A DNA stretch of 64,000 nucleotides from Roseateles depolymerans. GTDB taxonomy: Bacteria > Pseudomonadota > Gammaproteobacteria > Burkholderiales > Burkholderiaceae_C. The stretch is from NCBI RefSeq assembly GCF_003387155.1, contig NZ_QUMT01000003.1:956233-1020232 (forward strand). Reading direction: 5' to 3'. The notes under the pieces were generated by a model. That model saw only the letters and a list, made by a program, of their open reading frames with translations, had not been told where the DNA came from and did no database searches. This document shows positions 1 through 64,000 of the stretch, piece by piece. How positions within the stretch are numbered: position 1 is the first letter of the stretch; each line of letters opens with the position of its first letter. The position numbers and the translations under genes are program-made.

Positions 1-147
1 GGTGATGGCGCCCAGGCCGTAAGCCTCATGGGTGTGCGGCTCGAAGCTGTGACGCAGGATGTGAGCACGGTAGAGCTCCACCCCGTCCCGATGGGCGGGG
101 CGGCGGTAGTGGGCGTGATCCTCGGCATGCTCGAACACGGGCGGCAT
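1..147 (-). CDS. AraC-family regulator, N-terminal part only
   Basis: The first 49 codons of a gene that runs off the left edge. The translation starts MPPVFEHAEDHAHY and contains the HSFEPHTHEAYGLG stretch, which matches the cupin-type AraC_binding sensor domain (PF02311), where histidines and the HEAYGLG-like strand are conserved. The DNA-binding half would lie outside the window. It would act as a cytoplasmic one-component transcription regulator. The ligand is unknown. The next gene, on the same strand, is also an AraC regulator but of a different subfamily, so this is not a duplicate. Confidence 0.7.
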   Translation of the reverse strand, partial: MPPVFEHAEDHAHYRRPAHRDGVELYRAHILRHSFEPHTHEAYGLGAIT

Positions 148-209
148 GGCCGTAGTGTAGGGACCTGCCGCAGGGAACGACCGCAGAGAATGGCCGTTGC
201 GATTGGCCG

Positions 210-1238
210 CTACAGCATCCCCGGGGTCATGCCGGTCCAGCGACGGAAGGACCGCCGGAAGTTGCTCTTGTCGTGGAACCCCAGGGAGCGGGCCACGCTG
301 TCGGCCCGCTGCCCGTGCTCGGTCATCAGGTACAGCGCCGCCTGGGCCCGGACCTGATCCAGCTGGGCCTGATAGTGCGTGCCCAGTTGCGCGAGCTGCC
401 GCTTCAGGGTCGCGGGGCTCACCCCGAAACGGCGCGCACAAGCCTCCAGCGTCGGCGGCTCGCCGAGTGCGGCCAGCAGGCAGTCGTCCAGCGCCGCCAG
501 TTGCCCGCGCCACAAGGCTTGCGGATCGGCCCCCTGGGCCAGCGCATTGGAGGCCATGGCGGAAGGACGGGCCGCCGCCGGCCAGGGCACCAGCGCCTCG
601 GACTTGGACAGCCGCATCGCATCCGCCTGGCAGCCGAATTGCAGATCGGTGCCCAGATGGGCCGCATGCTGGGACAACTCCCGCGGGCGAGTACGGTTGA
701 AGCTGAACCGCCACGGCAGCGGACGACCGCCCAGCCAACGGGCCATGGCGGTGACGGCGGTCATCTGCATGTCCACCAGCAGCGGCTGCAAGGGCGCGGG
801 GGCACCACAGGCCGGCGTCCAGACCAGCAGCAGGTCGTCCTGGGTTTCCAGCAGGCGGGGCGTGAGCAGCGGCGACAGACGCGCTGCATACGCGCACAGC
901 AGCTGCAGCGCCTGTCGCAGATCGGTGGCCTGCTGCAGTGCCTGGCTGGCCAGGCCGTAGTGCCCGGGCAGGCTGAGCTGCCCCAGCACAAAACCCACAT
1001 CGCGCGCTTCCCGGTGCAGGGCGGCCAGCAGGCTCAGCAGTTGGCGCGGCGACAGCAGTTGTCCGGGCGACAGACCCAGCGGCGTCAACCAGTCCTGTGG
1101 GCCCAGCCCGCGGCTGTGCGCAAACTCCGCGAGCAGCGCGCCCTGGTAGGCCCAGGGAATGAAGGCGGTGTCGGCGCCGTAATGCGGCGGCTGGCCGGCC
1201 GGCAGGCTGCGGCGCAACTGGGCCAGCGCCTCGCTCAC
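210..1238 (-). CDS. AraC-family transcriptional regulator (OruR/arabinose-binding-like N-terminus)
   Basis: A 342-aa regulator. The first about 200 residues resemble the AraC_binding_2/Arabinose_bd type sensor (GLSPGQLLSPRQLLSLL, then LGQLSLPGHYGLASQAL). The C-terminus carries an AraC helix-turn-helix with the usual signature near the end (ARSLGFHDKSNFRRSFRRWTG). I start it at the GTG at 1238 because this codon overlaps the TGA of the upstream gene (GTGA), which implies translational coupling. The longer open frame back to 2234 is only the shadow of that upstream gene. The two genes form an operon with the degenerate GGDEF membrane protein. Target genes are unknown. Confidence 0.85.
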   Translation of the reverse strand: MSEALAQLRRSLPAGQPPHYGADTAFIPWAYQGALLAEFAHSRGLGPQDWLTPLGLSPGQLLSPRQLLSLLAALHREARDVGFVLGQLSLPGHYGLASQALQQATDLRQALQLLCAYAARLSPLLTPRLLETQDDLLLVWTPACGAPAPLQPLLVDMQMTAVTAMARWLGGRPLPWRFSFNRTRPRELSQHAAHLGTDLQFGCQADAMRLSKSEALVPWPAAARPSAMASNALAQGADPQALWRGQLAALDDCLLAALGEPPTLEACARRFGVSPATLKRQLAQLGTHYQAQLDQVRAQAALYLMTEHGQRADSVARSLGFHDKSNFRRSFRRWTGMTPGML

Positions 1239-2128
1239 TGCAGTTGCTCCACCAGGCGCAGCAATTGCGCTTCGGCGTCCAGCACCGGGTCCAGCATCGT
1301 CTGCGCCATGCGGGCTTGCAGACGCGCCCGGGTGCGGCCGTCGGCGCAGGGGTGGACATGCGTATTCATCGTCGCCAGCAGGTCCTGCGGCAGCGTCCGG
1401 TCGGCATGCGGCAGCAGCGCCACGAAGCGGTCGGCCGCATACCGGCACAGCAGATCGCCCGGCCGCATCTGCAGCAGCAGCAGCGCACCGGTGCTCTGCA
1501 GGAGGCGGTCTGCTTCGGCCAATCCATGCTGGCGGGACAAGACGGCCAGGTCGGTCCAGCCCAGCATCACCAGCAGCGCGGGCTCGCCGCGATGCTGCTG
1601 CTGGCGCAACTGGTCCAGCAGATAGGCGCCGTCGCCCAGTTGCGTCAGGCGGTCGATCTGCGCGTGTTCCCGATACCCCCGTTCGCGCCCGCTGCGCAGC
1701 GCATTGAGCGCCAACTGCTCCTGACGCCACAGGTGCAGGCCCCAGGTCAGCCCGATCATGCCGATCAGCTGGAAGCCGGACTCCATGCCCAGCAGCAGGG
1801 TGTAGTCCCGCGGCAGCTTCCAGAATTCGTCCATCAGGTCGGCCCAGCCGCCCATCAGCATGCCCGAAAGACCCAGGCACAACCAGGTGGTCACGCGTCC
1901 CCCGGGGCGGCTCGCCCGCAGTTGCACCAGCCACAGGGACAGCATGCCCACCACCAGCGACTCGCTGAGAATGTCGATCCAGCGCCAGGCGGTCACCGGC
2001 TTGGCCACGGCCCAGTGGGCGAAGAGCCAGGTGATGCCGCACATCATCAGCATCAGCGCATGACCGAAATGACGCGAACCGGCCACCGGGGCCAGCACCA
2101 GCGGCGGGCGCGGCAGGACAAGTTTCAT
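1235..2128 (-). CDS. Membrane protein with degenerate GGDEF domain
   Basis: About 297 aa. The N-terminal half has several hydrophobic segments (for example LMLMMCGITWLFAHWAVA and LVVGMLSLWLVQL), suggesting five or six membrane spans. The C-terminal half has the diguanylate-cyclase-like opening DRLTQLGDGAYLL and then a GGDEF-like strand, but the signature reads YAADRF instead of GG(D/E)EF, so cyclase activity is unlikely. It may sense something at the membrane or bind nucleotide without turnover. The ATG at 2128 (MKLVLPRP) is preferred; an in-frame ATG at 2164 adds 12 unremarkable residues and neither has a clear ribosome site. It is coupled to the AraC gene downstream. Confidence 0.7.
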   Translation of the reverse strand: MKLVLPRPPLVLAPVAGSRHFGHALMLMMCGITWLFAHWAVAKPVTAWRWIDILSESLVVGMLSLWLVQLRASRPGGRVTTWLCLGLSGMLMGGWADLMDEFWKLPRDYTLLLGMESGFQLIGMIGLTWGLHLWRQEQLALNALRSGRERGYREHAQIDRLTQLGDGAYLLDQLRQQQHRGEPALLVMLGWTDLAVLSRQHGLAEADRLLQSTGALLLLQMRPGDLLCRYAADRFVALLPHADRTLPQDLLATMNTHVHPCADGRTRARLQARMAQTMLDPVLDAEAQLLRLVEQLQ

Positions 2129-2316
2129 GGCGCGCGATGCTAGGGAGGGTTTGTGACAGTTCATGGCGCCGCGACGGCGGGGGGTGCAAACAGCTCACGG
2201 CGGTGGGCTCGATGCGCTGTACGGCAGCGGGCATGGCGTGGATGCCGCACTGTCATGCAAGCGCCATGCGGGGTTCTCACCATCCGGCCCCATTGCTGAC
2301 TCCCGGACTGCCTTCC

Positions 2317-4911
2317 ATGCGTACACCGCCCCGCCCCACCCTGCTGGCCCTGTGCCTCTCCAGCCTCTGGCTGACGCCGGCCTTGGCTCAATCGACAGCG
2401 CCGGCGCAGGCTGCGCCCTCCCCTGCGGCGGCGGCGTCGGCTGCATCGAAGACTGGCGCGAGTGCGAGTGCGGGTGCGAGTGCGGGTGCGACCGCCAGCC
2501 CCCAGAAGCTCGACACCGTGGTCACCGTCGGCCAAGCGGCCGCGCTGCGCTCCGCGCTGGACAAGCAGACCGCCGCCGCCGGCATCGTGAACGTGGTGCA
2601 CGCCGACGGCATCGGCCAACTGCCGGACAACAATGCCGCCGAGGCACTGGCCCGTCTGCCGGGCGTGTCGGTGGAGCGGGACCAGGGCGAAGGTCGATTC
2701 ATCCGCGTGCGCGGCCTGGGGCCGGACTACAACATGGTCACCATCAACGGCGCCGTGGCTCCGGCGTCGCAGTCCGACCGTCGCGCGCCCGGCCTGGACC
2801 TGGTGCCGGCCGGCCTGATCCGCTCGCTGGAAGTGGACAAGACGCTCATGCCCGAACAGGACGCCAACTCCCTGGGCGGTACCGTCACCGTGCGCACGCT
2901 CAGTGCGTTCGACCAGCCGGGGCGGCTGTTCACCCTGGAGGCCGGCGTCAACCACGATGCCAACGCCAGCCAGACGCGCCCGCGCGGCTCGGTGGCCTTT
3001 GCCGACCGCTTTGCCGGCGGCACGCTGGGCCTGGCCGTGGCCCTGTCCGCGGATCAACGCCGCTTCGCCAGTGACAACGTCGAGACCGGCGGCGATTGGT
3101 CCGACGGCAAGCTGGGCAGCTTCGAGCTGCGTCGCTACGAGATCACCCGCGAGCGTCTGGGCGCTGCCCTCAACCTGGATTACCGCCCGGATGCCAACCG
3201 CAGCTTCTACCTGCGCAGTTTCAGCAGCCGCTTCAACGACGAGGAAAACCGCCAGTCGATGAAGGTCGCCTTCAACAGCCCCCAGGCGCCGAGCGAGGTG
3301 GGCGCCGGCACTGTCAGCCGCGGGGTGAAGCAGCGCCGTGAGATCAACAAGTCCTCGGCCGTGGTGCTGGGCACCGAGTGGACGCAGGACGTGTGGAAGG
3401 CCTGGGCCGAAGTGGGCGCCGGCCGTGCCAGCGAGGACAAACCCGACACGCTCAGTTCCTCCGCCTTCACCGCCGACTTCACCGGCCTGGGCTACACCAG
3501 CACCGAACGTCCGATGCCCACCGTGGTCAGCGGGCTGAACGATGCCGGCAAGTACAGCTTCAACAAGGCCAAGATGGAGCAGAGCCACGCCACCGACCGC
3601 GTGCGCCATGCCAAGGTCGATCTGCAGCGTGAGTTCGATGTGGCGGGCTGGGACCTGGACCTGAAGACCGGCCTCAAGGCCACCCGGCGTGACAAGGACA
3701 ACGCCCAGGAAGTGTTCGCCCCCACCGCCAAGCTGCTCAAGAAGGCGCCCTACAACCGGACCTCGGCCCAGTTGAAGATGGGCAATTTCCTCACCGGTGA
3801 GGCGGTGGACTTTCCGTGGACCGATTTCGGCCCCGGCATCGATCCGGGCGCGGTGCGCGGCCTCTATGCGGCTTCGCTGAAGGACTTCCGCGATCCGGTG
3901 GATTCCGAAGTCAACGACTACGCCATGCGCGAGCGCACCGACGCCGGATACCTGCAGGCCAAGCTGGAACAGGGTGGCACGCAGTGGATCGCTGGCGTGC
4001 GCGGCGAGCGGGTGCGTTTCGAGGCGGACGGCAAGTCGTCGGTCGATGACAAGATCGCCCCCACCGCCACCCGCAACAGCACCCACCGCTGGCTGCCGGC
4101 GCTGTTGCTGCGCCAGCAACTGGGCGCCGAGACGGTGCTGCGTGCCGCCGTCACCCATACGATGGTGCGTCCGTCGTTCGACCAGCTCAGCCCCGGTCTC
4201 ACGGTGGATGGCGACGAAGCCACGCTGGGCAATCCGCAGCTCCAGCCGCTGCGCTCCCGCAACCTGGACCTGGGCGTGGAGCGCCGACTCGGCAGAGACG
4301 GCGCGGTGTCGGCCTACGTGTTCCACAAGCAGATCCGGAATTTCGCCTTCCAGACCGACATCGCCGGCACGCCGGGATGGGAAGGCTTCAGCCATGTCGA
4401 GACTTATGCCAATGGCGGCGCGGCCTCGGTGCGGGGGCTGGAACTGTCGTGGAGCCAGGCGCTGACCACGCTGCCTGCGCCGTGGAACGGGCTGGTGCTG
4501 GGCGCCAACGGCAGCTTCGTGCGCTCGCGGGCCAGCATCGGGGCGTATGACGGCGGCGTGTACACCACACGTCGGATCACCCTGCCGAGCCAGTCGGACC
4601 GCAGCATCAACCTGAGCCTGGGCTGGGAATCGCCGGCCTTCGCCGCGCGGCTGGCGCTGAACCACAAGTCGCCGTATCTGCTGGAGGTGGGCGATGTGCT
4701 GGATGCGGCGCAGGACCGCCGTGTGGATACGCAGAACCAGCTGGATGCGTCGATGCGCATCCGTCTGGTCAAGGGTGTGGACCTGAATCTGGAAGCGCTC
4801 AATCTGAGCAACGAGCGCTACTACGTCTACCAGGGCGACAAGGCCCACAACGTGCAGTACGAGCGCTACGGTCGTGCCTACAAGGTCAGCGTGAAGCTGG
4901 CGATGTTCTGA
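2317..4911 (+). CDS. TonB-dependent outer-membrane receptor (phytase-linked)
   Basis: An 864-aa receptor. The start is set by a clear signal peptide beginning MRTPPRPTLLALCLSS and ending PALAQ; the 60 upstream in-frame codons look non-coding. An Ala/Ser/Gly-rich stretch with a 6-bp DNA repeat follows, then a TonB-box-like DTVVTV, a plug domain (LPDNNAAEALARLPGVSVER, FIRVRGLGPDYNMVTINGA) and a long beta-barrel ending in aromatic MF. The plug wording fits the Xanthomonas/Caulobacter-type receptor family (TIGR01782). The phytase gene starts 11 bp downstream with its own ribosome site, so the pair is probably one operon. The receptor may import phytate or its breakdown product. The substrate is inferred from the neighbour only. 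Confidence 0.9.
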   Translation: MRTPPRPTLLALCLSSLWLTPALAQSTAPAQAAPSPAAAASAASKTGASASAGASAGATASPQKLDTVVTVGQAAALRSALDKQTAAAGIVNVVHADGIGQLPDNNAAEALARLPGVSVERDQGEGRFIRVRGLGPDYNMVTINGAVAPASQSDRRAPGLDLVPAGLIRSLEVDKTLMPEQDANSLGGTVTVRTLSAFDQPGRLFTLEAGVNHDANASQTRPRGSVAFADRFAGGTLGLAVALSADQRRFASDNVETGGDWSDGKLGSFELRRYEITRERLGAALNLDYRPDANRSFYLRSFSSRFNDEENRQSMKVAFNSPQAPSEVGAGTVSRGVKQRREINKSSAVVLGTEWTQDVWKAWAEVGAGRASEDKPDTLSSSAFTADFTGLGYTSTERPMPTVVSGLNDAGKYSFNKAKMEQSHATDRVRHAKVDLQREFDVAGWDLDLKTGLKATRRDKDNAQEVFAPTAKLLKKAPYNRTSAQLKMGNFLTGEAVDFPWTDFGPGIDPGAVRGLYAASLKDFRDPVDSEVNDYAMRERTDAGYLQAKLEQGGTQWIAGVRGERVRFEADGKSSVDDKIAPTATRNSTHRWLPALLLRQQLGAETVLRAAVTHTMVRPSFDQLSPGLTVDGDEATLGNPQLQPLRSRNLDLGVERRLGRDGAVSAYVFHKQIRNFAFQTDIAGTPGWEGFSHVETYANGGAASVRGLELSWSQALTTLPAPWNGLVLGANGSFVRSRASIGAYDGGVYTTRRITLPSQSDRSINLSLGWESPAFAARLALNHKSPYLLEVGDVLDAAQDRRVDTQNQLDASMRIRLVKGVDLNLEALNLSNERYYVYQGDKAHNVQYERYGRAYKVSVKLAMF

Positions 4912-4922
4912 AGGAGCCGCCC

Positions 4923-6731
4923 TTGAGCAGGATCACCAAAGTGGGACCTCGGGCAACGGGCCGCAGCTGGGTCGCGTCCGCCGCGCTGGCGGCTTGCCTG
5001 ATGCCATGGACGGCGCAGGCTGCTACAGCGATGCAGGGAGATGGACAGCCGCAAACGCCTTCGCTCGCGAATTCGCAGTCGCAGTCGCAGTCTCGGTCGC
5101 AGTCGCAGTCGCAGTCAGAGCGCCAGTTGCAAACGCCGTTGCAGGCACAGACGCTGGAGCTGGCCAAGTCCGGCCTGCGTCTGCTCGACGCGCAGGGTCA
5201 CGTGCAGGCCGAGCTGCCGATGCGGGCCAAGCGCTGGGACCAGCGCCGCCTGCCTGACGGGCGTACCGTGGCCCTGGTGCAGGACGCGGACAGCGGCGCC
5301 CTGCGGCTGATCGAGGCGCGGCGCGGCCAGCTGGAGGAGCGTCGTCGCTGGGACGGACCCGCCTTCAATCTGGAGGCGCTGTGCCTCTACCTGCCCCCCG
5401 CGCAGCCGCTGCTGCAGGCCTTTGTGCTGGGCGATGACGGTATTGGGGAGCAGTGGCTGGTCGACGAGCAGGGCTTCCCTGACACGTCTGGCACGTCTGG
5501 CACGTCTGGCATGTCCGGTGCGTCTGGTACGTCCGGTGCGTCTGGCGCGGCCCGGTCGCCGGTGATGCGGCGCGTCGCCAGCGTGCCCGATGCCAAGGGC
5601 TGCGCCGTGCGGGATGAGGAAAACCGGCTCTACGTCGCCGAGGCCGGTGTGGGCCTGTGGGCCCAGAGCGCCGATGCCGAGCGGCATGAACGGCGACTGG
5701 TGGCGCCCGGGCTGGCCCCGGCGGACCTGCCGCTGTGGATGTCCGCCCATGCCGCCGAGCGCCCGGCCGCCATCCCGGTCGTGCAGCCCAGCGCCCAGAC
5801 CGTACCCGTGCGCGGCAGCGGCGATGCGGCAGACGACCCGGCCATCTGGGTACATCCGCGCAAGCCGTCGGCCAGTCGCATCCTCGGCACCGACAAGAAG
5901 CTGGGCCTGGGCGTGTATGACCTGCAAGGCCGCGAGACGCAGTTCCTGCCGGTCGGGCGGGTGAACAACGTCGATCTGCGACAGGGTCTTCGTTATGGCA
6001 AGGCCACCTGGGACCTGGCGGTCGCCTCCCAGCGGGACCGCAAGACGGTGGTCGTGTTCCAGATCGATGGCGCCGGGCACCTCACCGCGGCCGCTGAGCT
6101 GCCCACCGGGCTGGACGAGGTCTACGGCATCTGCAGCGGCCGTAATCCTGACGGTGGGCTGGATATCTTCGTCAACGACAAGGATGGACGGGTGCAACAG
6201 CTGCGCTTGCAGCGGCAGGGCAGCCACTGGACCGGTCAGCCGGTGGCGCAGTTCCGGCTGGAGACGCAGCCGGAAGGCTGTGTGGTGGACGAGGCCGGAC
6301 AGCAGCTGTTCATCGGCGAGGAGAAACGTGGGCTCTGGCGCATTGCGCTGGAGTCGGACGGCCGCATGGGCGCGGCGCAGCTGATCCTGCCGGTCGGGGA
6401 CATCCTGACCGCGGATGTGGAGGGCATGGCCGTGCACCGCAGCGCCAAGGGCGCGTGGCTGGTGGTGTCGGCGCAAGGGAGCGACAGCTTCGTCGTGCTG
6501 GACGCGCAGCCGCCGCATGCCGTTCGAGGCCGGTTCCGGGTGGGGCTCAATGCGGCGCTGGGCATCGACGCCGTGTCTGAAACCGATGGGCTGGATGTGA
6601 CGGCGGCCAACCTGGGCGGTCCCTATGGAGAGGGGCTGCTGGTGGTGCAGGACGGCCACAAGCGCTGGCCGCTGGGGCGTCAGAACTTCAAGCTGGTGCC
6701 GTGGACGGAGGTGCTGCGGGTGATGCCCTGA
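4923..6731 (+). CDS. Beta-propeller phytase, two-domain (3-phytase)
   Basis: A 602-aa secreted enzyme that should release phosphate from phytate outside the cytoplasm. The TTG start is supported by AAGGAG six bases upstream. A signal peptide (ending TAQAAT) leads to a Gln/Ser repeat. Residues about 295-602 are a full BPP domain (PF02333), with DAADDPAIWVHP, RILGTDKKLGLGVYDL, VNNVDLR, YGICSGRN and LFIGEEKRGLWRI. Residues about 75-270 look like an incomplete, diverged propeller (LYVAEAGVGLW mirrors the second domain), interrupted by a Thr/Ser/Gly repeat. Two-domain BPP phytases are known in Bacillus and marine bacteria. It is paired with the TonB receptor upstream. Confidence 0.9.
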   Translation: MSRITKVGPRATGRSWVASAALAACLMPWTAQAATAMQGDGQPQTPSLANSQSQSQSRSQSQSQSERQLQTPLQAQTLELAKSGLRLLDAQGHVQAELPMRAKRWDQRRLPDGRTVALVQDADSGALRLIEARRGQLEERRRWDGPAFNLEALCLYLPPAQPLLQAFVLGDDGIGEQWLVDEQGFPDTSGTSGTSGMSGASGTSGASGAARSPVMRRVASVPDAKGCAVRDEENRLYVAEAGVGLWAQSADAERHERRLVAPGLAPADLPLWMSAHAAERPAAIPVVQPSAQTVPVRGSGDAADDPAIWVHPRKPSASRILGTDKKLGLGVYDLQGRETQFLPVGRVNNVDLRQGLRYGKATWDLAVASQRDRKTVVVFQIDGAGHLTAAAELPTGLDEVYGICSGRNPDGGLDIFVNDKDGRVQQLRLQRQGSHWTGQPVAQFRLETQPEGCVVDEAGQQLFIGEEKRGLWRIALESDGRMGAAQLILPVGDILTADVEGMAVHRSAKGAWLVVSAQGSDSFVVLDAQPPHAVRGRFRVGLNAALGIDAVSETDGLDVTAANLGGPYGEGLLVVQDGHKRWPLGRQNFKLVPWTEVLRVMP

Positions 6732-6842
6732 GCGGGGCGCAGCCACGCACGCTCTGAAGCCAGGCGGATCGACTCGCGGCGATGCCGTGAACGCGGCAGC
6801 AGCCGGCGTGGGTCGCCCGCTCCTGCCGCGTGAGCCGATTGC

Positions 6843-7388
6843 TCAGGCGGCGCGGGCGCGCAGGTTGTCCCGCGCCATCTGGGCGAGTTCAGCGCCCCGT
6901 GTACTGCCGTCCGGAAATGCGGAAGCGCCGATTTGCAGCCGCACATGCATCAGCTGACCGTCTCCCACGCCGTAGGAGCCGCCCAGCGCCTGATGCAGCC
7001 GGTGTCGGACGATCTCGGATTCCGGCGCGCCCGCATCGATCAGCAGCACGGCAAAGCCGTTATCGCCGACCTGCACCACCGCATCGGTGCCGCGCACCCG
7101 GCTGCGCAAACGGCGGCCCACCGCTGTCATGAGACTGGCCTGCTCCTGAGGCGGCACCAGCGCCTGGGCGGCCTCCACCGCCTCGGCCTCCAGCCACATC
7201 ACCGCCAGCTTGGCGCCATAGCGCCGGCACTGCGTCAGTTGCCGGGTGATCATCAGTCCAAATTCACCAATGGAATCCACCCGCGGAATGGTCAGTGCGG
7301 GCACGTGACGCACCGGCTTGACCGGCGCCGCCTCCACAGGGCGGTCCTCTGCCGGGCAGGCTGCAGCGCTTGAATGGGAAGAACTCAT
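6843..7388 (-). CDS. Degenerate GGDEF-domain protein
   Basis: A 181-aa soluble protein. The start at 7388 (MSSSHSSAAAC) is chosen because GGAG lies about eight bases upstream. After a short Ala/Pro-rich leader the rest follows the GGDEF fold: VDSIGEFGLMITRQL, AVMWLEAEAVEAA, LRSRVRGTDAVVQVGDNGFAVLL, IGASAFP. The signature position reads VGDNGF, not GG(D/E)EF, and the usual metal-binding acid at the start of the domain is not evident, so it is probably not an active cyclase. It is convergent with the phytase gene and divergent from the sigma factor gene. Role unknown. Confidence 0.65.
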   Translation of the reverse strand: MSSSHSSAAACPAEDRPVEAAPVKPVRHVPALTIPRVDSIGEFGLMITRQLTQCRRYGAKLAVMWLEAEAVEAAQALVPPQEQASLMTAVGRRLRSRVRGTDAVVQVGDNGFAVLLIDAGAPESEIVRHRLHQALGGSYGVGDGQLMHVRLQIGASAFPDGSTRGAELAQMARDNLRARAA

Positions 7389-7545
7389 CTGAACGACTCC
7401 GGACCGGGACTGCCACGTCCTTGTGCGCAGCTCCCTCTTTGCCGCGCGCAAGGTGAGGGCACGACCTGCCTATAGCAGCCCGTGTCATCCGGCCTCCCTT
7501 GCCACATCTCAAAGTCGTGCCCTCCTTTATCAAAACGGGCTATCG

Positions 7546-7563
7546 GGATGTCACCCGACATCC
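7546..7563. promoter_or_regulatory. Inverted repeat in divergent intergenic region
   Basis: GGATGTC-accc-GACATCC, a perfect 7-bp inverted repeat in the 292-bp space between the degenerate GGDEF gene (minus) and the ECF sigma gene (plus). It has no T-run, so it looks more like an operator or short hairpin than a terminator. No binding protein can be assigned. Confidence 0.35.
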
Positions 7564-7617
7564 GCAGACCACAATTTGCTCAGTGAAAACCCTTGGTTGG
7601 GGGTCAGATTGTGCGCT

Positions 7618-7648
7618 TTGACAGCGAACGGGACCGGTCACATGTAAC
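7618..7648 (+). promoter_or_regulatory. Possible promoter of the sigma factor gene
   Basis: A consensus -35 (TTGACA, 7618-7623) is followed after 19 bp by TGTAAC (7643-7648), a 4/6 match to the -10 box. The spacing is long, so this is a weak call. It lies 33 bp upstream of the chosen ATG. Confidence 0.3.
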
Positions 7649-7680
7649 AGATTCATACAGTGCCGGTAGAGTCCGGGCCC

Positions 7681-8235
7681 ATGACGGAGATCACCCAATT
7701 GCTGCAAGCGGCCAGCCAAGGCGACCGAAAGGCCGCCGACCTGGTCGTGTCCCAGCTCTATGGGGAGTTGCAGCGGCTGGCGCGGCAGCGGATGCGGCTG
7801 TCCGGCAGCGTGACGCTGCTGGACACCACGGCGCTGGTGCATGAAGCGTGGCTGCGGCTGGCGGGGGCGCAGGCCAAGAGCTTTCCGGACCGGCGCCATT
7901 TCCTGGCGTATGCAGCGCGGGTGATGCGCAATGTCGTGATCGACGTGGTGCGCGCACGACGTGCGGAGCGACGGGGCGGCGACCAGCTGGAACTGACGCT
8001 CAATACGGCGGTCATTGAAATGGGGCCGCAATCGGACGACAGCATTCTGCGCATTCATGAAGCGCTGGATGAACTCGCAGAGGTGGAACCCCGGCTGGCC
8101 CAAGTGGTGGAGATGCGCTACTTTGGCGGCTTGCTGGAACAGGAAATCGCCGAGGCATTGGGCGTGACGGAACGCACGGTGCAGCGCGATTGGCAGAAGG
8201 CAAGGCTGTTTCTTTCCATCAGCCTGAAAGATTGA
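7681..8235 (+). CDS. ECF sigma factor, ECF43-like (Sigma70_ECF)
   Basis: A 184-aa sigma factor of the PF07638 type. Region 2 covers the N-terminal half (LLQAASQGDRKAADLVV, TALVHEAWLRL, RHFLAYAARVMRNVVIDVVR) and region 4 the C-terminus (MRYFGGLLEQEIAEALGVTERTVQRDW). The start is the second in-frame ATG, the usual MTEITQLL start for this group. Sigma factors of this group sit next to Ser/Thr kinases, and in Vibrio parahaemolyticus the ECF43 member EcfP works only after phosphorylation by the kinase PknT. Here the kinase gene starts 113 bp downstream. No anti-sigma gene is visible. Direct phosphorylation here is inference. Confidence 0.9.
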   Translation: MTEITQLLQAASQGDRKAADLVVSQLYGELQRLARQRMRLSGSVTLLDTTALVHEAWLRLAGAQAKSFPDRRHFLAYAARVMRNVVIDVVRARRAERRGGDQLELTLNTAVIEMGPQSDDSILRIHEALDELAEVEPRLAQVVEMRYFGGLLEQEIAEALGVTERTVQRDWQKARLFLSISLKD

Positions 8236-8348
8236 GGCTTGCACACTGACGGCATTGCCCAATACAAAAGAAAAGAGGCCCGCGAGAGGCCAATGCACAT
8301 GCGGGAGGCGTCTGAGGAGGCGCCCGATAAGAATCAATCGAGACGCCC

Positions 8349-11039
8349 ATGGACGCTCTGGAAAAAGAACGTTGGATTGCCCTGAGTCCGCTGCTGGATC
8401 AATTGCTGGACCGGGATGAGGAGGATCGCCAGCGCTGGCTGGCGCAATTGCGCGCGCACGATGCTGCGACGGCCGATGAGCTGGAGGCATTGCTGGCCAA
8501 GGACCAGGCGCTGCACGCCAAGGGCTTCATGGCACAGCCGGCAGCAGAGCAGATGGGCGGTGTGGTGACGCCTGTGGGGGAGTCCGTGGCGGAACTGGAC
8601 CTCACCGGGGAATCGATTGGGCCGTATCAGCTGGAGCGCGAAGTCGGCCAGGGCGGCATGGGCGCGGTGTGGCTGGCGCGGAGAGCGGATGGTCGGTTCC
8701 AGGGTGAGGTGGCCATCAAGTTCCTGAAGGCCGGGCTCTTTGGCAAAGGCGACAACGGACGCTTTGCACGGGAAGGCCAGATCCTGGGGCGGCTGTCTCA
8801 TCCGCACATTGCGCGACTGCTGGATGCCGGTGTGCATTCGGGGCACCAGCCTTATCTGGTGCTGGAATATGTGGACGGTCTGCCGATTGACCGCTATTGC
8901 CACGTGCACGGGCTGGACATCGAGGCGCGGATTCGACTCTTTCAGGATGTGCTGGCGGCGGTGGCGCATGCGCATCAGCGGCTGATCCTGCATCGGGACC
9001 TCAAGCCCAGCAACATTCTGGTGACGGCCGATGGACAGGTGAAGCTGTTGGACTTCGGCATTGCCAAGTTGATGGACGATGCCACGCAGCCCGCGGCGGC
9101 CACTGAATTGACGCAACTGGCGGGCAGTGCATTCACACCGCAATACGCGGCGCCGGAGCAGATCCAGCAAGGGGACGTGACCACGGCGACGGATGTGTAT
9201 GCGCTGGGGGTGCTGCTCTACCAATTGCTCGGTGGACGGCATCCGACGGCGGACGACACGCAGACGCATCTGGACCGGCTCAAGGCGGTGGTGGAGCTGG
9301 TGCCCAAGCGGCTGTCCGAAGTGGCCGGTGGGCAACTGGACCCGGTGATTGCGCGCCAGGCCAAGCTGCTCAAGGGCGACCTGGACACCATCGTGGCCAA
9401 GGCGCTGAAGAAGTCTCCGGCGGAGCGGTATGCCAATGCGGAGCAGTTCTCTGCCGACCTGAATCACTGGCTGCAGCATGAGCCGATTACGGCGAGGCCG
9501 GATACGCGGTGGTATGTGCTGGGACGGTTCGTGCGGCGGCACCGGCTGGCGGTGGGGGCGAGCACGGCGGCCGTGTTGGCGCTGGTGGGGTTGACGACCT
9601 TCAGCGTGTTGCAAGCCCACCGGGCCGAGCAGGCGGAGCATCAGGCGCAGCAACGGCGGCAACAGGCGGATGACCTGTTGAGCTTCATGCTGGGGGAGTT
9701 CGCGGACAAGCTAAGGCCGATTGGACGGCTGGAGTTGCTGGACAGTGTGGGGACGAAGGCGCTGTCGTATTTGTCAGCGAATGAAGGACTGAGTCCGCAA
9801 GAGCGGTTGCAGCGGGCGAAGGCGTTGACGGTGCTTGGGGAAGTGCGAGTGGCAAAGCGGGATATGGAGGGCGCGCGCGAGCCTTTGATCGCGGCCCAAG
9901 CGCTATTGCAAGGACCGCCGCCAAGCAAGGAGATGGCAGGGGCTTGGTACAAAGCGCAGGGGGTAGCGGCGTTTTGGGAGGGGCATTCGTATTTCACAAA
10001 GCGCCAGTTTGAAAAGGCACAAGGTCCGCTGGAGCGATATGCAAGTTTTAGCAAGGCTTGGCTAGATGCCCAACCGGACAGTGAAGAAGCGTTGACAGAG
10101 TTGGCTTATGCAGAAAACAGCCTGGGTTCCCTTCGCCTCGAGAACACCGACTTTGATGGGGCGGTCCGCAGCTTCACGGCCTCCATTGCGATCAAGCGAA
10201 AGGTGATTGCCAACAGCACGCCAGAAAGAGCATTGGCACTTAAGGCTGAACTGGCTGACAGCATGAGTTGGCTTGGAACCACTTGGGCACGAAAAGGCAA
10301 CGCGCACGAAGCGCTCCAAGCATTTATCAACGCAATTGCGTTGCTCGAGGAAGTAAGAAGTAGTCAACCAAAAAGCGGAATCTTGGCATATCAGTTGGCA
10401 GCGATGCATCGATCTGCCGCACAGACGGCCCTCAGGTTGAGTGAGCTGGAACTGGCCACACAGCATATAGACGAAGCCGTCCGACTGATGGATGCGCTGC
10501 ATGCGCAAGACCCTTCAAACATGAACTGGCGCATCAATCTTTTGATAACTCGCTCACTGCAGCTTGAATACCGGCGAGACGTCGCTTCATCAGCAAACCG
10601 ATTAGAGCCATGGGAAGCTATTGCAGCGGAATGGTTAGAGATTGAGAAGACGTCCAGAGCCAAGGCGTCTCCCGTGGCGATGTCAGAGCGTTACCAATCA
10701 GAACGAGGCTACGCAAAAGCGCTTGCCGCGGCGGGCCGATTTAATGAGTCTGCAGCGGTGTTCGAACGCATCCTGTCGGGCTTCAGCGACAAGCTCATTG
10801 TCCAGAAGGACTTTGTTCTTCTGCTGATTTACGTTGACACGTCTGTCGCGGCGTTGCAGCTTCTCCCTGAAGCCGAAGGATTCCGACTTAAACGACATCT
10901 GCTGTGCAGCCACTTGGCAGATGAAATTGCAAAGATGCCCCAATTCATTGGCGTTAATCCGACAATCACTAAGGGTTGGGATACTGCCCAATCATGCTTG
11001 GGAGTGAAGTCTCAAGCAGTGGGGAACCGATCTTCCTAA
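8349..11039 (+). CDS. Membrane Ser/Thr protein kinase with TPR-like C-terminal region
   Basis: An 896-aa Hanks-type kinase. The kinase domain is roughly residues 92-375, with the glycine loop VGQGGMGAVW, Lys124 in VAIKF, the catalytic HRDLKPSN (Asp217) and LDFG (Asp235), all intact. A single membrane span lies near residues 400-421 (GASTAAVLALVGLTTFSVL). The following about 470 residues are helical and TPR-like, and should be periplasmic if the kinase is cytoplasmic. The N-terminal 80 residues resemble the leader found in sigma-linked kinases. Base composition falls in the last third compared with the kinase domain. The upstream sigma factor is its likely substrate. The C-terminal region may be the sensor. 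Confidence 0.88.
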   Translation: MDALEKERWIALSPLLDQLLDRDEEDRQRWLAQLRAHDAATADELEALLAKDQALHAKGFMAQPAAEQMGGVVTPVGESVAELDLTGESIGPYQLEREVGQGGMGAVWLARRADGRFQGEVAIKFLKAGLFGKGDNGRFAREGQILGRLSHPHIARLLDAGVHSGHQPYLVLEYVDGLPIDRYCHVHGLDIEARIRLFQDVLAAVAHAHQRLILHRDLKPSNILVTADGQVKLLDFGIAKLMDDATQPAAATELTQLAGSAFTPQYAAPEQIQQGDVTTATDVYALGVLLYQLLGGRHPTADDTQTHLDRLKAVVELVPKRLSEVAGGQLDPVIARQAKLLKGDLDTIVAKALKKSPAERYANAEQFSADLNHWLQHEPITARPDTRWYVLGRFVRRHRLAVGASTAAVLALVGLTTFSVLQAHRAEQAEHQAQQRRQQADDLLSFMLGEFADKLRPIGRLELLDSVGTKALSYLSANEGLSPQERLQRAKALTVLGEVRVAKRDMEGAREPLIAAQALLQGPPPSKEMAGAWYKAQGVAAFWEGHSYFTKRQFEKAQGPLERYASFSKAWLDAQPDSEEALTELAYAENSLGSLRLENTDFDGAVRSFTASIAIKRKVIANSTPERALALKAELADSMSWLGTTWARKGNAHEALQAFINAIALLEEVRSSQPKSGILAYQLAAMHRSAAQTALRLSELELATQHIDEAVRLMDALHAQDPSNMNWRINLLITRSLQLEYRRDVASSANRLEPWEAIAAEWLEIEKTSRAKASPVAMSERYQSERGYAKALAAAGRFNESAAVFERILSGFSDKLIVQKDFVLLLIYVDTSVAALQLLPEAEGFRLKRHLLCSHLADEIAKMPQFIGVNPTITKGWDTAQSCLGVKSQAVGNRSS

Positions 11040-11065
11040 TGACACATCCACGAGAGAGGAAAACC

Positions 11066-11473
11066 ATGACATCAGAATTTTTTGTGCGTGCCACCCCAAG
11101 CGCAGACGGTAACTTTGCCGAGTGCACCTACTTCAATGACAAGGACGCTACCAGTCCGCACCCGAGCTCAACCTTCAATGTGCTGAAGACTGCTGGTCAA
11201 TGCACCTTCACCGAGGCAAACGGTTCCGACCTGACACTCATCGGTGCGACTTTCAGCACGCTGGGCGGGACACCTGGCATGAACAGCGGGAACTTTTGTC
11301 CGGCCGACGGTAACCACTCAGTGCAGGTCAGCATGCCAACGAACTTCATCTGCACGAAGGGCGTCGTGCTGCTCTTTTCGAATCCCAATGTTGTGGATAA
11401 CATCTATCCGAGTAGCGATCCACAAATCCTCAACGACAGCGTTCTGCCCCCAATGAACGGAGTGACTGGTTGA
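11066..11473 (+). CDS. 135-aa protein ending in the same motif as the adjacent peptides
   Basis: No family recognised. The ATG at 11066 follows GAGAGAGG with good spacing; another ATG at 11039 overlaps the kinase stop (TAATG) and would add nine residues. The protein has no signal peptide or membrane segment, and holds four cysteines (ECTYF, QCTFT, FCPAD, ICTKG) in a probable beta-rich domain. Its last 18 residues are DPQILNDSVLPPMNGVTG, which match the core of the neighbouring double-glycine peptides (compare PQITNDSFQPPS) but without a GG leader. It lies between the kinase and the peptide array, in AT-richer DNA. It may be a partner, carrier or ancestor of the peptides. Function unknown. Confidence 0.75.
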   Translation: MTSEFFVRATPSADGNFAECTYFNDKDATSPHPSSTFNVLKTAGQCTFTEANGSDLTLIGATFSTLGGTPGMNSGNFCPADGNHSVQVSMPTNFICTKGVVLLFSNPNVVDNIYPSSDPQILNDSVLPPMNGVTG

Positions 11474-11507
11474 AAGACTAGAAAAGTCATCGCCTCAGCT
11501 CAACGGT

Positions 11508-11551
11508 CGGATCTCATTGCAAGATCGATGGACTCTGATGAATGAGATCCG
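11508..11551 (+). promoter_or_regulatory. Perfect 11-bp inverted repeat upstream of peptide array
   Basis: CGGATCTCATT (11508-11518) and AATGAGATCCG (11541-11551) are perfect reverse complements separated by 22 bp. They sit 42 bp upstream of the first peptide gene. This could be an operator or an mRNA hairpin between the 135-aa gene and the array. There is no T-run, so a simple terminator is less likely. Confidence 0.5.
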
Positions 11552-11592
11552 CGCGACCGGTTTCACCGATTAAGGATTCAATAGACCCACCT

Positions 11593-11730
11593 ATGACGCA
11601 AGAGACCTTACAACATCAATCGCCAGCCCACTTATCTGACCAAGAAGCAGAGGTCACCCAGCTGAGCTTGGAAGATCTTGAGGCCGTCTCGGGTGGTCCA
11701 CAAATCACTAACGACGGCTTCCAGCCGTAG
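11593..11730 (+). CDS. Double-glycine-leader peptide 1
   Basis: A 45-aa precursor (MTQETLQHQSPAHL...) with an acidic leader ending LSLEDLEAVSGG, the standard double-glycine leader for peptidase-C39 exporters. The predicted mature part is PQITNDGFQP, ten residues. Its first twelve residues are close to those of peptide 4 (MKQETIQHDSPA), showing duplication. The ribosome site is weak. It is the first of six related genes before a C39 ABC exporter. Antimicrobial or signalling roles are both possible; the short core favours signalling. Confidence 0.85.
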   Translation: MTQETLQHQSPAHLSDQEAEVTQLSLEDLEAVSGGPQITNDGFQP

Positions 11731-11774
11731 ACCTGAAATCTTCAGTCTTTTCATTGCAGAATTGAGGAAGCAAA

Positions 11775-11906
11775 GTGAATCAAGACCTGCCTCTCAACCC
11801 TGAAATTCTCTCGGACTCGCTAGATTCCGAGCTGATTGATTTGTCATTGATTGAACTGGAGGCTGTTGCAGGCGGGCCGCAGCTGACCAATGACGGCATC
11901 ATCTGA
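11775..11906 (+). CDS. Double-glycine-leader peptide 2
   Basis: A 43-aa precursor with a GTG start preceded by GAGGAAG at good spacing. The leader ends LSLIELEAVAGG; the predicted mature part is PQLTNDGII, nine residues, the shortest of the set. The beginning MNQDLPLN resembles that of peptide 5 (MNQLPEHD). It is too short to be found by length-limited gene callers. Same expected fate as peptide 1. Confidence 0.85.
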   Translation: MNQDLPLNPEILSDSLDSELIDLSLIELEAVAGGPQLTNDGII

Positions 11907-11918
11907 GCGGAGACCTGT

Positions 11919-12065
11919 ATGCGCGAATACCAGGAACACGAGATTCAGGAATCCGAATCCCACCCTGCTCCCGATCCGACCCCGCGAGTGCTCTGCCTGG
12001 ATGAGCTGACCGAAGTTGCTGGCGGCCCACAGATCACGAATGATGGCATCACGCCGCCGGCCTGA
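11919..12065 (+). CDS. Double-glycine-leader peptide 3
   Basis: A 48-aa precursor starting MREYQEHEIQ 12 bp after peptide 2, behind GCGGAG. The leader is rich in Glu and Pro and ends LCLDELTEVAGG; it carries the only cysteine in the six leaders. The predicted mature part is PQITNDGITPPA, 12 residues. Close packing with peptide 2 indicates a shared transcript. Confidence 0.85.
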   Translation: MREYQEHEIQESESHPAPDPTPRVLCLDELTEVAGGPQITNDGITPPA

Positions 12066-12169
12066 GTTTTCACCCACGCCACCTCGCCTGCCATCGATAG
12101 GATGCGAGTGTCCGGATGCACTGATGAGGTGGCTTTCGCATGATCAGATTGATTCGACAGGGAGACCTT

Positions 12170-12313
12170 ATGAAGCAAGAGACCATACAACACGACTCGC
12201 CTGCCGCCGTTTCTGACCCAGATGCGGTAGTCGTCGAGCTGAGCCTGGAGGACATTGCGTCCGTCTCGGGAGGCCCGCAGATTACAAACGACAGCTTTCA
12301 GCCTCCGAGCTGA
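12170..12313 (+). CDS. Double-glycine-leader peptide 4
   Basis: A 47-aa precursor behind a strong AGGGAG site. The leader ends LSLEDIASVSGG; the predicted mature part is PQITNDSFQPPS, 12 residues. It has Ser in place of Gly after ND, like the C-terminus of the 135-aa protein upstream. The N-terminus is a near copy of peptide 1, at DNA level as well, so the two arose by duplication. Confidence 0.85.
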   Translation: MKQETIQHDSPAAVSDPDAVVVELSLEDIASVSGGPQITNDSFQPPS

Positions 12314-12374
12314 AAGCTTCGTGCCAAAGTTACCCCAAACTCGCAAGACAACTTCGATTGAGAACGTGAGTCAA

Positions 12375-12518
12375 ATGAATCAACTACCCGAACACGACCA
12401 GGCAACACTGTCGCCACCGGCACCCGAATCAGCGATGGTTGAACTCTCTCCGGCTGATCTGTCCTCCGTTGCAGGCGGCCCGCAAATCGCGAACGATGGT
12501 CCAAACGCACCGGGCTGA
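12375..12518 (+). CDS. Double-glycine-leader peptide 5
   Basis: A 47-aa precursor, MNQLPEHDQATL..., leader ending LSPADLSSVAGG, predicted mature part PQIANDGPNAPG. The ATG at 12375 is chosen by alignment with peptide 2; an in-frame GTG at 12366 is possible. This copy is the most diverged in the core (Ala for Thr, Pro after Gly). Confidence 0.82.
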   Translation: MNQLPEHDQATLSPPAPESAMVELSPADLSSVAGGPQIANDGPNAPG

Positions 12519-12667
12519 CGGCTCCGTTTGTTCGTTGCGGCCAAATGGTTCGCACGGGGAGCCGGTTGATCGCATCGGTAGGAACCCCGACTATCGAACC
12601 GATCGGGCAGATTGACGTTCGGAGGTTCGGGGACGCACACTCTCAAATCAACTTATAGGGAGCACGT

Positions 12668-12820
12668 ATGACTATCGACGCGGTAGAACATCCTCTGCCA
12701 GAAACCATTTCCGATGAGGACACGGTCATCATCGAGCTGAGCTTGGAAGACATTGCGTCTATCGCTGGTGGCCCGCAGGTTACAAACGACGGGATCATGC
12801 CCCCCCTCCTAAGCGACTGA
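12668..12820 (+). CDS. Double-glycine-leader peptide 6
   Basis: A 50-aa precursor behind AGGGAG. The leader ends LSLEDIASIAGG; the predicted mature part is PQVTNDGIMPPLLSD, 15 residues, the longest. A 149-bp gap separates it from peptide 5, and a strong terminator follows it, so it closes the array. The leader LSLEDIAS is shared with peptide 4. Confidence 0.85.
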   Translation: MTIDAVEHPLPETISDEDTVIIELSLEDIASIAGGPQVTNDGIMPPLLSD

Positions 12821-12926
12821 AGCGGGACGAAACTCCAACCGCTGGCCGGTCAACGACTGTCCGCATCACGGACCTGTTCGGTCTCGCGACCGGTTAGCCG
12901 CTCCAGCTGCGCAACATCCCCTTCCC

Positions 12927-12953
12927 AAGGGTCGCGTTTGTCGCGACCCTTTT
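12927..12953 (+). terminator. Rho-independent terminator after the peptide array
   Basis: A perfect 10-bp stem, AAGGGTCGCG and CGCGACCCTT, with the 5-nt loop TTTGT, followed by TTCC. It lies between peptide 6 and the exporter gene, so peptides and exporter are either separate transcripts or linked only by partial read-through. Confidence 0.75.
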
Positions 12954-13006
12954 CCGTTTAAATCCCCCCCAGCCCCGCCCTCCCCGCACAACCCAAGAGA
13001 CCGCTG

Positions 13007-15289
13007 TTGAATCCCTTTGATTGGATGCGTGGCAGGCGAGCGCTGCCGATGTTTCATCAGTCCGAAGTCGCGGAATGCGGCCTGGCGTCGTTCGCCATGA
13101 TCGCCGCCTATCACGGCCACAAGGTCGATCTCAACGGCCTTCGCCAGCGCTACGCCCTCTCCCTCAAAGGCGCCACCATGGCCGACATCGTCAAGATGGC
13201 CGACGGCCTGGACTTCGCCTGCCGCCCCTTGCGTCTGGAGCCCGAGCATCTCGACAAACTCCAGCTCCCTTGCATCCTGCACTGGGACATGAACCACTTC
13301 GTCGTGCTGCGCGAACTGCGCGGCGACGTCGCCATCATTCACGACCCCGCCCTTGGCATCCGCGAAATCTCCCCGCGCCAGATGTCCAAGAGCTTCAGCG
13401 GCGTCGCCCTGGAGCTCACGCCCACCAACCACTTCAAGCCCGTCGAAGTCCGCATCCGCGCCCGCATGCGGGACCTGTGGACCCGGGTGCGCGGCTGGCG
13501 TGGTCCGCTGCTGCAGACGCTGGTGCTCTCCATCATGCTGCAGCTGTTTGCAATGGCCGCCCCGGCCTTCCTGCAGCTGGCCATGGACGACGCGGTCTCC
13601 CGCATGGACCAGCACTTCCTCCTCATCCTGGCCATTGGCTTCGGTGTGATGTATGGGCTGCAGGCCCTCACCGAAGCCCTGCGCAGCTTCACCGTGCTGC
13701 AGCTCGGCCAGGCCATGAGCTTCCAGCTCACCGGCAATGTGCTGCGCCACCTGCTGCGCCTGCCCGCGGAGTTCTTCGAAAAACGCATCGTCGGCGACAT
13801 CCTCTCCCGCATGGGCGCCATCCGGCCCATCCAGGAAGCGCTCACCCAGTCCGTGGTCACCGCCTCCATCGATGGCGTGATGACCCTCGCCACCGCCGCC
13901 CTGCTCCTCATCTACAGCCCCGCCCTGGGCGGCGTGGTGCTGGTCTCCATGTTGCTGTATGTCGTGGTGGTACTGAGCCTGTATCCGCTGCGGCGTCAGC
14001 GGGAGGAAGAACAGCTCATTGCCCAGGCTGAAGCACAGACCTACCTGATCGAATCCATCCGCGCCTCCAAGACCGTCAAGCTGTATGGCCGCGAGGCCCA
14101 GCGCGAGATGGTCTGGCGCAATCACTTCGCCAATGTCGTCAACGCCACGCTGGGCAGCGGCAAGGTGGAAGTCGGCACCACCTTCGCCCGCAGCCTGCTG
14201 TTCAATCTGCAATTGGTGGTCATCGTCTATCTCGGCGCGCAGCGCGTCATGACGAATGAACTCAGCGCCGGCATGCTGTTCGCCATCCTGCTCTATCGCA
14301 ATCAATTCGGCGAACGTGCCGAGGCGCTGGTGCGGCAGATGGTCCAGTTCCGGTTGCTTCGTCTGCACATGGAACGTCTGGCCGACATCGTCACCACCCC
14401 GCGCGAAACCGGCCTGGACGCCGCTGCCTCCCTGCCCGAGCGCGACGTGCGCGGCGCATTGAGCCTGCGCAACGTCTCCTTCCGCTACGCGCAGAACGAG
14501 CCGATGCTGCTGCAGGACATCACGCTGGACATTGACCCGGGCGATTACGTCGCCATCGTCGGCAGCTCCGGCGGCGGCAAGACCACGCTGCTGAAACTGA
14601 TGCTCAGCCTGCTGCCGCCCACCCAGGGCGAGATCCTGGTGGACGGCATGCCGATGCAGTCCTTCGGCATCCAGGCCTGGCGCCGCGCCATCGGCGTGGT
14701 GCAGCAGGACGACGGACTGCTGATGGGCACCATCGCCGACAACATCGCCTTCTTCGATCCGCAGCTGGACATGGCCCGCGTCGTGGAAAGCGCCCAGGCC
14801 GCCGCCGTGCATGACGAGATCCAGGCGATGCCCATGGGCTATCTCAGCATGGTGGGCGACATGGGCAGCACCCTCTCTGGCGGTCAGCGCCAGCGGGTGC
14901 TGCTGGCGCGCGCGCTGTATCGGCGGCCGTCGGTGCTATTCCTGGATGAGGGCACCGCCAACCTCGACCCGCAGGCCGAGCGACGCATTGCCGACCTGGT
15001 GCAGGACATGCCCATCACCCGCATCGTCGTGGCCCACCGGCCGGAGCTGGTGGACCGCGCCACGCGGGTGTTCGAGCTCAGCCGCGGGCGCTTGATCGAG
15101 CGGAAAGGGCCAGGGGTTCCGGCGGTGTCCTCGGAAGAGGAGACGAGGGCCGCGGACCCAGCCAAGCAGGCGCCAGATCACTCCGCCGGCGCCGGATCCA
15201 GAAATGCGTCGAGTGCTGGCTTGAATGCGGGCTCCGGCGACGACAGCTCCGCCGGCTCCAGCCCGCGCGCGTCGAGCGAGGCCGTCTGA
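13007..15289 (+). CDS. Peptidase-C39 ABC exporter (RaxB/CvaB type)
   Basis: A 760-aa bifunctional transporter that should cut precursors after GG and export the product. The peptidase domain (residues about 14-125) keeps Gln18, catalytic Cys24 (VAECGLAS), His97 (MNHFVV) and Asp113 (IHDPA). The membrane domain follows (about 150-440). The ATPase domain has Walker A GSSGGGKTT, signature LSGGQRQR and Walker B LFLDEGTANLD. The last 60 residues are a Ser/Ala/Gly-rich tail not usual in the family. The TTG start is preceded by AAGAGA; the ATG at codon 7 is the alternative. It lies just after six GG-leader peptides and 1 bp before its HlyD partner. Confidence 0.93.
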   Translation: MNPFDWMRGRRALPMFHQSEVAECGLASFAMIAAYHGHKVDLNGLRQRYALSLKGATMADIVKMADGLDFACRPLRLEPEHLDKLQLPCILHWDMNHFVVLRELRGDVAIIHDPALGIREISPRQMSKSFSGVALELTPTNHFKPVEVRIRARMRDLWTRVRGWRGPLLQTLVLSIMLQLFAMAAPAFLQLAMDDAVSRMDQHFLLILAIGFGVMYGLQALTEALRSFTVLQLGQAMSFQLTGNVLRHLLRLPAEFFEKRIVGDILSRMGAIRPIQEALTQSVVTASIDGVMTLATAALLLIYSPALGGVVLVSMLLYVVVVLSLYPLRRQREEEQLIAQAEAQTYLIESIRASKTVKLYGREAQREMVWRNHFANVVNATLGSGKVEVGTTFARSLLFNLQLVVIVYLGAQRVMTNELSAGMLFAILLYRNQFGERAEALVRQMVQFRLLRLHMERLADIVTTPRETGLDAAASLPERDVRGALSLRNVSFRYAQNEPMLLQDITLDIDPGDYVAIVGSSGGGKTTLLKLMLSLLPPTQGEILVDGMPMQSFGIQAWRRAIGVVQQDDGLLMGTIADNIAFFDPQLDMARVVESAQAAAVHDEIQAMPMGYLSMVGDMGSTLSGGQRQRVLLARALYRRPSVLFLDEGTANLDPQAERRIADLVQDMPITRIVVAHRPELVDRATRVFELSRGRLIERKGPGVPAVSSEEETRAADPAKQAPDHSAGAGSRNASSAGLNAGSGDDSSAGSSPRASSEAV

Positions 15290-15290
15290 C

Positions 15291-16541
15291 ATGAGCACCA
15301 AATCCCTGTTCCGAAAAGAGGCCATCGAGCATCGCGGTCAGCGGCTGCTGGGAGAGGTCCTCCTGCAAGTGCCGGCCGGTGCCCGCTGGGTGACCGCCAC
15401 CGTGGTGCTGGTCTTCGTGCTGGTGGTGGGGTTCCTGTTCTTCGGCACCTATGCACGGCGGGAGACCGTCACCGGCTGGCTGCGTCCCGAAGGCGGCGTC
15501 ATCCGCGTGGAGGCGCAGGTGGACGGCGTGGTGGAACAGCTCCAGGCGGTCGAGGGCGACCGCATCAATCGGGGCGCCCCCATCGCCACTCTGCGGCTGG
15601 ATGGCGAGCTGGAACAGGGCCAGAGCCTGTCCACCCGCCTCATCGCCGGGCTGAATCGCGAGCGACAGCAGCTGGAGCAGCAGCGCGACGCCATCCGCGC
15701 CCGTTATCAGCAGCGCGAGGCGCGGCTGCAGGAGGAGATCCGCAGCCTGGAAGCGGAGCTCATCCAGTACCGGCGTCAGATCGAGAACCTGGACCGCCGC
15801 GCCGCCCTGGCGCAGCGGCAGGTGCAGGACCAGGCGGACCTGGCCCGACAGGGCTATCTCTCCCGTCGCGATGCCGACAAGCTGGAAGATGCGGTGCTGT
15901 CCATCACCGAAAGCCGCGAGTCGGTGCGGCAGGACATGCTGGCGCGAGACACCACCCTGCGCAACACCCGGCATGAGCTCAGCAGTGTCGGCACCGAGCG
16001 GGATGCCGCGCTGGCGGAAGTCGGCGAGAAGCTCGCGGCGCTGACGCAGCGGGACGCCGAGGCCGTGCGGCGCGGTCGCGTGCAACTGGTCGCGCCGATT
16101 GATGCCCGCGTCGGCAACGTGCGGGTGGAACCGGGGGCGTCGGTGCGGGCCGGCACCCTCGTGGCGGACCTGTTGCCGGTGCAGGGGCCGCTGCGGGTGG
16201 AGCTGTTTGCGCCCAGCCGCGCCATCGGTTTCGTGAAGGCGGGGGACGAGGTCCGCCTCCGGTTCGACGCCTTTCCGTATCAAAAATTCGGCATTGGCCG
16301 GGGGCGCGTGATCAGCGTGTCCCGCTCCGCGGTCGATCCGCGGGAGCTGCCGATGGGCCAGCAGGCCAGCGGCCCGGTGTACCGCGTGCTGGTCAGCCTG
16401 GACGAAGGCGCGCCCGGGCTGGAAGGCCGCGCCGATGCGCTGCGGGCCGGCATGACGCTGCAGGCGGACTTGGTGCTGGAGGAGCGGCGCATCGTGGAAT
16501 ACCTCTTCTCCCCGGTGCTGGGTCTGGCGAAGAACGGGTGA
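15291..16541 (+). CDS. HlyD-family membrane fusion protein (RaxA/CvaA type)
   Basis: A 416-aa periplasmic adaptor that should link the inner-membrane exporter to an outer-membrane channel. It has one N-terminal membrane span (VTATVVLVFVLVVGFLFFGT), a lipoyl half (GVVEQLQAVEGDRINRG), a long coiled coil (about 120-260) and the second lipoyl/beta-barrel part (VQLVAPIDARVGNV, VKAGDEVRLRFDAFPYQKFG). The start one base after the exporter stop shows an operon. No TolC-like gene is nearby, so an outer-membrane channel encoded elsewhere is presumably used. Confidence 0.9.
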   Translation: MSTKSLFRKEAIEHRGQRLLGEVLLQVPAGARWVTATVVLVFVLVVGFLFFGTYARRETVTGWLRPEGGVIRVEAQVDGVVEQLQAVEGDRINRGAPIATLRLDGELEQGQSLSTRLIAGLNRERQQLEQQRDAIRARYQQREARLQEEIRSLEAELIQYRRQIENLDRRAALAQRQVQDQADLARQGYLSRRDADKLEDAVLSITESRESVRQDMLARDTTLRNTRHELSSVGTERDAALAEVGEKLAALTQRDAEAVRRGRVQLVAPIDARVGNVRVEPGASVRAGTLVADLLPVQGPLRVELFAPSRAIGFVKAGDEVRLRFDAFPYQKFGIGRGRVISVSRSAVDPRELPMGQQASGPVYRVLVSLDEGAPGLEGRADALRAGMTLQADLVLEERRIVEYLFSPVLGLAKNG

Positions 16542-16640
16542 CTTCATCATTCGCCCGCTCCCCGGCCGCGCACCGAGTCGGGTTTTGTCGCGCGGCGCAA
16601 AATGGCTTGTTCCTCACCCAAGCCTGAAGGATCCAGCCCC

Positions 16641-17156
16641 ATGCGACAGCTCGGAGCCGTCATCAGCAGCGCCCTGCTCGCCGCGGTCCTGACCGCGGGC
16701 CTGAGCGGCTGCGCCACACCGATCAAGGACGAACGCCTGCGCCCCGGCGTCAGCACCGGCGCGGAGCTGCTGCAGTACTACGGCCAGCCCAGCCGGGTGT
16801 GGCCGGAAGCCGACGGCGGCCGCACCCTGGAGTACGCCACGCAGCCCTTCGGCCAGACCTGTTACATGGTCCGGCTGGATGCGCAGGACCGGTTTGTGAG
16901 CGCCGTCGATGCCCTGGCCCCGGCGCAGCGGGAGCAGGTCCAGCCCGGCATGACGCCGGAGCAGGTCACCCGCATGCTCGGCCGGGAGCGCAGCCGCGTG
17001 TTTTTCCGCAACAGTGGCGAGGACGTCTGGGACTGGAATGTGCCGCCGGACATGAACGGCTATCTGCTCCGCTTCAACGTCCACTTCAAGGACGGCGTGG
17101 TGCTGCGCACCAGCTACAGCGTCGTCTATCCGGACCGACGCTTCCTCTGGGACTGA
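16641..17156 (+). CDS. SmpA/BamE-like lipoprotein
   Basis: A 171-aa predicted lipoprotein with signal MRQLGAVISSALLAAV and lipobox LSGC. The mature part has two similar halves, each like the SmpA/OmlA fold (RPGVSTGAELLQYYGQPSRVW and QPGMTPEQVTRMLGRERSRVF, each followed by a beta hairpin). Such proteins often serve in outer-membrane assembly, but the true BamE is shorter and this one is probably a paralogue. It starts 99 bp after the adaptor gene; a functional link to the exporter is not shown. Confidence 0.65.
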   Translation: MRQLGAVISSALLAAVLTAGLSGCATPIKDERLRPGVSTGAELLQYYGQPSRVWPEADGGRTLEYATQPFGQTCYMVRLDAQDRFVSAVDALAPAQREQVQPGMTPEQVTRMLGRERSRVFFRNSGEDVWDWNVPPDMNGYLLRFNVHFKDGVVLRTSYSVVYPDRRFLWD

Positions 17157-17356
17157 CGCCATCCCCTGCCGCAGGCCCGCAGCAAGGGCCTGGGCGCTGA
17201 CGGCGGCCGCGCGCCGGCCGCTCTTGCGACGCTGAGCAGACACTGTGCGCCATCGCCAGCGCTGTGACGGATTGGTCGTCCATCCCCCACAGGCAGGAAC
17301 TCAGCGTCGGTGCGGTTCACTACACTTCCCCCCTGAATCGAGGGGGAAGAGGGAAC

Positions 17357-19333
17357 ATGAGGAATCATTCGGCGGCACCGTCCACGCGGGCCTTGGCCAT
17401 GGTCATTGACGGCGTGCTGTGGGCCATGGGCAGCGCAGTGCTGATGTGGGTCGTGTATGGGGACCCGGTCAGCCGCTGGGACGACATGCGGCCCGGCACG
17501 CTGGCCATCAACTGGCTCCTGCCGCTGGTGATGTGCGTGCTGTTCTGGGCTTGGCAAGGCGCCACGCCCGGCAAGCTGATCGCCGGTGTGAAGGTGGTGG
17601 ATGCCCAGAGTGGCCGTCGCCCGACGCCGCTGCAGGCCCTCATCCGCTGGGTCGGCTACCTGGTGTCCGCGGTGCCGCTGTTCGCCGGCTTCTGGTGGGC
17701 CAAGCTGGATGCGGAAGGCCGCACCTGGCATGACCGCCTGTCCCGCACGGCGGTGGAACGCAGCCGCCCGCTGCCCGCCAGCGGCCGCGGCCTGCTGGCC
17801 GACTACATGGTCACCCACTGGCGCGGCGAGCAGAGCCTGGCGCAGAGCTTCTGGGTCAACAACATCCTGCTGGCCCTGCCGCTGATGGCCGCCCTGACGG
17901 GCGTCATGAGCTGGATCCAGATGAAGGGCGACGCGCTGCAGGCCGGCAGCATCGCCATGCTGATTGGCTGGCCGCTGATGCTGCTGCTGGACACCTGGTG
18001 CGTGGTGGGCTGCTGGCGCGCGGTGCGCGGGTATGTGGACTCCAATGGTTCGCTGCTGTGGGCGGCACTGGCCCGGCTGATCCTGTTCTTCAGCGCATTG
18101 CAGATCCTGGCGTCGCTGGTCATCGGCTTCATTCCTCAGGTGCCGGAGTTCTGGAAGATGGCCCGGGGCATCGACCCGATCGGCCAGGCCGAGATGAAGA
18201 TCAGCACGGACGGGCATACGCTGCATTTCCAAGGCCCCATCGGCATGGGCGACGCCCGCCGCATGGGCAAGCTGCTGGAGACCGCGCCGAATGTGAAGTC
18301 CTTCGAGCTGGCTTCCCCCGGTGGCCGGCTGGCCGAAGCCGAGGACATGGTGGTGCTGATGCGCAAGCGCGGCGCCACCACCCGTGCGGTCGGGGACTGC
18401 CAGAGCGCCTGCACGCTGCTGTTCCTGGCCGGCAACCAGCGCCAGCTGATGCCGGGAGCGCAGCTCGGGTTCCACCGGGCATCCACCGGCACCTACAACC
18501 CGGCCTTTGAAGAGATCGCCAATCAGCATCTGGCCGAAACCTATCGCAAGATGGAACTGCCGGAGGACTACATCCAGCGCACGCTCAAGACGCCGTCTCG
18601 CAGCATGTGGTACCCCAGCCCGGACGACCTGGTGCGTCACCAGCTGATCCAGGAGCCGCCCAAGACGATGGACGTGGCCCTGCCCGACGGTCCTAAGCCG
18701 GGCGAGCCGGCCCCGCTGTCGGAATATGTGGCAGCGTTCAAGTCCAACCCGGTGTGGTTCCACCTGGATGAGCGTTTCCCCGGCACCCTGAACCGTGCGG
18801 CCACGCAGATGCGGAATGCGCGGCTGGCACTGGCGGGCACTGAGCAGGAAATGGATGGGGCGCAGATGGCAGCGCAGATGGCCATTGCACCGGAGGTGCG
18901 GCAACTGCTGATCTCCGGATCGGCGGAATCGCGGCGTCGGTATCTGCAGGTGGTACGCGGTCAGTTGCGGGCGATGCAGTCGCTGGGCGCGGACACCTGC
19001 CAGGCGTGGCTGGCGGGTTCACCGGCCACTCGCCGACTGATGCCGCAGGAAGTGATGGCCTGGGAGACCAGCTGGCTCTCCAATGCAGCTCAGGAAGATC
19101 CACCGTCGCGCACCCGTGCGGGGGAAGCGTCCCGGCTGGAGCTGGAAGTGGTGTACCGCACGCTGGGCGCGCAGGCGCCGGGGCTGCTGTCGCGGCTCTG
19201 GTCCGATGACACCAGCGGCGACACCACGGGCGTGGTGACCTGTGAGCGGGCCGCGCAGTTGCTGGACCAGATTCAGCGCTTGAAGGTCGCGCCGCGGGAG
19301 CTGGCGGAGCGGGTGGTGTTCCAGACGCGATGA
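17357..19333 (+). CDS. RDD membrane domain fused to ClpP-like periplasmic domain
   Basis: A 658-aa protein. The start at 17357 follows AGAGGG. Residues about 10-140 are an RDD-type membrane domain (ALAMVIDGVLWAMGSAVLM, WAWQGATPGKLIAGVKVV, WHDRLSRTAV). Three more spans follow (about 170-270). Residues about 280-440 match the COG3904-type ClpP/crotonase fold (ISTDGHTLHFQGPI, LASPGGRLAEAEDMV, GDCQSACTLLFLAG, GFHRAS), where the Ser in QSAC and the His in GFHR would be the catalytic pair. The last 220 residues are helical and unassigned. Likely a membrane-bound protease-like protein; substrate unknown. Confidence 0.65.
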   Translation: MRNHSAAPSTRALAMVIDGVLWAMGSAVLMWVVYGDPVSRWDDMRPGTLAINWLLPLVMCVLFWAWQGATPGKLIAGVKVVDAQSGRRPTPLQALIRWVGYLVSAVPLFAGFWWAKLDAEGRTWHDRLSRTAVERSRPLPASGRGLLADYMVTHWRGEQSLAQSFWVNNILLALPLMAALTGVMSWIQMKGDALQAGSIAMLIGWPLMLLLDTWCVVGCWRAVRGYVDSNGSLLWAALARLILFFSALQILASLVIGFIPQVPEFWKMARGIDPIGQAEMKISTDGHTLHFQGPIGMGDARRMGKLLETAPNVKSFELASPGGRLAEAEDMVVLMRKRGATTRAVGDCQSACTLLFLAGNQRQLMPGAQLGFHRASTGTYNPAFEEIANQHLAETYRKMELPEDYIQRTLKTPSRSMWYPSPDDLVRHQLIQEPPKTMDVALPDGPKPGEPAPLSEYVAAFKSNPVWFHLDERFPGTLNRAATQMRNARLALAGTEQEMDGAQMAAQMAIAPEVRQLLISGSAESRRRYLQVVRGQLRAMQSLGADTCQAWLAGSPATRRLMPQEVMAWETSWLSNAAQEDPPSRTRAGEASRLELEVVYRTLGAQAPGLLSRLWSDDTSGDTTGVVTCERAAQLLDQIQRLKVAPRELAERVVFQTR

Positions 19334-19359
19334 GCGACGGTGGGAAGCGCTGGGTCGCG

Positions 19360-19866
19360 TCAGTGTGGCTCGCCGGGGGCGGATAGACCGCTCTCCGGCG
19401 GCAAGCCGGCCGCTTCCCGCGCCCGCATGCGGGCATGCACATAGGCACCCTGCGGGATGTGCAGCAGATCGGCAATGCGCCACATCACATGGCGCTCATG
19501 GTCCGACAGCCGGCCGTCGGCATAAGCGACGTCCCACATCAACTCGATCATCCGCAGCTTGCGGGGCATGTCCCAGGCGTCGATCCGGGAGGTGAAGGCG
19601 AAGAGGTCGGTGGCGTGGCGTGCGGTGCCTTCAGCCAGCTCCGCCAGACGATCCGCCTCGTCCGGCGTCAGCACGAATTTCTCGACCAGGGCCCGGCGCA
19701 CGGCGGTCCGCTCGGCGACCGCGAGCCCGTCATCGGCCCGCATCACCTCCACCAGCAACACCGCAGCCGCGAGCTGTACCGCGTGCTGTTCGCCGCCTCC
19801 CTGCATACCGGCCACGGACTCGGGCGACATCAGGCTGTCGAAGAGGTCTTTGAGGGTTTTCAGCAT
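19360..19866 (-). CDS. TerB-like protein
   Basis: A 168-aa cytoplasmic helical protein of the TerB/DUF533 fold (PF05099): AVLLVEVMRADDGLAVAERTAV, then LMWDVAYADGRLSDHERHVMWRIADLL, two helical repeats with DG-acid loops that may bind metal. Annotated as tellurite-resistance-like by family, but no other ter genes are nearby and a real role in tellurite resistance is doubtful. I start it at MLKTLKDL rather than six codons upstream. It is convergent with the RDD/ClpP-like gene. Confidence 0.75.
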   Translation of the reverse strand: MLKTLKDLFDSLMSPESVAGMQGGGEQHAVQLAAAVLLVEVMRADDGLAVAERTAVRRALVEKFVLTPDEADRLAELAEGTARHATDLFAFTSRIDAWDMPRKLRMIELMWDVAYADGRLSDHERHVMWRIADLLHIPQGAYVHARMRAREAAGLPPESGLSAPGEPH

Positions 19867-19982
19867 GGGGGAATGGTGACACAAGGCGCATGACCGGGTC
19901 TGCCGGGCAGGATTTGGGCCTTTGTCAAAGGGAGCGCGTTGATCAGGTCAGGCGGCATCACATCCAGCAGCGCGCCTACTGT

Positions 19983-20468
19983 CTATTTCTCAAGCAGGAC
20001 ACGGTAGTAGTCGGCAACGTTGTTCTCCGGCCCCTCCATGATGCGGTTGCGCGCACGTGCCCAAGGCCAAAAGTTCACCCCGGACTTGGTTTGAATCCCG
20101 GGGAACCGCTCTCCGTCCATGGTGACGATGCCCCAGGTGCCGCCGTGATTCTTGCGGTAGACCTCACCGATGTAGCTCCCAAAGGCTTTGGCAAACGACA
20201 TCACCTGGGCTTCTGTCGGACGCGGACTCATCTTGAGAAACGATTCATGCATCAGTGAGAGTGCTTCCTCGACCTTGGCGATGCTTGCATCGGACCCATC
20301 AAGCGTCATGTTGAACTGCTTCTTCGACAAATCGATGCAGTCTTGAGCGTATGCCTCGGCCATTTTTTGGACGTTGGCATCGGGAGAGAAGGTGTTTTTG
20401 GGGTTTGCCAATGCAGATTCACTGAGAGAAAGTAACGACATGAAGAGGGTGACGAGGAAAACGCGCAT
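19983..20468 (-). CDS. Small secreted protein (DUF3806-like)
   Basis: A 161-aa protein with a signal peptide (MRVFLVTLFMSLLSLSESALA). The mature part is helical at first (QKMAEAYAQDCIDLSKKQF) and ends with GSYIGEVYRKNHGGTWGIV and FPGIQTKSGVNFWPWARA, the pattern I associate with DUF3806. Function unknown. Base composition is lower in GC than its neighbours, and the next gene is an orphan antitoxin-like gene, so this short stretch may be recently acquired. Confidence 0.6.
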   Translation of the reverse strand: MRVFLVTLFMSLLSLSESALANPKNTFSPDANVQKMAEAYAQDCIDLSKKQFNMTLDGSDASIAKVEEALSLMHESFLKMSPRPTEAQVMSFAKAFGSYIGEVYRKNHGGTWGIVTMDGERFPGIQTKSGVNFWPWARARNRIMEGPENNVADYYRVLLEK

Positions 20469-20511
20469 AGATGAGCCTCATGTTCAAGCCGGCTGTCCGC
20501 GAAGTCACGCG

Positions 20512-20859
20512 GTGCATGTCCGCCAAAGGCATGATGCCACTGCCGCCTGGATCGCCCAAACGACACCCGCCTGCCCGGCGAACAGCTCGGAGGAGATCAC
20601 CAGCGAAGCCGCATCCAGGCTCCTGCATGTCTCTCGGACTCATCTGAACGCACTTGCAGACGCTGGCGTGCTGGGCCCGGTCCGACGGACAGAGGGTGGC
20701 CATCGGCGCCTGGTGAAAGCAGAGGTCATGCGCCACCTGAAAGAGGCCCAAGACCGGCAGTTAAAGGGGGTCCAAGACATGATGTCGGCCTCCGATGAAT
20801 TGGGGCTGTACGAAGACGAGGCAAAAGCACTAAGACCCAAGCGCTTCAGACGTCCTTGA
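20512..20859 (+). CDS. Orphan MerR/excisionase-like antitoxin homologue
   Basis: About 115 aa with a helix-turn-helix SEAASRLLHVSRTHLNALADAG followed by a wing (VRRTEGGHRRLVKAEVMRHL) and DELGLYEDEAKA. This layout matches antitoxins that pair with PIN-domain toxins. No PIN toxin follows; the next 100 bases are non-coding up to a terminator. The N-terminus has no clear start or ribosome site: the GTG at 20512 is a guess, and the frame stays open upstream into the neighbouring gene. It may be a remnant. Confidence 0.45.
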   Translation: MHVRQRHDATAAWIAQTTPACPANSSEEITSEAASRLLHVSRTHLNALADAGVLGPVRRTEGGHRRLVKAEVMRHLKEAQDRQLKGVQDMMSASDELGLYEDEAKALRPKRFRRP

Positions 20860-20966
20860 CCCCATGCCGCTACTCGCAACGCCTGGCATCTTGAGGACCC
20901 ACCACTGCAAGAAGTTGGCCTGCGCGCTGGCCCAAACCGGACACGTCAGTGCTTGTTGAATGCATA

Positions 20967-21004
20967 CAAAAAAAGCCGCGCGGCCCAAAGGCTCACGCGG
21001 CTTC
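20967..21004 (-). terminator. Rho-independent terminator of the glycerol operon
   Basis: Read on the minus strand: AAGCCGCG, a 20-base loop region, CGCGGCTT, then a run of T. It lies 22 bp beyond the glpV stop codon and would end the glpD-glpV operon. Confidence 0.8.
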
Positions 21005-21026
21005 GCTGAGAGAGCGTTGCTGAAAA

Positions 21027-22763
21027 TCAGCGCACGCGCCCTTCCTTCCAGGCGCTGATCAGCTTGTCATAAGCGATGGTCTCGCCCTTGGGCTTCTCGT
21101 TGGCCAGCTTGGCCCACGGTGCGCCCTTGTCGGACAGCCACTTCTTCGCGTCTTCCTTCTTGTTGAGCTTGGGCGCGCACTTGGCCATGCCGGCGCGCTC
21201 CAGGCGGGCCATCACCGCATCCATTTCGTCGGCCAGGTTGTCCATCGCGGCTTGCGGCGTCTTCTCGCCGGTCACCGCCTGGGCCACGTTCTTCCACCAC
21301 AGCTGCGCCAGCTTCGGATAGTCCGGCACGTTGTTGCCCGTCGGCGTCCACGCCACCCGCGCCGGGCTGCGATAGAACTCGATCAGGCCGCCGTACTTCG
21401 CTGCATTCTTGGTGAAGTAGTCGCTGCGGATGTCGCTGTCGCGGATGAAGGTCAGGCCCTGGATGCTCTTCTTCAGGCTCACCGTCTTGGCCGTCACGAA
21501 CTGCGCATACAGCCACGCCGCCGCCGTGCGGTTGGGATCGTGGTTGGCAAAGAAGGTCCAGCTGCCCACGTCCTGGTAGCCGTTCTGCATGCCGGGCTTC
21601 CAGTACGGGCCGTTGGGGCCAGGCGCCATGCGCCACTTCGGCGTGCCGTCCGCATTGACCACCGGCAGGCCGGGCTTGGTCATGTCGGCAGTGAAGGCGG
21701 TGTACCAGAAGATCTGCTGCGCAATCTGGCCCTGGGCCGGCACCGGGCCGGATTCACCGAAGGTCATGCCGGTGGCTTCCTTCGGCGCGTACTTCTTCAT
21801 CCAGTCCACATACTTGGTCAGCGCGTACACCGCTGCCGGCGAATTGGTCGCGCCGCCCCGGGAGACCGACGCGCCCACCGGCGTGCACTTGTCGTCCGCC
21901 ACGCGGATGCCCCATTCGTCCACCGGCATGCCGTTGGGAATGCCCTTGTCCGCAGCGCCGGCCATCGACAGCCAGGCGTCGGTGAAACGCCAGCCCAGCG
22001 ACGGGTCCTTCTTGCCGTAGTCCATGTGGCCGTAGATGGGCTTGCCGTCGATGGTCTTCACGTCATTGGTGAAGAACTCGGCGATGTCCTCATAGGCGCT
22101 CCAGTTCAGCGGCACGCCCAGGTCGTAGCCATACTTGGCCTTGAACTTGTCCTGCAGGTCCTTGCGGGCGAACAGGTCGGCGCGGAACCAGTACAGGTTG
22201 GCGAATTGCTGGTCAGGCAGTTGATAGAGCTTGCCGTCCGGCGCCGTGGTGAAGCTGGTGCCGATGAAGTCCTTCAGGTCCAGGTCCGGATTGGTGAACT
22301 CCTTGCCCGCACCGGCCATGTAGTCGGTGAGGTTCATGATCTTGCCGTAGCGGTAGTGGGTCCCGATCAGGTCGGAGTCGGAGATCCAGCCGTCATAGAT
22401 GCTCTTGCCCGATTGCATCGAGGTCTGCAGCTTCTCGACCACATCGCCTTCCTGGATGATGTCGTGCTTGACCGTGATGCCGGTGATCTCGGTGAAGGCC
22501 TTGGCCAGCACCTTGCTCTCGTATTCATGGGTGGTGATGGTCTCGGACACCACCGAGATTTCCTTCACGCCCTTGGCCTGCAGTTTCTTGGCCGCCTCGA
22601 TGAACCACTTCATCTCGGCCAGCTGCTTGTCCTTGGCCAGGGTGGACGGCTGGAACTCGCTGTCCACCCACTTCTTGGCTTCCGCCTCACCGGCCCAGGC
22701 GCTGTGGACCCCCAGGGCCAGCAGGGCGGCCAGGGTCAGCGCGGAATACTTGCTCTTGTTCAC
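21027..22763 (-). CDS. glpV: Glycerol ABC transporter, substrate-binding protein
   Basis: A 578-aa periplasmic binding protein. The GTG start follows AAGGAG at six bases, and a signal peptide (YSALTLAALLALGVHSAWA) follows. The body is a type-1 sugar/polyol binding protein of unusual length (KDIIQEGDV-like loop VKHDIIQEGDVVEKL, DGWISDSDLIGTHYRYG, YYTAFTADM-like WYTAFTADM). Length and operon match GlpV of the GlpSTPQV glycerol importer first described in Rhizobium leguminosarum. It is the last gene of the operon, after a hairpin that may raise its mRNA level. Confidence 0.9.
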   Translation of the reverse strand: MNKSKYSALTLAALLALGVHSAWAGEAEAKKWVDSEFQPSTLAKDKQLAEMKWFIEAAKKLQAKGVKEISVVSETITTHEYESKVLAKAFTEITGITVKHDIIQEGDVVEKLQTSMQSGKSIYDGWISDSDLIGTHYRYGKIMNLTDYMAGAGKEFTNPDLDLKDFIGTSFTTAPDGKLYQLPDQQFANLYWFRADLFARKDLQDKFKAKYGYDLGVPLNWSAYEDIAEFFTNDVKTIDGKPIYGHMDYGKKDPSLGWRFTDAWLSMAGAADKGIPNGMPVDEWGIRVADDKCTPVGASVSRGGATNSPAAVYALTKYVDWMKKYAPKEATGMTFGESGPVPAQGQIAQQIFWYTAFTADMTKPGLPVVNADGTPKWRMAPGPNGPYWKPGMQNGYQDVGSWTFFANHDPNRTAAAWLYAQFVTAKTVSLKKSIQGLTFIRDSDIRSDYFTKNAAKYGGLIEFYRSPARVAWTPTGNNVPDYPKLAQLWWKNVAQAVTGEKTPQAAMDNLADEMDAVMARLERAGMAKCAPKLNKKEDAKKWLSDKGAPWAKLANEKPKGETIAYDKLISAWKEGRVR

Positions 22764-22811
22764 GCTTGTCTCCTTCTTCTCATTGAGCATCCCCCGATGA
22801 GGACGGATTGG

Positions 22812-22834
22812 CGGTTCCGGGGGAGATGGAACCG
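22812..22834 (-). promoter_or_regulatory. Intercistronic hairpin upstream of glpV
   Basis: CGGTTCC (22812-22818) and GGAACCG (22828-22834) form a 7-bp stem with a 9-base loop, in the 112-bp gap between the DUF2160 gene and glpV. Binding-protein genes are often set off by such hairpins that protect the downstream mRNA. No T-run, so not a full terminator. Confidence 0.4.
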
Positions 22835-22875
22835 AATCCCGATACAACAACAACTTCCCGACGTGCAGCGCCCCA

Positions 22876-23184
22876 TCAGCCCTTGCGGAGAATGAGCGCC
22901 AGCACCAACATCGACAGCACGAAACTGATCCACACGCTGGGCTCGGCCTCCAGCTGGAACCAGCCCATCATCTTCTCGCCCAGGCCCACGAAGGCCAGGT
23001 TGATGTAGGCGGCCATCAAGAGCCCGATGAAGAGCCGGTCCCCGCGCGTGGTGCGCAGCGGCAGCCAGCCCTTGCGCAAGGTGGTCGGCGACTTGATCTC
23101 CCAGATCGTCATGCCCACCAGCATCAGCACCACGCAGCCGAAGAACACGGCCACGGGCAGGGTCCACACCATCCAGTCAAACAT
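22876..23184 (-). CDS. DUF2160 small membrane protein of the glycerol transporter locus
   Basis: A 102-aa protein with three or four hydrophobic segments (VWTLPVAVFFGCVVLMLVGMTIWE, LFIGLLMAAYINLAFVGL, VWISFVLSMLVLALIL). It matches the DUF2160 family, found in glycerol ABC transporter operons between the permease and binding-protein genes. Its place here is the same. It is presumably an accessory of the permease, but no biochemical role is established. Confidence 0.85.
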   Translation of the reverse strand: MFDWMVWTLPVAVFFGCVVLMLVGMTIWEIKSPTTLRKGWLPLRTTRGDRLFIGLLMAAYINLAFVGLGEKMMGWFQLEAEPSVWISFVLSMLVLALILRKG

Positions 23185-23198
23185 CTCTCATCCCTTCC

Positions 23199-24003
23199 TC
23201 ACACCCGGCCCATGGCGAAGCCCTTGGCGATGTAGTGCCGCACGAACCAGATCACGATGGCGCCCGGCACGATAGTGAGCGTGCCGGCGGCCGCCAGCGT
23301 CGCCCAGTCCATGCCGGAGGCGCTGACGGTGCGGGTCATGGTGGCCACGATGGGCTTGGCATCCACGCTCGTGAGCGTACGGGCCAGCAGCAGTTCCACC
23401 CACGAGAACATGAAGCAGAAAAAGGCGGCGACACCGACGCCCGCCTTGATCAGCGGCAGGAAGATGGTCAGGAAGAAGCGGGGGAAGCTGTAGCCGTCGA
23501 TGTAGGCGGTCTCGTCGATCTCGCGCGGAATGCCGCTCATGAAGCCTTCCAGAATCCACACCGCCAGCGGCACGTTGAACAGCAGGTGCGCCAGGGCCAC
23601 GGCCAGGTGCGTGTCCATCAGCCCCAGCGTCGTGTAGAGCTGGAAGAAGGGCAGCAGGAAGACGGCGGGGGGCGTCATGCGGTTGGTCAGCAGCCAGAAG
23701 AACACATGCTTGTCGCCCAGGAAGCTGAAGCGGCTGAAGGCATAAGCCGCCGGCAACGCCACGCTGATCGAGATCACCGTGTTGATGGCGACATAGATCA
23801 TGCTGTTGATGTAGCCGCTGTACCAGGACGGATCGGTGAAGATGGTCCGGTAGCTGGCCAGCGTGAATTCACGCGGCCAGAGGCTGAAGCTGGACAGAAT
23901 CTCTTCATTGGTGCGGAAGCTCATGTTGACCATCCAGTAGATGGGCAACAGCGCAAACAGCAGATAGAGAATGAGGAAGAGGCTTCTCTTCTTGAACCGG
24001 CGC

Positions 24004-24011
<8 letters not shown>
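23199..24011 (-). CDS. glpQ: Glycerol ABC transporter, permease 2
   Basis: A 270-aa inner-membrane permease of the MalG/UgpE type, with six predicted spans and the cytoplasmic EAA loop near residues 170-190 (EIDETAYIDGYSFPRFFLTIFLPL). Its start overlaps the end of glpP by 8 bp. Together with GlpP it should form the channel. Confidence 0.9.
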
Positions 24012-24884
<873 letters not shown>

Positions 24885-24888
<4 letters not shown>

Positions 24889-26012
24889 GCGGAGGTCTCC
24901 TTGAGCACGGACGCGGGCGACGGCATCAGCTGCTCGTCCGCGCCGTAGAAGCAGGTGTGGGCATTCATGACCTGCAACCCGATGGGGTCACCCACGGCCG
25001 GCGGCTGCGCCTGCGCGGGCAGACGGGCCTTGACGACATGCTCTCCGAGCGAGGCCGTCAGCAGCCAGTAGGTGCCCAGGTCCTGCACCTGGGTGACGGT
25101 CGCGTCCAGCACGCCTTCCGCGCCCGGCTCGGCCAGCGACAGGTATTCCGGACGCACGCCCAGCGTGAATTCGCGCAGGGCGGTCAGTCCTTCGGGCGCC
25201 AGGCCCTGCGGCAGCCGCACCGACTGGCCGGCCACGTCCAGCACCCCTTCCGGGTGGAAGCGGCCCGGCAGGAAGTTCATGCCGGGAGAGCCGATGAAGT
25301 GGCCGACAAACCGGTGCTGCGGCCGCTCGAACAGCGCCGCGGCATTGCCGACCTGCACCGCCCGTCCGCGGGTCATCACCACGATCTGGTCGGCGAAGGT
25401 CAAGGCCTCCACCTGGTCGTGGGTGACGTAGATCAGCGTGAGCTTGAGCTCATGGTGGATCTGCTTGAGCTTGCGGCGCAGTTGCCATTTCAGATGCGGG
25501 TCGATGACGGTCAGCGGTTCATCGAACAGCACCGCCGACACGTCCTCCCGCACCAGCCCGCGGCCCAGCGAAATCTTCTGCTTGGCATCGGCCGACAGCC
25601 CTGCAGCGCGCTGGTTGAGCTGACCGCTGAGCTCCAGCATCTCCGCAATGCGACCGACACGCGCGCGGATCTTGTCCGGGGCGACGCCGCGGTTGCGCAG
25701 CGGGAAGGCCAGGTTGTCCGCCACCGTCATCGTGTCGTAGATGACGGGGAACTGGAACACCTGCGCGATGTTGCGGGCCTGCGGCGACAGGTCGGTGACG
25801 TTCTTGCCGTCAAAGCTCACCGTCCCCTGCGACGGCTTGAGCAGCCCGGAGACGATGTTGAGCAAGGTGGTCTTGCCGCAGCCCGACGGCCCCAGCAGCG
25901 CATAGGCGCCGCCGTCCTCAAAGCTCATGCGCAGCGGCAGCAGCGCGTAGTCGTCGTCGCTGCGCGGGTCGGCGCGATAGGCGTGCGCCAGATCCAGGTC
26001 GATGCGAGCCAT
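24885..26012 (-). CDS. glpT: Glycerol ABC transporter, ATPase with degenerate signature
   Basis: A 375-aa ATPase of the MalK type. It has Walker A GPSGCGKTT, Q-loop FQFPVIYDTM, Walker B AVLFDEPL and H-loop YVTHDQ, but the ABC signature reads LSADAKQKISL instead of LSGGQ. A C-terminal regulatory domain follows (about 240-375). Its partner GlpS has the opposite defect. Its start codon overlaps the glpS stop by one base. Confidence 0.9.
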
Positions 26013-27082
26013 CAGCGGCCTCCCCGTCGCTCGGGCGCGCGCGTCAGCAGCCCGGCAGCGTCAAACACGTGGACCTGCGAGGCCTGCAGGTAGAGCGTCA
26101 GCGGCGTGCCCAGGTCAAAGTCGTGCACCCCGGTGAGCTGGGCCACCAGGTCGCCGACTTCGCTGCGCACATGCACGAAGGTGTCGCTGCCGGAAATCTC
26201 CGCCAGTTCCACCTGGCCCTTGAGCGCGATGTCCCCCGGCTGCGCCTGCACCCGCAGGGCATTGGCGCGCACGCCCACGGTGACGGCGCCCTGGCCGGGC
26301 AGCATCAGGTCCAGGCCCGGCAGCAACTGCAGCCGGTCGCCCAGGCCCTGGGCCAGCAGCAGGTTCATCGGCGGGTCGCTGAAAGCCCGCGCCACCCGCA
26401 GCGAGGCGGGACGGTGGAAGACCTCCGCGGTCGGTCCGTATTGCAGCAGCTCGCCCGCATCCATCACCGCGGTGTAGCCCCCCAGCATCAGCGCTTCGGC
26501 CGGCTCGGTGGTGGCGTAGATCACGGTGGAATCGCCGGCTGCGAACAGCTGGGTCAGTTCATCCCGCAGTTCCTCGCGCAGCTTGTAGTCCAGGTTCACC
26601 AGCGGCTCGTCCAGCAGCATCAGGGGCGCCTGCTTGGCCAGCGCCCGTGCCAGGGCCACCCGCTGCTGCTGACCACCGGAGAGCTGCGCGGGCAGCTTGT
26701 CCAGGTGCATCTCGATGTGCAGCTTGCGGGCCAGTTGCTCGACCCGGTCATGCACGCCCGCACGGTCCAGCTTGCCGCGCAGCTTCAGCGGCGAGGCAAT
26801 GTTGTCCCGCACCGTCATCGACGGATAGTTGATGAACTGCTGGTAGACCATGGCGACATCGCGCTGGCGCACCGGCCAGCCGGTGACGTCGGTGCCGTCC
26901 ACCTCGATGCGGCCTTCGGTGGGACGGTCCAGGCCGGCCATCAGGCGCATCAGCGTGGTCTTGCCGGCCTGCGTGGCGCCCAGCAGCACGGTGACCGCGC
27001 CCGGGACCGGACGCAGGTCCAGCGGATAGAGGAATGGCTGAGCCCCGACACGGTGGCTGATACCGTGCAGACTCAGCTCCAT
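26012..27082 (-). CDS. glpS: Glycerol ABC transporter, ATPase lacking the H-loop histidine
   Basis: A 356-aa ATPase. Walker A is LGATQAGKTT, the signature is canonical (LSGGQQQRVAL), Walker B is LMLLDEPL, but the switch position reads YATTEPAEAL, with Thr where MalK-type proteins have His. A C-terminal regulatory domain follows. The gene overlaps glpD by 10 bp at its start and abuts glpT, so the operon is tight. Confidence 0.9.
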   Translation of the reverse strand: MELSLHGISHRVGAQPFLYPLDLRPVPGAVTVLLGATQAGKTTLMRLMAGLDRPTEGRIEVDGTDVTGWPVRQRDVAMVYQQFINYPSMTVRDNIASPLKLRGKLDRAGVHDRVEQLARKLHIEMHLDKLPAQLSGGQQQRVALARALAKQAPLMLLDEPLVNLDYKLREELRDELTQLFAAGDSTVIYATTEPAEALMLGGYTAVMDAGELLQYGPTAEVFHRPASLRVARAFSDPPMNLLLAQGLGDRLQLLPGLDLMLPGQGAVTVGVRANALRVQAQPGDIALKGQVELAEISGSDTFVHVRSEVGDLVAQLTGVHDFDLGTPLTLYLQASQVHVFDAAGLLTRAPERRGGR

Positions 27083-28704
27083 GACCTGTCTCTTTGCATG
27101 TTGTTGTTGTCAGGGGGGGTGGGAAGGGCCTGCTGGCGGAACCAGTCCTGCACGGCGGCGCGCTGTGCGTCGCTGTAGTGCAGGCCCAGCTTGGAGCGCC
27201 GCCACAGGACATCGTCGGCCGACTGCGCCCATTCTTCGCGGACCAGATAGAGCAGTTCGGCTTCGTGCAGGCCCGGGGCGATTTCCGGACCGAGATCGCT
27301 GAGGTTTTCCGCGCCGCCCAGCACGCGGCCGATGCGGCCGCCGTAGGCACGGGCCAGTCGATGCGCCAGCGCCGGCGGCAGCCAGGCATGGCGCTGGCCC
27401 AGGGCGGTGAGCAGGCGCTGGAAGTCGGTGTCCGGGCGCTTGGGGGCGCCGATCCACTCGCGCAGATCGCCGCCCGGCAGGTAGGCCGATTCGGTCCAGG
27501 CGGCGCGGCGGTCGCCGAGCATGCCGCCCACCATGTCGGCCGCGTCTTCGGCCAGCTTGCGGAAGGTGGTGATCTTGCCGCCCCACACGCTCAGCAGCGG
27601 CGCACCGCCGTCCGAATGCGGCTCCAGCAGATAGTCGCGGGTGACGGCGGAAGGATCGCCGGAGGCATCGTCCAGCAGCGGCCGCACGCCGGCATAGGTC
27701 CACACCACGTCGGCCAGGGTGAGCGGCTTGGCAAAGTAGCGGCTGGCCTGTTCGCACAGATAGGCCACTTCCTTTTCCTCGATCTGCGCCTTGCCAAAGC
27801 CCGCCAGCGCATCGGCCGGCAACTCCACGTCGGTCGTGCCGATCAGGGTGAAGTCGTTCTCGTACGGGATGGCGAAGATGATGCGCTTGTCCGGGTTCTG
27901 AAAGATGTAGGCATGGTCATGCTCATAGGCCCGGCGCACCACGATGTGGCTGCCCTTGACCAGCCGCAGGCTCTTGGTGGCCAGGGCTTCGGTCTTGGCC
28001 GACTGGGCATGCTCACGCAGGAAGCTCTCGGCCCACGGGCCCGCCGCATTGACCAGCGCCCGCGCACGAACGGTGAACTCGCCCTGCGGACCGCGCAGCG
28101 TGGCCAGCCAGTGGTCCGCCTGCCGACGGGCGGCGACCACCGTCGTGCGGGTGTGCAGGCTGGCGCCCTTGTCCCGCGCGTCCAGCGCGTTGAGCAGCAC
28201 CAGGCGGGCGTCATCCACCCAGCCATCCGAATAGACGAAACCGCGGGTGTACTGCGCCTTGAGCGGCGCCCCCAGCGGCGACTGGCGCAGGTTCACGCCA
28301 GTGGAGCCGGGCAGCACTTCGCGCCGGGCCAGATGGTCGTAGAGGAACAGGCCGATGCGGATCATCCAGGCCGGTCGCATGGCCGCGTCATGCGGCATGA
28401 CAAAGCGCAGGGGCCACATGATGTGCGGCGCGCTGCGCAGCAGCGTCTCGCGCTCCTGCAGCGCCTTGCGCACCAGAGAGAACTCGTAGTACTCGAGGTA
28501 GCGCAGGCCGCCGTGGATCAGCTTGGTGGACGAGGACGAGGTGTGGGCGGCGAAGTCGGAGGCTTCGGCCAGCACCACCGACCAGCCGCGCCCGGCCAGG
28601 TCCCGGGCGATGCCGGCGCCATTGATCCCTCCGCCCACCACCAGCACGTCGCAGGACGCGGGCGGGGCGGAGCCTTCGAATGCAGCAGCGGGGCTTGCGG
28701 TCAC
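27073..28704 (-). CDS. glpD: Glycerol-3-phosphate dehydrogenase (FAD, membrane-associated)
   Basis: A 543-aa enzyme oxidising glycerol-3-phosphate to dihydroxyacetone phosphate and passing electrons to quinone. N-terminal FAD site CDVLVVGGGINGAGIARDLA, then SSSTKLIHGGLRYLE and FAD/substrate motifs GTTDVEL and VWGGKITTFRKLAEDA. The GTG start at 28704 is chosen because AGGAG lies six bases upstream; an ATG eight codons earlier has no such site. It is the first gene of the minus-strand glycerol operon, divergent from glpR. Confidence 0.93.
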   Translation of the reverse strand: MTASPAAAFEGSAPPASCDVLVVGGGINGAGIARDLAGRGWSVVLAEASDFAAHTSSSSTKLIHGGLRYLEYYEFSLVRKALQERETLLRSAPHIMWPLRFVMPHDAAMRPAWMIRIGLFLYDHLARREVLPGSTGVNLRQSPLGAPLKAQYTRGFVYSDGWVDDARLVLLNALDARDKGASLHTRTTVVAARRQADHWLATLRGPQGEFTVRARALVNAAGPWAESFLREHAQSAKTEALATKSLRLVKGSHIVVRRAYEHDHAYIFQNPDKRIIFAIPYENDFTLIGTTDVELPADALAGFGKAQIEEKEVAYLCEQASRYFAKPLTLADVVWTYAGVRPLLDDASGDPSAVTRDYLLEPHSDGGAPLLSVWGGKITTFRKLAEDAADMVGGMLGDRRAAWTESAYLPGGDLREWIGAPKRPDTDFQRLLTALGQRHAWLPPALAHRLARAYGGRIGRVLGGAENLSDLGPEIAPGLHEAELLYLVREEWAQSADDVLWRRSKLGLHYSDAQRAAVQDWFRQQALPTPPDNNNMQRDRSWS

Positions 28705-28803
28705 GGCGTCTCCTGGCGCACCTCGCAAGGCACGCGCTTGTGTTCTTCTTTTTTCTTTTTAGCGCGATTCGCCGCGTTTCCGACCAGGGATAACCCGGTG
28801 TCG

Positions 28804-28820
28804 TGTTCGTTTTGGTTCGC
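28804..28820. promoter_or_regulatory. Candidate GlpR operator (glpD/glpR)
   Basis: Two copies of GTTCG (28805-28809 and 28815-28819) exactly 10 bp apart in the 131-bp divergent region. TTCG/CGAA repeats at helical spacing are the usual form of GlpR/DeoR-family operators. They lie just upstream of the glpR ATG, where binding would allow self-regulation and control of the glpD operon. Confidence 0.5.
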
Positions 28821-28835
28821 TTTAGTCTGCGCGCC

Positions 28836-29600
28836 ATGAATCCGAATCCCCGCCAGAACGATCTGCTCCAGGAGGTGCGCGCCCGTGGTTCGGTGAGCGT
28901 GGAAGCGCTGGCCGAGCGCTTCGGCGTCACCTTGCAGACGGTGCGGCGCGATGTGCAACGGCTCGCCGAGGCCGGCCTGGTGGCGCGATTCCATGGCGGG
29001 GTGCGGGTGCCCTCCTCCACCACCGAGAACATCGCCTACCGGCAGCGGCAGGCCATGCAGGCCGATGGCAAGGCGCGCATCGCCCGCGCGATTGCGGCGC
29101 GCATTCCGGCGGGCTGCTCGCTGATCCTGAACCTGGGCACCACGACCGAGGCCGTGGCCCATGCGCTGTTGAATCACAAGGGCCTGCGCGTCATCACCAA
29201 CAACCTCAACGTGGCCACCATCCTGAGCGACAACCCGGACTGCGAACTGGTGATGGTGGGCGGCTCGGTGCGGCATCGCGACCGGGGCGTGGTGGGCGAA
29301 GCGGCCGTCGACTTCATCCGTCAGTTCAAGGTGGACATCGGCCTGATCGGCATTTCCGGCATCGAGTCGGACGGCAGCCTGCGGGACTTCGACTATCGCG
29401 AGGTGATGGTGGCGCGGGCCATCGTCGAGCATTCCCGCGAGGTGTGGGTCGCGGCCGATGCCACCAAGTTCAACCGCCCCGCCATGGCCGAGGTGGCGCG
29501 GCTGCAGCACATCGACGCCCTCTTCACCGATGCACGGCCGCCCGAGCCTTTTCCCGGCCTGATGACCGATGCCGGGGTGGAGCTGGTGGTGGCAGACTGA
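28836..29600 (+). CDS. glpR: DeoR-family repressor of the glycerol regulon
   Basis: A 254-aa regulator. The N-terminal winged helix is typical ([43 protein letters not shown], then HGGVRVP). The C-terminal sensor domain has [14 protein letters not shown], the phosphosugar-binding [19 protein letters not shown] and [14 protein letters not shown]. GlpR in enterobacteria releases DNA on binding glycerol-3-phosphate; the same is likely here. Placed between the glpD operon and glpK, with matching repeat motifs on both sides. Confidence 0.92.
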
Positions 29601-29629
29601 GGCTGATTGCGTACCGCCGCAAACCACCG

Positions 29630-29658
29630 CGAACGACTGAAAACGACGAAAGAACGAC
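29630..29658 (+). promoter_or_regulatory. Candidate GlpR operator upstream of glpK
   Basis: Three AACGAC repeats (29632-29637, 29642-29647, 29653-29658) at 10- and 11-bp steps, thus on one face of the helix. They lie in the 137-bp gap between glpR and glpK, about 80 bp before the glpK ATG. A CGAA element is present at both ends. Assignment to GlpR is by position and pattern. Confidence 0.45.
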
Positions 29659-29737
29659 CAGAGGGCGGCGCCGCAAGGACGCACGACACGACGCCAACGC
29701 GCGACCGCCCCGGCACCACAACAGAGCGAGACACACC

Positions 29738-31231
29738 ATGACCTACCTGCTGGCCCTGGACCAGGGCACCTCCAGTTCACGATCCATCGTGTTCGATGCC
29801 CAGGGCCGCATCGTGGCCATGGCCCAGCGGGAGTTCCGCCAGATCTATCCGCAGCCCGGCTGGGTGGAGCACGATGCCCAGGAAATCTGGGACACGCAAC
29901 TGGCCACCGCGCGCGAAGTGTTGGCCAAGGCCAACCTGTCCGCGGCCGATCTGAAGGGGCTTGGCATCACCAACCAGCGCGAGACCACGCTGGTGTGGAA
30001 CCGCAAGACCGGTCAGCCGGTCTATCACGCCATCGTCTGGCAGGACCGACGGGCCGAGCCGCAATGCGCGGCGCTGCGCGAGCAGGGTCACACCGGGCTG
30101 GTGCAGCGCAAGACGGGGCTGGTGATCGACGCGTATTTCTCCGGCACCAAGCTGCAATGGATCCTGGACCACGTGCCGCAGGCGCGGGAGCAGGCCGAGC
30201 GCGGCGAGCTGGCCTTCGGCACCATCGACAGCTGGCTGATCTGGCAGCTGACGCACGGCGAGGTGCATGTCACCGACGTGAGCAATGCCGCCCGGACGAT
30301 GCTGTTCAACGTCCATGAAAACCGCTGGGACGATGAGCTGCTGGCGCTGCTGCGCATTCCGAAATCGGTACTGCCGCAGGTGCATCCCTCCGCCCATGAA
30401 TTCGGCGTGGCGGCGGCGGACCATCTCGGGGCGCCGGTGCTGATCGGCGGCATCGCCGGGGACCAGCAGAGCGCCCTCTTCGGCCAGGCCTGCTTTGAAG
30501 CCGGCATGGCCAAGAACACCTATGGCACCGGCTGCTTCATGCTGATGCACACCGGCGGCCGTTTCCAGACCAGCGGCAACGGACTGATCACCACCAGTGC
30601 GGCGCAGCCCACCTCCACGCCGCAGTTTGCGCTGGAAGGCAGCGTCTTCATCGGCGGGGCGGTGGTGCAGTGGTTGCGGGACGGGCTCAATGCCATCAAG
30701 GCCAGCGGCGAAGTGCAGGGCCTGGCGGAGAGCGTGCCCGATGCGGGCGGTGTCATGTTCGTGCCGGCATTCACCGGCCTTGGCGCGCCTTACTGGGACG
30801 CGGAGGCGCGCGGCGCCATCGTGGGGCTGACGCGCGGGTCCACGGTGGCCCACATTGCACGGGCGGCCCTGGAGAGCATCGCCTTCCAGAGCGCCGCTTT
30901 GCTGCAGGCCATGAGCCGGGACGCGGTGGCTGCCGGCGGCGCACCGGTCAGCGAGCTGCGGGTGGACGGCGGTGCCTGCGTGAACAACCTGCTGATGCAG
31001 TTCCAGGCCGACCTGCTGGGCATTCCGGTGGTGCGACCCAAGGTCATCGAGACGACGGCCCTGGGCGCGGCCTACCTGGCCGGTCTGACGGCCGGCGTTT
31101 ACCGGGGCACGGCGGACATCGGCAAGAACTGGCAGACCGAGCGCACCTTCCTGCCCACCATGTCCCGGGACCGCGCCGAGCAGCTCATGACCGAGTGGGA
31201 ACGGGCGGTGCGCCAGGCCTGCACGCGCTAA
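29738..31231 (+). CDS. glpK: Glycerol kinase
   Basis: A 497-aa kinase making glycerol-3-phosphate from imported glycerol. FGGY family: N-terminal [17 protein letters not shown], the ATP-region [26 protein letters not shown], and the FGGY C-terminal signature around [20 protein letters not shown] and [19 protein letters not shown]. Full length. With GlpD and the ABC importer it gives a complete path from external glycerol to dihydroxyacetone phosphate. Confidence 0.95.
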
Positions 31232-31321
31232 GCCCGCGCAGGGCGCGCGTGCACGCGCTGATCGCGCGCAAGGCGGGCGCAAAGCGGGCGTTCAGTGCGC
31301 TTGCCCTGCGCTGGCAGCGCC

Positions 31322-31900
31322 TCAGACGCCGAGCGATTCGCCCGCCCCCAGCAGCGTCGCCACCCCCAGCACCGCGAAGATAACCGCCGCGATGCCATGC
31401 ACCAGACGCACCGGCAGCTTGTGCGCCAGCTTGTCGCCGATCAGCACGGCCGGCACATTCGCCAGCATCATGCCGAAGGTGGTGCCGGCGACCACCGGCC
31501 ACAGGTCGTTGAAGCGGGCCGCCAGGGCCACGGTGGCGATCTGCGTCTTGTCGCCCATCTCGGCCAGGAAGAAGGCCACGATGGTGGTGCCCAGCACGCC
31601 CAGCTTGAAGCGGCCGCCGGTCTCTTCCTCGTCGATCTTGTCGGGGATCAGGGTCCAGACGGCCATGGCGATGAAGCCCACGCCCAGCACCCAGCGCAGC
31701 ACCTGCGGCGAGACCTGATGGGTGATCCACGCGCCAATGGCGCCCGCGCAGGCATGGTTCACCAGCGTGGCGATCAGGATGCCGAGGATGATGGGAATGG
31801 GGCGCCGGAATCGGGCCGCGAGGATGAAGGCCAGCAGCTGGGTCTTGTCGCCGATTTCGGCGAGGGCCACCAGGCCAGTCGAGATGAGGAAGGCTTCCAT
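31322..31900 (-). CDS. UPF0016/GDT1-family cation exporter (manganese)
   Basis: A 192-aa membrane protein with two copies of the family motif E-x-G-D-K-T (ALAEIGDKTQLLAF and FLAEMGDKTQIATV), each within a three-span repeat, joined by a charged loop (DKIDEEETGGRF). Members export Mn2+ (MneA in Vibrio cholerae). The ATG at 31900 is preferred to a GTG three codons upstream. A yybP-ykoY riboswitch precedes it, which fits manganese-induced expression. Confidence 0.88.
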   Translation of the reverse strand: MEAFLISTGLVALAEIGDKTQLLAFILAARFRRPIPIILGILIATLVNHACAGAIGAWITHQVSPQVLRWVLGVGFIAMAVWTLIPDKIDEEETGGRFKLGVLGTTIVAFFLAEMGDKTQIATVALAARFNDLWPVVAGTTFGMMLANVPAVLIGDKLAHKLPVRLVHGIAAVIFAVLGVATLLGAGESLGV

Positions 31901-31930
31901 GACAAACACTCAGCGGCCGAGAGAACCCAA

Positions 31931-31972
31931 TGACCATGCCCACCCCCGGCCGCAACCCGGGGGGCATGGTCA
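31931..31972 (-). promoter_or_regulatory. Expression-platform hairpin of the Mn riboswitch
   Basis: TGACCATGCC (31931-31940) pairs perfectly with GGCATGGTCA (31963-31972), with more GC pairs inside. It starts directly after the aptamer and ends about 30 bases before the exporter ATG. It could act as a terminator-type or start-blocking hairpin; there is no clear T-run, so control of translation or Rho access is more likely. Confidence 0.55.
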
Positions 31973-32087
31973 AAGGTCTCGCCAGGCTGGGAACCCGTGG
32001 GTTCCTGGCTACCGCGCGCCATGAGCCCAAAGGCTCAAGTCTGTTGACGCAGGTCTGCTGAATGGGTGCAGCGGCTACTCCCCAATG
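31971..32087 (-). ncRNA. yybP-ykoY manganese riboswitch aptamer
   Basis: On the minus strand it begins with the class signature GGGGAGTAGC (32083-32074), has CGTCAACA in the middle (around 32050) and closes with AGACCTTTG (31979-31971), in the order expected for yybP-ykoY RNAs. These bind Mn2+ and switch on exporters such as UPF0016 proteins, and that gene is directly downstream. The 5' signature overlaps the last codons of the upstream M16 gene, whose TAG stop is part of GGGGAGTAG. Confidence 0.8.
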
Positions 32088-33514
32088 ACAGCCGCCATTC
32101 TAACCACAGACACACCCGGCCATGCCCGCTGCAGGGGCTCGGGCGGGCCGGCCTCGCCCACCAGCAGCACCTGCGTGCGGGATTCCCGCCAACTGCTGGC
32201 CAGCAGCAACTGCAGCACCGGCGCGCTGACGGCGCGCAGACGCTGCGGCCACTGCAGCACATCGTCCAGCTCGCCCTGCCCCAGGGCTTCGGCCAGCAGC
32301 GCATCCGGCGCGGACTGAAGTCGCGACTGCCATTCCCCCAGGGCCAGCGCCTGGGCCATGGCCAGGTCTTCCGGCGTGACCGGGGCATCGGCCAGCTTGG
32401 GCAGTTGCTCGCGGGCCTGGGCCAGCAGATCGGGCACCGCCTCAGGCGGCAGGCTGAGCGACAGGCGCCAGCAGACCGGACCGCCGGGCGCTTCCATGTC
32501 GCTGCGCCAGGGCCAGGGCAAGGCCTCCATCAGCCGCTGCTGGAGCAGATGCCGGGCCAGTGCTCGCAGCGCCGGCGGTGTGCTGCGCGGCACGGCGGTC
32601 TGCAGCACCATGCGGCAGCCCAGCGCCCGCGGAAGCGGGATCAACCGGGCCACAGGCGCCGGCTGGGCTGCCGCCGCGACGCCCTTGTCGGCAGTGCGCG
32701 CCGTCAGCGACGCCGGCGGATTCTTCGGCGCGCGCCAGTCGTCGTAGAGGTCCTCGGCCCACTGGCGGGCGGTGTCCAGGGTCAGGTCCCCGCAGAACAG
32801 CATTTGCGTGCGGTCCGGCTGCCAGTACAGACGGTGGAAGGCCTGCACCTCATCGCGACGCAGGCGCTTGAGCGAAGCGGCTGTCGCCAGCGGATAGGCC
32901 GTGCCCCAGAACAGCCGGCGGCCCACCCAGGGGGCGAGCTGCTCGGCATCGGCGCGGCGCAGCAGCAGGGCGTCCTGGGCCCGGCTGCGGACATGCTCCA
33001 GGGCTTCGAAGGACAGGGCCGGGGCGCCCACCAGGTCCGCCATCAGGCTCACCGCATCGTCGCATTGGTCCGGCAGGGCTTCCAGCGCCACCTCTGCCGT
33101 GGCGGGCGACAGGTCCAGGCGCAGCGGCCGGCCCAGCAGGTCGGAGGCGTAGGCGATGTCCGCCGAATCCATCGCCTCGTTGCCGCGGTTCGCGCCTTGC
33201 GCCAGCATCGTCAGCGCCACTTCCGCCAGGCCTTCGCGGCCGGCCGGGTCCTTCAGCCAGCCGCCGGCCCCGATCAGGCGCATCGACGTGCGCACGGCAC
33301 CCGGGCGTTGCAACACCATCAGGCGCAGCCCGTTGGGCAGCCGCGCCTGCTGCAGCGTCAGCGACGGCACGGCTGGAGCAGGTGGCACTTCCGGCGGCGT
33401 GTCGAAGCCTCCGGGTGTCCCTGCGGGGCTGGACGCCTGGGTGCGGGCCTGAAGCATCGGCCAGGCACCGGCCAGGCCAGCGCCCAGCATCAGTTCACGT
33501 CGTTTCAGCGTCAT
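32075..33514 (-). CDS. M16-family peptidase homologue, zinc motif absent (subunit 2)
   Basis: A 479-aa protein with a signal-like start (MTLKRRELMLGAGLAGAWPML). M16 fold by order and wording: LPNGLRLMVLQRPGAVRTSMRLIGAGGW, then REGLAEVALTMLAQGA where active members have HxxEH, later YPLATAASLKRLRRDEVQAFHRLYW. The zinc ligands are missing, as in the non-catalytic half of M16 pairs. Its ATG overlaps the stop of the partner gene (ATGA). Confidence 0.8.
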   Translation of the reverse strand: MTLKRRELMLGAGLAGAWPMLQARTQASSPAGTPGGFDTPPEVPPAPAVPSLTLQQARLPNGLRLMVLQRPGAVRTSMRLIGAGGWLKDPAGREGLAEVALTMLAQGANRGNEAMDSADIAYASDLLGRPLRLDLSPATAEVALEALPDQCDDAVSLMADLVGAPALSFEALEHVRSRAQDALLLRRADAEQLAPWVGRRLFWGTAYPLATAASLKRLRRDEVQAFHRLYWQPDRTQMLFCGDLTLDTARQWAEDLYDDWRAPKNPPASLTARTADKGVAAAAQPAPVARLIPLPRALGCRMVLQTAVPRSTPPALRALARHLLQQRLMEALPWPWRSDMEAPGGPVCWRLSLSLPPEAVPDLLAQAREQLPKLADAPVTPEDLAMAQALALGEWQSRLQSAPDALLAEALGQGELDDVLQWPQRLRAVSAPVLQLLLASSWRESRTQVLLVGEAGPPEPLQRAWPGVSVVRMAAVIGE

Positions 33515-34797
33515 ACCACCACTCCGGAGGCACCGGGCGCCGCAGCGCCCGCCACATCGGCCAGCAGCGTCAGCACCGGCGTGCGGACGATCTGGCTGCG
33601 CCACAGCTGCTGCACCTCCTTGGCCTGCACACGCGTCCAGGCGGCAGCATCGCGACCGGGCGCCTGCGGGTCCCCTCGCACCGCCCAGGCCGTGCCCAGG
33701 CTGCGGGCCAGCGTGTCGGCCGTCCACTCACTGGCCTGCCAGTCCCGCTTGAGCAGCGCCTTGGCCTTGTCCAGTTCTTCGTCGCTGACCGGCTCATCCG
33801 CCAGGCGCAGCACTTCGTTTTGCAGCGCCTGCGCCAAGGGGGCCGCCGTTTGGCCATGCGCCGCCAGGCCTTGCGCCACGAGCAAGCCCGCCTGCTGGCG
33901 CTGGACCAGTCGAAGGCTCAGTTGATGGGCCACGGCCAGTTCGTCGACCAGCGTGTCGGTGAGGCGGCCAGAGCGTCCGCGTGCCAGCAGCGCGTGGGCC
34001 ACCTGCCAGAGCGGCGTGGTGGCATCGTCGGCGCGGGGCGCCTGCCAGACCAGGGCGGCCGCGGGCAACGGGGCCTGCGGCAGGGAGATCTTCACCGTCT
34101 GGCTCTGCGGACGGCGCGGCTCCTTGACCTCGCGGGTCTCCAGCGGCGGCATTAGCGGCGCGCGAATGGAGCCGAAGTGATGCGTCACCCAGCGGGACAA
34201 GGTCGCCTCGTCCCACGCGCCGGTGATGACCAGCAGCGCGCGGTCGCAGCGGAATGCGCCGGCGTGGAAGCTCCGCACGGCCTCGATGTCCAGGTCCTTG
34301 AGCTGGTCCGGATCCCCCAGCGCACCGCGCTGGTAGGGATGACTGAGGTAGCCGTTGCGGGTGATGGCCGGGTCCAGCCGACCGTAGGGCCGGATCAACG
34401 GCTGGCGCACGGCCTGCTGGAGCTGCAGGCGGGCACGGTCCAGGGTGCCCGGCTCCAGGCGTGGATTGCTCATGCGCTCGGCTTCGGCCCAGAGCAGGCG
34501 CTCGAGATGATGGGCAGGCACCACCGTCTGCAGCGCGGCGAAGTCCTCATCCGCTTCGAGCTGCGTGGTGCCGCCGGCCTGGGCGACCATCCGGTTGAAC
34601 TGGCCGGGCTCGAGGTAGCGGCTGGCGCCGGCCACCATGCGCAGCGTCAGATGGGTGAGGCCGGAGCGGCCGGTGGGGTCGTCCTTGGCGCCGACGCGGT
34701 AGACCACACGGACGGCCACCTGCGGCCCCGGGGCCGGACGTGCCACCCAGAGCAGCCCATTGGGCAGGCGCTGAGGCTCGATACTGGTACTGGACAT
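33511..34797 (-). CDS. M16-family peptidase homologue, zinc motif lost (subunit 1)
   Basis: A 428-aa protein with the layout of the catalytic M16 subunit (LPNGLLWVARPAPGPQVAVRVVYRVGAKDDP, PGQFNRMVAQAGG, WAEAERMSNPRL, YQRGALGDPDQLKDL). The expected HxxEH reads HLTLR, so the zinc-binding Glu and second His are gone although the later Glu in EAERM remains. No signal peptide is obvious. I start at the second Met (34797) because the first codon of the longer frame is a GTG with no ribosome site. Confidence 0.8.
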   Translation of the reverse strand: MSSTSIEPQRLPNGLLWVARPAPGPQVAVRVVYRVGAKDDPTGRSGLTHLTLRMVAGASRYLEPGQFNRMVAQAGGTTQLEADEDFAALQTVVPAHHLERLLWAEAERMSNPRLEPGTLDRARLQLQQAVRQPLIRPYGRLDPAITRNGYLSHPYQRGALGDPDQLKDLDIEAVRSFHAGAFRCDRALLVITGAWDEATLSRWVTHHFGSIRAPLMPPLETREVKEPRRPQSQTVKISLPQAPLPAAALVWQAPRADDATTPLWQVAHALLARGRSGRLTDTLVDELAVAHQLSLRLVQRQQAGLLVAQGLAAHGQTAAPLAQALQNEVLRLADEPVSDEELDKAKALLKRDWQASEWTADTLARSLGTAWAVRGDPQAPGRDAAAWTRVQAKEVQQLWRSQIVRTPVLTLLADVAGAAAPGASGVVV

Positions 34798-34905
34798 CCA
34801 CACAGCATAGCTGCCAATGCGGTGTCAGCAGCCGGTCGTCATGATCCGCGCCACGGATGCGCCCCAGAGCTGGGGGACAGCCGATCCACCACAGGGAGCC
34901 CCACC

Positions 34906-35292
34906 ATGAAATTTGCCTACACCATCATCTACACGGCGGACGTCGCCGCATCGCTGGACTTCTTCGAGCGGGCCTTTGGTCTGCAGCGGCGCTTCCTGCA
35001 TGAGTCGGGCGCTTATGGCGAAGTGGAGACCGGCGCAACGGCACTGGCCTTTGCCCATCACGACATCGCCCGGGGCAATCTGGGGCACGACTACCGCAGC
35101 GCGTCCGACGGCGCACCGCTGGGCATGGAGATCGGCCTGACGACCGACGATGTGGCTGCGGCTTATGCCCAGGCCCTGGCTGCGGGGGCGCAGGGGCTGG
35201 CCGAGCCGGTCACCAAGCCGTGGGGCCAGGTCGTGTCCTATGTCCGGTGCCCCGATGGCACCTTGGTGGAACTGTGCTCGCCGATGGGCTGA
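34906..35292 (+). CDS. VOC-superfamily (glyoxalase/bleomycin-resistance-like) protein
   Basis: A 128-aa single-domain VOC protein behind AGGGAG. It shows the beta-alpha-beta-beta-beta units (FAYTIIYTADVAASLDFFERAFGL, LGMEIGLTTDDVAAAYAQALAAGAQ, KPWGQVVSYVRCPDGTLVELCSP). The final Glu in VELCSP is the usual metal ligand. Substrate cannot be told from sequence; it may be a small-molecule lyase, isomerase or binding protein. Alone between convergent genes. Confidence 0.8.
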   Translation: MKFAYTIIYTADVAASLDFFERAFGLQRRFLHESGAYGEVETGATALAFAHHDIARGNLGHDYRSASDGAPLGMEIGLTTDDVAAAYAQALAAGAQGLAEPVTKPWGQVVSYVRCPDGTLVELCSPMG

Positions 35293-35302
35293 CGCAGCGG
35301 TC

Positions 35303-35869
35303 TCACAGCCCGTCCGGCTGGGACGAACGCCATGCTGCGAAGCGGGCGGCCAATTCGTTGGGCGCGACGGAGACGCTGAAGACGTCCATGCCGCCATCGT
35401 AGGGGCAGAGCATGTTGCCGGTGGCGGGAGAAGCCAGCGAGAGGCCCACTTCCTGGTTGTCGGCCACCAAGGCCACCAGCGCTTCGAAGAAGTCGGGCTT
35501 CCAGGTGGTGGCGAGTCCGCGAACCTGCAGGGGTGGGTCTTCGCCCATTTCACACACCGTCTCGCGGAACTGCCGCCCCGCAATCTGCGGACGGGGGCGG
35601 GACCGGCTTCGTCGGGGCGACGGCTCCCAGATCGCTCGAAACACAAACAGCGGCTCGCCGGCGGTGAAGAGGGCAGAGCCCACGGCCTCATGCCGTTGCA
35701 CGATCTCCCGCGCTTCCTCAGGCGTATCGGCGTAGCGTTTGGCGCCGGGCAACGAGTGCAGGCGCAGCCATCGTTCGCGCCAATGGTCGCGCAGCAGATG
35801 GCCTCGCGGCGGCAGGCCGGTGGCCAGGCTGTTCCACCACGCCAGAGGGTCTGAGGAGTTCACGTGCAT
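35303..35869 (-). CDS. Hypothetical protein, DUF3885-like
   Basis: A 188-aa soluble protein. RERWLRLHSLPGAKRYADTPEEAREIVQRH, LFVFRAIWEPS and the end NMLCPYDGGMDVFSVSV are reminiscent of DUF3885 proteins, where a YDDRG(C/M)D loop is conserved. No catalytic motif or membrane segment is seen. Convergent with the VOC gene. Function unknown. Confidence 0.5.
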   Translation of the reverse strand: MHVNSSDPLAWWNSLATGLPPRGHLLRDHWRERWLRLHSLPGAKRYADTPEEAREIVQRHEAVGSALFTAGEPLFVFRAIWEPSPRRSRSRPRPQIAGRQFRETVCEMGEDPPLQVRGLATTWKPDFFEALVALVADNQEVGLSLASPATGNMLCPYDGGMDVFSVSVAPNELAARFAAWRSSQPDGL

Positions 35870-35924
35870 GGGTCACATTCTTCCAGGGAACCCACTTGAC
35901 GTTCGACACCAAGCGCCAGCCGTC

Positions 35925-37229
35925 CTAAGCCTCTTCCGGATCGCCGTGCTGCTGCGGCTCCACGACGATGCGTGCATGCCGCTGGAAGGTGAAATAGGCC
36001 CAGGCCCAATCGGCAAACACCCGCACGCGATTGCGGAAACCGATGAGGAAATACACGTGCACGAACAGCCAGAACAGCCACGCTGAAAAGCCGCTGAACT
36101 GAATCGTGCCCAGGTCCGCGACGGCCGCCTTTCGGCCGATGGTGGCCAGGTTGCCGTAGTCGCGATAGCGGAATGCGGGTTCTGAACGTCCCTGCAGCCG
36201 CGCCAGGATCTGCCGCGCCGCATGCCGGCCGGCCTGCTTGGCGCCCGGGCTCACCCCCGGCACCGGCTTGCGGCTGCCGTCCTTTTCCAGGCTGTGGGCC
36301 GCGGCCATGTCGCCCACCACATAGACCTCCGGATGACCCGGAATGTTCATGTGCTCGTCCACGATCACCCGCCCGGCCCGGTCCAGCGGCACGTCCAGCG
36401 TGCGCGCCAGCGGCGACGCCGCCACGCCGGCCGCCCACACCTTGGTGTGCGAGGCAATGCGCTCGCGCTGGCCATCGGGCTTTTGCAGCTCCACGCCGGT
36501 CTCGTCGATGCCCACCACCCGGCAGCCCACCCGCACGGTGACGCCCAGCCGCTCCAGCTGCGCCTGCGCCTGGGCCGACTGCGCCGGCTTGAAAGCCGCC
36601 AGCACCCGGTCCGATCCTTCCACCAGCAGCACCTTGGCGCGGCTGGGGTCGATGCGACGGAATTCGTCCTTGAGCGTGTGGCGGGCAATCTCGGCCAGCG
36701 TGCCGGCCATTTCCACACCAGTCGGCCCGCCGCCGATCACCACGAAGGTGAGCCAGCCCTCACGTTCCGCCGGGCGGTCGGCCAGGGTCTCGGCTTTCTC
36801 GAAGGCGCTGAGCAGCCGCGCGCGCAGCTTGAAGGCATCGGCCAGGGTCTTGAGTCCGGGCGCATGGGCCTGCCACTGGTCATTGCCGAAGTAGCTGTGA
36901 GTGGCGCCGGCCGCCACGATCAGATGGTCGTAACTCAGCGTCTGCCCGTCGGCCAGATGCACTTCCCGCCGGGCCTTGTCAATGGCGGTGACCTCCGCCA
37001 TCAGCACGGTGAGGTTGCGCTGATGCCGCCGCATGTGACGGATCGGCGAGGCAATCGACGGGGCCGACAGACCTGCCGTCGCCACCTGGTAGAGCAGCGG
37101 CTGGAACAGGTGATGGTTGCTGCGGTCGATGAGGGTGACCCGCACCGGCGCGCCGTCCAGCACCTTGGTGGCTTCCAGGCCACCGAAGCCGCACCCAACG
37201 ATCAAGACATGAGGCAATTCGGCATTCAT
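35925..37229 (-). CDS. ndh: Type II NADH dehydrogenase
   Basis: A 434-aa single-subunit NADH:quinone oxidoreductase of the inner membrane. FAD site VLIVGCGFGGLEATKVL, NADH site FVVIGGGPTGVEMAGTLAEI, second FAD contact VYVVGDMAAA, quinone-side QAGRHAARQI, and a C-terminal hydrophobic anchor (AWLFWLFVHVYFLIGF). It does not pump protons. Start at MNAELPHVLIV. It is divergent from the WYL regulator, which might control it. Confidence 0.92.
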   Translation of the reverse strand: MNAELPHVLIVGCGFGGLEATKVLDGAPVRVTLIDRSNHHLFQPLLYQVATAGLSAPSIASPIRHMRRHQRNLTVLMAEVTAIDKARREVHLADGQTLSYDHLIVAAGATHSYFGNDQWQAHAPGLKTLADAFKLRARLLSAFEKAETLADRPAEREGWLTFVVIGGGPTGVEMAGTLAEIARHTLKDEFRRIDPSRAKVLLVEGSDRVLAAFKPAQSAQAQAQLERLGVTVRVGCRVVGIDETGVELQKPDGQRERIASHTKVWAAGVAASPLARTLDVPLDRAGRVIVDEHMNIPGHPEVYVVGDMAAAHSLEKDGSRKPVPGVSPGAKQAGRHAARQILARLQGRSEPAFRYRDYGNLATIGRKAAVADLGTIQFSGFSAWLFWLFVHVYFLIGFRNRVRVFADWAWAYFTFQRHARIVVEPQQHGDPEEA

Positions 37230-37290
37230 GCCACAGATAGTAATGGGATGACGACCTTCTTCTGTCAATGCGTTCGCTGACAATGCCGCT

Positions 37291-37983
37291 ATGCGCCGCG
37301 CCGACCGCCTGTTCCAGATCGTCCAACTCATTCGCGGACGCCGCCTGACCACCGCTGAATTCCTGGCCCAACGTCTGGAGGTGTCCATCCGCACCGTCTA
37401 TCGGGACGTGGCGGCCTTGCAGCAGCAAGGCGTGCCGATTGATGGCGAGGCGGGTGTGGGTTACCGAATGCGGGTCGGGTTTGAACTGCCGCCGCTGATG
37501 TTCAGCGCGGAAGAAGCGCAGTCGCTGGTGGCGGCCGTGCGGCTGGCGCAGCCGCAGCTCGATGCGGTGCTGGAGCAGCGCGCGGAAGAGGCGCTGAGCA
37601 AGATCCTGGCGGTGCTGCCGGGCACGGCTCGGGCCGCGGCGGAAAGCCTGACCGTCTATGCGCTGCAGCGCGGGCTGGACGAAGCCACGCGCGCGCGGCT
37701 GACGCAGTTGCGGCAGGCCACCGAGTCCCGCAACAAACTGCGGCTGTCCTATCTCGACCTCAATGAGCAGACCACCAGCCGCGTGGTGCGTCCGCTGGCC
37801 TGCTTCTTCTGGGGACCGGTGTGGACCTTCTCGGCCTGGTGCGAACTGCGCGAGGACTTCCGCAGTTTCCGGGTGGACCGGGTGCAGCAGCTGGAGGTGA
37901 TGGACGAGCGCTTTCGGGACGAACCCGGTAAGACGCTGGCGGATCTGCAGCGGCTGGACAGCGCGCGGGAAGACTGGGCTTGA
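37291..37983 (+). CDS. WYL-domain transcriptional regulator (YafY type)
   Basis: A 230-aa regulator with a DeoR-like winged helix (RADRLFQIVQLIRGRRLTTAEFLAQRLEVSIRTVYRDVAALQQQGVPI, GVGYRM) and a WYL-like sensor domain (LRLSYLDLNEQTTSRVVRPLACFFWGPVWTFSAWCELREDFRSFRVDRV). The WYL trio itself is altered (about WTF). Ligand unknown. It starts 61 bp from ndh, divergently. Confidence 0.85.
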   Translation: MRRADRLFQIVQLIRGRRLTTAEFLAQRLEVSIRTVYRDVAALQQQGVPIDGEAGVGYRMRVGFELPPLMFSAEEAQSLVAAVRLAQPQLDAVLEQRAEEALSKILAVLPGTARAAAESLTVYALQRGLDEATRARLTQLRQATESRNKLRLSYLDLNEQTTSRVVRPLACFFWGPVWTFSAWCELREDFRSFRVDRVQQLEVMDERFRDEPGKTLADLQRLDSAREDWA

Positions 37984-38013
37984 GGTGCTGTGGCGCTGTG
38001 TCGCGGCGGCGCT

Positions 38014-39102
38014 TCAGCGCACCGTGACGCCAGCGCGCGGCAGCGTCGCCGCCCGCGGACGCCAGCGCAGCAGCGGCGCTTCCACCCAGTGATAGAACGG
38101 CAGCGCCGCCACATTGCTCAAGGCCCAGGCGGCCAGCAGCGCGATCGGCGCCAGCGCGTCCAGCATCGGTGCCGGGCTTTCGGCGCGATGCTCATACAGC
38201 GCGTTGACCAGCAGGCAGATGGGGAAGTGGATGAGGAACAGCGCATAGGCATGGCGGGCGAAGCCCTGCACGCGCACCTGCAGCCAGTCCGGTCCCTGAC
38301 CGCGTTTCCACAGGGCCACGACCAGCGCGGTGAGCCCTGCCACCACCAGCCGCTCGCGGAACTGCAGGGCCAGGGCCGACACCATCAGCACGGCCATGCC
38401 GGCCAGTGCCGCGCGGCGCCACGGCTGCGGCCAGGACTGGCACCAGAACAGCAGCGACCCCAGCCCATACGCGCCGAAGAAGTAGATGCCATAGGCGTCC
38501 AGCGCGGCCATCCGGTTGAAGTGCAGCAGCGAGGCCGCGCACAGGGCGCCCACCAGCACCGGTGCCAGCCATTGCCGCGTGCTGCGGCGCAGCGGCAGGC
38601 GGCGCAGGGCCCACAGCAGGCCCAGCAGCAGGGCGAACAGCTGGAAGTCGATGGCCACATACCAGGCGCCGACGGTCAGCGCATCCACGCCGACCAGGTC
38701 ATGCACCAGCAGGGCATGGGCGAGCAACTGGAAAGCCTCGACCTGGGCCGGCACCAGCTCCGGCAGCAGCGGCTCCACCAGCCAGGAGGCCAGCAGGGTC
38801 AGGACGACAGCCGCCATGAACGGCGGCACCAGGCGCCAATAGCGCTGAGCCAGCAGGGCCGGAGCGGCTTGATGAAGATGGGGTTCCTGCGCCGACAGGG
38901 CCCGCGCGCTGAGGTAGCCCCCCAGCACCAGGAACACCTGGACGGCCATGCGCCCGTAATCGAAGAGCCAGCCCGTCAGCAGCGGGAAGAGGCTGTGCAT
39001 GGCTTCGGCGATCGGGCCGTAAGCGGACAGATGGTGCAGAACGATCAGCTGCGCTGCGACGGCACGGAGGGCGTCCAGCGGGAAAAGACGGGCGGCGGCC
39101 AT
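38014..39102 (-). CDS. Acyltransferase 3 family membrane protein
   Basis: A 362-aa polytopic protein (about ten spans) of the PF01757 family. It opens with FPLDALRAVAAQLIVLHHLSAYGP, where the Arg and His-His pair are the conserved active-site residues, and contains GYLSARAL, the RYWRLVPPF motif and AYALFLIHFPICLLVNAL. Such enzymes O-acylate sugars of surface polymers. No sugar genes are nearby, so the acceptor is unknown. Confidence 0.85.
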   Translation of the reverse strand: MAAARLFPLDALRAVAAQLIVLHHLSAYGPIAEAMHSLFPLLTGWLFDYGRMAVQVFLVLGGYLSARALSAQEPHLHQAAPALLAQRYWRLVPPFMAAVVLTLLASWLVEPLLPELVPAQVEAFQLLAHALLVHDLVGVDALTVGAWYVAIDFQLFALLLGLLWALRRLPLRRSTRQWLAPVLVGALCAASLLHFNRMAALDAYGIYFFGAYGLGSLLFWCQSWPQPWRRAALAGMAVLMVSALALQFRERLVVAGLTALVVALWKRGQGPDWLQVRVQGFARHAYALFLIHFPICLLVNALYEHRAESPAPMLDALAPIALLAAWALSNVAALPFYHWVEAPLLRWRPRAATLPRAGVTVR

Positions 39103-39295
39103 GGCAAAGAACGATCAGGAAAAACGGCGGCCACCCAAGGTGGCCGTCAGATGGGGCGTGATTCTAAAGGGGGTGGGCGGGAATACCCTGACGGGGTGGC
39201 GCTCCTCGCCCACCTCCGGCGACGGACGGTGGGGCTCCTGGAGGCAAGCGGCGCACCCAGCGGCCGGAGTGACGGGGCGACGCAACAGCGGCAAA

Positions 39296-39385
39296 GCGCA
39301 GACCGGGACCGGGACCGGGAACGGGAACGGCAACGGGGTTGCGGCTGCGGCTGCGGCTGCGGCTAGGGCTAGGGCTAGGGCTGAG
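39296..39385. repeat. 6-bp microsatellite cluster in intergenic region
   Basis: Runs of GGGACC/GGGAAC, then GCGGCT four times and AGGGCT three times. They lie in the 363-bp space between the acyltransferase gene and the CoxG-like gene, which otherwise shows no convincing gene. A small open frame across it is made only of repeat-encoded residues. Confidence 0.7.
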
Positions 39386-39465
39386 GATGGGAACGGGACG
39401 CCCAGGGTGACTGCCGAGCCGGGTTGATCACATTGCGAGCCTCACCGGCTGCGGTCCGGCGGCGG

Positions 39466-40086
39466 TCACCGGGCGGGAGGGTCTTGCCGCCGCTCACGCG
39501 TTGGCCGGGGCGTTGGCTGGGATTTCGGCCGGGGTTTGGGCACGGGATACAGCGTGCCGTTGAACATGCCCGCGAACCAGCCCAAATACCAGTCGAGCAG
39601 ACGCTGTGGCCACGGCTTGCGCACTGGGGGCACGGGGACCGGAAGGTGGCTGGCATGACGCTGGCGCACCACGCGCTCCAGCACCTGCAGCTGGCGCTTG
39701 AGCGCCGTGATGCTGCGCAGCTTGAGCCCGCCCGGTTGCTGCTCGGTCTGGAGCACTACCGACCAGTGCAGGAGCGTGCGCTCAGCGCCCAGCAATTCCA
39801 GGCGGCACTGCACTTGCCCTTGTACCGCGCCGGTGGTGGCGCCACGTCCATCGAAGTTGAAGCGAAGGCGGCTGGGGCGTTCCGCATCGAGCAGTTGCAC
39901 GTGGCCCTCGAAGCCGGGCAGCGTCAGGCGATAGCCGGCGGGATCGGGGTGGGCGGTCAATGACGCGCCGCTGCCGTGGGCCTCGGTCAGGGCCTGGGCC
40001 AGCAGCGGCAGATCGTGCAGCGACGCCCAGGCGGTGGCACGGGGCACCGGCACGGTCAGGTCGTCGTGGAGGGTCAGGGTGGGCAT
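39466..40086 (-). CDS. CoxG-like SRPBCC protein
   Basis: A 206-aa protein of the SRPBCC/CoxG type (PF06240): DDLTVPVPRATAWASLHDLPLLAQALTEA, GFEGHVQLLDAERPSRLRFNFDGRG, with a Pro/Arg-rich, probably membrane-near C-terminus (WYLGWFAGMFNGTLY then PKPRPKSQPTPRP). CoxG members help recruit or mature molybdenum hydroxylases at the membrane. Divergent from xdhC, 72 bp apart, which supports that role; no Mo-enzyme subunit is in the window. Confidence 0.7.
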   Translation of the reverse strand: MPTLTLHDDLTVPVPRATAWASLHDLPLLAQALTEAHGSGASLTAHPDPAGYRLTLPGFEGHVQLLDAERPSRLRFNFDGRGATTGAVQGQVQCRLELLGAERTLLHWSVVLQTEQQPGGLKLRSITALKRQLQVLERVVRQRHASHLPVPVPPVRKPWPQRLLDWYLGWFAGMFNGTLYPVPKPRPKSQPTPRPTRERRQDPPAR

Positions 40087-40158
40087 GGGTCCATTGTCCT
40101 CCGGGTCGGTCCTGAAGGGTTTCAAGCGGCCTGCCGCGTAATTGGATATGTTCCGGAT

Positions 40159-41166
40159 ATGGACAACATGGATTTGCAGGTGCTGCGCCAGGTGCAGCAA
40201 TGGCTGGACGCGGATCAGCGAGTGGTGCTGGGCACCATCACGCGCACATGGGGCTCGGCCCCGCGGCCGGTCGGGGCGGTGGTGGCGGTGCGACAGGACG
40301 GGACGATTGCCGGCTCGGTGTCGGGCGGCTGCATTGAGGACGACCTGATCGCGCGCATCCGCGAGGGCGCGCTGCGTCTGGAGCGGCCGGAGCTGGTGCG
40401 GTATGGCGTCGGCGCTGAGGCTGCGCAGCGTTTTGGTCTGCCCTGCGGCGGCACCTTGGAGCTGATGCTGGAGCCGCTGGGGCCGCAATCGGCACTGCAT
40501 GTGCTGCTGGAGCGGCTGGGCCGGGGCGAGCGGGTGGTGCGCCGGCTGGATCTGAAGACTGGGGCGGTCCAGCTGTCGGAGCCGGGCGAGCATGGCAGCG
40601 AGGCGGCGGACCGACTGGTTTTGACGGACGACGCCTTGATCACGCACCATGGACCGCAATGGCGGCTGCTGATCATTGGGGCTGGCCAGCTCAGCGACTA
40701 TCTGGCGCGCATGGCCTTGGCGCTGGACTATCAGGTGAAGGTCTGTGACCCGCGGGATGACTATCCGTGGACGCTGGCGGGTGTGCCGCTGACGCGAGAC
40801 ATGCCGGACGACGTGGTGACGGCGCTCAAGCCGGATGGCCACACGGCGGTCGTGGCGCTGACCCATGACCCGAAGCTGGACGATCTGGCGCTGATGGAAG
40901 CCTTGCGCAGCCCGGCCTTTTACGTCGGCGCCATTGGCTCCCGGGTCAACCAGGCCAAGCGCCGCGCCCGCCTCAAAGAGCACTTCGACCTGGACGACGC
41001 AGCGCTGGCGCGCCTGCACGGCCCGGTGGGCCTGCACATTGGCGCCCGCACGCCTCCGGAAATCGCGCTCTCCATCCTGGCCCACATGACCGCCGAGCGC
41101 TACGGCGTGCAGGTCTCCGCCACGCCGAGCGCCCCCGCCGGCATCGATGCCGGCTGCGCCCTCTAA
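40159..41166 (+). CDS. xdhC: XdhC/CoxI-family molybdenum cofactor maturation protein
   Basis: A 335-aa cytoplasmic protein. The N-terminal XdhC/CoxI domain has VLGTITRTWGSAPRPVGAVVAV and SGGCIEDDLI (conserved Cys); the C-terminal Rossmann domain has LLIIGAGQLSDYLARMA and GAIGSRVNQAKRRARL. It should bind molybdenum cofactor and aid its sulfuration before insertion into a xanthine dehydrogenase-type enzyme. ATG at 40159 is used; one at codon 4 is an alternative. Confidence 0.88.
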   Translation: MDNMDLQVLRQVQQWLDADQRVVLGTITRTWGSAPRPVGAVVAVRQDGTIAGSVSGGCIEDDLIARIREGALRLERPELVRYGVGAEAAQRFGLPCGGTLELMLEPLGPQSALHVLLERLGRGERVVRRLDLKTGAVQLSEPGEHGSEAADRLVLTDDALITHHGPQWRLLIIGAGQLSDYLARMALALDYQVKVCDPRDDYPWTLAGVPLTRDMPDDVVTALKPDGHTAVVALTHDPKLDDLALMEALRSPAFYVGAIGSRVNQAKRRARLKEHFDLDDAALARLHGPVGLHIGARTPPEIALSILAHMTAERYGVQVSATPSAPAGIDAGCAL

Positions 41167-41420
41167 GGACCGCGCGCAGCTTCAGTCCAGCGGGGCTGCA
41201 TGTTCGCTTCGCTCGACGACCACCTCCGCCACATTGAGCCCCCTCCACCGGAGCCGCCTCTTTGCACGAAGTCGCTGGACCGCGCGCAGCGTCAGTCCAG
41301 CGGGGCTGCAACTTCGCTTCACCCAACGACCGCCCCGCCCACGTTGAGCATCCTCCACCGGAGCCGCCTCTTCGCACGAAGTCGCTGGACCGCGCGCAGC
41401 GTCGGTCCAGCGGGGCTGCA
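41167..41420. repeat. 110-bp tandem repeat, about 2.3 copies
   Basis: The unit beginning GGACCGCGCGCAGC recurs at 41167, 41277 and 41387, an exact 110-bp period, each followed by TCCAGCGGGGCTGCA. The first two copies also share the block CTCCACCGGAGCCGCCTCTT. It starts right at the xdhC stop. Not protein-coding by appearance. The 110-bp spacing and long identity exclude a CRISPR. Confidence 0.9.
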
Positions 41421-41429
41421 AGTTCGCTG

Positions 41430-41511
41430 AAGGGGGCCGGCGCCGGGCCGCCCCAAGGCGGCCCCTCAGCCCCCTCGGGGGGCGGTCTGGTTCAGCCCTA
41501 AGCTGAACCAG
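41430..41511. repeat. GC-rich REP-like palindromes and 10-bp hairpin
   Basis: Nested palindromes (GGCCGCC-ccaa-GGCGGCC type, then CCCCCTCGGGGGG) are followed by CTGGTTCAGC (41487-41496) and GCTGAACCAG (41502-41511), a perfect 10-bp stem with a 5-base loop. The first part resembles dispersed REP-like elements of Burkholderiales; the last hairpin sits 10 bp past the stop of the minus-strand gene and could terminate it. Confidence 0.6.
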
Positions 41512-41520
41512 CGGGGGCAG

Positions 41521-42207
41521 TCACTTCATACTGTAGCCCCGCCCATCCATGCAGGCTTCGACGGCACGATTGAAGATATTGGCGTCATTCATCGCCGCGG
41601 GCTGCGTCGTCGCCCATCGGTTGCATTCCTGCCGGTCTGCTTCCGTCTGCGCCGCGCTCTGCCCGTTACGCGGATAGATGATGGGGTCGGGCTTGGGCGG
41701 CGGCGTCATCGCCACCTGCGTCTGCGGCACCACTTCCGCCCCGGGCGGGGGCGCCACCACCACATACCCGGCCGGCGCCGCGCTGTAATAGATGCCATTG
41801 GCGTAGTAATACGGCAGGCCGCCAATGCGCAGCGTCACATACGCCGACGGCAGCACCGGCACCACCAGCCCCACCGGCGGCACGATCACCCGGTAACGCG
41901 GCCCCCAGGGCTCGTACCAGACGCCGCCCCCGTACCAGTAGCGGCCGCCCACGTAGGTCGACCCTGGCGGCAGCCCATGCGCCACGTACCCGGGTGCCGG
42001 GTAGTAGTGGTCATGGTGATAGCGGGAATCGAAATTCAGCCCGATGCTCACACTGGTGCGGGGTCCGCTCCAGTGACCGGGCCCGTGCCAGCGGTCCTGG
42101 GCAGCGGCCAGGCCGGAGACCAGGGCGAGGGTGACGGGAATCAACCAGCGATAACCCCGGTGAGAGCGCCACTGGGAGCGCCGATGAGAGTGACGGTGAG
42201 GGCTCAT
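41521..42207 (-). CDS. Secreted Tyr/Gly/Pro-rich protein (DUF6515-like)
   Basis: A 228-aa exported protein with a basic, His/Arg-rich N-terminus before the signal core (WLIPVTLALVSGLAAAQ). The middle is rich in Tyr, Gly and Pro (YVGGRYWYGGGVWYEPWG, LRIGGLPYYYANGIYY), the pattern of DUF6515 periplasmic proteins; the end has two cysteines (DRQECNRWA, VEACMDGRGY). Function unknown. Confidence 0.7.
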   Translation of the reverse strand: MSPHRHSHRRSQWRSHRGYRWLIPVTLALVSGLAAAQDRWHGPGHWSGPRTSVSIGLNFDSRYHHDHYYPAPGYVAHGLPPGSTYVGGRYWYGGGVWYEPWGPRYRVIVPPVGLVVPVLPSAYVTLRIGGLPYYYANGIYYSAAPAGYVVVAPPPGAEVVPQTQVAMTPPPKPDPIIYPRNGQSAAQTEADRQECNRWATTQPAAMNDANIFNRAVEACMDGRGYSMK

Positions 42208-42382
42208 GATTGCAATGCCGTGAGCGGCCCAACAAGTTCAAGTGCTTATTCAACGCCAGGCCGGGGGGCCGCGTCTACGGGGGCCCGTATCCGCGCGGTA
42301 AAGATCCATTGCTCCGCAGGACGGCCCCTGTCCGATGCGATGATCCCCCCATCGCCGTTGTGGTGCTCCGCACCCCCGCCCC

Positions 42383-43030
42383 ATGATCGAACTGCACTAC
42401 TTTCCCAGCAATGCCAGCATGGCGCCCCACATCCTGCTGCAGGAACTGGGCGTGGATTTCCAGCTGCGACTGGTGGACCGCAACCGCAACGAACACAAGT
42501 CGCCGGACTTCCTGAAGCTCAATCCGAACGGCCTGCTGCCGGTGCTGTGCGACGACGACCTGGTGCTGCACGAAACCGCCGCCATCCTGCTGCATCTGGC
42601 GGACACGCATCCGGAGGCGGGTCTGGTGCCGGCGGTGGGCACGCGGGAGCGCGCGCTCACCTACAAGTGGCTGATGTGGCTGACCAACACCCTGCAGCCG
42701 TCCCTGATCGCCTATTACTACCCCGAGCGCTGGGTGGCGGAAGGCAATACGGCCGGCAGCGCCGAGGTGAAGGCGCAGGCCGAAGCCCGCATTGGCGGCC
42801 AACTGGATCTGCTGGTCGCGGAATTTGAACGCCACGGCGGCCCCTGGCTGCTGGGAGATCGCTACTCCCTGCTGGACCCGCTGGCCTTCATGCTGTGCCG
42901 GTGGACCCGGGGCTTTGCGCATCCGGCGCGCGCCCGTCCGGTTCTGGGCGCCTATCTGGACCGAGTGGCCGAGCGGCCGGCGGTGATCCGGGCACTGGAG
43001 ACCGAGGCGCTGCCCAAGCCGTGGTACTGA
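42383..43030 (+). CDS. Glutathione S-transferase
   Basis: A 215-aa cytoplasmic GST. The thioredoxin-like N-domain has LHYFPSNASMAPHILLQELGVDFQLRLVDR and the cis-Pro region NPNGLLPVL followed by VLHETAAILLHLADTHP (Glu-Thr contact glutathione). The helical C-domain has GPWLLGDRYSLLDPLAFML. The active residue is probably Ser/Asn in the SNAS loop (beta-class-like). Substrate unknown. Confidence 0.88.
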   Translation: MIELHYFPSNASMAPHILLQELGVDFQLRLVDRNRNEHKSPDFLKLNPNGLLPVLCDDDLVLHETAAILLHLADTHPEAGLVPAVGTRERALTYKWLMWLTNTLQPSLIAYYYPERWVAEGNTAGSAEVKAQAEARIGGQLDLLVAEFERHGGPWLLGDRYSLLDPLAFMLCRWTRGFAHPARARPVLGAYLDRVAERPAVIRALETEALPKPWY

Positions 43031-43084
43031 GGTCAAGGCTGAGGCACTGACCGGCCTGGCCGAGCCGCCGGAACTTCACGGGCC

Positions 43085-43132
43085 GCATGGCCGCATGGCC
43101 GCATGGCCGCATGGCCTCAGGGCCTCAGGGCC
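43085..43132. repeat. Short tandem repeats GCATGGCC and CAGGGCCT
   Basis: Four copies of an 8-bp unit GCATGGCC then three of CTCAGGGC, in the gap between the convergent GST and penicillin acylase genes. The end of the repeats reaches the acylase stop codon. Confidence 0.8.
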
Positions 43133-45539
43133 TGAGCACCAGCCGCCCTTCGGTATGCGCGGCGACATCCTCCGGCGCCGTCCACTCCCGCCGGTACTGC
43201 CCGCGTGCGAGCAACTCGGCCTGGTCCGAGTAGTGCGAATCCGGCCACACGCCACTCTGGCCGACCGGATTCACCCCCAGCGTCTCCTGCGGCCGTGCGA
43301 AATCGATCAGCCGCCGCGTCGACGGCCCATACACCACCGACCACGGCGCATCCCCGCCCCGCTGCGCGAAGTTGTTGGGCACCTCATGGCCGCCGGGCAC
43401 CTGCAAGGGTCCGACGTTGAAGAGCAGATCCAGCGGCTTCTGCCGACCCAGCGGATGCTCATGCGTCAGGGTGTGCACCGTGCCCCAGCGCCAGGATTCG
43501 GTCTCCGGGCCCATCGTCTGGCGCAGATGCGCCAGCGCCGCTTTCCAGGCCTGGCGCACGATGTCCGCCTGGGTTTCGCGCTGCGGCGTGGCCCGGTTGT
43601 CCCACCACGGTGACGAGGCGTCCTGCACCAGTCGCGGCAGCGCATGGTCCAGCGCCCGGGTGCGGCGCAGGTTCTCGAACTGCGCGTCGCCCAGCTCGTC
43701 CTTCATCGTCGCCTTGAGCAGCTCCTGGACCAGTTGCACGAACAGCACCGGCGCCAGACCGTCGGTCCGATAGGCGCCGTTCCAGCGGGCCAGCGCCTCC
43801 ACCAGCGGCTGCTCCTCGCCGGACGCCGCCGCACGCAGCAGCGGGATCAGCGGTCGAAGCACCTTCTGGCCATAGTCCGTCTGGACGTCCAGCTGCAAGG
43901 CCTGGCTGTTGGCCAGGTCCCAGCGCTTGCCCTGGCTCAGCAGGCCGTCCAGTCGGCGGCCGCGCTCTTCCAGGTTGTAGTACCCCGGCACCGGCCGCAC
44001 GGCATCCGGCTGGAAATTCGCCGACACGATGTAGCCCCGCGCCGGATTTTCCTCATGCGGGTTGTCCTCGAACGGATGGAAGCCGAGCTTGTCGGCCTCG
44101 GTCGTGCCACCGTCCAGGATGAAGGTCGGGTTCACGCCGTCCGGGCGGATCGGCAACTTCGCGGCCGCCCACCAGCCGATGTCCCCGGTCGCATTGGCCC
44201 ACACGACGTTCAGGCCCGGGGCATGGATCAAGGACGCGGCTGAACGTGCCTTCTCCAGCGTGTCGGCCCGGTTGAGCCGGTAGAAGCCCTCCATCACCGG
44301 GTTCTCGGTCTCCAGGAAGGCCCACCACATGGCGATGGGACGGCTGCCCTTGTCGCCGGGAATCGCGTCGTTGACGATGGGGCCGTGCGGCGAGCGGCGC
44401 AGCGTGATCACCTGGTCGGGCTGGCCCTTGACCTTCAGCACCTCCTGCCGCGACGTCATCGCCACCCAGCGGCCGCCGGCCCAGACCTCGTTCGCATTGG
44501 CCGGGTTGACCTTCTCCGCCACGAAATCCACGTCGTCGTTCTGGAACATGGTGAGCGTCCAGCCGAAGCGCGCGTTGTGGCCCAGCAGCGCCATCGGCGT
44601 GAGCGCCAGATGGTGGCCGTACAGCTCGTACTGCGGGGTCTTGAGATGCGCCTCCCACCAGACCGCGGGCGCGGAATAGGCAATGTGCGGATCGCCGGCC
44701 AGCAGCGGCTTGCCGCTGGCAGTGCGGCTGCCCGACACCACCCAGGCATTGCTGCCTTCGAATTGCGGCACGCCGGCCAACTGGGCGGCCTGGTCGCTCA
44801 GGGCGGCCAGGCGGGTCATGGTGGCGGTCCAGTCCGGCGGCGGGGTTCGGCGGGCCACGGTCGGCTCGGCCGGCAAGGCCCCACCGGGTTTCCAGTCCAG
44901 CTCGAAGATGCGCAGGTAGTCCGGTCCGAGCTGGTCGCGGATGGTCGTCAGGGCCGGTTCCGTGCGGAAGGCTGCCGCGAAACTGTAGGCCAGGTAACCG
45001 GCCACGCTCAGCGTGTCGGCGATGGTGTAGGGGCGCTTGGGAATGCCCAGCACCTCGAATTCCAGCGGTGCGGGCCGGGTGGCCTGGTAGTGGTTGATGC
45101 CGTCCAGGTAGGCCTGCAGGGTCCGCATGGCGCCGGGCTGCGCCAGCGCGGCGGCGGTGACCTGGGCGGCCATGCGGTCGGCCCGCTCACGAATGCCGAG
45201 CGTGCGGAACAGCCGGTCGGTCTCGACCAGCTTGGGGCCCAGCACCTCGGCCAGCTCGCCGCGGGAGAGGCGGCGCAGCATCTCCATCTGGAACAGCCGG
45301 TCCTGCGCATGCAGGTAGCCCAGGGCCCGGTAGAGATCGTCCTCGTTGCCGGCCTCGATGTGGGGCACGCCCCAGTTGTCGTACTGGACCTGGACCGTCG
45401 CCTTGAGGCCGGGCAGTTGCAGTTCTCCGTCCCGGACCGGCTGCTTGCGCTGCAGGTGCCAGGTGGCACCGGCCGCCACCAGCGCGGACAGCACCGTCAC
45501 CGACACCGCGCCGCGGCGCAGCCAGGTCCCAACGGTCAT
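43125..45539 (-). CDS. Penicillin acylase family N-terminal nucleophile hydrolase
   Basis: An 804-aa periplasmic enzyme that should cut itself and hydrolyse amides such as acyl-homoserine lactones or beta-lactam side chains. The N-terminus is a membrane anchor or signal (VSVTVLSALVAAGATW). Alpha-subunit: WGVPHIEAGNEDDLYRALGYLHAQDRLFQMEMLRR. The self-cleavage site is EG-S263-NAWVVSG, so Ser263 becomes the beta-subunit nucleophile. Later ALTPMALLGHNARFGWTLT and HGPIVND fit the family. Its ATG overlaps the stop of the receiver gene upstream. Confidence 0.9.
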   Translation of the reverse strand: MTVGTWLRRGAVSVTVLSALVAAGATWHLQRKQPVRDGELQLPGLKATVQVQYDNWGVPHIEAGNEDDLYRALGYLHAQDRLFQMEMLRRLSRGELAEVLGPKLVETDRLFRTLGIRERADRMAAQVTAAALAQPGAMRTLQAYLDGINHYQATRPAPLEFEVLGIPKRPYTIADTLSVAGYLAYSFAAAFRTEPALTTIRDQLGPDYLRIFELDWKPGGALPAEPTVARRTPPPDWTATMTRLAALSDQAAQLAGVPQFEGSNAWVVSGSRTASGKPLLAGDPHIAYSAPAVWWEAHLKTPQYELYGHHLALTPMALLGHNARFGWTLTMFQNDDVDFVAEKVNPANANEVWAGGRWVAMTSRQEVLKVKGQPDQVITLRRSPHGPIVNDAIPGDKGSRPIAMWWAFLETENPVMEGFYRLNRADTLEKARSAASLIHAPGLNVVWANATGDIGWWAAAKLPIRPDGVNPTFILDGGTTEADKLGFHPFEDNPHEENPARGYIVSANFQPDAVRPVPGYYNLEERGRRLDGLLSQGKRWDLANSQALQLDVQTDYGQKVLRPLIPLLRAAASGEEQPLVEALARWNGAYRTDGLAPVLFVQLVQELLKATMKDELGDAQFENLRRTRALDHALPRLVQDASSPWWDNRATPQRETQADIVRQAWKAALAHLRQTMGPETESWRWGTVHTLTHEHPLGRQKPLDLLFNVGPLQVPGGHEVPNNFAQRGGDAPWSVVYGPSTRRLIDFARPQETLGVNPVGQSGVWPDSHYSDQAELLARGQYRREWTAPEDVAAHTEGRLVLRP

Positions 45540-46150
45540 GCCTGGACCCGCCGCATGGTGGACAGCGTGTCCACGCGCTTGAGCAGTTCGCGGTCGTTCC
45601 AGGGTTTGTGGAACATGCCGTACAGGCCCTGGATCTGATGCAGACGCGCATGCAGCTCCTCATGGCCGGTGATGGCGATGATGGGCAGGTCTTCGGTCTC
45701 CATGGAGCCCTGGACCGACTTGATCAGTTCGAAGCCATCCATGTTGGGCATTTCCAGGTCGGTCAGCAGCACGCCGAAGCGGGTCTTGCTCATCAGCTCC
45801 AGCGCTTCGGTGCCGTCCTTGGCCGTCTGGGCTTCATAGCCGGCATCGGTGAACAGCTTGAGCAGCTTGGCGCGCACCACGGCGGAATCGTCCACCAGCA
45901 GCAGCGGCAGGCGGTCGGCCGGATCGGTCGAGACCGGCACGGCGGCGGGACGCACCGGCGCCGCCGCACGCGGGGCCGCGGCAGGCGTGCGCATGCCGTC
46001 CGGGTGCGGGCGCACCGGCGGCGGGGGCACCCCCAGGTCGCGATGGTCACCGCGGCGGACGGTGATGATCCAGATCAGCACGGCCAGCGGCACCGCAATC
46101 AGCAAGGGCAACAGGAACGGCTGCAAATATTCGGGCAATTCAAACGGCAT
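45536..46150 (-). CDS. Membrane-anchored receiver-domain protein
   Basis: About 204 aa. One N-terminal membrane span (FLLPLLIAVPLAVLIWIITV), a Pro/Ala-rich linker of about 45 residues, then a CheY-like receiver: Asp87/Asp88 in LLVDDSA, phosphoacceptor Asp131 in LLTDLEMPNMDG, Thr in AITGHE and Lys in FHKPW. There is no output domain. The ATG at 46150 follows GGAGAG. It is coupled by ATGA to the acylase gene; no histidine kinase is nearby. Confidence 0.85.
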   Translation of the reverse strand: MPFELPEYLQPFLLPLLIAVPLAVLIWIITVRRGDHRDLGVPPPPVRPHPDGMRTPAAAPRAAAPVRPAAVPVSTDPADRLPLLLVDDSAVVRAKLLKLFTDAGYEAQTAKDGTEALELMSKTRFGVLLTDLEMPNMDGFELIKSVQGSMETEDLPIIAITGHEELHARLHQIQGLYGMFHKPWNDRELLKRVDTLSTMRRVQA

Positions 46151-46343
46151 GCGGCTCTCCACTCCGAACCCGGCAGGCTAGCATCCGCCAGGGACGCCAC
46201 TGTAGGGGAAAAGCCCGCTTGGCCGATGGTCGGCATGTGACAGCCGATAAGCAGAGCACAGCACCCTCATTCAAGGGGCTTGCCCTGTGGTGAGGCCGCA
46301 TCGGACTGCATCCATCTGCAACGCGCAGTTCGCAGTGTGAAAG

Positions 46344-47918
46344 TCACCAGCTCAACCGGGACAGGTCGTTGGCGAACAGCGGGGACCGTTTCCACACCCC
46401 CTTGAGCGGCGCCTTGGCCACGGTGATCCACTGCGGCTGGTAGAGGAACCCGGCCACCGCGTCCTGGGCCACCAGGCGCTGGGCGTCGGCAAACAGGCGC
46501 AGCCGCTCGGCGGGGTCGGCCGCGGATTGCATCCGCTGGTAGAGGGCATTGAACTCGGCGTTCTGGTAGCCCCAGTAGTAGCCCGGTCGGGCCAGGTTGC
46601 CGAAATCGTAGGGCTCGACGTGGGAGATTACCGTCAGGTCATAGGCCTTGTTGGTGTAGACGCCCGACAGCCACTGGGCCCATTCGACCTGCTCGATGCG
46701 CACCTTCAGCCCGACCTGGGCTAACTGCGCCACGATCAGCTCGCCTGCCTGACGGGCGTACGGCACCGGCGGCAGCTTCAGCGTCAGCGACAGGCCCACG
46801 GCCTTGGCTTCTTCCAGCAGCTTTCGCGCCGCGGCCGGGTTGTAGGCGTTGATGCCGGTGCAGTCCACATAACCGGGGGTGTCCGGGGTCACGTAGCTGC
46901 CGATGGGCACCCCGAAACCGTCCGCACTGGCCTGGATGATGGCCTGGCGGTCCAGCGCCATGACGATGGCGCGCCGCACCCGCACATCGCCCAGCGGCGC
47001 CCGCTGATGGTTGATGGCCAGGATGGTCTTGGCGCGCGACGACGAAGTGATGACCTGGAAACGCTGCGGCTGCGCCTTGAACTGGGACAAGGCCCGGGCG
47101 GCCGCCACGCGGGGGAAGCAGTCCACGTCCCCCGCCAGCAGGGCGGCCACCTGGGCGGCCGGCTCGCCGATGAAACGGAACACCACTCGCGGCACGCGGA
47201 TGGCGGCGGCGTCCCGATAGTCCGGCCAGGCGGTCAGGCTGAGGCTGGCGCCGCGCTGCCAGCGTTCCAGCCGGTACGGGCCGGTGCCCACCGGGGTCTG
47301 TGCATTGGTGGCGGCGCTGCGCGGCTCCACGATCACCGCCGTGGACTGGGCCAGCAGCGCAGGCAGGTCCGGTTCCGGCTGGCGCAGGGTCAGCATCACC
47401 GTCAGCGGGTCCGGGGTCTGGATGCTGGCGATGTTGGCAAAGACGCGGCGGTCCTTGTTGAGGCTGTTGTCGGCGGCGGCACGTTCGAAGCTGAAGCGCA
47501 CCGTGGCGGCGTTGAAGGGCTCGCCGTTGTGGAAACGGACATTGGGACGCAGCTGGAAGGTCCAGGTTTTCTGGTCCGGGCTGGACGTCCAGGCGGTGGC
47601 CAGGAGCGGCGTGGCGCTGCCGTCATCGGCCACCTTGGTCAGCGGCTCCAGGACGTTGTAGAGCACCACCTCGGCAATGGCGGAGGCGGCGCCGGTGGTG
47701 GGGTCCAGGCCGTTGGGTTCCAGGGTCATGCCCAGCACGACCGGGCGGCCTGCTGCACCGGTGGCGGCGGCCGTCCGGGCAGGCGACTGCGCGGCAGACT
47801 GGGCATGGGCGGAACTGGAAGCGGCAGCGGCAGCGGCCAGCAGTGCGGGGCTCAAGGCGCCACCGGCCATGCTGGCGGCGCCCAGGGTGAATCGACGTCG
47901 GTCCATGGGTCGCATCAT
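46344..47918 (-). CDS. Peptide ABC transporter substrate-binding protein (Tat-exported)
   Basis: A 524-aa SBP_bac_5 (DppA/OppA-like) protein. A twin-arginine signal (MDRRRFTLGAASMAGG) starts four codons in; the family motifs include LEPNGLDPTTGAASAIAEVVLYNVLEPL, WTFQLRPNVRFHNGEPFNAATVRFSFERA and VRRAIVMALDRQAII. The first ATG overlaps the upstream stop (ATGA). It is the last gene of a five-gene operon and should bind peptides or nickel-type ligands in the periplasm. Confidence 0.9.
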   Translation of the reverse strand: MMRPMDRRRFTLGAASMAGGALSPALLAAAAAASSSAHAQSAAQSPARTAAATGAAGRPVVLGMTLEPNGLDPTTGAASAIAEVVLYNVLEPLTKVADDGSATPLLATAWTSSPDQKTWTFQLRPNVRFHNGEPFNAATVRFSFERAAADNSLNKDRRVFANIASIQTPDPLTVMLTLRQPEPDLPALLAQSTAVIVEPRSAATNAQTPVGTGPYRLERWQRGASLSLTAWPDYRDAAAIRVPRVVFRFIGEPAAQVAALLAGDVDCFPRVAAARALSQFKAQPQRFQVITSSSRAKTILAINHQRAPLGDVRVRRAIVMALDRQAIIQASADGFGVPIGSYVTPDTPGYVDCTGINAYNPAAARKLLEEAKAVGLSLTLKLPPVPYARQAGELIVAQLAQVGLKVRIEQVEWAQWLSGVYTNKAYDLTVISHVEPYDFGNLARPGYYWGYQNAEFNALYQRMQSAADPAERLRLFADAQRLVAQDAVAGFLYQPQWITVAKAPLKGVWKRSPLFANDLSRLSW

Positions 47919-48697
47919 GCCAAAGCGGCCAGCAGCGCCTGGGTGTAGGCATGCCGGGGATCGCCCAGCACTTCGCGCGTGAGGCCCTGCTCCACCGCTT
48001 CACCGTGACGCAGCACCAGGGCGTGCTCGCACAGCAGCTCCACCGCAGGCAGGTCGTGGCTGACCAGCACCAGGCTGATGCCCTCGCGGCGCTGCAGGTC
48101 CCGCAGCAGATCGAGGATCTGGGCCTGCACCGACACATCCAGCGCGGACAGCGGTTCGTCCGCCACGATCAGCGACGGCCGGGTGACCAGCGCACGGGCA
48201 ATCGCCAGGCGCTGCCGCTGTCCGCCGGAGAACTGGTGGGGGAAGCGCTGGGCGGCATCGGGCTCCAGTTGGACGGCGGCGAGCACCTCCTTCAGACGCT
48301 GCTCGCGCTGGTCGGGTTCCAGGGGCAGCAGGTGCAGCGGTTCCGTGATGCTGCGGCCGACACGCCAGCGGGGATCCAGCGAGCTGTAGGGGTCCTGGAA
48401 CACCATCTGCACGCGGGCACGGCGGGCGCGCAGCTCGGCGGCGGGCAATGCATTCACGTCGTCGCCGGACCAGAGGACCTGGCCCTGGCTAGGGCGCTCC
48501 AGCGCCATCAGCAGACGCGCCAGCGTGCTCTTGCCCGCGCCGGATTCGCCGATGATGCCCAGCGATTCGCCAGCGGCCAGTTGGAGATGGATGCCGCGCA
48601 GGACCTCCCTGCCGTCATACCGCTGGGCGAGATGGTGGGCCGCCAGCAGCGGGGGCGGCAGCGGTCCGGGCGGTGTCGATGGCGTCGGCTGCGTCAT
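47915..48697 (-). CDS. Peptide ABC transporter ATPase (DppF/OppF-like)
   Basis: A 260-aa ATPase: Walker A GESGAGKSTLARLL, VQMVFQDPYSSLDPRW typical of OppF/DppF, signature FSGGQRQRLAIARAL, Walker B LIVADEPLSALD, switch VSHDL. The start at 48697 is set by the ATGA overlap with the preceding gene. The C-terminal iron-sulfur region seen in OppD/F is short here. Confidence 0.9.
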   Translation of the reverse strand: MTQPTPSTPPGPLPPPLLAAHHLAQRYDGREVLRGIHLQLAAGESLGIIGESGAGKSTLARLLMALERPSQGQVLWSGDDVNALPAAELRARRARVQMVFQDPYSSLDPRWRVGRSITEPLHLLPLEPDQREQRLKEVLAAVQLEPDAAQRFPHQFSGGQRQRLAIARALVTRPSLIVADEPLSALDVSVQAQILDLLRDLQRREGISLVLVSHDLPAVELLCEHALVLRHGEAVEQGLTREVLGDPRHAYTQALLAALA

Positions 48698-49659
48698 TCG
48701 GTGACCTCCCAGCAGGCCAGGCGGCCGGTCCACGGGGGCGCTTCGGCGGCGCATCGCGGCTGCGCCATCGGACAGCGCGGATGGAAGGGACACCCCGGCC
48801 CCACCTGAGCCAGTGAAGGCACACCGCCGGGCAGCACCTGCAAGGGCTGGTCACGTCCGCCGCCCAGCCGAGGCCGCGCGGCCCACAGCGCGCGGGTGTA
48901 GGGATGACGCGGGCGCGTCAGCATCTCGGCAGCCGGGCCCTGCTCCATCAACCGTCCGCCATACATCACCGCCAGCCGCTGCACCCGGCGTGCGGTCAAT
49001 GCGAGATCGTGGGAGATGAGCAGCAGCCCCATGCCTCGTTCCTTCACCAGGGCGTCGAGCAGGTCGAGGATCTGGACGCGCAGCACCGCATCCAGCGCGG
49101 TGGTGGGCTCGTCGGCAATCAGCAGGTCCGGATCACCGGCCAGCGCCATCGCGATCAGCGCGCGTTGCCGCTGCCCGCCGGAGAGCTGATGGGGATAGGC
49201 CTGGGCCTGCGTGGGCGCCAGGCCCACCCGGGCGAGTTGCGCCAGAGCCCGGTCGCGGGCGCTGGCCCGGTCCGGCGCGAGCCGGTGCAGGACGATCGGC
49301 TCCATCACCTGGGCCAGGATCTTCTGCAGGGGATTCAGCGCGGTCAGCGGCTCCTGGAACACCATCGCCACGCGGCGTCCGCGCCAGTGGCCCCAGTCGT
49401 TTTCATCCAGGTCCAGCAGCGACTGCCCCTGCAGCGACACGTGTCCTTCCACCTGGGCACCGGGCGGCAGCAGCCCCATGAGCGTCAGCGCGGTCAGGGT
49501 CTTGCCGCTGCCGGATTCGCCGATCAGGGCGAGGCTTTCGCCGTGCGCCAGACTCAGGTCCAGATGGCGAAGGGCCTGGAGCCGGGAGCCCTTGGGACCG
49601 GGGAGTGACACGCTCAGGCCGCGTACGTCCAGGAGCGGTGGGGAAGGAGGCTGGCTCAT
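48694..49659 (-). CDS. Peptide ABC transporter ATPase (DppD/OppD-like)
   Basis: A 321-aa ATPase with Walker A GESGSGKTLTALTLMG, VAMVFQEPLTALNP, signature LSGGQRQRALIAMAL, Walker B LLIADEPTTALD and switch ISHDL. The C-terminal part has CPFHPRCPMAQPRCAAEAPPW, the conserved cysteine cluster of OppD/DppD. ATGA overlaps on both ends. Confidence 0.9.
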   Translation of the reverse strand: MSQPPSPPLLDVRGLSVSLPGPKGSRLQALRHLDLSLAHGESLALIGESGSGKTLTALTLMGLLPPGAQVEGHVSLQGQSLLDLDENDWGHWRGRRVAMVFQEPLTALNPLQKILAQVMEPIVLHRLAPDRASARDRALAQLARVGLAPTQAQAYPHQLSGGQRQRALIAMALAGDPDLLIADEPTTALDAVLRVQILDLLDALVKERGMGLLLISHDLALTARRVQRLAVMYGGRLMEQGPAAEMLTRPRHPYTRALWAARPRLGGGRDQPLQVLPGGVPSLAQVGPGCPFHPRCPMAQPRCAAEAPPWTGRLACWEVTE

Positions 49660-50465
49660 CGCGGCTCCCCTTTGGGATCCAGCCAGTCGCGCAGGCCGTC
49701 GCCCAGCAGATTCAGGCCCAGCACCGCCAGCGTGATGGCCACGCCCGGCGCAATTGCCAACTGGGGCGCCTCGAACATCAAGGTCTGCGCCTCAGCCAGG
49801 AGCCGGCCCCAGCTCGCCAGCGGTGGCTGTGCGCCCAGGCCCAGATAAGAAAGCCCCGCTTCGGCCAGCACCGCCAGCGCAAACTGCGTCGTGCCCTGCA
49901 CGATGAGCAGCGGCGTGAGCTGCGGCAGCACATGGGCCTGCGTGATGCGCCACGGCCCCAGGCCCGCCACGCGCGCCGCCTGCACGAAGTCGCGCGACCA
50001 CCAGCTCTTGGCGCTGCCGTTGACCAGTCGCGCGAAGCTGGGCACGGCATGCAGGCCGATGGCCACCATGGCGATCACCAGCCCCGGCCCCAAAGCCGCC
50101 GCCAGCACGATGGCCAGCAGCAGCGCGGGGAACGCAAAACCCAGATCGCACGCCCGCAGGATGACCGTCTCCACCCAGCCCCGGCAGGCGGCGGCCACCA
50201 GACCCAGCACCGTCCCTCCCACCAGACCCAGCCCGACGGCCACCAGCCCCACCAGCCAGACGCTCTGCGCGCCGACCATCAGCCGGCTGAGCTGGTCCCG
50301 GCCCAGTTGGTCACAGCCCAGCCAATGGGTGGCGCTGGGACCGGCCAGACGCTGGCTCATGTCGATCGCATCGGGCGGGTGCGGCGTCCAGAACAGCGAC
50401 AGCGCGGCCACCGCCAGCATCAGCAGGGTCAGGCCCAGACCCAGGGTCAGACGAAGGCGGCTCAT
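49656..50465 (-). CDS. Peptide ABC transporter permease (DppC-like)
   Basis: A 269-aa permease, N-terminal span LTLGLGLTLLMLAVAALSLFW, then HWLGCDQLGRDQLSRLMVGAQ, a motif of DppC-type proteins, and the EAA loop FVQAARVAGLGPWRITQAHVLP. The start at 50465 overlaps the stop of the DppB-like gene by ATGA. Confidence 0.9.
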   Translation of the reverse strand: MSRLRLTLGLGLTLLMLAVAALSLFWTPHPPDAIDMSQRLAGPSATHWLGCDQLGRDQLSRLMVGAQSVWLVGLVAVGLGLVGGTVLGLVAAACRGWVETVILRACDLGFAFPALLLAIVLAAALGPGLVIAMVAIGLHAVPSFARLVNGSAKSWWSRDFVQAARVAGLGPWRITQAHVLPQLTPLLIVQGTTQFALAVLAEAGLSYLGLGAQPPLASWGRLLAEAQTLMFEAPQLAIAPGVAITLAVLGLNLLGDGLRDWLDPKGEPR

Positions 50466-51442
50466 GCGGCGGTCCGGGTGCGCAGGCGCGGGTCGATCCA
50501 GCCGTGCAGCAGATCCACCGCCAGGTTGAGGACCAGCACCAGGGTGGTCAGCAGCATGACGCCATTGCGCACCACCACCAGGTCGCGGTTGGCAATCGCC
50601 TTGGCGAGCAGCTGACCCAGGCCCGGCAGCGTGAAGACGTTTTCGATGACGATGGCACCGGCCAGGAGGTTGGTGAACTGAAGCCCCCCCAGCGTGACCA
50701 GCGGAATGGCTGCGTGACGCAGCCCATGCCGCCACAGCGCCGCGCGGCGACTCAGGCCTTTGGCCCGGGCGCTGCGCATGAAGTCTTCCTGGGCCACTTC
50801 CAGCAGGGCCGAACGGGCGATGCGAGCAAGGATGGCCGCCTGCACCAGCGCCAGCGACAGGGCCGGCAACAGCAGCGCCTGCAGACCAGGCCACAAGCCG
50901 CCGCCCAGTTCGGCGCTCCAGCCGGGAAACCCGCCAGCGGCCAGCAGTTGCCACTTCACCGCAAACAGCAGCACCAGCAGCATGCCCAGCCAGAAGCTGG
51001 GAACGGCCAACCCGAGCTGGGTGACCGCCATGACCAGTTGGTCGCCCCAGCGGCCGTGCTGGCTGGCAGCCCACCAGCCGGCGACCAGGGCCAGCACGAC
51101 GGTCAAGGCCATGGCCAACGCCGACAGCGGCAGGGTGACGGCCAGACGTTCGAAGAGAAGGGATGCAACGGGTGTGCCGTCGTAGGCGGAGGACACGCCC
51201 ATGTCGCCGCGTGCCAGGCCGCTGAGCCAATGCCCATATCGCACCCAGGCGGGCTGGTCCAGGCCCAGTTGGCGCTCCAGTTCGGCGACTGCCTCCGGCG
51301 CCGCGTCAGGGCCGAGGGCCAACTGGGCCGCGTTGCCGGGCAGCCAGTCCAGCGCCACAAAGATCAGCGCCGAGGCGGCCAGCAGTGTGGTCAGGAGCAG
51401 GGCCAAGCGCTTGGAGAGGTACACCATCGCGGGGCGGATCAT
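50462..51442 (-). CDS. Peptide ABC transporter permease (DppB-like)
   Basis: A permease of about 326 aa with six spans, beginning LALLLTTLLAASALIFVALDWLPG, the usual DppB N-terminus, with EAA loop FMRSARAKGLSRRAALWRHGLRHA and the FTNLLAGAIVIENVFTLPGLG motif. ATG at 51442 or at 51427 could start it; neither has a good ribosome site. First gene of the peptide importer operon, divergent from the HipA-like gene. Confidence 0.88.
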   Translation of the reverse strand: MIRPAMVYLSKRLALLLTTLLAASALIFVALDWLPGNAAQLALGPDAAPEAVAELERQLGLDQPAWVRYGHWLSGLARGDMGVSSAYDGTPVASLLFERLAVTLPLSALAMALTVVLALVAGWWAASQHGRWGDQLVMAVTQLGLAVPSFWLGMLLVLLFAVKWQLLAAGGFPGWSAELGGGLWPGLQALLLPALSLALVQAAILARIARSALLEVAQEDFMRSARAKGLSRRAALWRHGLRHAAIPLVTLGGLQFTNLLAGAIVIENVFTLPGLGQLLAKAIANRDLVVVRNGVMLLTTLVLVLNLAVDLLHGWIDPRLRTRTAA

Positions 51443-51500
51443 AGGGGCGTGCGGGAAATTCCAAGATCTGAGCCGGCGACCGACAGCGCTCAAGTCAGGA

Positions 51501-51590
51501 GAATCGTTTCATGAATCGTTTCATTGCAGTCCACATTTTGCCGAAATCATGTTTAAATTCAATCTGTTAAAGCAGCGCGGATCGTTTCAT
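51501..51590. promoter_or_regulatory. Three ATCGTTTCAT repeats upstream of and into the HipA-like gene
   Basis: GAATCGTTTCAT occurs twice back to back (51501-51512 and 51513-51524), and ATCGTTTCAT occurs again at 51581-51590, where its last two bases are the start of the ATG. The region between is AT-rich (TTTAAATTCAATCTGTTAAA), suiting a promoter. The likely reader is the HTH of the HipA-like protein itself (self-control), or the divergent importer operon. Confidence 0.6.
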
Positions 51591-52980
51591 GGACATCGTC
51601 ACCACATTGCGGCGCGCCGGTCCTCTCAAGGCCGGGGATCTGGCGTTGTCGCTGGGCGTGAGCCGCGCGACGCTCAGTAGAGAAGTCAAGCGGGCAGGCC
51701 GTGCTGTGATCACGCTGGGTCAAGCCCGCCGAACCACTTACGCGGCGCGACGCTCACTCCGTGGCTTGAACGCAGATTTGCCGCTGTTCCGCATTGACTC
51801 GGAAGGTCTGCCTGAGGAGGTGGCACAGCTTTCCTTGGTCCATCCCGACGGAACGGCCGCCCAGTTCCTGCAACCCTTGCATTGGCCTCTCGACGACGCC
51901 ATGTCGGACGGATGGTTTGAAGGTCTCCCCTACTTCCTCCAGGACATGCGACCGCAGGGCTTCCTGGGTCGGCACTTTGCGCGGCGGTATGCCGCCATTC
52001 TGCAGGTGACCGAGGATCCCAGCCTGTGGTCGGACGACGATGCACTGCATGCCATGTCGGTCCTCGGGGACGATCTGCCAGGCAATCTGCTGCTGGGAGA
52101 AGCCTCCTGCCGGCTTTGGCTGGATCGTGTGCAGGCGACAAAGGCTCACCCCGGCAGCCTCGGCATCCCCGAGGACCGCGTGCTGGACGACTACGCACAG
52201 TTGGCAACGAACGCGCTGTCGAGCGGGGTCGTCGGATCCTCGGCCGGCGGCGAGTTCCCCAAGTTCACCGCACTGCGCCAGCGCCCTGACGGCACGGAGC
52301 AGCACGTGCTGGTGAAGTTCTCCGGAGCCGATGCTTCTCCCGGCGCGCAGCGCTGGGCGGATCTGCTGATCTGTGAACATCTGGCGGCTGAGGTGGCCGG
52401 CGACACCCTGGGGCTGGTGGCGTCGCGCTCCCGCATTCTGCAAGGTGGTGGACGCACGTTCCTGGAAGTGGACCGTTTTGATCGGCAAGGCGCTTTGGGT
52501 CGATCACCCGTGGTGTCGTGGTTCGCGATCAATGCGGCGGTCGTGGGGAAACTGGGCAAGCCTTGGCCCGATGCGCTCGCCGCCCTGTTGCCCATGAAGT
52601 GGCTGACCCGCGACACGGTGGAGCAGGTGCGCAGGCTGTGGTGGTTCGGTCAGCTGATCGGCAATACCGACATGCATGACGGCAACCTGTCGTTCATCCC
52701 TGGACCCACCGACTCGTCGGCCCGGTTCCAGCTCGCCCCCGTCTACGACATGCTGCCGATGGCCTACGCGCCAGTGCGTGGGGTGGAGCTGCCGCCCTGG
52801 CAGTATCAGCCGCGCCTGCCGCTGCCCGCCGAGGCGGCGGCCTGGACGGTTGCCGCCCGGTCGGCGCAAACCTTCTGGGAACGCGCAGCCAGCGACTCGC
52901 GCATCAGCGCGGACTTCCGTGAGCGCTGCGCCGCCAACCTGAAGCTGCTGCGCACCGTGGCCTCATCAATGGGCGTGTGA
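51589..52980 (+). CDS. yjjJ: HipA-family protein with N-terminal HTH (YjjJ/HipH type)
   Basis: A 463-aa protein. Residues about 1-60 are a winged helix (LKAGDLALSLGVSRATLSREVKRAG), so antitoxin-like DNA binding and kinase-like part are in one chain. The HipA region includes SSAGGEFPKFTAL (activation-type loop), HVLVKFSGA, and the catalytic stretch LIGNTDMHDGNLSFI and LAPVYDMLPMAYAP. The layout matches E. coli YjjJ/HipH, reported as a toxin held in check by its own HTH. No separate HipB gene is present. AT content of the promoter is higher than its surroundings. Confidence 0.88.
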   Translation: MDIVTTLRRAGPLKAGDLALSLGVSRATLSREVKRAGRAVITLGQARRTTYAARRSLRGLNADLPLFRIDSEGLPEEVAQLSLVHPDGTAAQFLQPLHWPLDDAMSDGWFEGLPYFLQDMRPQGFLGRHFARRYAAILQVTEDPSLWSDDDALHAMSVLGDDLPGNLLLGEASCRLWLDRVQATKAHPGSLGIPEDRVLDDYAQLATNALSSGVVGSSAGGEFPKFTALRQRPDGTEQHVLVKFSGADASPGAQRWADLLICEHLAAEVAGDTLGLVASRSRILQGGGRTFLEVDRFDRQGALGRSPVVSWFAINAAVVGKLGKPWPDALAALLPMKWLTRDTVEQVRRLWWFGQLIGNTDMHDGNLSFIPGPTDSSARFQLAPVYDMLPMAYAPVRGVELPPWQYQPRLPLPAEAAAWTVAARSAQTFWERAASDSRISADFRERCAANLKLLRTVASSMGV

Positions 52981-54309
52981 CCGCTGCAGCCGGCGGTGCA
53001 CCGCACGGGCCTTGGGCACCCATCCCAGCCGCGCCCAGCGCCGCCACATCAGCAGACCCCGGATCCATTCGTCCGCCGCGTAGGCGATCCAGATGCCCAC
53101 CAGGCCCAGCCCGAGCACCTCGCCCAGCAGCCAGCTGCCACCGGCCAGCACCACCAGCATCGACCCCGCGCCCACCATCACCGGATAACGCGCATCCCCC
53201 GCAGCCCGCAGCGCATTGATCACCACCAGGTTGAAGGTGCGTCCGGGCTCCAGAATGATGGTCAGCGCCATCAGCACCACGGCCGTGCGCACGATCTCGG
53301 CGTCCTGGGTGAACAGGTGCAGCAGCCACGGGGACGCCAGCGCCATGGCCGAGGCCACCGCCACGCTGATGGCAAGACCCCGGGCCAGCGCCCGACGCAC
53401 CAGGCGGTGCGCATCATGCAACTGCCCCGCGCCGATCATGTGGCCCACGACGATCTCCGCCGCAAAGCCGGTCGCCAGCCCCGGCAGCAGCACGAAATAC
53501 ATCAGCTGCGAGGCATAGCTGTGCGCCGCCAGTGCCGACGCCCCCAGTTGTCCCGCCACCGCGATGCTCACCATGTAGGCCAGCCGATAAGCGATGTTCT
53601 CGGCCGCGCCCGGCAGCCCGATGTGCAGCACGGCAGCCAGCTCCTTGCGGGGCAGGCGCCACCAGTCCGACCAGGACGGGCGCAGGGACAGACGCTCGCG
53701 CCACAGCCACCGGTGCAACTGCAGCCCCAGGGCACGGCTCAGCAGCAGCGACAGCGCGAAACCGGACAGGCCGATCCGCGGCATCAGCACCACGGACAGG
53801 GCCAGTTGCACCACCTGCATCACGATCAGCACCACCAGCGTGTCGCGGCTGCGCAGGTGGGCCCGCATCACACTGGCCATGGAGGCATTCCAGGCATCGA
53901 ACATCATGGCCGGGGCCAGGGCCATCAGCAGGGGCTGGGCCAGCGGCAGCACCGAGGGGGGTGCATTCATCAGCTGCAGCAGCGGCCCGGCGAACACCAG
54001 GGCCAGCAGCGCGGTGGAGCCGCCCAGCCAGGAACTGGCGCCCAGGGCGGCGCGGGCGGTCGCATCGGCCACCGGCCGGCTGCCGCTGCCCAGCGCCTGG
54101 GTGATGACCACGCTGATGCCGGCGCCAATGATGCGGAACAGGATGAACAGCGTGGCCGCCACCTGGTTGGCCAGCGCAAAAGCGGCGCCCGCTGAATCCG
54201 ACACCCGAGCCGCCAGCATCGTGCCGACCAGCCCGACGGCGATGTTCAGGCACAACTCCAGGAACAGGGGCCAGGCCAGGGAAAACAGGCGCGGGGACGA
54301 AGACGACAT
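52966..54309 (-). CDS. MATE-family multidrug/Na+ exporter
   Basis: A 447-aa polytopic protein with about 12 spans. Two MatE halves are visible (LAWPLFLELCLNIAVGLVGTMLAARVS and LHIGLPGAAENIAYRLAYMVSIAVAGQLG). Start at MSSSSPRLFSLAWP. Its 3' end overlaps the convergent HipA-like gene by 15 bp. Substrates unknown. Confidence 0.88.
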   Translation of the reverse strand: MSSSSPRLFSLAWPLFLELCLNIAVGLVGTMLAARVSDSAGAAFALANQVAATLFILFRIIGAGISVVITQALGSGSRPVADATARAALGASSWLGGSTALLALVFAGPLLQLMNAPPSVLPLAQPLLMALAPAMMFDAWNASMASVMRAHLRSRDTLVVLIVMQVVQLALSVVLMPRIGLSGFALSLLLSRALGLQLHRWLWRERLSLRPSWSDWWRLPRKELAAVLHIGLPGAAENIAYRLAYMVSIAVAGQLGASALAAHSYASQLMYFVLLPGLATGFAAEIVVGHMIGAGQLHDAHRLVRRALARGLAISVAVASAMALASPWLLHLFTQDAEIVRTAVVLMALTIILEPGRTFNLVVINALRAAGDARYPVMVGAGSMLVVLAGGSWLLGEVLGLGLVGIWIAYAADEWIRGLLMWRRWARLGWVPKARAVHRRLQRSHAH

Positions 54310-54554
54310 GGGCAACAGCAGCTGGGCGGGAACAACGACGGCATCGGCCTTCAGCCGTTCGTCAACGCGCAGGCATTGTGGCGCCGGGAGGTGCTGGGCA
54401 GTGCATCCTGCGAGTGACCCATTGCCGCCAGATGTGGCGAGAGTGGCACTCCGGCCGGATTCGTTGCGAGGGCGCTGCACTCTGGCGCGAGATTTCGGCG
54501 GGGCGCCGCGTTCAGCAGAACCAGCGCGGGCGATTGCCGCGCTGGCGGTGCGCA

Positions 54555-54782
54555 TCAGGGCCTGGGGGGAGGCTCACCCCGGATGAAGGCCACACGCTCT
54601 TCCTCCGTCGCCGCCCGCAGCTCCACCAGCTCGGCCCGGCTGCCGTAGAGCTCGTCCAGTTCCTCCTGGATCAACGCATGCGGCGGCGCCACGACCCGCA
54701 GGGCGCGTATCCAGCGGCAGGGTCTGCCGTCCAGGCGGTAGTCCACCACCCAGAGCACGCACCCATCCAGTACATGAGCCAT
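54555..54782 (-). CDS. Small hypothetical protein (75 aa)
   Basis: MAHVLDGCVLWVVDYRLDG, a two- or three-stranded beta start, then a helix-rich acidic C-terminus (ALIQEELDELYGSRAELVELRAATEEERVAF). No family recognised. Codon use is like that of true genes here. It sits alone between the MATE gene and pldA; the 245 bp upstream of the MATE gene show nothing else. Confidence 0.5.
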   Translation of the reverse strand: MAHVLDGCVLWVVDYRLDGRPCRWIRALRVVAPPHALIQEELDELYGSRAELVELRAATEEERVAFIRGEPPPRP

Positions 54783-54991
54783 CGGGCCAGCCTAGCCCGG
54801 CTGAGGCAGAAGCGCCATCGGGAGGAGCCTGGAAAGCCCCGCCGATTCATGCATTCCGGCACACGCAACAGCATGTAACCGGGATGAATCCGCGGAGGGG
54901 ACGTTCCCGGCTGCTTCGTCATGCAGGCGTCACCGGGGCGTCACCCTCCCATGGCCGGAGGACGCTCAGGCGCCCGGCGCGTGTCTTCCCT

Positions 54992-56224
54992 TTATCGCCA
55001 CTCGACCACCGAAATACCCAGGCCCAGCCGGGTTTCGCGGAAGTTGTAGTCGATCAGGCTTTCGCCATAACCGCTGAACAGCTGCGCGTACCCGTGCAGG
55101 CCGCCGGCAATCGGGAAGGCCCACTCGAACTGCGCCGACCCGCGCGACCGATCCCCGCCGCGCAGGGAGTGGCGCAGTTGCAGGGCAAACACATGGCGGT
55201 TCCATTTCTGCGTGATCAGCGCTTCGCCGCGGCCGATGTAGTCCTGGATGCCGGGGTTGTCGTCGCCGACCGATGACTCGTGGATGCGCATCCACGGGCG
55301 CAGGGCCACCGTGGTGTCGTTGCGCTCCAGGCTGAGCTCACCGATCACGCGGTTCCAACTGCGCGACAGGGGCTGCGCCCGTCCGTTGGACTGGTGGTTC
55401 AGGCTGATGCTGGCCATGCGGGCGGTCCAGCCGAACGGCAGGGCGACGCCCATGCCATGCGTCAGGATGATTTCCGGCTCGTAGTTGGTCTCGCGGAAGG
55501 GCCGCGAGATCTTGCTGTTGTAGACCTGCCAGCGGGAGGACTGGGTATAGCCCCCCCACACCGCCAGCGTGCCGTGGTCGTTCAGGCTCCAGAGCTTGGA
55601 CTTGAGGCTGACCTGGAACTTGGCTTCGTTCTTGTCCAGGTTCAGGGCTTCGACCACGCTGTTGTCCGGCGAGGCGGAGCCGCGCGGCGTCTGGTTGGCG
55701 CGGGACGTCCAGGACACCGGCAGCAGGTAGACCGGCTTGTAGGGGCGCGGGATGAAGGCCGGCAACTGGTCGCTGCAGGACAGCTCCCAGCGCTCGGCCA
55801 GGGTCGAGCCCAGGTAGTCCCGGGCACTGCTGGGCGGACCGGACGGCTTGGTGCAGGGGTCGCGGGTGTCATTGGCCGCAGGCAGGTTGCTGGTGGCGGC
55901 CGGGACGATGGCGATGTCGTTGGTGGCCACGCCGCCGAGCGTGGGCGGCGCCGTGACCGGTTCCGGCAGCCGGCGGCCATGGGCGCGGTCATAACAGGCC
56001 AGGCGGTCGCGCGCATCCGGAATGCGGGTGCAGGCATCAGCCGACAGGGGCGGCTCGGCGGCAGCGGCCGGGTCGGAGGCCGCTGAAGCCGCCACTGATG
56101 CGGTCGCCTCGGTGGTGCCGGCCGGCGTTACGCCTTGCGCCAGGCATGACCCCATCCCGACCGTGCCGATCAGGCCTCCCATTGCAATCACGGCGCCAAG
56201 GCCAGGTGGACAGACATGTTTCAC
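54992..56224 (-). CDS. pldA: Outer-membrane phospholipase A
   Basis: A 410-aa outer-membrane enzyme that cleaves phospholipids at the cell surface when the membrane is disturbed. The GTG at 56224 is chosen because AAGGGAG lies six bases upstream. A signal is followed by about 100 low-complexity residues including CTRIPDARDRLACYD. The C-terminal 260 residues are an OMPLA barrel: catalytic His and Ser in SLNHQSNGR, Asn in SRSWNRVIGE, strands such as YEPEIILTHG, ending VVEWR. Calcium-dependent dimer by family. Confidence 0.9.
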   Translation of the reverse strand: MKHVCPPGLGAVIAMGGLIGTVGMGSCLAQGVTPAGTTEATASVAASAASDPAAAAEPPLSADACTRIPDARDRLACYDRAHGRRLPEPVTAPPTLGGVATNDIAIVPAATSNLPAANDTRDPCTKPSGPPSSARDYLGSTLAERWELSCSDQLPAFIPRPYKPVYLLPVSWTSRANQTPRGSASPDNSVVEALNLDKNEAKFQVSLKSKLWSLNDHGTLAVWGGYTQSSRWQVYNSKISRPFRETNYEPEIILTHGMGVALPFGWTARMASISLNHQSNGRAQPLSRSWNRVIGELSLERNDTTVALRPWMRIHESSVGDDNPGIQDYIGRGEALITQKWNRHVFALQLRHSLRGGDRSRGSAQFEWAFPIAGGLHGYAQLFSGYGESLIDYNFRETRLGLGISVVEWR

Positions 56225-56400
56225 AAAAAACTCCCTTGAAGGCCGCGCGGTACGGCAAACGGAGTGCCCGGTAGCGGCGAAGTGGGTCGGTGGCAGGGGG
56301 CTCGCATCCATAGAATGCGGGCATGGCCCGTCGCCTTTTGCTGACCGACATCACCCACCGCTCGCCCTCCGGCCTGTTTGGAGATTGGGTTCATCGGCGA

Positions 56401-57270
56401 ATGGCCGCTTGGGTGCTGGGTCTTGCCGCACTGGCGTCCGCGGCCCTGACCGGCTGTGCGACGCCGGGGGCCGTCACGACTGGCGCCGCGCCGACGGATG
56501 TCGTTGCAGCCGCCACGCGACTGTCCTGGACGCCCGTGGACGGCGCCGCCGGGCTGCTCTACGCCAAGGACGTCGCCACACCGGGGCAGGTCTTGCACTG
56601 GCTGAGACTGGATTTGCAGGACCCGACCCTGGTCCTGACCCTCACACCGCCCCGTGACAGAGGCCGCACGCTGGACCAGTTCGAAGGAGCCACGCAGGCG
56701 CTGGTGGCGGTGAATGCCTCGTTCTTCACCAGCCGGTTCGAGCCCCGCGGCTGGACCGTGTCGGGGGAGGACGTGTGGGCGCCGGTGCTGGCCGCTGAGG
56801 ACAGTCCGCTGCTCCAGTGCAGCGTGATGAAGCAATGCGACATGCGACTGACGCCTCCGGTGCCCGCTCCCCCTCCTGGCGGACTGGCGGTGGCCGGCAC
56901 ACCGTGGTTGATCCGGGACGGTGTTACCCGTCAACCGTCTGACGATGCCTCGTGCGCGTTCTGCAAGGTGCGTCATCCCAGAACCGCTGTTGGCCTGGAT
57001 GCCACTCGTCGTTTCCTCACCGTGGTGCTGGTCGAAGGCCGGCAGCCTGGGGCGCTGGGCATGACCTTGTCGGAACTCGCGCAGCAGATGCGGGCCCATG
57101 GCGTGACGCAGGCCTTGAACCTGGACGGCGGCGGCAGCACGGCCTTGCTGCTACAGGGTCAGCGAGTGACGGGACGTCCCTTCAATGAGCCCCTGCTGCG
57201 CCCGCTGGCCAATGCGTTGCTGATCCATCGTGCCCCTACTGACCCCGCTTCCTCCGAGCCCCATCCATGA
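56401..57270 (+). CDS. Phosphodiester-glycosidase-type lipoprotein (NAGPA-like)
   Basis: A 289-aa protein of the PF09992 type. Starting at the ATG at 56401 gives a lipoprotein signal (MAAWVLGLAALASAALTGC); a longer frame from 56323 is possible. Family motifs: TQALVAVNASFFTSRFEPRGWTV, HPRTAVGLDATRRFLTVVLVEGRQ and NLDGGGSTALLLQG. Members remove GlcNAc from phosphodiesters or act on cell-wall-type sugars. Overlaps the next gene by ATGA. Confidence 0.82.
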   Translation: MAAWVLGLAALASAALTGCATPGAVTTGAAPTDVVAAATRLSWTPVDGAAGLLYAKDVATPGQVLHWLRLDLQDPTLVLTLTPPRDRGRTLDQFEGATQALVAVNASFFTSRFEPRGWTVSGEDVWAPVLAAEDSPLLQCSVMKQCDMRLTPPVPAPPPGGLAVAGTPWLIRDGVTRQPSDDASCAFCKVRHPRTAVGLDATRRFLTVVLVEGRQPGALGMTLSELAQQMRAHGVTQALNLDGGGSTALLLQGQRVTGRPFNEPLLRPLANALLIHRAPTDPASSEPHP

Positions 57271-58706
57271 TCCGCTCCCTGTCCCCGCTTCCATTAACCT
57301 CCCCGCGCCGGTGCGCTTCGCCGTCCGAGGCATCGGCCTCCCGCCTGATGCGCTGGGCACCCCTCGTGGTGGCCGCCCTACTGGCCGCGTGCGCCACAAA
57401 GGCTCCCGCGCCGGGGCAACAGCCGCCAGGGGGACGGCCCGCGACGGCATCCAATGATTTCAGCCCAGCCGCACTCCAGGCGCTACGCCCCGGGCAGTTC
57501 CAATCCACCGTTGGCAGCGCCGCCCAGGCGCGTGACCGGATGGAGCTGGACCGGGCCCGCATCCGTGGCGCGGCCGGCGTCGCCCGAAGCGCACCGCAGG
57601 ACACCGCCGCCCTGCGCGAGCTGGCGGAAGGCTTGCGCCTGGTGGCGCACTACAACATTGAACAGGACACCGCCCGGTCCGCCCTGCTGGCCGCTCTCCC
57701 CGGCCTGGACCGACAGCCGGTGGACGTGCAGCGCCCGCTGCTGACGGCGGCCTACACCCTCTATCCGCAGGACGCCGCCCCGCTGCTGCGCGACCTGCTC
57801 CCCCTGCTCAGCACGCCGCGCGAGTTCGCCATCGCCGCCTACACGCTGCTGCGCACCCGTCAGGCGGCCGATCTGGCACTGGTGCGGTCCCAGGTGATGC
57901 AGCGGGAGACGTCCGAGCCGCGGATGCAGGCCCTGGTCCAGGCCCTGTTCGTTGCCGAGGGACTGCCGCAAGCCGCCCGTCCGCCGCTGGCGGATCTGCT
58001 GGCCGTGCGGCCGGGGTTCCCGGTCGTGTTCAGCTTCCAGCGGCCCGGCCGCCAGCAAATGGGCCTGGCGCTGGTGCGGCAGGCCGATGGGCGGTTCGTG
58101 CGTCGCAGCGACGGGGGCCTGTTCAACATCGCCCAGCTGGCCCTGTCCAGCAGCGGCCTGCCGGGCACCATCACCCTGGGCAATACGCCGCAGGGTCTGT
58201 TTGCCATCCAGGGCGCCGGTCGGGCGGCGACCAATGTCTGGATCGGACCGACGCCGTATCTGCATTCGAAAGTGCCGATCGAAGCCAGCGTGGCGGATTT
58301 TGAGCAGCGCCCAGCAGGCTCGACCGAACCCGGCTGGTCCATCGACCGCTACCGCGCCCTGCTTCCGGCCAGCTGGCGCGACTATGCGCCGATGCAGGAA
58401 GCCTGGCTGGCGGGCCTGGCGGGTCGGGACGAGATGCTGATGCATGGCAGCACCATCGACCCCCGCTATTACCAGGGCGCGAGCTATTTCCCCGGCACGC
58501 CGTCGGACGGCTGCATGGTGGCGATGGAATACTGGGATGCCAGCGGCACGATGGTCCACAGCGACCAGCTAGCCCTGCTGCAAGCCTTCACCAAGGGCGG
58601 CCAGGACCGGGGTTATCTGGTGCTGGTGGAGCTGGATGCATCGCCCCGCCCGGTGAGTCTGGCGGAGGTGATCGATGCGGTGGTGCAGGCAGAGGGCCGG
58701 CTTTGA
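57267..58706 (+). CDS. Lipoprotein with L,D-transpeptidase-like motif
   Basis: A 479-aa lipoprotein. The ATG at 57267 overlaps the previous stop; the ATG at 57348 gives a cleaner lipoprotein signal (MRWAPLVVAALLAACAT) and may be the true start. The middle (80-260) is helical and repeat-like. The end has GTITLGNTPQGLFAI and then MHGSTIDPRYYQ ... PGTPSDGCMVAMEYWD, the H-G ... S-x-G-C arrangement of YkuD L,D-transpeptidases. Whether it is an active transpeptidase is not certain. Followed by murQ. Confidence 0.6.
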   Translation: MIRSLSPLPLTSPRRCASPSEASASRLMRWAPLVVAALLAACATKAPAPGQQPPGGRPATASNDFSPAALQALRPGQFQSTVGSAAQARDRMELDRARIRGAAGVARSAPQDTAALRELAEGLRLVAHYNIEQDTARSALLAALPGLDRQPVDVQRPLLTAAYTLYPQDAAPLLRDLLPLLSTPREFAIAAYTLLRTRQAADLALVRSQVMQRETSEPRMQALVQALFVAEGLPQAARPPLADLLAVRPGFPVVFSFQRPGRQQMGLALVRQADGRFVRRSDGGLFNIAQLALSSSGLPGTITLGNTPQGLFAIQGAGRAATNVWIGPTPYLHSKVPIEASVADFEQRPAGSTEPGWSIDRYRALLPASWRDYAPMQEAWLAGLAGRDEMLMHGSTIDPRYYQGASYFPGTPSDGCMVAMEYWDASGTMVHSDQLALLQAFTKGGQDRGYLVLVELDASPRPVSLAEVIDAVVQAEGRL

Positions 58707-58801
58707 CCACCAAGTGTTGACCACCAGATAGCCGCTGGTTATGAGCGCACCGGCGCCATGTATTGGCGGGTCACCCGGCCAGGGCATAGAGTGGGGCCGC
58801 C

Positions 58802-59695
58802 ATGCTCAACATCCTCAACACCGAGACCCCCAGCCAGCGGCATCCGGACCTGGACCTCTATGACAGCGCGCGGCTGGTGTCCGCGCTGGTCGAGGACCAG
58901 CAGACCGCCCTGGAGGCCGTGCGAGCCGCCGCCCCTGCGATCGCCGCAGCGGTGGACGCCGCCCTGCCCCGCATGGTCGCCGGGGGGCGGCTGCTGTATG
59001 CCGGCGCCGGAACGTCCGGTCGTCTCGGGGTGCTGGACAGCGTGGAGCTCACGCCCACTTTCTCCTGGCCCGGGGAGCGGGCCGTCGCGCTGATCGCGGG
59101 CGGTGAGGCCGCCATGTTCGTCGCGGTGGAAGGCGCGGAGGATGACGAGGCCCAGGGGCGCCGGGACCTGGAAGCGGTCACGCCCGCAGCAGGCGACGTG
59201 TTGCTGGGCATTGCGGCGTCCGGTCAGACGCCCTACGTGCTGGGCGCCCTGGCGGCGGCCCGCGCGGCCGGATGCCTGTGCATTGGCCTGGCCAACAACC
59301 CCGGCACCGCCGTCCTGGCCGCCAGCGACCATCCCATCCTGCTGGATACCGGCGCCGAACTCATCTCCGGCAGCACCCGGCTCAAGGCGGGCACCGCCCA
59401 GAAGATGGCCCTGAACGCGTTTTCCAGTGCGTTGATGGTGCGGCTGAACAAGGTCTATGGGAACTTGATGGTCGACATGAAGGCCAGCAATGCCAAGCTG
59501 GTGCGGCGCGCGGTGGCCCTGACCATGCGGGCGGCCGGTGTGGACGAGGCCAGCGCACGGCAGGCGCTGGAGGCTTGTGACTTCAGCGTGAAGACGGCGG
59601 TGGTGATGCTGCTCAAGCAGGTGCCGGCGGATCAGGCGCTGCGCTTGCTGCAGGCGCATGCCGGCAGTGTTCGTCAGGCCCTGGCCCGGCATTGA
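58802..59695 (+). CDS. murQ: N-acetylmuramic acid 6-phosphate etherase
   Basis: A 297-aa cytoplasmic enzyme that removes the lactyl ether from MurNAc-6-phosphate, giving GlcNAc-6-phosphate for cell-wall recycling. SIS domain: LLYAGAGTSGRLGVLDSVELTPTF, AAMFVAVEGAEDD, GIAASGQTPYVLGAL, ISGSTRLKAGTAQKMALNAFSS, NLMVDMKASNAKLVRRA. Full length. A kinase for anhydroMurNAc (AnmK) is not in the window. Confidence 0.95.
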   Translation: MLNILNTETPSQRHPDLDLYDSARLVSALVEDQQTALEAVRAAAPAIAAAVDAALPRMVAGGRLLYAGAGTSGRLGVLDSVELTPTFSWPGERAVALIAGGEAAMFVAVEGAEDDEAQGRRDLEAVTPAAGDVLLGIAASGQTPYVLGALAAARAAGCLCIGLANNPGTAVLAASDHPILLDTGAELISGSTRLKAGTAQKMALNAFSSALMVRLNKVYGNLMVDMKASNAKLVRRAVALTMRAAGVDEASARQALEACDFSVKTAVVMLLKQVPADQALRLLQAHAGSVRQALARH

Positions 59696-59766
59696 GCGGG
59701 TGGGCTTGATGCGGGTCAGCTTTGGGCCCTGCGCGAGTCGGTCCCGTCGGATGAGACACTGCACCC

Positions 59767-61155
59767 ATGCCGGCCCCGTCTGATCCCGTGACCCGATCCC
59801 AGCCCATCCCCCCTTCCGACAGCACCCGCGCTGAAGCTCCCAGCAAGGCCGGGGCGCAAGCCTCTCCCGAGGCCCATGCCGGCGCGTCGCCCTCCGTATC
59901 GCCCTGGGGCTGGGTGCCGTCGCTCTACTTCCTGCAGGGCATCCCCTACATGGTGGTGATGTCGCTCTCCACCGTGATCTACAAGAACATGTCGGTGTCC
60001 AACACCGATGTGGCGCTCTACACCAGCAGCCTGTATCTGCCGTGGGTGATCAAACCCCTGTGGTCGCCGCTGGTGGAGATGCTGGGCACCAAACGTCTGT
60101 GGACCACCCTGCTCCAGCTGGGCATGGGGGCCGCACTGGCCGCGGTCGCTTTGACGCTGCCGATGGACCATTTCTTCCAGCTGTCCCTGGCGATGTTCTG
60201 GTTGATGGCGTTTGCCTCCGCCTCCCACGACATCGCTGCCGATGGCTTCTACATGCTGGCCCTGCCGCAGCACCAGCAGGCCGCCTTCGTGGGTGTGCGC
60301 TCCACCTTCTACCGGCTGGCCAGCATCGCCTGCAACGGTGGCATGGTCTGGCTGGCCGGCGAGCTGCATGACGAAGGCCAGGACTGGGCCCATGCCTGGC
60401 AGGTCGTGCTGGCGCTGTGCGCCGCCGTGTTCATCGCCCTGGCCGGCTTCCATGCCTGGCGACTGCCCCGCCCCGCCGCCGATCTGCCGCCGCCACCCGC
60501 GCAGCGGCAGTGGCATCACTTCTTTGACATCTTCGGCGAGTTCTTCCGCAAGCCCGGACTGATGGTGATCATCGGCTTCCTGCTGCTCTATCGGTTTCCG
60601 GAAGCCCAGTTGCTGAAACTGGCGACGCCCTTCCTGCTGGACCCCGCTTCCAAAGGCGGACTGGGTCTGGACAACAAGGCCGTCGGCTTGGCCTACGGGA
60701 CCGTGGGCCTGGTGGCACTGACGCTGGGGGGATTGCTGGGCGGCTGGATCATTTCCAAGGTGGGGCTGAAGCGGGCGCTCTGGCCCCTGGTGCTGGCGAT
60801 GCACCTGCCCAATGTGGTGTTCGTGGCCATGGCCTGGAACCATCCCGGTTCCCTCTGGGCCATCTGCGCCGCGCTGGCCGTGGAGCAGTTCGGCTATGGG
60901 CTGGGCTTCACCGCCTACCTGATGTTCATGATCCTGGTGGCCGACGGGCCGCACAAGACGGCCCACTATGCGCTGTGCACCGGCTTCATGGCGCTGGGCA
61001 TGATGGTGCCCGGCATGTGGAGCGGCTGGCTGCAGTCGCAGCTGGGCTATCTGCACTTCTTCCTGTGGGTGCTGGTGGCCGCGGTGCCGTCGCTGGTGAT
61101 GACGGCGCTGATCCGGGTGCCGGACGGCTTTGGGAAGAAGCAGCCTGAGGCCTGA
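59767..61155 (+). CDS. AmpG-like muropeptide permease (MFS)
   Basis: A 462-aa inner-membrane carrier with about 12-14 spans, after a 40-residue Ala/Ser/Pro-rich cytoplasmic leader. Motifs typical of AmpG: LYFLQGIPYMVVMSLSTVIYKN, ASASHDIAADGFYM, FEQFGYG-like EQFGYGLGFTAYLMFMILVADGPHKTAHYALCTGFMALGMM. It should import anhydro-muropeptides or related wall sugars. Located between murQ and the GHL10 gene. Confidence 0.88.
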   Translation: MPAPSDPVTRSQPIPPSDSTRAEAPSKAGAQASPEAHAGASPSVSPWGWVPSLYFLQGIPYMVVMSLSTVIYKNMSVSNTDVALYTSSLYLPWVIKPLWSPLVEMLGTKRLWTTLLQLGMGAALAAVALTLPMDHFFQLSLAMFWLMAFASASHDIAADGFYMLALPQHQQAAFVGVRSTFYRLASIACNGGMVWLAGELHDEGQDWAHAWQVVLALCAAVFIALAGFHAWRLPRPAADLPPPPAQRQWHHFFDIFGEFFRKPGLMVIIGFLLLYRFPEAQLLKLATPFLLDPASKGGLGLDNKAVGLAYGTVGLVALTLGGLLGGWIISKVGLKRALWPLVLAMHLPNVVFVAMAWNHPGSLWAICAALAVEQFGYGLGFTAYLMFMILVADGPHKTAHYALCTGFMALGMMVPGMWSGWLQSQLGYLHFFLWVLVAAVPSLVMTALIRVPDGFGKKQPEA

Positions 61156-61220
61156 TTCGGCAGGACCTGCGGCCGGGCGCGGTATCGTGTGCATTTCGCG
61201 GAACCTGGACTCCTGAACCG

Positions 61221-62756
61221 ATGCAACGGCGACATCTGCTCCATGCGGCCCTGGGCTGGCCCGCCCTCACCGCGAGCGCCGCGGGCGTCGCGGCACTGGC
61301 TGGCTGCGCCTCCGCAGCGCGCCCGGTGCCGCCGACCACCGCGCCGGCCGACGGACCGCCGCCGCTGCCGCGCGAGTTCCGCGGCGTGTGGGTCGCCACC
61401 GTGGCCAACATCGACTGGCCCAGCCGGCGCGGGCTGCCGGCCGAGCAGCAGAAGGCCGAGATCCGCCAGTTGCTGGACACCGCCGTGGCGCTCCAGCTCA
61501 ATGCGGTCGTGCTGCAGGTGCGCACGAGCGGGGACGCGCTGTATGCGTCCACGCTGGAGCCCTGGAGCGAGTACCTCACCGGCGTGCAGGGCCAGTCCCC
61601 CGGTTACGACCCGCTGGCCGTGTGGCTGGAGGAGTCGCATGCCCGCGGCCTGGAGCTGCACGCCTGGATCAATCCCTACCGGGCCCGGCAAAGCGGCGGT
61701 CGGTCGGCGCCGGCGGCCACTCACGTGAGCCGGGCTCATCCCGAGTGGGTCAGGACTTACGGCGATCAGCTCTGGATCGACCCGGGCGAGCCCGAGGCGG
61801 CGGCCCACACCCTGGCGGTCTGTCGTGACCTGCTGAGCCGGTATGCGGTCGATGGCCTGCACATCGACGACTACTTTTATCCCTACCCCGTCCAGGATGC
61901 CGCCAAGCAGGAGGTGGATTTCCCGGACGAGCCGAGCTGGTCACGCTATGTCGCCCAGGGTGGACGGCTGACCCGCGCCGACTGGCGACGGGACAACGTG
62001 GACCGACTGGTCGAGCAACTGCATGCGCTGGTGCGCGAGTGCCGGCCAACGGCGCGGCTGGGCATCAGCCCGTTCGGCCTGCCCCGGCCCGATCTGCGGC
62101 CGGCGGGGATCGAAGGCTTTTCCCAATACGACAAGCTCTATGCCGACGTGGAGCTGTGGCTGGCGCGCGGCTGGCTGGACTACCTGGCACCGCAGCTCTA
62201 CTGGCCACGGGCGCAGAAACCGCAGGCCTTCGAGACACTGCTGCGGTCGTGGCAGGGGCTCAACGCCCAGCAGCGTCATATCTGGCCCGGCCTCTTTACC
62301 AGTCGCGCGGTGACCGATGCGGCGGGCTGGGCGCCGGAGGAAATCGCGGCGCAGATCGAGATCTGTCGCCTGCCGCCGGTCAGCGGGGGGCATCTGCACT
62401 TCAGCATGGTGCCGTTGGCGCAAAACCGGCGCGGACTGACCCAGCAATTGCGTCAGGGCGTCTACGCGCAGCCGGCGCTACCTCCGGCCACGCCCTGGCT
62501 CTCCGCACCTGCCTGCGGACCGGTGCAACTGCTGCGGCTGCGGGACGGCCAGCTCCAGCTGGTGACCCAGGATGGCGCACCCGCTCGAGTCTTCGCCCTC
62601 TGGCGACGCGCCGTGCACCGAGGCGAGGCTGGCTGGCGCCTGGTGGTCCTCCCGCCCGCTGGCCACGTGCCCTCCCCCGAACCGGGAGAAACCCTGGTCG
62701 CCTGCGCGCTGAACGCACTGAATGCGGAAGGACCAGCAGCGACCTTCGTGGTCTGA
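61221..62756 (+). CDS. GHL10-type glycosidase lipoprotein (family 10-like)
   Basis: A 511-aa lipoprotein (signal ending AALAGC). The GHL10 domain (PF02638) covers about 50-400: FRGVWVATVANIDWPSRRGL, LNAVVLQVRTSGDALYAS, LELHAWINPYRAR, YAVDGLHIDDYFYPY, GISPFGLPRPDLRPAGI and DYLAPQLYWP, with acidic residues at the usual catalytic places. A short beta domain ends it. Members cut wall-type polysaccharides in the periplasm. The genes from murQ to here fit wall recycling. Confidence 0.88.
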   Translation: MQRRHLLHAALGWPALTASAAGVAALAGCASAARPVPPTTAPADGPPPLPREFRGVWVATVANIDWPSRRGLPAEQQKAEIRQLLDTAVALQLNAVVLQVRTSGDALYASTLEPWSEYLTGVQGQSPGYDPLAVWLEESHARGLELHAWINPYRARQSGGRSAPAATHVSRAHPEWVRTYGDQLWIDPGEPEAAAHTLAVCRDLLSRYAVDGLHIDDYFYPYPVQDAAKQEVDFPDEPSWSRYVAQGGRLTRADWRRDNVDRLVEQLHALVRECRPTARLGISPFGLPRPDLRPAGIEGFSQYDKLYADVELWLARGWLDYLAPQLYWPRAQKPQAFETLLRSWQGLNAQQRHIWPGLFTSRAVTDAAGWAPEEIAAQIEICRLPPVSGGHLHFSMVPLAQNRRGLTQQLRQGVYAQPALPPATPWLSAPACGPVQLLRLRDGQLQLVTQDGAPARVFALWRRAVHRGEAGWRLVVLPPAGHVPSPEPGETLVACALNALNAEGPAATFVV

Positions 62757-63348
62757 GCGTCTGTAACCGCGCTGAAATCTGTCGATTCCGCGCAACGTCA
62801 GATCGTCTCTAGGTGCGCTTCTCGACCCCCGAGAAAACCCTCTTGAATGCCGCTTTGTGTCGCCAGAGATGCCAATAGTCATGGGCATTGGCGCGGACTG
62901 TTGCGGCGGGTCCTCACCCCCGCGTTCCTGTCATTTCTTGTCACAAACCTTCAACATCCCGCCGTGAGACTCGCGTCCGTGAATCGCCGAGGCGGGTTCC
63001 GGCGCGCCGGAAAACCGCCACTGGCACAAAGTCATCAGGACGGGAGCAAACCCTAGTGGGCCGGTGTTGGTCGCATTGCTGGGGAGTGACGCGACTGGTA
63101 GGCTTTTTGCTTGAGATCAAGGCGAGGTCGTGGGACGACCTTGCACACAAGTAGAGGGTGGCTGGTTGATAGAGACCGGCGGTCGGGAGATTTTCGGACC
63201 GCTACAACAGATGCAAAACGTTTGCGGGCTTTCAAGCCGCAAAGGTTTGGCACGAATGGTCCGGAAGGGGCGAGGGATGCCTTCCATGACAGCCGCGGAT
63301 TCGGTGGTTTCTTTTCAAAAAATCGGTTCGTCGCACAGGAGCGCAAGA
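62757..63348. other. 592-bp intergenic region before a TonB receptor
   Basis: No convincing gene. It contains AGGTCGT-ggg-ACGACCT (63126-63142), a perfect 7-bp hairpin, and TTTGCGGGCT...AGCCGCAAA (63221-63243), a near-perfect hairpin with one bulge. Composition is less GC-rich than the flanks. It is probably a long promoter and leader of the receptor gene. Confidence 0.5.
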
Positions 63349-64000
63349 ATGAGTCAGAACAAGTGGTTGGGTTTCAGCAAGACGGCATTGGCCGCCGCAG
63401 CCGCCATGGCTGTGGTGATGCCGGCCATGGCGCAGGAAGCCAAGAAGAAGGCTGATCAGACGGAAGACGACGGCGCTCCCCGCGCCAAGGAAGACACCGT
63501 CCGTCTGGGCACCATCGTGATCACCGGCGAAGGCGGCAAGCTGGGCACCGGGCAGATGCTGAACGAAGATGCCGGCAAGGCCCGCAGCACCGTCACCCGC
63601 GCCGCCATCGACAAGGACCGCGCCACCGGCAACCCGTTCCAGGCCCTGGCCCTGCTGCCGGGCGTGAGCACCTTCAACCACGACGCCACCGGCCTGTTCG
63701 GCGGCGGTCTGACGGTCCGCGGCTTCGGCTCCGACCAGATGGGCTTCACCGTCAACGGCGTGCCCGTCAATGACTCCGGCAACTTTGCCGTGTATCCGCA
63801 GGAGTACGCGGACCAGGAAAACCTTTGCACCCAGTCGATCTCGCAGGGCAGCCCGGACGTGGACTCGCCGCACGCCGGCGCCACCGGCGGCAATGTGAGC
63901 ATCACCAGCTGCGACCCCGAAGACAAGCGCCGCGTCCGCGTCAGCCAGACGCTGGGTGACCTGAACCTGACCCGCACCTTCGTGCGCTACGACACCGGCC
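63349..64000 (+). CDS. TonB-dependent receptor, N-terminal part
   Basis: The first 217 codons of an outer-membrane receptor cut by the right edge. The start follows AGGAG at good spacing; the signal peptide ends VVMPAMAQ. A charged stretch (EAKKKADQTEDD) leads to a TonB-box-like LGTIVITGEGG and plug motifs NPFQALALLPGVSTFN, GLTVRGFGSDQMGFTVNGVPV and GATGGNVSITS. Different subfamily from the receptor at 2317. Ligand unknown; it may import wall sugars given its neighbours. Confidence 0.9.
   Translation, partial: MSQNKWLGFSKTALAAAAAMAVVMPAMAQEAKKKADQTEDDGAPRAKEDTVRLGTIVITGEGGKLGTGQMLNEDAGKARSTVTRAAIDKDRATGNPFQALALLPGVSTFNHDATGLFGGGLTVRGFGSDQMGFTVNGVPVNDSGNFAVYPQEYADQENLCTQSISQGSPDVDSPHAGATGGNVSITSCDPEDKRRVRVSQTLGDLNLTRTFVRYDTG

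Follow-up and report, generated by a model that had tools for sequence, protein, structure and literature searches.

Six short double-glycine peptides that repeat the tail of a neighbouring DP-EP-type protein may be the signal sensed by a TPR-type bacterial receptor

Six small genes in the window (the whole 64 000-nucleotide stretch of DNA analysed) encode double-glycine (GG) peptides whose cores and the C-terminal tail of a DP-EP-type protein encoded next to them show, on sequence comparison, the same motif, and mimicry of the C-terminal fragment of this protein by the putatively exported cores is well supported by the comparisons below. The six peptides may be the signal sensed by a TPR-type receptor; cleavage, export and receptor binding of the peptides are what we infer. 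The full reading, in which the peptides, once exported, imitate the DP-EP fragment and have as their target the outer TPR domain of a kinase that drives an adjacent ECF sigma factor, is given a probability of roughly 55%.

The peptide genes, on the forward (+) strand like all features described here, lie at 11593..11730 (45 aa, core PQITNDGFQP), 11775..11906 (43 aa, GTG start, core PQLTNDGII), 11919..12065 (48 aa, core PQITNDGITPPA), 12170..12313 (47 aa, core PQITNDSFQPPS), 12375..12518 (47 aa, core PQIANDGPNAPG) and 12668..12820 (50 aa, core PQVTNDGIMPPLLSD). A sequence-only reading of this DNA had described six double-glycine genes of 43–50 codons with Pro directly after the GG; all six were found with leaders and cores as claimed, and P36 was invariant in the alignment (n=6), likewise G34, G35, Q37, N40 and D41. 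The window cores share the pattern PQ[ILV][TA]ND[GS]... and are 9–15 residues long (8–23 residues over all cores collected). Codons of the GGPQxxND segment vary mainly at third positions among the six genes, which supports coding, and four of the six have a purine-rich stretch 5' of the start (by eye); from these sequence features the small ORFs look like real genes. Similar arrays are present in related genomes, where some precursors consist of two to four tandem GG-core units, a leader-like stretch is repeated before each GG of the tandem precursors (by eye) and Pro follows the GG in every copy seen.

Between the array and the exporter gene lies a terminator-like hairpin (12927..12951; 10 pairs, T-rich tail); in the region 7400–13100, 8 terminator-like sites were observed versus 5.1 expected in shuffles. 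The exporter (13007..15289, TTG start as listed) scored over the cut-offs of PF03412, PF00664 and PF00005, with 113.6 bits against the Peptidase_C39 model (cut-off 22), and the C39 Cys, His and Asp are kept, as had been stated earlier (ECGLA, Cys24; NHFVV, His97; IHDP, Asp113), so that the GG-leader genes adjoin a C39 exporter with all three catalytic residues. It is followed by an HlyD-type adaptor (15291..16541; PF13437, E 1.1e-16). Of the 15 other genus genomes, 7 hold an orthologue of the exporter (81–94% identity), and an HlyD-type adaptor adjoins it in 7/7 of these loci. Cores were present at the locus in 7/8 genus genomes with the exporter and in 0/8 without it. Gene anatomy and this co-occurrence thus support the earlier proposal that the peptides would be pheromone-sized products of the C39 exporter; the sign test on the co-occurrence (p 0.125) and the one exporter genome with no peptide genes at the locus (L021, G015) were counted against the best explanation.

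The same gene set, C39 exporter, HlyD protein and GG leaders, would also be expected if the products were small bacteriocins resembling class II microcins. The family had been called unrecognised, and this held in so far as none of the NCBIfam models of named GG peptide families scored over its curated cut-off for the window peptides; the best scores, below threshold and weakly in favour of a bacteriocin, were obtained with a CTB bacteriocin model (16.1 bits, cut-off 32) and a bacteriocin-signal model (12.7 bits, cut-off 15.7). A bacteriocin is nevertheless considered highly improbable, since cores of 8–23 residues share sequence with the tail of the neighbouring protein, and Ile or Trp follows the GG in the three long Gly-rich GG genes that were inspected at other places in the genus. 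On cursory inspection, no immunity gene was recognised in the stretch from the DP-EP-type gene to the exporter gene. To call the family unrecognised is nevertheless apt only in part: its core is the C-terminal tail of the upstream DP-EP-type protein, which the earlier reading had overlooked.

This protein (11066..11473, 135 aa, beta-sandwich) is encoded 120 bases upstream of the array, has no double-glycine leader and ends in ...YPSSD|PQILNDSVLPPMNGVTG. When the cores were compared with the C-termini of 50 non-overlapping window ORFs (at least 100 aa, stop to stop), it gave the best match, with a score of 27 versus 21 for the runner-up. The motif P[QE]h.N[DE] was found within the last 30 residues of 7 of 207 ORFs in 15 related loci, six being the DP-EP-type protein and one a GG peptide, in a set from which overlap filtering had already removed other copies. 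A second, paralogous system of the same genome also pairs tail and core, but with residues unlike those of the first (tail D|PEVGNGSSN, core GG|PEVEGSSSN). A C-terminal SSN is carried by 4/4 cores at type-2 loci and 0/37 at type-1 loci, counts that come from related sequences and give no strict probability. Matches of the core regular expression in unrelated frames (L029 11957, L030 1351, L137 11521) were left out; the core PQVINDAPV (L029) was missed by the expression, which brings the total to 38 cores, and the Fisher tests took 37. It was counted against the best explanation that the second-system protein stands at 8/11 genus loci without a GG peptide. The common stretch is merely about 6–9 residues long, as would suit a chance or trivial short-motif likeness, but the differently worded second pairing, the rank of the upstream protein among the 50 ORFs and the distribution of SSN make chance, already disfavoured, scarcely credible.

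The structure model of the 135-aa protein matched the beta-sandwich of SO1698, a protein of the Pfam DP-EP family that cuts itself between Asp and Pro; among its solved chains the wild type ends at Asp116, and the D37A, S114A, D116A and P117A mutants run on. Ser114, Asp116 and Pro117 of SO1698 correspond to S116, D118 and P119, which are kept in 16/16 orthologues, and by analogy the protein is predicted to be cut at Asp118|Pro119 and is probably of the self-cutting kind. Counted against the best explanation is Asp37, which SO1698 needs as well: its equivalent (position 36, by-eye alignment) is Glu in 5/16 orthologues and Asp in 0/16, and among the Pfam-level relatives the place is Asp in 1/6 (by eye). 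The Pfam model PF08985 did not match the window protein and matched 2/16 orthologues (best E 0.0083), and profiles of the window family found no Pfam DP-EP protein at E 10; the protein is treated as a DP-EP relative by modelled fold and by motif, outside PF08985 membership. Both the predicted self-cleavage at Asp118 and a C39 cut after the GG would release a peptide beginning with Pro-Gln, hence the constant Pro; copying of an Asp|Pro cleavage fragment appears to explain it better than the protection from aminopeptidases that had been suggested.

Since the tail is modelled as a strand (residues 120–125), conservation of PQxxND may also reflect folding. On that account the motif would be merely structural or a sorting signal, either because the GG is not a trimming site or because the tail works as a signal at the C-terminus, and free peptides would have no action; conservation of the tail in the 8 of 16 genomes that lack the exporter fits a folding role. 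The form of the double-glycine leaders, the intact exporter triad and the tandem precursors with a leader-like stretch before each GG argue against it, and it is regarded as quite improbable.

Upstream of the DP-EP-type gene, an ECF sigma factor gene (7660..8235; Sigma70_ECF PF07638, E 3.6e-46; presumably of ECF43 type), also present at 15/15 other genus loci, adjoins the gene of its kinase partner, a Ser/Thr kinase with a membrane helix and a TPR domain on the far side of it (8349..11039; Pkinase PF00069, E 3.6e-44), an arrangement of the EcfK-PknS kind. The receptor comprises a kinase domain (about 93–362) with the motifs HRDLKPSN, DFG and APE all kept, a hydrophobic segment (400–418) dividing the kinase from the TPR part, and a TPR solenoid (about 443–896); a second hydrophobic segment (822–840) falls inside the modelled helical solenoid. 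The TPR model (pLDDT 90.6) resembles by fold the peptide receptors RapI and NprR; its best fold matches were LGN rather than pheromone receptors, which was counted against the best explanation, and a modelled TPR fold by itself shows no function. DP-EP-type genes sit behind receptors with a membrane-helix-TPR part: directly so at 41/41 other loci examined, and for Pfam DP-EP genes a TPR receptor gene comes first at 6/6 loci. The outputs of these receptors are a Ser/Thr kinase or a DNA-binding nSTAND protein, with TIR in distant relatives.

The peptides could instead replace the last strand of the DP-EP-type beta-sandwich, by donor-strand exchange or displacement of the cut tail, with the TPR domain not the target. 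The strand modelled for PQILND, the alignment of uncut SO1698 mutants with the window model through residue 123–124, and SO1698 itself, reportedly described by Osipiuk in 2012 as self-assembling, speak for this. It is considered unlikely: the position of the DP-EP-type genes behind TPR receptors at all 41 loci would be left unexplained, as would the use of an exporter, most DP-EP-type proteins seen being without a signal peptide. In the window protein none was seen (by eye; no hydrophobic segment), and one was apparent in 1/7 Pfam DP-EP copies; for the preferred reading, in which the TPR domain is the target, the route of the protein's own fragment to that outer domain is consequently a point against.

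According to the preferred reading, the DP-EP-type protein would cut itself at Asp118|Pro119, leaving PQILND..., and the neighbouring C39 exporter would trim the small precursors after the GG and export PQxxND...; the receptor kinase would bind the free peptide at its outer TPR domain and may then phosphorylate the neighbouring ECF sigma factor, in the way that PknS phosphorylates EcfK. By exporting the array a cell could put into its surroundings the signal otherwise made by the DP-EP protein, for cell-cell signalling or tuning of the receptor. More tentatively, and at somewhat less than even odds, a general Pseudomonadota module can be envisaged, in which periplasmic-TPR receptors with swappable outputs (Ser/Thr kinase plus ECF sigma factor, DNA-binding nSTAND, TIR) have as ligand the Pro-starting tail released by a paired self-cutting DP-EP-type protein, and in which some Roseateles relatives, by joining one to four copies of this tail in each gene to double-glycine leaders, made it an exported pheromone. 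The locus provides a specific candidate ligand, accessible to synthesis, for ECF-coupled receptor kinases with a periplasmic TPR region and offers a possible reason why DP-EP self-cleaving proteins exist; in the literature under DP-EP protein names, SO1698 was employed purely as a tool in one paper. If the reading is true, self-cleavage at Asp|Pro and removal of the leader by C39 are unrelated cuts that yield one and the same peptide, and Gram-negative short-peptide signalling would take an RRNPP-like form outside the inner membrane.

In PknS-EcfK of Xanthomonas citri a membrane kinase activates an ECF sigma factor, and as in the window the sigma factor gene adjoins that of a membrane-bound Ser/Thr kinase whose TPR repeats are periplasmic; in the part of that account available, activation of PknS via its periplasmic region is left to future study, and there is no mention of a DP-EP-type protein or GG peptide (PMC13147305). 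SO1698 of Shewanella oneidensis (DP-EP PF08985, formerly DUF1888) and the window protein are alike in the beta-sandwich and the C-terminal SxDPQ motif, and a Lys of the latter, just ahead of its final long strand, lines up with Lys98 of SO1698 (by eye); they differ in that the window protein is below Pfam detection and that Asp37 appears not to be conserved (by eye), and no leader-borne copies of the tail were found at six Pfam DP-EP loci. RRNPP receptors (Rap, NprR, PlcR), whose TPR fold is also seen in the modelled window kinase, are cytosolic and soluble, with peptides that are secreted through Sec and later taken up again, whereas in the window a membrane helix separates the TPR domain from the kinase and the peptides are made with GG leaders. 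ComC-type pheromones and class II microcins are C39-exported double-glycine peptides, and with these, with the cyanobacterial biofilm peptides and with HetC, the window shares a GG leader and a peptidase-containing ABC exporter. The cores of class II microcins are long and often Gly-rich, in contrast to the 9–15 residues in the window; and unlike the known C39-exported peptides, the window cores copy the tail of a neighbouring protein, have Pro after the GG in every copy seen and, in the tandem precursors of relatives, come up to four to a precursor.

In the sequence-only reading, six open reading frames of 43–50 codons (11593–12820) were described as GG leaders with short cores beside a C39 exporter; both parts were borne out, with PQ[ILV][TA]ND[GS] following the GG and the C39 triad intact in the exporter (13007–15289). 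The exporter contains three domains, each above the Pfam cut-off, is directly followed by an HlyD adaptor, and is separated from the peptide array by a terminator-like hairpin. None of the six peptides scored above any cut-off in Pfam or NCBIfam. Located 5' of the array, and overlooked in the sequence-only reading, are genes for an ECF sigma factor (Pfam Sigma70_ECF), a TPR-containing membrane Ser/Thr kinase and a 135-aa DP-EP-type protein (11066–11473), which has neither a GG leader nor a hydrophobic segment; its C-terminal end is NIYPSSDPQILNDSVLPPMNGVTG, the last 17 residues following the pattern of a peptide core. Ahead of the ECF gene, at 2137–6731, two more products were named by eye, a TonB-type receptor and a protein resembling phytases; both recur at 15/15 other genus loci, with the receptor at one of these matched over an edge of 31 residues only.

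The 135-aa protein was found in 16/16 genus genomes, its gene preceded by the same ECF and kinase genes in the window and at 15/15 other loci; named relatives came from Roseateles, Mitsuaria, Pelomonas and Rubrivivax records (16 loci). Its tail is among its best-conserved stretches (Y114, S116, D118, P119, Q120 and N123 invariant, 16/16). At five loci in exporter-less genomes (L026, L027, L030, L031 and L032) the tail ends in Cys (e.g. PQVINDQPTC). An exporter of the window kind (81–94% identity) was present in exactly 8/16 genomes, as a single copy and always at this locus; in the remaining eight the best matches were paralogues of at most 46% located elsewhere. Core-bearing GG peptides were found at 7/8 exporter loci versus 0/8 exporter-less loci (Fisher p 0.0014, not a strict probability because the genomes are related), and on the kinase tree exporter and peptides varied together in 4/4 independent pairs (p 0.125). 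Whole-genome searches of exporter-less genomes with the peptide profile gave only weak matches ending at the GG (up to position 35–36 of 44); those inspected in two genomes were ordinary Gly-rich GG genes. Three loci in sister genomes carry GG genes with long Gly-rich bodies (L131:4338–4637, L132:6250–6504, L133:5532–5933), ordinary class II microcin-like candidates.

Over seven loci 38 cores were counted (37 matching the search pattern, one seen separately), with Pro after GG in all 38 (PQ 34, PE 4); G009 and G004, two of the compared genomes, encode tandem precursors of two to four GG-core units each. Predicted self-cleavage of the DP-EP-type protein at D118|P119 would release a peptide beginning PQILND and predicted C39 cleavage after GG one beginning PQITND; both products would start with the same Pro-Gln, a likely reason for the constant Pro. 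Tail fragments span 7–19 residues (16 genomes) versus 8–23 for terminal GG cores (30 cores). In another genus (L074) a GG core, PQVNNNDE, lies 3' of a DP-EP-type gene whose product ends DPEVKNDDT, the genome's exporter match being a 46% paralogue only; the family set containing L074 showed no GG core at its other 17 type-1 loci or at either of its two type-2 loci. Two loci (L033:9429, L034:9071) have a GG peptide encoded antisense to the DP-EP-type gene's strand; its core, PEVTNSVG, does not resemble the adjacent proteins' tails.

Away from this locus, the peptide profile also matched GG genes in three genomes, one of them the genome of the window; these genes adjoin another protein built in the same way (type 2). 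Tail and core are TTDPEVGNGSSN and GGPEVEGSSSN in the own genome (L129), ADPEVGNGSSN and GGPEVEGGSSN at L130, and TTDPEVEAGSSS with GGPEVGNTSSN and GGPEVGSGSSN at L128. Core and tail therefore vary together between the two systems; C-terminal SSN occurs in 4/4 type-2 cores versus 0/37 type-1 cores. No type-2 GG peptide was found at eight other genus loci of the second protein or at L081. The second DP-EP-type gene of the own genome (L129:6357–7363, second contig) is accompanied by a GG peptide encoded on the other strand and by a receptor of the DNA-binding nSTAND-TPR kind; a search of that contig gave no C39 exporter match. Six distant Pseudomonadota loci (L163–L168) encode TIR-helix-TPR receptors, possibly for defence or signalling, and the next ORF has a DP motif in its tail in 5/6.

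In a study of the Xanthomonas citri kinase PknS (PMC13147305), its TPR domain is described as outside the inner membrane and the ECF factor as directly phosphorylated by the kinase, activation via the periplasmic region being left to future work. By analogy, the TPR domain of the window kinase most likely lies outside the inner membrane, since a hydrophobic segment separates its kinase and TPR parts. The most economical model takes the PQxxND peptide as the ligand of this domain: the DP-EP-type protein would yield it by cutting itself, while the GG array with its exporter would produce the same peptide and take it outside. That the peptide has an exporter of its own speaks for a site of action outside. 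The weak point of this ligand model is the route of the signal-peptide-less DP-EP-type protein to the TPR domain; release upon lysis or under acidic conditions is conceivable but purely speculative. One Pfam DP-EP copy, at L150:8200–8730, does have a signal-peptide-like N-terminus, with another DP-EP gene 5' of it.

Among open-licence papers on Gram-negative GG pheromones and ECF43 receptors, no such system appeared in titles or the starts of abstracts, and a study from the DP-EP-family literature employs SO1698 as a tool; with the searches covering open-licence papers, priority is not proven. Taken singly, the components are all related to known kinds; what is new, to our knowledge, is their combination, with leader peptides for export that repeat the putatively self-cleaved tail of a receptor's partner protein.
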